Origin: Alphaproteobacteria bacterium
GTDB lineage: Bacteria > Pseudomonadota > Alphaproteobacteria > Bin95
NCBI GenBank assembly: GCA_022822125.1
Contig: JAJECF010000006.1
Span: 1-15,979, forward strand
Length of the DNA: 15,979 bases
Direction of reading: 5' to 3'
Shown here: in pieces, positions 1 to 15,979 of the stretch
Layout of the letters: each line of letters opens with the position of its first letter
Numbering within the stretch: position 1 is the first letter of the stretch
The notes under the pieces: generated by a model
What the model saw: only the letters and a program-made list of their open reading frames with translations
Databases searched by the model: none
Told to the model about the DNA's origin: nothing
Translations under genes and position numbers: made by a program

Positions 1-1
1 C

Positions 2-883
2 TTCGGCATGGGGGTCGCGCCCGACAGCAATATCGGCGCGTCTTCCGGCGAACGCACCATCATGGTCTATGTCCCTCTCTTCGACGAGCACATACCCTTC
101 GAACTCGACGACCCGGCGAAGGAGGAGTCCGGCGTCGGCCTGTCGATATGGACGGGCGGCGAGTACCAGCACCGGCTCTCTCCGCAATGGCGCCTGCGGG
201 CGGGCGGTGACCTGTCACGGCGGGAATATCGCGGCGGCGATTTCGACCGCATGACGCTCTCCGCCCACACGGGGCCGCGCTGGCTGATCGACGCGCGCAC
301 CGAGGCGAGCCTGCTGCTGGACGCGCGCAAGCACTGGAGCGGCGGCAAGGGCGTCCACAAGGATGTCGGCCCCAGGCTGGAAGCCTCGCGGCGGCTAACG
401 AGGCGCGTCACAGCGCATGGCAGCCTCTCCCGGCATGAGCGGCGGCATGACCGCAGCAGGACGCAGGACGGGCCGGTGACGGGCCTTCACGGCGGCCTCT
501 CCTGGGTGGTGACGCCGACCCTGCGCCTCGACTTCTCCGCCGGCCTCGGCAGGGAGCGCCCGGAGTTGAAGCGCGACCGCAGTGAAAGCCGCTGGGCGTC
601 GCTGGGCGCGTCATGGGCGCTCGGCCGGGGCTTCACCGTCTCCGGGGCCGCAACCCTGCGCCGGACCGCCTACGGCCGCGGCTGGTGGCCCTTCATCACC
701 GACCCCGACACGCCGCGAGAGGACGAAACCCGCACAATCCGCCTCTCGGCCCACAACCGCGCCCTCACCCTATGGGGCTTCAGCCCCCGCGTCTCCCTCG
801 TGCAGGAGAGCCGCGAGAGCAACGCGCAACTGCACGACTACGAGCGAACCAGTGGCGAGCTGCAGTTCGTGCGGCTGTTCTGA
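2..883 (+). CDS. Slam-like outer-membrane beta-barrel protein (DUF560), 3' part only
   Basis: The reading frame is open to the window edge, so the N-terminus is missing and the ATG at 8 is probably internal. The visible 293 residues alternate polar and hydrophobic residues, with many aromatic and Arg/Gly-rich turns, as in an outer-membrane barrel. Near the start is a VAPDSNIG segment like the 'aPDSNIN' opening strand of the Slam barrel domain. The end reads ...ESNAQLHDYERTSG... and finishes in Leu-Phe, the C-terminal aromatic recognised by the BAM machinery. Known Slam proteins have an N-terminal periplasmic TPR-like domain followed by this barrel, and they move lipoproteins to the cell surface. 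Only the barrel is visible here. Its cargo gene, if any, must lie upstream of the window. Another outer-membrane barrel family is possible, but the PDSN opening and SN...Y-R ending favour DUF560. Confidence 0.72.
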   Translation, partial: FGMGVAPDSNIGASSGERTIMVYVPLFDEHIPFELDDPAKEESGVGLSIWTGGEYQHRLSPQWRLRAGGDLSRREYRGGDFDRMTLSAHTGPRWLIDARTEASLLLDARKHWSGGKGVHKDVGPRLEASRRLTRRVTAHGSLSRHERRHDRSRTQDGPVTGLHGGLSWVVTPTLRLDFSAGLGRERPELKRDRSESRWASLGASWALGRGFTVSGAATLRRTAYGRGWWPFITDPDTPREDETRTIRLSAHNRALTLWGFSPRVSLVQESRESNAQLHDYERTSGELQFVRLF

Positions 884-888
884 GGGGG

Positions 889-937
889 CCCTCGACAGGC
901 TCAGGACAGGCTCCCTTCGACAGGCTCAGGACAAGCC
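889..937 (+). repeat. Two tandem copies of a ~24-nt dispersed repeat
   Basis: Two adjacent copies of CCCT(T)CGACAGGCTCAGGACA begin at 889 and 913. They differ by one indel and a few end bases. This 'TTCGACAGGCTCAGGACA' sequence resembles a short intergenic repeat dispersed in many proteobacterial genomes. It begins six bases after the stop codon of the barrel gene. Confidence 0.7.
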
Positions 938-1016
938 CTTCGATACGCGGCTGACGCCGCTACTCAGGATGAGGAGGGGGACGGGGTCTGCCGGCGCGGG
1001 CGCTACTCAGGATGAG
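938..1016 (+). repeat. Palindromic intergenic repeat, one full and one partial copy
   Basis: The first unit (about 938-974) starts CTTCGATACGC, contains the hairpin GCGGC-TGAC-GCCGC (947-960) and ends TACTCAGGATGAGG. The last 16 bases, CGCTACTCAGGATGAG (958-973), recur exactly at 1001-1016, preceded by GC-rich sequence without the hairpin, so the second unit is 5'-truncated. The 'TTCGA...hairpin...CTCAGGATGAG' design is typical of dispersed repeats in alphaproteobacterial intergenic DNA. Confidence 0.65.
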
Positions 1017-1045
1017 AGGGGAGGCGGCCCCTGTCCGCCCCCGAT

Positions 1046-1116
1046 CGTCATGCCCGGACTCGTTCCGGGACCCGGCACCGCCGGTGAAGCCCGGCAGAGG
1101 CCTCGGCAGGCCGGGC
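1046..1116. repeat. Double-hairpin repeat of the CGTCATGCCCGGA type
   Basis: CGTCATGCCCGGACTCGTTCCGGGA contains the stem CCCGGA/TCCGGG (1053-1058 with 1064-1069). A second stem, GCCCGGC (1089-1095) with GCCGGGC (1110-1116), follows 20 bases later. This resembles a common alphaproteobacterial intergenic repeat. The hairpins lie between the convergent ends of the barrel gene and the small minus-strand gene, so they could also end transcription, but no T-tract follows. The remaining 1117-1146 holds nothing recognisable. Confidence 0.55.
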
Positions 1117-1146
1117 CCCTGTTTTCGCGGGGGCGACGATATTGCT

Positions 1147-1371
1147 CTAATAGGTGCCGGAATCGCCCCAGTGATGGTGATCCATGACCGAATGGGAGGC
1201 CGGGCCCGCGAAAAACGATTCGGAAGCGGCGCTGTGGCTCAGATGGTCATGAGCGGCGACAAGGCCGGCGGATGCCAGGGCACCGTCGCCTCTTTCCATT
1301 TTCCGGTAGTCGCGGGACGCGAAGACGAACAGCAGAACGGCTATCGCGACAATGGCAAGTGCGAATCCCAC
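1147..1371 (-). CDS. Small membrane protein with His-rich tail, unknown function
   Basis: I do not recognise this 74-residue protein. The chosen start is the GTG at 1371. GGGAGA lies seven bases upstream as a good ribosome-binding site, and the product then begins directly with a hydrophobic segment (VGFALAIVAIAVLLFVFAS, residues 1-19). A longer frame from a TTG at 1431 is open but lacks a comparable site. After a basic stretch (RDYRK), the polar tail carries seven histidines (AAHDHLSHS, SHS, DHHHW) and ends SGTY. The layout suggests one membrane anchor and a soluble tail that might bind metal; that is inference. It lies 64 bases downstream of the MFS exporter gene on the same strand and could be its last operon member. 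It could also be a chance open frame, although the ribosome-binding site and clean transmembrane segment argue otherwise. Confidence 0.42.
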   Translation of the reverse strand: MGFALAIVAIAVLLFVFASRDYRKMERGDGALASAGLVAAHDHLSHSAASESFFAGPASHSVMDHHHWGDSGTY

Positions 1372-1435
1372 GGGCCGTCTCCCAACTTGCTGCCGACATT
1401 GAACTATCGCTCCCGACGGCGCCTTCGACAAGCGC

Positions 1436-2689
1436 CTACCGACCCGGCTCCAGGGCTACGCGGACGGCCTGCAGGCGGCGAAGCAGAAGGGCTATGGCGG
1501 CGAGGCACAGGCAGGCGCCGCCGAACACCGGCCAGACAAGCCCGACGCTGTCCGCCAGCGCGCCCATGGCGAGCGCCCCCAGCGCCGGGCCCGCGCGGAA
1601 GGAAAGGCCGTAAATGCTGAGCACCCGGCCCAGCATGTCGGACGGCGTGCCCATCTGGATGAGGCTCTGCGCGCCGACGCCCATCACCAGCATGGCGAAA
1701 CCCGCGGTCGCGAGCGCCGCCAGCGCAATGTGGAAGTCCCCGATGACGGAAAACAGCGCCACCGTCGCCGCATGGACCGCCGCCCCGCCGAACACGATGA
1801 CGGCGAGCCCCCGCCGGTTGCCGCGCTGCGCCAGCCAGAGGCCGCCCGCCAGCGCGCCCAGCCCGTTGACCGCGATCAGCATGGAAAAGCCCTCTGCGCC
1901 CCGTTCGAACACCACATCGGCGAAGGCCGGCAGCAATTCGACATAGGGCCGGACCAGCAGCGCGCCCGCCAGCAGCAGCAGGATCAGCGGGCCGACGCCG
2001 GCATGGCGACCGATATAGCGGAAGCCTTCGCCGATCTCCGCAAAGAGGCCGCGGCGTTCCCGCCTTGCCTGCAGCCGGGGGCTGAGGCGCAGCATCGGCA
2101 GCACGGCGAGGAAGACCGCGAAGGTGGCGGTATTGCAGAGAAAAGCCCAGCCTGCGCCCGATACCGGCCCCAGATGCAGGAGCAGAGGCCCGGCCAGCGT
2201 CGGGCCGACAAAGCGCGCGCTGTTCCAGCCGATCGAATTGACGGCCACCGCCGAGGGAATGTCCTCCCGGCCGACGAGGGACGGCACCAGCGACAGCCGC
2301 GCCGGTTGCGCCACCGCCGTCGACGCGCCGAGCAGGAGGGTAAGCAGGAACAGCAACTCCGGCGTCATCAGGCCGGTGACGGTCAATATGCCCAGCGCCA
2401 GCGCCTGGACGCAGAGCAGGCCCTGCATCGCGGCGATGATGCCGAGCCGGCTGACGCGGTCCGCCACCGCGCCGGCGAAAGGGCCGAGCAGGATGGACGG
2501 CAGGAATTCGGCCACGGCGACAAGACCGAGAAAGGTCGCCGAATGGGTAAGCTCCCAGGCGAGCACGCCGACGCCGGTGCGCTGCATCCAGGTGCCGACC
2601 AGCGAGACGGCATTGCCGGTGAAATAGAGGCGGTAGTTGCGGTTGGCGAAGACGCGCCTGATGCCGCTGCGCGCGGGCCGGACGGCCAT
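1436..2689 (-). CDS. MFS transporter, MFS_3/EntS-like exporter
   Basis: This 417-residue integral membrane protein has about twelve hydrophobic segments. The N-terminus (FANRNYRLYFTGNAVSLVG, then TWMQ) matches the opening of the MFS_3 group, which includes the enterobactin exporter EntS and related efflux permeases. The PFAGAVADRVSRLG segment near residues 72-85 is the MFS motif-A loop between helices 2 and 3. Other members export siderophores, drugs or metabolites by proton antiport; the substrate here cannot be read from sequence. The ATG at 2689 is used because it overlaps the nitroreductase stop as TGATG, a one-base overlap that implies translational coupling. A TTG one codon upstream is less likely. 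The pairing may mean the exporter handles a product or substrate of the reductase, or merely that the two are co-expressed. Confidence 0.88.
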   Translation of the reverse strand: MAVRPARSGIRRVFANRNYRLYFTGNAVSLVGTWMQRTGVGVLAWELTHSATFLGLVAVAEFLPSILLGPFAGAVADRVSRLGIIAAMQGLLCVQALALGILTVTGLMTPELLFLLTLLLGASTAVAQPARLSLVPSLVGREDIPSAVAVNSIGWNSARFVGPTLAGPLLLHLGPVSGAGWAFLCNTATFAVFLAVLPMLRLSPRLQARRERRGLFAEIGEGFRYIGRHAGVGPLILLLLAGALLVRPYVELLPAFADVVFERGAEGFSMLIAVNGLGALAGGLWLAQRGNRRGLAVIVFGGAAVHAATVALFSVIGDFHIALAALATAGFAMLVMGVGAQSLIQMGTPSDMLGRVLSIYGLSFRAGPALGALAMGALADSVGLVWPVFGGACLCLAAIALLLRRLQAVRVALEPGR

Positions 2690-3525
2690 CAATCCAGCCG
2701 GTAGCCCCGGCGGCGGAGAAAGGCGCCGAAATCCTCGCGTTCGGTATGCGAAACCTGCCGGGCCTTGTCCTCGGACCAGCCGTAGAAATCGGCGGCGCCA
2801 TAGCGGTCGAGGTCCCGCTGCCTGTCCGCCGGGATGCTGTAGGCGGCGTCGCGGCGGCGGTCATAGGCGTCGATGCCGGCGGCGAGCTTCTCGTCGTCAT
2901 AGCGGTCGGTGTGAACCGTGACCGAAGGCGGCACGCGCATGGAGATGTAGCCTTGCGCGGCCGGCCAGCCGAGGCAGAGTCCGGCGACCGGGAATACCCA
3001 GTCCGGCAGGCCCAGCAGGCCGTCGATCCGGGAGGCGTGGTTGCGCACGACGCTGATCGGGCAGCAGCCGAGGCCCAGCGCCTCGGCGGCGAGGATGAAG
3101 GTCTGCATGGCGAGCGCCGTATCGACGGTCGGGTTGAAGGCCGCATCGAAATGGTCGTTGGCGAAGGGTTTGCCGCGCAATTCGCAAATGCGCCTGATCC
3201 GCCGCCCGTCGCCGCACCAGACCATGAAGACCGGCGCCGCGCTGATCCACGGCATGCCGGGGATGAGCGCCGCGATCTCCGCCCGGAGCGCCGGGTCGGC
3301 CACCCGCACCACGGATGCCTGCTGCAAATCGGACTTCGCGCTGGCGGAGAAGGCGCAGGCGAACAGCAGGTCGAGCATGTCCTCGGGCACAGGCCGGTCC
3401 GCATAGCGGCGGTGGGTGCGCCGGTCGAGTATGGCCGCGAGCGGGCCTTCCGCCGGCTGGTTCGCGCCGCCGGGCGTCTCGGGGCCGTAACGCTTCTTCA
3501 CCAGATCGGCCAGGGTATCGGGCAT
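2689..3525 (-). CDS. Nitroreductase-family FMN oxidoreductase
   Basis: This 278-residue protein belongs to the nitroreductase fold: FMN-binding, usually dimeric, NAD(P)H-dependent reductases acting on nitro compounds, quinones or flavins. Visible signatures are the RRTHRRY segment (residues 35-41), which corresponds to the family's RRS-R-F phosphate-binding start, SASAKSDLQQ (60-69), the equivalent of the flavin-contacting S-S-N-Q loop, and EALGLGCCPIS in the C-terminal half. The protein is longer than minimal NfsB (about 217 residues) and closer to NfsA-type length, with a charged C-terminal extension (SEDKARQVSHTERED). The ATG at 3525 is preceded by GGAGAGGA at good spacing. It is the first gene of a unit with the MFS exporter and is divergent from the dehydratase. 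The physiological substrate is unknown. Confidence 0.87.
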   Translation of the reverse strand: MPDTLADLVKKRYGPETPGGANQPAEGPLAAILDRRTHRRYADRPVPEDMLDLLFACAFSASAKSDLQQASVVRVADPALRAEIAALIPGMPWISAAPVFMVWCGDGRRIRRICELRGKPFANDHFDAAFNPTVDTALAMQTFILAAEALGLGCCPISVVRNHASRIDGLLGLPDWVFPVAGLCLGWPAAQGYISMRVPPSVTVHTDRYDDEKLAAGIDAYDRRRDAAYSIPADRQRDLDRYGAADFYGWSEDKARQVSHTEREDFGAFLRRRGYRLD

Positions 3526-3667
3526 CGGTTTCCTCTCCGAATCGCGCCGGGACCGAGCCTACGCTCCCCGGACCCGCTGCGGAAGGCGAACCGGCCCTTG
3601 CGCAGGGCGGAGGAGCGGGCGCAGACTCGCGCCTCTCGGCCCGAGACATCGGAAAGGCGCTCCACCC
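3526..3667. promoter_or_regulatory. Divergent intergenic region, nitroreductase / dehydratase
   Basis: The 142 bases between two divergent start codons must hold promoters for both sides. No convincing -35/-10 pair is visible. One short inverted repeat, GCCCT-TGCGC-AGGGC (3594-3608), lies centrally and could be an operator. A GGAAAGG ribosome-binding site precedes the GTG start of the dehydratase, and GGAGAGGA precedes the nitroreductase start. Confidence 0.4.
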
Positions 3668-5380
3668 GTGACCGACGGCATCCGTTCCGGCCTCGCCCAT
3701 TACGGCGATGCCGGGCTTTCCTTTTTCCTGCGCAAGGCGTTCATCAAGGCGATGGGCTATTCCGACGAGGCCCTCGAACGCCCCATCGTCGCCATCACCG
3801 ACACCTTCAGCGGCTATAATGGCTGCCACCGCACCGTGCCGGAGCTGATCGCCGCCATCGAGCGCGGCGTCATGCATGCGGGCGGCCTGCCGATCCGCTT
3901 CCCGACCATCTCGATCCACGAGAGCTTCTCGCACCCGACCTCGATGTTCCTGCGCAACCTCATGGCGATGGACACGGAGGAGATGGTCCGCGCGCAGCCG
4001 ATGGACGCGGTGGTGCTGATCGGCGGCTGCGACAAGACGGTGCCGGCCCTGCTGATGGGGGCCGCAAGCGCCGGCGTTCCCGCCATCATGGAAGTGACGG
4101 GGCCGATGATGACCGGCAGCTTCAGGGGCGAGAGGCTCGGCGCCTGCACGGACTGCCGGCGGCTCTGGAGCCTCTACCGGGCCGGCGAGATGGACGCGGC
4201 GGATATCGAGATCGCCGGCGGGCGGCTGATGCCGACGGCCGGCACCTGCATGGTGATGGGCACGGCGTCCAGCATGGCGCTGATGACGGAGACGATCGGC
4301 ATGATGCTGCCGGGCGGCGCGGCCATACCGGCGGTCCACGCCGACCGGCTGCGCCATGCGGAGGCTACCGGCGCGCGCGCCGCGGCGCTGGCGGAGGAGA
4401 GGCTGACGCCGGACCGGATCATGACGCCCGCGGCCTTCGAGAACGCCTTCCGGATGCTGCTCGCCGTCGGCGGCTCGGCCAACGCGCTGATCCATATGAC
4501 CGCGGTTGCCGGGCGGCTCGGAATCGATGTGGACCTCGACGCCATCGACCGGATGGGCCGGGAGACGCCGGTGCTCGTGGACCTCAAGCCCTCCGGCCGG
4601 CACTACATGGAGGACCTGCACCGGGCGGGCGGCGCGGCGCCGATCCTGAAGGAGCTTCGGGACCTGCTGAACCTGGATGTGCTGACGATTACCGGGCGCA
4701 CGCTCGGCGAGGAGATCGACCGGGCGGCCGACGAGCATCCGGAGCAGACTGTCGTTCGTCCGCTGGCGGCGCCGATCTGGCCGGAAGGCGGCGTGGCCGT
4801 GCTGCGCGGCACGCTTGCGCCGGACACGGCGGTCATCAAGCAGTCGGCGGCGAGCCCGGAACTGCTGACGCATGAGGGCCGGGCGGTGGTGTTCGACGGC
4901 CTGGAGGATCTGGCGGCGCGGATCGACGACCCGGACCTCGATGTGGCTGCCGAGGACATTCTGGTGCTTCGCAATGCGGGGCCGAAGGGCGCGCCCGGCA
5001 TGCCGGAAGCGGGCTCGCTGCCGATCCCGAAAAAGCTCGCGGCGCAGGGCGTGCGCGACATGGTGCGCATTTCGGACGCGCGCATGTCGGGGACCGCCTT
5101 CGGCACGATCGTGCTGCATTGCTGCCCGGAAGCAGCGATCGGCGGGCCGCTCGCGCTCGTCCGGACGGGCGACCGCATCCGCCTCGACACGCCGGCGCGC
5201 CGCCTCGACCTGCTGGTGGACGAGGCCGAACTCGAAGCGCGGCGCGCGGATTGGCGTCCGCCGGTTCATGCCGGTTCGGAACGCGGCTATCTCAAGCTTT
5301 ACCTGGACACTGTGACCCAAGCGAACCGGGGCTGCGATTTCGACTTCATGGCCAGGAGTCCGGGCCCCTCATCAGCATGA
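3668..5380 (+). CDS. IlvD/Edd-family sugar-acid (aldonate) dehydratase
   Basis: This 570-residue protein removes water from a 2,3-dihydroxy acid to give a 2-keto-3-deoxy acid, using a [2Fe-2S] cluster and Mg2+. Cluster cysteines fit C53 (YNGCHRT), C121 (GGCDKTVPA) and C194 (GTCMVMGTASSM). K123 is the expected carbamylated Mg ligand, and S474 in SDARMSGTAFG is the expected catalytic base. The segment GACTDCRRLW (159-167) and the length, close to Rhizobium L-arabinonate dehydratase, point to the aldonate branch (arabinonate/xylonate/fuconate type) rather than biosynthetic IlvD. The start is GTG at 3668, with GGAAAGG upstream. No sugar dehydrogenase, aldolase or sugar transporter adjoins it, so the exact sugar acid is open. 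The amino-acid DHAD role is less likely. Confidence 0.9.
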   Translation: MTDGIRSGLAHYGDAGLSFFLRKAFIKAMGYSDEALERPIVAITDTFSGYNGCHRTVPELIAAIERGVMHAGGLPIRFPTISIHESFSHPTSMFLRNLMAMDTEEMVRAQPMDAVVLIGGCDKTVPALLMGAASAGVPAIMEVTGPMMTGSFRGERLGACTDCRRLWSLYRAGEMDAADIEIAGGRLMPTAGTCMVMGTASSMALMTETIGMMLPGGAAIPAVHADRLRHAEATGARAAALAEERLTPDRIMTPAAFENAFRMLLAVGGSANALIHMTAVAGRLGIDVDLDAIDRMGRETPVLVDLKPSGRHYMEDLHRAGGAAPILKELRDLLNLDVLTITGRTLGEEIDRAADEHPEQTVVRPLAAPIWPEGGVAVLRGTLAPDTAVIKQSAASPELLTHEGRAVVFDGLEDLAARIDDPDLDVAAEDILVLRNAGPKGAPGMPEAGSLPIPKKLAAQGVRDMVRISDARMSGTAFGTIVLHCCPEAAIGGPLALVRTGDRIRLDTPARRLDLLVDEAELEARRADWRPPVHAGSERGYLKLYLDTVTQANRGCDFDFMARSPGPSSA

Positions 5381-5388
5381 TTCAGGAC

Positions 5389-5400
5389 GCCGGCGCCGGC
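5389..5400. repeat. Perfect 12-base palindrome in a convergent gap
   Basis: GCCGGCGCCGGC lies nine bases after the dehydratase stop, in the 80-base gap before the end of the convergent monooxygenase gene. It may help end transcription, but it has no loop or T-tract. In GC-rich DNA it may be chance. Confidence 0.25.
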
Positions 5401-5460
5401 CGCGCATGGTTGATGACGTCGCAAAGCGCATTCCTGGCGGCGCGCCGAAGAGCGTTTGCG

Positions 5461-6546
5461 CTACTCTGCCGCCTCCGCCCGGAAGTCCGGCGAGAAGTGC
5501 GGGGCGACCTCGCGGGCGAAGCGGGCCATGACTTCGCGCTGCAGGTCCTTGGGCATGCCGGGCGTGGCGGCCGAAACCAGCGCATAGTCGAAGCCGAGCG
5601 CGGCATAGCCCTTGAGGCGCTCCACGGCGGTCTCCGGTGAGCCGACAAGGTTCATCTCGCAATAGGGGCCGAGCTCGTCCGGGTCCGCCATCTTGCGCAG
5701 ATTGGCGAACATGCGGGAAAACTGCTGGTATTCCGCGATGTTCTCCCAGGGGTTCGCATCCGCCTCGTAATGGTCCGCCTGGATGGTGAAATAGGGCGGG
5801 AAATAACGCCGCGCGAGCTTGACCGCCTCTTCGTCGCTGTCGGCGATCAGCATCTTGATCGAGATGGCCTTGCTGCGGTCCGCATGCGCCGGGGCCTGCT
5901 CGTCCCAGGTCGCCAGGATCTTCTCCAGCAACCGCGCCGGGAAGGTGGAGAGGCAGAGCGGCGGCAGTTCGAGGCCGGCCATCACGCCCGCGCTCTGCGG
6001 GCTGCCTATGGCGCCGTAGAACCTGACCGGCTTGTCCACCGGCTCCGGGCGCAGGCGGATCGGGCGCGGCACCTTGTAATAGGTCCCGTCATGAGTGAAT
6101 TCCTGCCCGGAGAGGCCCTTGCGAATGATATCCAGCGATTCGGCGAACCGCCCCCGCGCCTCCGGCATGGACACCCCGTAGGCGTCGTATTCGGATTTCG
6201 CCGTGCCGCGCCCGAGGCCCAGATGCAGCGTGCCCCGCGTCAGCGAGTTCAGCATCGAAATCTCTTCGGCGATGCGCACCGGATGATACCAGGGCAGGAC
6301 CAGCACGGAGGTGCCGAGCCCGATATCCGGGCAGAGCGCCGCAACATGCGCCATAAAGAGCAGCGGGCTCGGCGTCGGGTAATAGTCCGAGAAATGGTGC
6401 TCCAGCATCCAGACCGATTCGTAGCCGAGTGTCTCGGCAAGCTTCACGTCCTCGATCACCTCGTCATAGAGCGCCTTGTCGGACTTGCGGACATCGGTGG
6501 AGGGCGCGGTCTGCACGCCGAAAGTCATGGCTCGGACCGTCGTCAT
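5461..6546 (-). CDS. LLM-class (luciferase-like) flavin-dependent monooxygenase
   Basis: This 361-residue TIM-barrel protein is of the bacterial-luciferase family, which uses reduced FMN or F420 for oxidations such as hydroxylation, desulfonation or Baeyer-Villiger chemistry. Signatures are LAETLGYESVWMLEHHF (37-52), the GLGTSVLVLPWYHPVRIAEE strand-helix (76-95) and MLNSLTRGTLHLGLGRGT (98-115). This pattern is typical of the large class of LLM enzymes that act on small organic molecules. The C-terminal part (NLVGSPETAVERLKGYAALG) is the usual barrel-closing helix. The ATG at 6546 has AAGGAA upstream; an internal Met at residue 7 is an alternative start. It stands alone, 125 bases downstream of glnK on the same strand. 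A F420-using form cannot be excluded. The substrate is unknown. Confidence 0.88.
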   Translation of the reverse strand: MTTVRAMTFGVQTAPSTDVRKSDKALYDEVIEDVKLAETLGYESVWMLEHHFSDYYPTPSPLLFMAHVAALCPDIGLGTSVLVLPWYHPVRIAEEISMLNSLTRGTLHLGLGRGTAKSEYDAYGVSMPEARGRFAESLDIIRKGLSGQEFTHDGTYYKVPRPIRLRPEPVDKPVRFYGAIGSPQSAGVMAGLELPPLCLSTFPARLLEKILATWDEQAPAHADRSKAISIKMLIADSDEEAVKLARRYFPPYFTIQADHYEADANPWENIAEYQQFSRMFANLRKMADPDELGPYCEMNLVGSPETAVERLKGYAALGFDYALVSAATPGMPKDLQREVMARFAREVAPHFSPDFRAEAAE

Positions 6547-6634
6547 GGGCGCGGGTTCCTTCGCTGGCGGGTTCGGCGGCGGAAGCTAGCGGGATGCCCG
6601 CTCGTTGTCACGGCCGCCGAGCATCGCCATCGAT

Positions 6635-6661
6635 CCGGCGCCGCCGCAGGGGCAGCGCCGG
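6635..6661 (-). other. GC-rich hairpin between glnK and the LLM gene
   Basis: CCGGCGC (6635-6641) pairs with GCGCCGG (6655-6661) across a 13-base loop, starting about 10 bases after the glnK stop. The position fits termination after amtB-glnK, but no T-tract follows on the minus strand. It could be a Rho-assisted or processing site, or simply GC-rich chance. Confidence 0.3.
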
Positions 6662-6671
6662 CTCTTCGGAA

Positions 6672-8334
<1,663 letters not shown>

Positions 8335-8380
8335 TGCTGCTTCCGAACTCCTGCAGAGGGCGAGCGTTTCCCCGGAAAGC

Positions 8381-8396
8381 AGCAAATTGCGTGCCG
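8381..8396 (-). promoter_or_regulatory. Sigma-54 (-24/-12) promoter of amtB-glnK
   Basis: Read on the minus strand, the sequence is CGGCACG-CAAT-TTGCT. Against the consensus TGGCACG-N4-TTGCW there is one mismatch (first T to C), with the invariant GG and GC exactly ten bases apart. The start of transcription would fall near 8370, giving a 36-base leader to the amtB ATG. RpoN-dependent, NtrC-activated transcription of amtB/glnK is well established in proteobacteria. I did not find a clear NtrC site (TGCAC-N-GTGCA type) upstream; it may lie within the rhodanese gene. Confidence 0.82.
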
Positions 8397-8424
8397 GAAG
8401 GCGGCACTATGTCGGGAGGGCTGT

Positions 8425-8829
8425 TTATCCCCCTTTGCGGGGCCGCTCGGCGACCGCGCCGCCGGCCTCCTTCCAGGCCGTGAAGCCGCCCTCGATATGG
8501 GCGACGGGCTCAAGGCCCATATCCTGCAGCGTCTCCGCCGCCAGCGCCGAACGCCAGCCGCTTGCGCAGTAGAAGACGAATTTCTTGCCGCTCGCGAATA
8601 CCTCGCGATGATACGGGCTCGCCGGATCGACCCAGAATTCCAGCATGCCGCGCGGCGCATGCAGCGCGCCGGGAATCATGCCGTCGCGGTCGAGCTCGCG
8701 CACATCGCGGATATCGACAATCTGCACTGTGTCGTCGTCCCGGAGCGCCAGAGCCTCTGCGGCGGGGATTTCCTCGATTTTCGCGCGGGCGGCGGCAAGC
8801 AGTTGGTCGATGCCTTTCGTGATGGTCAT
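8425..8829 (-). CDS. Rhodanese-domain sulfurtransferase
   Basis: This 134-residue single-domain rhodanese transfers sulfane sulfur through a cysteine persulfide. Domain landmarks are VQIVDIRDVRELDRDGMIPGALHAPRG (35-61) and the active-site loop YCASGWRSALAA with Cys88, followed by HIEGGFTAWKEAGG. The six-residue loop CASGWR is the size expected for sulfur-handling rather than phosphatase relatives. There is no signal peptide or transmembrane segment, so it is cytoplasmic. The start at 8829 is chosen over a far upstream Met because AGGAAAG precedes it and because the extension would overlap the cyclase gene. It lies 23 bases downstream of the cyclase on the same strand and is likely co-transcribed with it. 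Confidence 0.9.
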   Translation of the reverse strand: MTITKGIDQLLAAARAKIEEIPAAEALALRDDDTVQIVDIRDVRELDRDGMIPGALHAPRGMLEFWVDPASPYHREVFASGKKFVFYCASGWRSALAAETLQDMGLEPVAHIEGGFTAWKEAGGAVAERPRKGG

Positions 8830-8852
8830 GGGGCGCTTTCCTGATTGATGCG

Positions 8853-9911
8853 TCAGACGATTCCGACGGGATTGGCGGGGGAGCCGACCGCGCCCGGCAG
8901 GCGGAGCGGCTGGCAGGTTGCGAAGAAGCGCGTGCGCCCGAGCTCGCGGAGCCGGCGGGCGAGGCCGCCCAGATGCCAGAGCTCGCCGAGCGGCACGCCG
9001 AGCTTGAACAGGCAATGCTGGTGCAGCGGCGAATTGGCGTAGCGTTTGCCTGGCATCGGGCGGGCGGGCGACTGTTCGACGGCGTAGTTGTCGGCGAAGA
9101 GCGCGACCACGCCCGAGTCCGTGACCCATTGCAGCAGCCGGTCGTCGCGCCCGTCCAGTGCGGCGCAGCTATCGGCGAGGCGGGGGCCGTCCGGCTCTTT
9201 CCCCATCTCAAGCAGCAGGTCGGCAAAGCCTGTGTAGAAAAAGGCGAGATCGCCTTTCTCGACCGTGGCGCCGGTCTCCTCCAGCACGCGCATCAGGTCG
9301 TCATAGGTGACGAGGCGGCGCCCCTCGCGCCCGAAGAAGCGCTCCAGATCGATCATCACGCCCCGGCCAACCACCCCCTTCTCGGCGAAGGTTTCGATGC
9401 CGAGCTTGCGCGCGCCCATGGCCTCCGGGCGGGGCGTCTGCGTGCCGTCGGCGTTGTAGTCCACCGGTCCGATAATGTCCTCGCCGCCCCTGAAGCCGTT
9501 GTAGAAGCGGATTTCCGGGATGCCGTCGCCATCGGCGTCGAACATCTGGCCCATATGGCAGAAGGCGTCCCATTGCGAGGAGTATTGCAGCGTCATATGC
9601 ACCCGGTCGTCGCAGCCGACGTCGATATGACGCGGATCGTCGAGCTGGAGAGGATAGTTGTAACGCGGCGCGCCGTCCGGTCCCTGCGTCGGCTCCAGCA
9701 CGGGCGGGTGGCGGCGCGGATTGAGGACGTTGCGGCCCGGATAATCGAGCGGCAGGGAAAGGCAATAGACCTCGCCCAGGCGTATTTCCTCGCGTGCAAT
9801 GAGCACTCTCTCCGATGTGAGCAGATTCAGCCGGCCAAGCTGATCGTCCGGCCCCCAGTCACCCCAGGTGGACCCCTCCGGCCGCCGTTTCCAGCGCGGA
9901 TTTTCTGTCAT
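8853..9911 (-). CDS. Cyclase-family metal-dependent hydrolase (PF04199)
   Basis: This 352-residue protein resembles the long branch of the putative cyclase family, related to bacterial kynurenine formamidase KynB. Family features are the N-terminal WGDWGPDDQLGRLNLLT (16-32), which matches the 'WG.dDElG..N' opening, and SSQWDAFCHM (111-120), the form of the metal-binding HxGTHxD...H site found in this branch, with D115 and H119. Later segments are GRGVMIDLERF, EKGDLAFFYTGF, and VALFADNYAVEQSP, the substrate-facing C-terminal part. Members hydrolyse amides, cyclic esters or similar bonds, and most are uncharacterised. The ATG at 9911 is preferred over one at 9974 because it fits the family start and leaves a divergent promoter region; its ribosome-binding site is weak. 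The rhodanese gene follows it. Confidence 0.85.
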   Translation of the reverse strand: MTENPRWKRRPEGSTWGDWGPDDQLGRLNLLTSERVLIAREEIRLGEVYCLSLPLDYPGRNVLNPRRHPPVLEPTQGPDGAPRYNYPLQLDDPRHIDVGCDDRVHMTLQYSSQWDAFCHMGQMFDADGDGIPEIRFYNGFRGGEDIIGPVDYNADGTQTPRPEAMGARKLGIETFAEKGVVGRGVMIDLERFFGREGRRLVTYDDLMRVLEETGATVEKGDLAFFYTGFADLLLEMGKEPDGPRLADSCAALDGRDDRLLQWVTDSGVVALFADNYAVEQSPARPMPGKRYANSPLHQHCLFKLGVPLGELWHLGGLARRLRELGRTRFFATCQPLRLPGAVGSPANPVGIV

Positions 9912-9988
9912 GCGCCCCCAACTCACGCTTGCCGACGCCGCCATTGCGGCTACGGTAGCGGAACCCGAATGCATAAGGAAACGCCGAA
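9912..9988. promoter_or_regulatory. Divergent intergenic region, cyclase / SDR
   Basis: This 77-base gap lies between divergent starts. On the plus strand a weak pair TTGCCG (9929-9934) and TACGGT (9951-9956), 16 bases apart, could serve the SDR gene. The inverted repeat GCCGC-CATT-GCGGC (9937-9950) lies in that spacer, where a repressor site would be effective. The SDR start has AAGGAAA at good distance. The promoter call is tentative. Confidence 0.3.
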
Positions 9989-10765
9989 ATGAGCAATCCC
10001 TTCAGCCTCGAAGGCCGCAATATACTGGTGACGGGCGCTGCGCAGGGCGTCGGTCGCGAGGTCGCGCGCACCGTCGTCTCCATGGGCGGCCGCGTCGCCG
10101 CGGTCGATCTGAACAGCGAAGGCATAAACAGCCTCGTCGAAGAGCTCGGCCAGGACAAGGCGATGGGCTTCCACGGCTCGGTCACCGAGCAGAACCTTGC
10201 GGACAGCATTGTCGAGGCGATGGTCGGCGAATGGGGCTCGATCACCGGCCTGGTCAACAATGCCGGCATCGTCCGCGCCGCCATGATCCACAAGATGAGC
10301 CGCGAATACTGGGATGAAGTCATCAATGTGAACCTGACTGCCGTCTATCTGGTCCTGCAGTCGGCCGGGCGCCAGATGATCAAGCAGTCGGAGACGGGCG
10401 AATTCGGAGTCTGTCCCGGCCAGATCGTCAATGTGTCCTCCATCGCCGGCACGGCCGGCACCATCGGCCAGATCAATTACGGCGCCGCCAAGGCCGGCGT
10501 GCTCGGCATCACCATGAGCGCGGCGCGCGAATGGGCGCGTTACGGCATCTGCGTGAATTCTGTTGCGTTCGGCACGGTCGTCACCCCGATGACGGAGGTC
10601 ATCCGCGGGCCGAAATTCGGCGCGCAGACCATGGCCCGCATTCCGCTCGGCCGTTATGCCGAGACAAGTGATGTCGCGCCGAGCGTCTGCTTCCTGCTCT
10701 CGCCGGGCGCGAACTACATCACCGGCAAGAACCTGACCATTGACGGCGGCATGACCGCCATGTGA
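9989..10765 (+). CDS. Classical SDR oxidoreductase, probably NAD-dependent
   Basis: This 258-residue protein has the full classical short-chain dehydrogenase set: the TGAAQGVG nucleotide-binding loop (15-22), NNAG (90-93), N115, and the catalytic S151, Y164 and K168 (YGAAK). The ending ITGKNLTIDGGMTAM is the standard FabG-like C-terminus. Asp40 at the end of the second strand (VAAVDLN) normally selects NAD over NADP, which suggests a catabolic 3-hydroxyacyl or alcohol dehydrogenase rather than the NADPH enzyme of fatty-acid synthesis. The ATG at 9989 follows AAGGAAA. The CoA-ester lyase gene begins nine bases after its stop, so the two are probably one operon, perhaps oxidising a hydroxy-acyl intermediate related to the lyase reaction. 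The precise substrate cannot be read from sequence. Confidence 0.92.
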   Translation: MSNPFSLEGRNILVTGAAQGVGREVARTVVSMGGRVAAVDLNSEGINSLVEELGQDKAMGFHGSVTEQNLADSIVEAMVGEWGSITGLVNNAGIVRAAMIHKMSREYWDEVINVNLTAVYLVLQSAGRQMIKQSETGEFGVCPGQIVNVSSIAGTAGTIGQINYGAAKAGVLGITMSAAREWARYGICVNSVAFGTVVTPMTEVIRGPKFGAQTMARIPLGRYAETSDVAPSVCFLLSPGANYITGKNLTIDGGMTAM

Positions 10766-10774
10766 GGCGAGGGC

Positions 10775-11662
10775 GTGAACGCTCTTTCGACGGGGCCGTG
10801 GCGAAGTTTCCTGTTCGCCCCGGCCAACCATGCGCGCATGGCGGAGAAGGTGTTCCAGGCCGGCGCCGACGCGGCGATCCTCGACCTTGAAGACGCGGTC
10901 GCGGTCGCGGAGAAGCCGGCCGCCCGCGCCCATGCCGTCGCCGCCCTCGAGCGGCCGCGGCCCTGCAAGGGCTTCGTGCGCGTCAACGCCGCCGAGACCG
11001 AGTGGTGCTTCGGGGACCTGGAAGCGATCGTCGGGCCGTGGCTCGACGGCGTCGTGCTGCCGAAGCTCGAAAGCGCGGCCATGCTCCGGACGATCGACTG
11101 GACGCTCGTCCAGCTCGAGCGAAAGGCCGGGCTGGAGCCGGGCAGCATCGATCTCATGCCTATCGTCGAGACCGGCCTCGGCATTTCCAACCTGAAGGAG
11201 ATCGCCGCCTGCCGCTCGCGGCTTCGCCGGCTCTGCTTCGGGGCCGGCGACTATACGCTCGATGTGGGGATGCGCTGGTCTCTGGACGAAGCGGAACTGG
11301 CGCATGCGCGCGCGGCGATGGTGGTGGAGTCGCGCGCGGGCGGGCTGGAGCCGCCGGTCGATACGGTGTTCATCGAACTGCGCGAGACGGAGGCCTTCGC
11401 CGCCTCGGCCCGGCGTGCGCTGGCGCTCGGCTTCCAGGGCAAGCTCTGCATCCACCCCAGCCAGGTGGGGCCGGTCAACGAGGCCTTCTCGCCAACAGAC
11501 GAAGAGGTCGAACACGCGCAGCGCATTGTCTCGGCTTTCGACAAAGCCGAGGCCGCCGGCTCCGCCTCCATCCAGGTGGACGGGTATTTCGTCGATTACC
11601 CCATAGTGGAAAAGGCCCGCCGCACGCTGGCCCTGGCGCAGCGCATCGCGAGGCAGGGCTGA
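10775..11662 (+). CDS. HpcH/HpaI-family CoA-ester lyase (CitE/malyl-CoA lyase-like)
   Basis: This 295-residue TIM-barrel protein is of the citrate-lyase-beta group, which cleaves or forms 3-hydroxyacyl-CoA esters such as malyl-, methylmalyl- or citramalyl-CoA with Mg2+. Landmarks are RSFLFAPANHARMAEKV (10-26), AAILDLEDAVAVAEK (33-47), FVRVNA (67-72) with the substrate Arg, IVETGLGISN with Glu132, FGAGDYTLDVG with Asp159 (the two expected Mg ligands), and GKLCIHPSQV near the C-terminus. The length matches stand-alone CitE-like lyases. No citrate lyase alpha or gamma genes adjoin it, so a citrate lyase complex is unlikely. The start is GTG at 10775 with GAGG upstream, nine bases after the SDR stop. 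The 3' end meets the PIN gene tail to tail, seven bases apart. Confidence 0.9.
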   Translation: MNALSTGPWRSFLFAPANHARMAEKVFQAGADAAILDLEDAVAVAEKPAARAHAVAALERPRPCKGFVRVNAAETEWCFGDLEAIVGPWLDGVVLPKLESAAMLRTIDWTLVQLERKAGLEPGSIDLMPIVETGLGISNLKEIAACRSRLRRLCFGAGDYTLDVGMRWSLDEAELAHARAAMVVESRAGGLEPPVDTVFIELRETEAFAASARRALALGFQGKLCIHPSQVGPVNEAFSPTDEEVEHAQRIVSAFDKAEAAGSASIQVDGYFVDYPIVEKARRTLALAQRIARQG

Positions 11663-11669
11663 GGGCAGG

Positions 11670-12104
11670 CTACCTGCCTCGCCCGCCGGCGCAGGCGTCC
11701 TGCGTCAGAAGGCCGGCGTCCCGATGGTCCCGGTAAATCGCCCCGCCGATGAGTTGCCTATCCCTGAAATCGCGCCGAAGCCTCTGGTCCCTCGTGTACA
11801 GGAGTCGGACGCCAGCCGCGCGGGAGAGCGCGAGGACATGCTGGTCGTTCGAGCGGATATTTTCGAATTCGGCCTCGTGCGGTTCGACCCGCTCCCAGGG
11901 GATCAGCTTCGCCCTGCCGGCGCGGACAAGCCCGGCAAGCCGATTCCGGTTCCGCGCGTCTATGTCGGTTACGAAATCGCCCCCCGTCGAATAGACAATG
12001 CTGCCCCAGCCGCGCTGCAACCATTCATGGATCGGAGCGGTGTCCGGATTTTTCGGTTGCAGCAGGAACATGCCGAGCACATTGGCATCGACAATCATGC
12101 ACAT
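11670..12104 (-). CDS. PIN-domain nuclease paired with the AAA ATPase
   Basis: This 144-residue protein opens MCMIVDANVLG, with the first PIN acid at D6. The other likely metal ligands are D43 or D47 (GGDFVTDID), D87 (SNDQHVLAL) and D106 (LLYTRDQRL), followed by DFRDRQLIGGAIYRDH. The pattern matches small PIN proteins that open MCxIVDAN and carry an 'SDDPHVLALA...GARLLYTxD..L..DF' C-terminal half. PIN domains are Mg-dependent ribonucleases, as in VapC toxins. No VapB-like antitoxin ORF is visible. Instead the gene starts 11 bases after the ATPase stop on the same strand, with AGGGGCGG as ribosome-binding site. The gene is GC-rich (44 of 60 bases in 11881-11940), unlike the ATPase core. The annotation VapC-like toxin is possible, but an effector of the ATPase fits the context better. 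Confidence 0.82.
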   Translation of the reverse strand: MCMIVDANVLGMFLLQPKNPDTAPIHEWLQRGWGSIVYSTGGDFVTDIDARNRNRLAGLVRAGRAKLIPWERVEPHEAEFENIRSNDQHVLALSRAAGVRLLYTRDQRLRRDFRDRQLIGGAIYRDHRDAGLLTQDACAGGRGR

Positions 12105-12115
12105 ATGGCCCGCCC

Positions 12116-13447
12116 CTAATCTTCGAAACCCAGCAAGCGGTCCGATTCCCTCAGGAAGAAATCCCGGTATCCGGGCGGCACATTCTTCAGATTACCGTCG
12201 CCATCGACCTCGATATTGTGAATACGGACGGCGTTTTCCTCCGGCTCGAAATAGAGAATCGACACGTCCTCCGCCGGAAGTTTCCCCTGCCGCACTAGAA
12301 TCCGTATCCGGTCCACAATATGGTCGCTATGCGTTTCGATCATAAAACTGTTGCCGTTCTCTTGGACCGAATTGGAAAATACTGTCGCTAACTCCGCCTG
12401 AGCGCGCGGGTGTAGATGCACTTCCGGCTGCTGCAGCAGGAAAATTGAGTCCGTGTGGCTGTGGATATCAACAAGAATTGGCAAGCTCTGGCTAACACCG
12501 TATCCGACATCCATAATGTTAGCGGGAATTCGCGAACGCGCCTTGACTTGTAACTGGAAAGGGTCGCTCATCTGCTTTCCAAGTCGCCTCACATTAATAT
12601 CAGAAAACATGCCGGAATGCTTTCCAAAAGCGGCCAGATTATCGTGTAGAGGTCGCCATTTCCCTTCTTCTGTCCGATTGAGACGCATCATTAACATCGG
12701 AATGTGACTTCCATCGGGCGAGGAAGTTTCTTGCACTGGGTCATATGTGCGTTTAGGTTTGGAACGCAAAGGCGCTAAGAGGATAAGGTTAGGTAGATAT
12801 GGCATTAGAAATTTAAATAGATCTGAATTCTTATCCATCATTTTGGGAATCATAAATAACTCGGATATGTATTCTAGAACTTTCTTGTCAACTGGGTCTT
12901 GTGCTTGATTTATGAGTGGAAATTGGATCTTGTGATCCAATTGAAACAGTGCAAAGCCCCAATTTCGGTTGGGACTCTTGATTTCTATGGTATTGCATGG
13001 TGTCCTTATCAAAAATATATCTTCCTCATTGCGACTCACATCAAAGTATGATAACGAGTCGAATTCATAGCGTATATTCGAGATATTAGGTTGGGAAGCG
13101 CCTTCGGAAAAAGTAATTTTTATTAAGAAAGGTGGTATGTTGCTACCTTCCTTTTTCTTTACCCATAAGCCAATCTCAAATTTGTCAATTCGTCCCAATC
13201 TACCCCTTCTAGATCGAACTATGTCACTGAACGAACCCATGGAGAACGGTTCTTGATTGAAATCGGGTCCAAATTCATGAAACCGATATCTGTCAAACAA
13301 CCGGTGCATTACGCTATAGCAGCCTAGGAAAGTTGTCTTGCCGGTGCTATTTTCTCCCACCAGAAGAGTAATAGGGCGCAGTCGAGCGCTTTGACTATCC
13401 TGAAAGCAACGCACGTCGGTCAGCAGGAATTCTCTGGGTAAATCCAT
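12116..13447 (-). CDS. ABC/SMC-type AAA ATPase with DUF3696-like C-terminus, candidate defence ATPase
   Basis: This 443-residue P-loop ATPase is of the AAA_15/AAA_21 class. Visible elements are Walker A GENSTGKT (31-38), an APLRSKPKRTYDP segment (225-237), the ABC-like signature VGYGVSQS (314-321), Walker B IFLLQQPEVHLHP (335-347) and the H-loop ETHSDH (371-376). The end, EVDGDGNLKNVPPGY, resembles the short DUF3696 tail. Such ATPases work as dimers and are often coupled to nuclease partners. The ATG at 13447 is chosen because the product then begins just before the family motif; a longer frame from 13540 would overlap the crotonase gene. The middle of the gene is very AT-rich (18 of 60 GC in 12781-12840) while both ends are 50-60%. 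The gene is followed by the PIN nuclease. The function is unproven. Confidence 0.88.
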   Translation of the reverse strand: MDLPREFLLTDVRCFQDSQSARLRPITLLVGENSTGKTTFLGCYSVMHRLFDRYRFHEFGPDFNQEPFSMGSFSDIVRSRRGRLGRIDKFEIGLWVKKKEGSNIPPFLIKITFSEGASQPNISNIRYEFDSLSYFDVSRNEEDIFLIRTPCNTIEIKSPNRNWGFALFQLDHKIQFPLINQAQDPVDKKVLEYISELFMIPKMMDKNSDLFKFLMPYLPNLILLAPLRSKPKRTYDPVQETSSPDGSHIPMLMMRLNRTEEGKWRPLHDNLAAFGKHSGMFSDINVRRLGKQMSDPFQLQVKARSRIPANIMDVGYGVSQSLPILVDIHSHTDSIFLLQQPEVHLHPRAQAELATVFSNSVQENGNSFMIETHSDHIVDRIRILVRQGKLPAEDVSILYFEPEENAVRIHNIEVDGDGNLKNVPPGYRDFFLRESDRLLGFED

Positions 13448-13521
13448 TTGTTCATTCCGCGCCAGTTTTCGACGATATATAGCACAATTCTTGACTGTCG
13501 GCTTCCCGCCGTTAGTCGGCG
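13448..13521 (-). promoter_or_regulatory. Leader and possible promoter of the ATPase-PIN pair
   Basis: These 74 bases separate the crotonase stop from the ATPase start. They are AT-rich around an ATATATA block (13475-13481), which could supply a -10 box on the minus strand; a weak CCGACA lies about 16 bases upstream. A five-base-pair hairpin CGCCG-TTAGT-CGGCG (13507-13521) abuts the crotonase stop but lacks a T-tract. GGAA lies about 8 bases before the ATG. This is consistent with, but does not prove, separate transcription from the hydantoinase operon. Confidence 0.3.
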
Positions 13522-14307
13522 CTATCCTCCTCCGGCCCACGGAGGCGGACGCTTCTCGTTGAAGGCCTCTATGCCGGCGCGGGCGGCGGGGGTTCGGAGG
13601 AGGGCGGCTATGGTGCGGGCTGCGTCGTCGAGGGTTTCGTCCACCGGGCGGTCGGAGGCGGAGATGACAAGGCGTTTCGCTTCCGCGACCGCGTTCGGCT
13701 CAGAGCGGCGGACCTGGTCCAGAACCTCCGTCAGAGCTGCATCCGCTTCCTCCCGCCCGGCGGCGAGGATATGGGCGAGTCCGTCGGCGAAGGCCCGGCG
13801 TCCGTCCAGAATCGCGCCGGTCACGACCAGCCGCCGGGTCCAGCCCTCGCCCATGCGTCGAACGATGTGGGGAATGACCTGCGCCGGGATGAAGCCGGCG
13901 CGCGCTTCCGGCAGGCCGATCTTCGCGTCCTCGCGCATGATGACGACATCCGAGCAGCAGACCATGCCGAGGCCGCCGCCCGTGCAGGCGCCCTCGACCA
14001 CGGCGATGACCGCCTGGGGCAAGGCGTTCAGCCGCTCCAGCACATGGCCCATCTTGCGATAGACGGGGACGAGCGGGTCCGGGTCCGCCGCCGGCGGGAT
14101 ATCTCCCAGCATCGCCATGTCGCCGCCGGCCGAGAACTGCCCGCCCTCCCCGCGCAGCACGACCGCGCGGGCGTCCGACGCTTCGGCTTCCCGAAACGCG
14201 GCCAGCAGCGCCTCCATCGTCTCCTGGGTGAGCGCGTTGCGGCGCCCGGGCCGCGTCAGCAGGACATGAAGCGCGAGCCCGCGGCGCTCGACCCGGACCG
14301 GGCTCAC
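13522..14307 (-). CDS. Enoyl-CoA hydratase/isomerase (crotonase) family protein
   Basis: This 261-residue crotonase binds acyl-CoA and stabilises an enolate through an oxyanion hole formed by the SAGGDMAM (59-66) and GACTGGGLGM (106-115) loops. One catalytic glutamate is present (E134 in GLPEARAGFIPA). The position of the other glutamate of classical hydratases is Gly114 (GGGLG instead of GGGCE), so ordinary enoyl-CoA hydration by the two-Glu mechanism is doubtful. The EARAGFIPAQVIPHI segment resembles hydratases of the isohexenylglutaconyl- or methylglutaconyl-CoA type. The start is GTG at 14307, overlapping the hyuB stop as GTGA, so translation is coupled. It is the last gene of the hydantoinase-like operon. 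The exact reaction is not assigned. Confidence 0.88.
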   Translation of the reverse strand: MSPVRVERRGLALHVLLTRPGRRNALTQETMEALLAAFREAEASDARAVVLRGEGGQFSAGGDMAMLGDIPPAADPDPLVPVYRKMGHVLERLNALPQAVIAVVEGACTGGGLGMVCCSDVVIMREDAKIGLPEARAGFIPAQVIPHIVRRMGEGWTRRLVVTGAILDGRRAFADGLAHILAAGREEADAALTEVLDQVRRSEPNAVAEAKRLVISASDRPVDETLDDAARTIAALLRTPAARAGIEAFNEKRPPPWAGGG

Positions 14308-15890
14308 GACGGGGACCCGAACCCGCCCGCCCCGGGGGTCTCGACGCGGAGCCCTTCGCCGTCGCGCACAATGACGCCCGACGGCTTGATCTCAAGAGGG
14401 GTTTCGGCCCCGGAGCCGTCCAGAAGCGCGAACCGGCCCCGGCCGCCGGGTTCTCCGCCGGCAAGCCCCCAGGGCGCGTTGGAGAAGCGCTCGCCGGCGC
14501 CGTTGAACAGGCAGTCATGGCCCACCGGCCTGACCACGCGATAGAGCCCGCGCCCGCCCCGGAAGCGCCCCGCGCCGCCGGAGCCCTCCAGCAGGCCGTA
14601 GCGCTCCACCATCAGCGGGTATTCGGTCTCGATGGCCTCGACCGGCAGGTTGGAGGTGTTGGTGATGCCGACCTGCACGCCGTCCTTGCCGTGGCCGCCC
14701 GGCCAGCCGCCGGCCCCGCCGCCGAGCGTTTCCAGATAGAGGTAGCCTTCGCCCGTCCTGGGGTCGATGCCCGAGAAAACGGCGGTGGTGTTGGCGCCGT
14801 TGCCGGCCGCCGGCGCGCGGTCGGGCACGGCCGGCGCGAGCGCGCCGAACACCACATCGATGATCCGCTGGCAGGTATGCGCCCGCGCCGCCACCGGGGC
14901 GGGAAAGACGGCGTTGAGCAGAGAGCCGCGCGGCGCGGAAATCTCCACGCAATCGATCACGGCCTGGTTGTTCGGCACTTCGGGGTCCAGCAGCGCCTTG
15001 AGCGTGTAGGTGACCGCGGCGACGGTCGCGTTCATGGTCACATTGATATTGCCGGGCACCTGCGGGGAGGTGCCGGAGAAATCGAAGCTCGCGCGGCCGC
15101 CCTTCTTCTCCACGGTCAGCACGATGGGAATGTCGCGGGTTTCCAGCCCGTCATCGTCCATGACATCCTCGAAACGGTAGGTGCCGTCCGGGATGGCGCG
15201 AATGGCGTCCGCCATGCGTCCCGCGGTGCGCGCCAGCATGTCCTCGAAAGCGGCCAGCACGGTTTCCGAGCCATAGGCCGCGACGGTCTCCGCCATGCGC
15301 CTGACGCCCAGATTGCAGGCGGCGACCTGCGCGAAATAGTCCCCGCGCCGTTCGTTCGGCAACCGCACATTGAGCAGCACGAGGTCGAACAGCTCCTGTT
15401 GCAGCACGCCCCGGCGGAAGAGCTTCACCACCGGCACGCGCAGGCCTTCCTGGTAGATTTCCGACATGCCGCCGGCCATCGACCCCGGCGCCATGCCGCC
15501 GACATCGGCATGGTGGGCGATATTGCAGACCCAGGCGACGATGCGGCCGTTGGCGAACACCGGCGCGGCCATGTTGATGTCGGGCAGATGCGTGCCGCCG
15601 GCCGTGTGCGGGTCGTTGGCGATGACGATGTCGCCTTCCTCGATATCGTCGCCGTAGCGGGCCAGCAGGCAGTCCATCAGCCCGCTCATGGAAGCGATAT
15701 GAATCGGCAGCGACTGCTCCGCCTGCGCGATCAGGCGGCCTTGCGCGTCCATGATTGCGGTGGAGTGGTCGTGCCGCTCCTTGATGTTGGTGGAGTAGGC
15801 GCTCTTCATCAGCGCAGCGAAGGTTTCGTCGGTTATGGAGCGCAGCGCGTTGGCGAGGATTTCGAGGCCGATGGGGTCGAGGGCGGTCAT
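14304..15890 (-). CDS. hyuB: Hydantoinase B / oxoprolinase B-family subunit
   Basis: This 528-residue protein matches the hydantoinase B/oxoprolinase family (N-methylhydantoinase beta, acetone carboxylase alpha-type), which with HyuA uses ATP to open hydantoin or 5-oxoproline rings or to carboxylate ketones. Recognisable blocks are KERHDHSTAIMDAQGRLIAQ (37-56), IANDPHTAGGTHLPDI (90-105), CNIAHHADVGG (122-132), the metal-binding region, SFDFSGTSPQVPGNINVT and ETLGGGAGGWPG. The length is normal (500-600). The ATG at 15890 overlaps the preceding hyuA stop as ATGA, and its own stop overlaps the crotonase start as GTGA. No third subunit (acetone carboxylase gamma) is seen. Substrate specificity cannot be told from sequence, and gene names in this family are unreliable. 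Confidence 0.92.
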   Translation of the reverse strand: MTALDPIGLEILANALRSITDETFAALMKSAYSTNIKERHDHSTAIMDAQGRLIAQAEQSLPIHIASMSGLMDCLLARYGDDIEEGDIVIANDPHTAGGTHLPDINMAAPVFANGRIVAWVCNIAHHADVGGMAPGSMAGGMSEIYQEGLRVPVVKLFRRGVLQQELFDLVLLNVRLPNERRGDYFAQVAACNLGVRRMAETVAAYGSETVLAAFEDMLARTAGRMADAIRAIPDGTYRFEDVMDDDGLETRDIPIVLTVEKKGGRASFDFSGTSPQVPGNINVTMNATVAAVTYTLKALLDPEVPNNQAVIDCVEISAPRGSLLNAVFPAPVAARAHTCQRIIDVVFGALAPAVPDRAPAAGNGANTTAVFSGIDPRTGEGYLYLETLGGGAGGWPGGHGKDGVQVGITNTSNLPVEAIETEYPLMVERYGLLEGSGGAGRFRGGRGLYRVVRPVGHDCLFNGAGERFSNAPWGLAGGEPGGRGRFALLDGSGAETPLEIKPSGVIVRDGEGLRVETPGAGGFGSPS

Positions 15891-15979
15891 GCGGCGATCC
15901 GTATGGTGAGGTTGCCGTGGGCGTCCACCGCCGCGCTGTCGCCCGGATAGACGATGGCGGTGGCGTCGAGCTGCTCGAT
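15887..15979 (-). CDS. hyuA: C-terminal end of hydantoinase A / oxoprolinase A-family subunit
   Basis: The last 93 bases encode 30 residues, IEQLDATAIVYPGDSAAVDA then HGNLTIRIAA and a TGA stop, before running off the window. The 'EQ-DATxxVxPG-xAxVDxxGNL' pattern is the typical C-terminus of HyuA/oxoprolinase A subunits. The stop overlaps the hyuB start codon (ATGA). The ATP-binding body of the subunit lies beyond the window. Confidence 0.85.
   Translation of the reverse strand: MEQLDATAIVYPGDSAAVDAHGNLTIRIAA

Follow-up and report, generated by a model that had tools for sequence, protein, structure and literature searches.

A mobile ATPase–PIN gene cassette with a degenerate Walker B motif and a likely role in phage defence

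Introduction

In PARIS, AriB is kept sequestered by AriA, which lets it go when a phage protein binds as trigger (PMC12409363). Menshen carries a DUF262 gene with a predicted OLD nuclease (PMC10952713). PIN domains have also been found in defence. A recent screen validated the PIN-containing systems DS-3 and DS-5, and in the section that describes them neither has an ABC ATPase (PMC13092281). We found no earlier description of this ATPase–PIN pair in the literature listings searched; the main survey of ABC ATPases (PMC7544218) may cover such pairs.

Here we analysed a stretch of 15,979 nucleotides (the window) from an alphaproteobacterial contig, JAJECF010000006.1, in which an ATPase gene is followed by a small PIN-domain gene. 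An initial annotation of this DNA had read the two as a candidate defence cassette in which the ATPase might keep the nuclease inactive until a trigger. That interpretation is supported in part, and the description behind it is confirmed in part: both genes stand, and the Walker B, which had been taken as intact, is degenerate. A defence role for the pair is likely. With moderate confidence, we read it as a mobile two-gene cassette, probably directed against phage, in which an SMC/OLD-type ATP-binding protein would hold a VapC-like PIN ribonuclease until infection.

Results

The pair lies among metabolic genes, as the initial annotation had noted, with a lyase (PF03328) on one side and an enoyl-CoA hydratase (PF00378) on the other:

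10775..11662, plus strand, flanking HpcH/HpaI aldolase/citrate-lyase gene (PF03328, 3e-47)
11663..13521, no strand, inserted cassette between the stop codons of two convergent genes, where five empty sites have 6 bp (alignment with L217, L219, L220, L221 and L223)
11670..12104, minus strand, PIN-domain gene, 144 aa, predicted ribonuclease effector (ORF; model pLDDT 92.8; VapC-like PIN fold)
12105..12115, no strand, 11-bp gap from the ATPase to the PIN gene (sequence)
12116..13447, minus strand, ABC/OLD-like ATPase gene, 443 aa, predicted sensor/restrainer (ORF; AAA_15 3.6e-17; AAA_21 1e-15; model pLDDT 90.9; fold like SMC heads and PtuA)
13522..14307, minus strand, flanking enoyl-CoA hydratase gene (PF00378, 1.4e-34)

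Both reading frames are present with exactly the coordinates first given, and the 11 bases said to separate them are confirmed in the sequence. The claim that no antitoxin is visible also holds: neither the ORF list nor the sequence has a small VapB-like gene beside the window PIN, which is adjoined by the ATPase gene 11 bp upstream and by the end of the lyase gene 7 bp downstream.

To place the cassette among relatives, 14 genomes of the order of G001 were compared, in the closest members of which the surrounding genes are conserved. At L217, L219, L220, L221 and L223 the lyase and hydratase genes stand tail to tail with 6 bp between their stop codons and without the pair, while in the window and at L001 this junction is occupied by the pair, giving two filled sites versus five empty ones. 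Both flanks are not in view at L218, L222 and L224, and the distant L225-L229 match the lyase alone. The last hydratase codons differ between filled and empty sites. A second polymorphic site was found in Poribacteria, beside the gene of a predicted thiamine-diphosphate enzyme, whose identity we judged from the sequence of that neighbour. Among 30 loci examined there (47 genomes match), a PIN lies on that side in 22, close by in 17 and 0.5-1.1 kb off in five, with the ATPase in view in 20 of the 22. Five of the 30 have no PIN despite 1497 bp of room, one of them in a genome (G762) with a PIN on another contig, and three have too little sequence. The pair is accessory, present or absent at otherwise matching loci, and the mobile-cassette behaviour that had been proposed is borne out by these empty sites. 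A housekeeping gene pair is ruled out by the matching loci without it at the window site and the Poribacteria site.

The two filled sites carry divergent alleles. Eight flanking proteins are 89-98% identical between the window and L001, and seven of these have a dS of 0.18-0.43. The PIN is 71.5% identical with a dS of 0.63, and the ATPase is 62.7% identical with a dS of about 2.0, near saturation. Because the ATPase dS is near saturation against a low flank dS, the window and L001 cassettes are not simple vertical copies; either an allele was replaced or there were two arrivals at one site. Elsewhere in the window, positions 880-1000 show by eye a repeated motif in translation (RLRTGS, RQAQDKPFD) that resembles an intergenic repeat element, and give short blastn matches to L001.

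We then asked how constant the pairing is. We used the ATPase alignment to scan genome contigs, which gave 384 relatives; the best 80 of these, with two from viral contigs, make up 82 loci, and 80 of the 82 have a PIN gene or remnant 3' of the ATPase. By a cut-off that takes an ORF or piece starting -120 to +300 bp 3' of the ATPase, 79 of 82 pass; L038, where the PIN ORF was called from an upstream start, is the 80th. The two exceptions are L028, where the contig stops 392 bp beyond the ATPase, and L025, with another gene in the PIN's place. A stricter requirement, that 85% or more of the PIN profile be covered, still leaves 70 of the 80 bacterial loci. At L025:9373-10797 an intact ATPase of the window's clade is followed by a 474-aa protein that has no Pfam match and is a possible alternative effector.

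Searching from the PIN side gave matches in 4/251 Chloroflexota, 2/398 Pseudomonadota, 51/84 Poribacteria and 4/199 Acidobacteriota genomes, counts that include weak and partial matches, the centre genome and some genomes known already, and that are lower bounds as rates, since the larger runs scored only 9 to 19 candidates per genome; the phyla are those in the database records of the centre genomes. A PIN or fragment is thus recorded in far more of the Poribacteria genomes than in those of the other phyla sampled. We examined 44 PIN-seeded loci, namely those new among the search loci plus ten further regions, and the ATPase lies next to the PIN in 42. Seven of the 44 are also in the ATPase-first set, and 35 of the other 37 carry the ATPase. 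The two loci without it, L125 and L156, are both weak PIN matches, and L156 is at a contig edge. The 80 bacterial loci span 16 phyla as labelled in database records, with at least eight changes needed for Pseudomonadota on the starred branches of a quick ATPase tree. The ATPase and PIN travel together as a recurrent operon, and their adjacency, far from being unique to one genome, recurs in unrelated bacteria. No fused ATPase–PIN protein was found at E<=0.01 among 2077 candidates; for huge phages, a passage in the literature mentions fused ATPase–PIN proteins with their type unstated (PMC8297831). Divergence of the two proteins is correlated (r 0.82 over 76 pairs, with 0/2000 permutations as high), and for only 44 of the 76 does the closest relative by PIN also rank in the top three by ATPase. 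We set this co-divergence aside as evidence, since common descent alone yields such a correlation.

Neighbouring genes tie the pair to no fixed housekeeping pathway. Clustering of neighbours at the 82 loci recovered the ATPase in 81 and the PIN in 72, and no other family in more than 10. Restriction genes recur among the neighbours, as do widespread families of transport and metabolic genes, and part of the recurrence is synteny within lineages (Poribacteria, Caldilineaceae). At L029, L038, L044, L049 and L066 the pair is surrounded by type III-like Mod/Res genes (DNA methylase and/or ResIII); tblastn with four Mod/Res-locus proteins found relatives in just those five of 126 loci, a count that covers only relatives of the four probes and includes 44 PIN-seeded loci, mostly about 3.4 kb, with little context. 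A second copy in G019, L121, adjoins an Eco57I-type gene and lies near an AAA_21 plus DUF4276-like pair, its DUF4276 match being below the cut-off, and L120 (G027) has AAA_21 and DUF4276-like neighbours too. On a viral contig (L082), the pair is next to a gp3-like packaging protein (PF16677), with a terminase match below cut-off. Viral contigs gave only two distant loci, both from the ATPase scan, and none in the PIN-seeded scan; named phage or plasmid records had no match to the pair at E<=1e-30 or at 1e-20. The hand-picked neighbourhoods point to defence. Proximity to defence genes is a property of some hand-picked loci, with Mod/Res genes at a minority (5/126) and a metabolic neighbourhood in the window itself.

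One locus, L049:2704-9681, is a compact defence island in which the pair is followed by a ResIII/TnsA-like gene and then by SMODS nucleotidyltransferase and patatin genes, which have the look of CBASS.

The distribution in Poribacteria weighs partly against defence, as the pair is common there (51/84), often near one gene (22/30), and looks partly vertical. A common and partly syntenic pair would suit a regulatory ribonuclease module with no defence function, such as a stress or cell-cycle switch. There is a parallel in Cran1, an archaeal OLD-family ATPase with a reported cell-cycle role (PMC12796447). Presence/absence polymorphism, patchy spread over 16 phyla and near-saturated allelic divergence argue against such a module, and we consider it quite improbable.

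The motifs of the ATPase are placed as follows:

13334..13357, minus strand, Walker A GENSTGKT, ATPase residues 31-38 (K37 in 82/82 rows with the residue)
12818..13177, minus strand, hypervariable ATPase part, residues 91-210, candidate sensor region (low identity in 83 ATPases and in window versus L001)
12485..12508, minus strand, ABC signature VGYGVSQS, residues 314-321 (G315, G317 and Q320 in 83/83 rows)
12428..12433, minus strand, degenerate Walker B, Q339-Q340 replacing both acids (QQ in 83/83 and in 42/42 PIN-seeded loci)
12329..12331, minus strand, H-loop His373 (83/83 rows)

The Walker A, ABC signature and H-loop that had been claimed are all kept. The Walker B had been called intact, which is wrong: Gln-Gln stands in every aligned ATPase. 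In an alignment with solved structures, QQ lies opposite E-E of the OLD protein 6p74 and D-E, D-Q or A-E in the PtuA chains shown, and related clades found with the NsnB model have ENPE, DSPE, EEPE or EQPE versus QQPE in the window's clade. The ATPase-first set is biased for QQ, as one of its two scan patterns contained it; the PIN-seeded loci were chosen without that pattern, and QQ is found in 42/42 of them, 35 new to the ATPase-first set. Of the features of a hydrolysing ABC ATPase, the Walker A lysine and the H-loop are there and the Walker B acid pair is absent. Because these acids are Gln-Gln in all copies examined, ATP hydrolysis by this protein is doubtful, and we predict its loss. Glu342, also invariant in the ATPases, could in principle stand in for the missing acids.

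The modelled fold resembles SMC heads, Rad50, and the PtuA of Septu and retron-Eco7 by structure comparison, and a Pfam-type domain search of the 443-aa ATPase gave no Toprim match. Residues 91-210 have a mean pairwise identity of 15-26% versus 38-63% elsewhere in 83 ATPases, and are also the peak of divergence between the window and L001, at 7-33% identity. The GC content of residues 76-215 in the window is 36%. Low GC was not upheld as a general mark of the hypervariable part: GC there is lower than in the context at 79/83 loci, but of the 26 loci in GC-rich contexts only 14 show it lower than in the gene's own C-terminal part.

VapC and other PIN proteins are known mostly for RNA cutting, and these are the nearest solved structures to the model of the window PIN. 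A PDB sequence search with the PIN gave no meaningful match, and Foldseek by itself reached a best E of only 1.5e-3. Its acidic residues, described as apparently intact, are largely kept:

12087..12089, minus strand, PIN catalytic-type Asp6 (76/76 rows with the residue)
11844..11846, minus strand, PIN catalytic-type Asp87 (74/79 rows with the residue)
11787..11789, minus strand, PIN catalytic-type Asp106 (79/79 rows with the residue)

Two cysteines near the ends of the protein, C2 (12099-12101) and C138 (11691-11693), are kept in 74/81 and 78/81 rows.

Related operons were found by surveying 200 genomes of G001's phylum with the NsnB model. Fifty-two genomes match; 30 of the matches came with a locus, and the 29 that remain once L001's own copy is set aside were analysed. 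In 12 of the 29 (L173-L184) a PIN-like protein of a different kind lies downstream of an ATPase with EEPE or EQPE, and nine of the 12 have an RNA ligase after that PIN, with PF09414 shown for two. Four of these PINs were scanned (L173, L175, L178 and L179) and match PADLOC HEC-03A at 1.9e-7 to 4.9e-52, and HEC-03B is the best match of the L173 and L179 ATPases. Neither the sister PIN nor the RNA ligase was found at any of the 82 loci of the window's own clade. The ligase in the sister operons hints at RNA as the substrate of the PIN that accompanies such ATPases. The L173-L184 operons are possibly a cut-and-repair immune system.

These results bear on whether the pair might act on DNA in the manner of Septu or Gabija, the SMC-like ATPase loading the PIN onto invading DNA. 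The likeness of the fold to PtuA, SMC heads and Rad50 is consistent with this, as are the restriction genes at some loci. However, the structures nearest to the PIN are mostly those of RNA cutters, the sister operons have an RNA ligase, and the Walker B acids for a hydrolysis-driven motor are missing. We consider action on DNA quite improbable.

Breakage of the two genes is unequal. Both genes are full length in 43 of the 51 Poribacteria genomes with a PIN. One genome has an insertion in the PIN (L273, inside one open ORF and so not counted as broken), and in two both genes are broken (L274, L278). In the remaining five only the PIN is broken and the ATPase is intact; the reverse case was not seen. 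The count omits another set of 38 loci, 23 of which lie in genomes chosen for their ATPase. With the PIN making up 148/578 profile positions, the chance of five PIN-only and zero ATPase-only breaks is ~0.001. The pattern is suggestive only; it would fit a PIN nuclease that does harm once the ATPase is gone, with draft-genome errors or relaxed selection on the second gene as alternatives. Outside Poribacteria, the PIN is likewise damaged (broken, split or reduced to a remnant) at L014, L024 and L126, where the ATPase is intact or nearly complete.

The loss of the PIN alone, and not of the ATPase alone, in Poribacteria would also fit a self-maintaining addiction module, the ATPase serving as antitoxin of the PIN toxin with no sensing of phage; the VapC-like fold and the accessory insertion would agree with it. 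The window PIN has no small VapB-like gene beside it, though, and a 443-aa partner with a hypervariable region suits a sensor better, as do placements with restriction or CBASS-like genes at some loci. We regard an addiction module as unlikely.

Discussion

The reading of the pair as a phage-triggered cassette can be put as a mechanism of restraint and release, which we propose by analogy with PARIS. The ATPase would bind ATP and split it slowly or not at all, and at rest it would therefore persist as an ATP-bound dimer with the PIN held in place. Recognition of the trigger by the hypervariable residues 91-210 would free the PIN, which would cleave RNA (tRNA, mRNA or rRNA) and thereby halt the infected cell.

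A more specific version is tentative. The protein may be a natural pseudo-ATPase, its QQ invariant in 16 phyla, which ATP clamps instead of driving it through hydrolysis and which releases the PIN; its sensor region may be swapped between alleles at a fixed site, and a sister branch may have added an RNA ligase that undoes or limits the cut. A natural family without Walker B acids makes gating of immune complexes by ATP binding alone testable. The empty and filled versions of the locus in close relatives, with alleles that differ mainly in residues 91-210, are ready-made comparisons.

As to known systems, the best PADLOC model for the window ATPase is NsnB, which we take to be the ATPase of Menshen (2.6e-44, residues 9-439). 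The 16 closest NsnB-like loci examined (L157-L172) have ENPE or DSPE, not QQPE, and 14 of the 16 have a downstream ORF of 248 to 325 aa, none with a PIN match. HEC-03, a PADLOC-DB 2.0.0 candidate made up of HEC-03A and HEC-03B, is like the window in having a same-clan ATPase followed by a PIN-like protein. The HEC-03B model matches the window ATPase at 2.8e-28 over residues 220-425, third after NsnB and PDC-M55A. HEC-03A, however, is unlike the window PIN: 0/72 members (the window and 71 relatives) match it at E<=0.01, and a profile comparison of the HEC-03-type and window PIN families gives a probability of 3%. HEC-03-type loci also differ in their Walker B (EEPE or EQPE versus QQPE) and in having an RNA ligase at 9/12 loci versus 0/82 in the window clade. 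Neither 'HEC' nor 'PDC' appears in the text of two PADLOC papers. No PADLOC model supplied a known PIN partner for the window clade; PDC-M11A matches 3/72, at best 6.2e-05. The view that the system is poorly described therefore holds as far as the libraries searched contain no named, characterised equivalent, with the proviso that the sister pair is the candidate HEC-03.

VapBC shares the PIN fold with its conserved acids and includes the nearest solved structures, but pairs it with a small antitoxin, whereas the partner of the window PIN is an ATPase. In Gabija, GajA is an ATPase fused to Toprim, unlike the window ATPase with its lack of a Toprim match. Septu and retron-Eco7 PtuAB have an HNH nuclease, PtuB, where the window has a PIN, and the PtuB model matches one of 72 PINs, only at 0.0064; the Walker B residues of their PtuA chains likewise differ from the window's QQ. 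PARIS resembles the window pair in combining an ABC ATPase sensor with a small RNA-cutting nuclease, and the AriA model matches the window ATPase at 5.6e-19, but its partner AriB is a Toprim protein and the neighbour here is a PIN. If our reading is true, a PIN ribonuclease would join the Toprim and HNH effectors known with OLD/SMC-type ATPase sensors.
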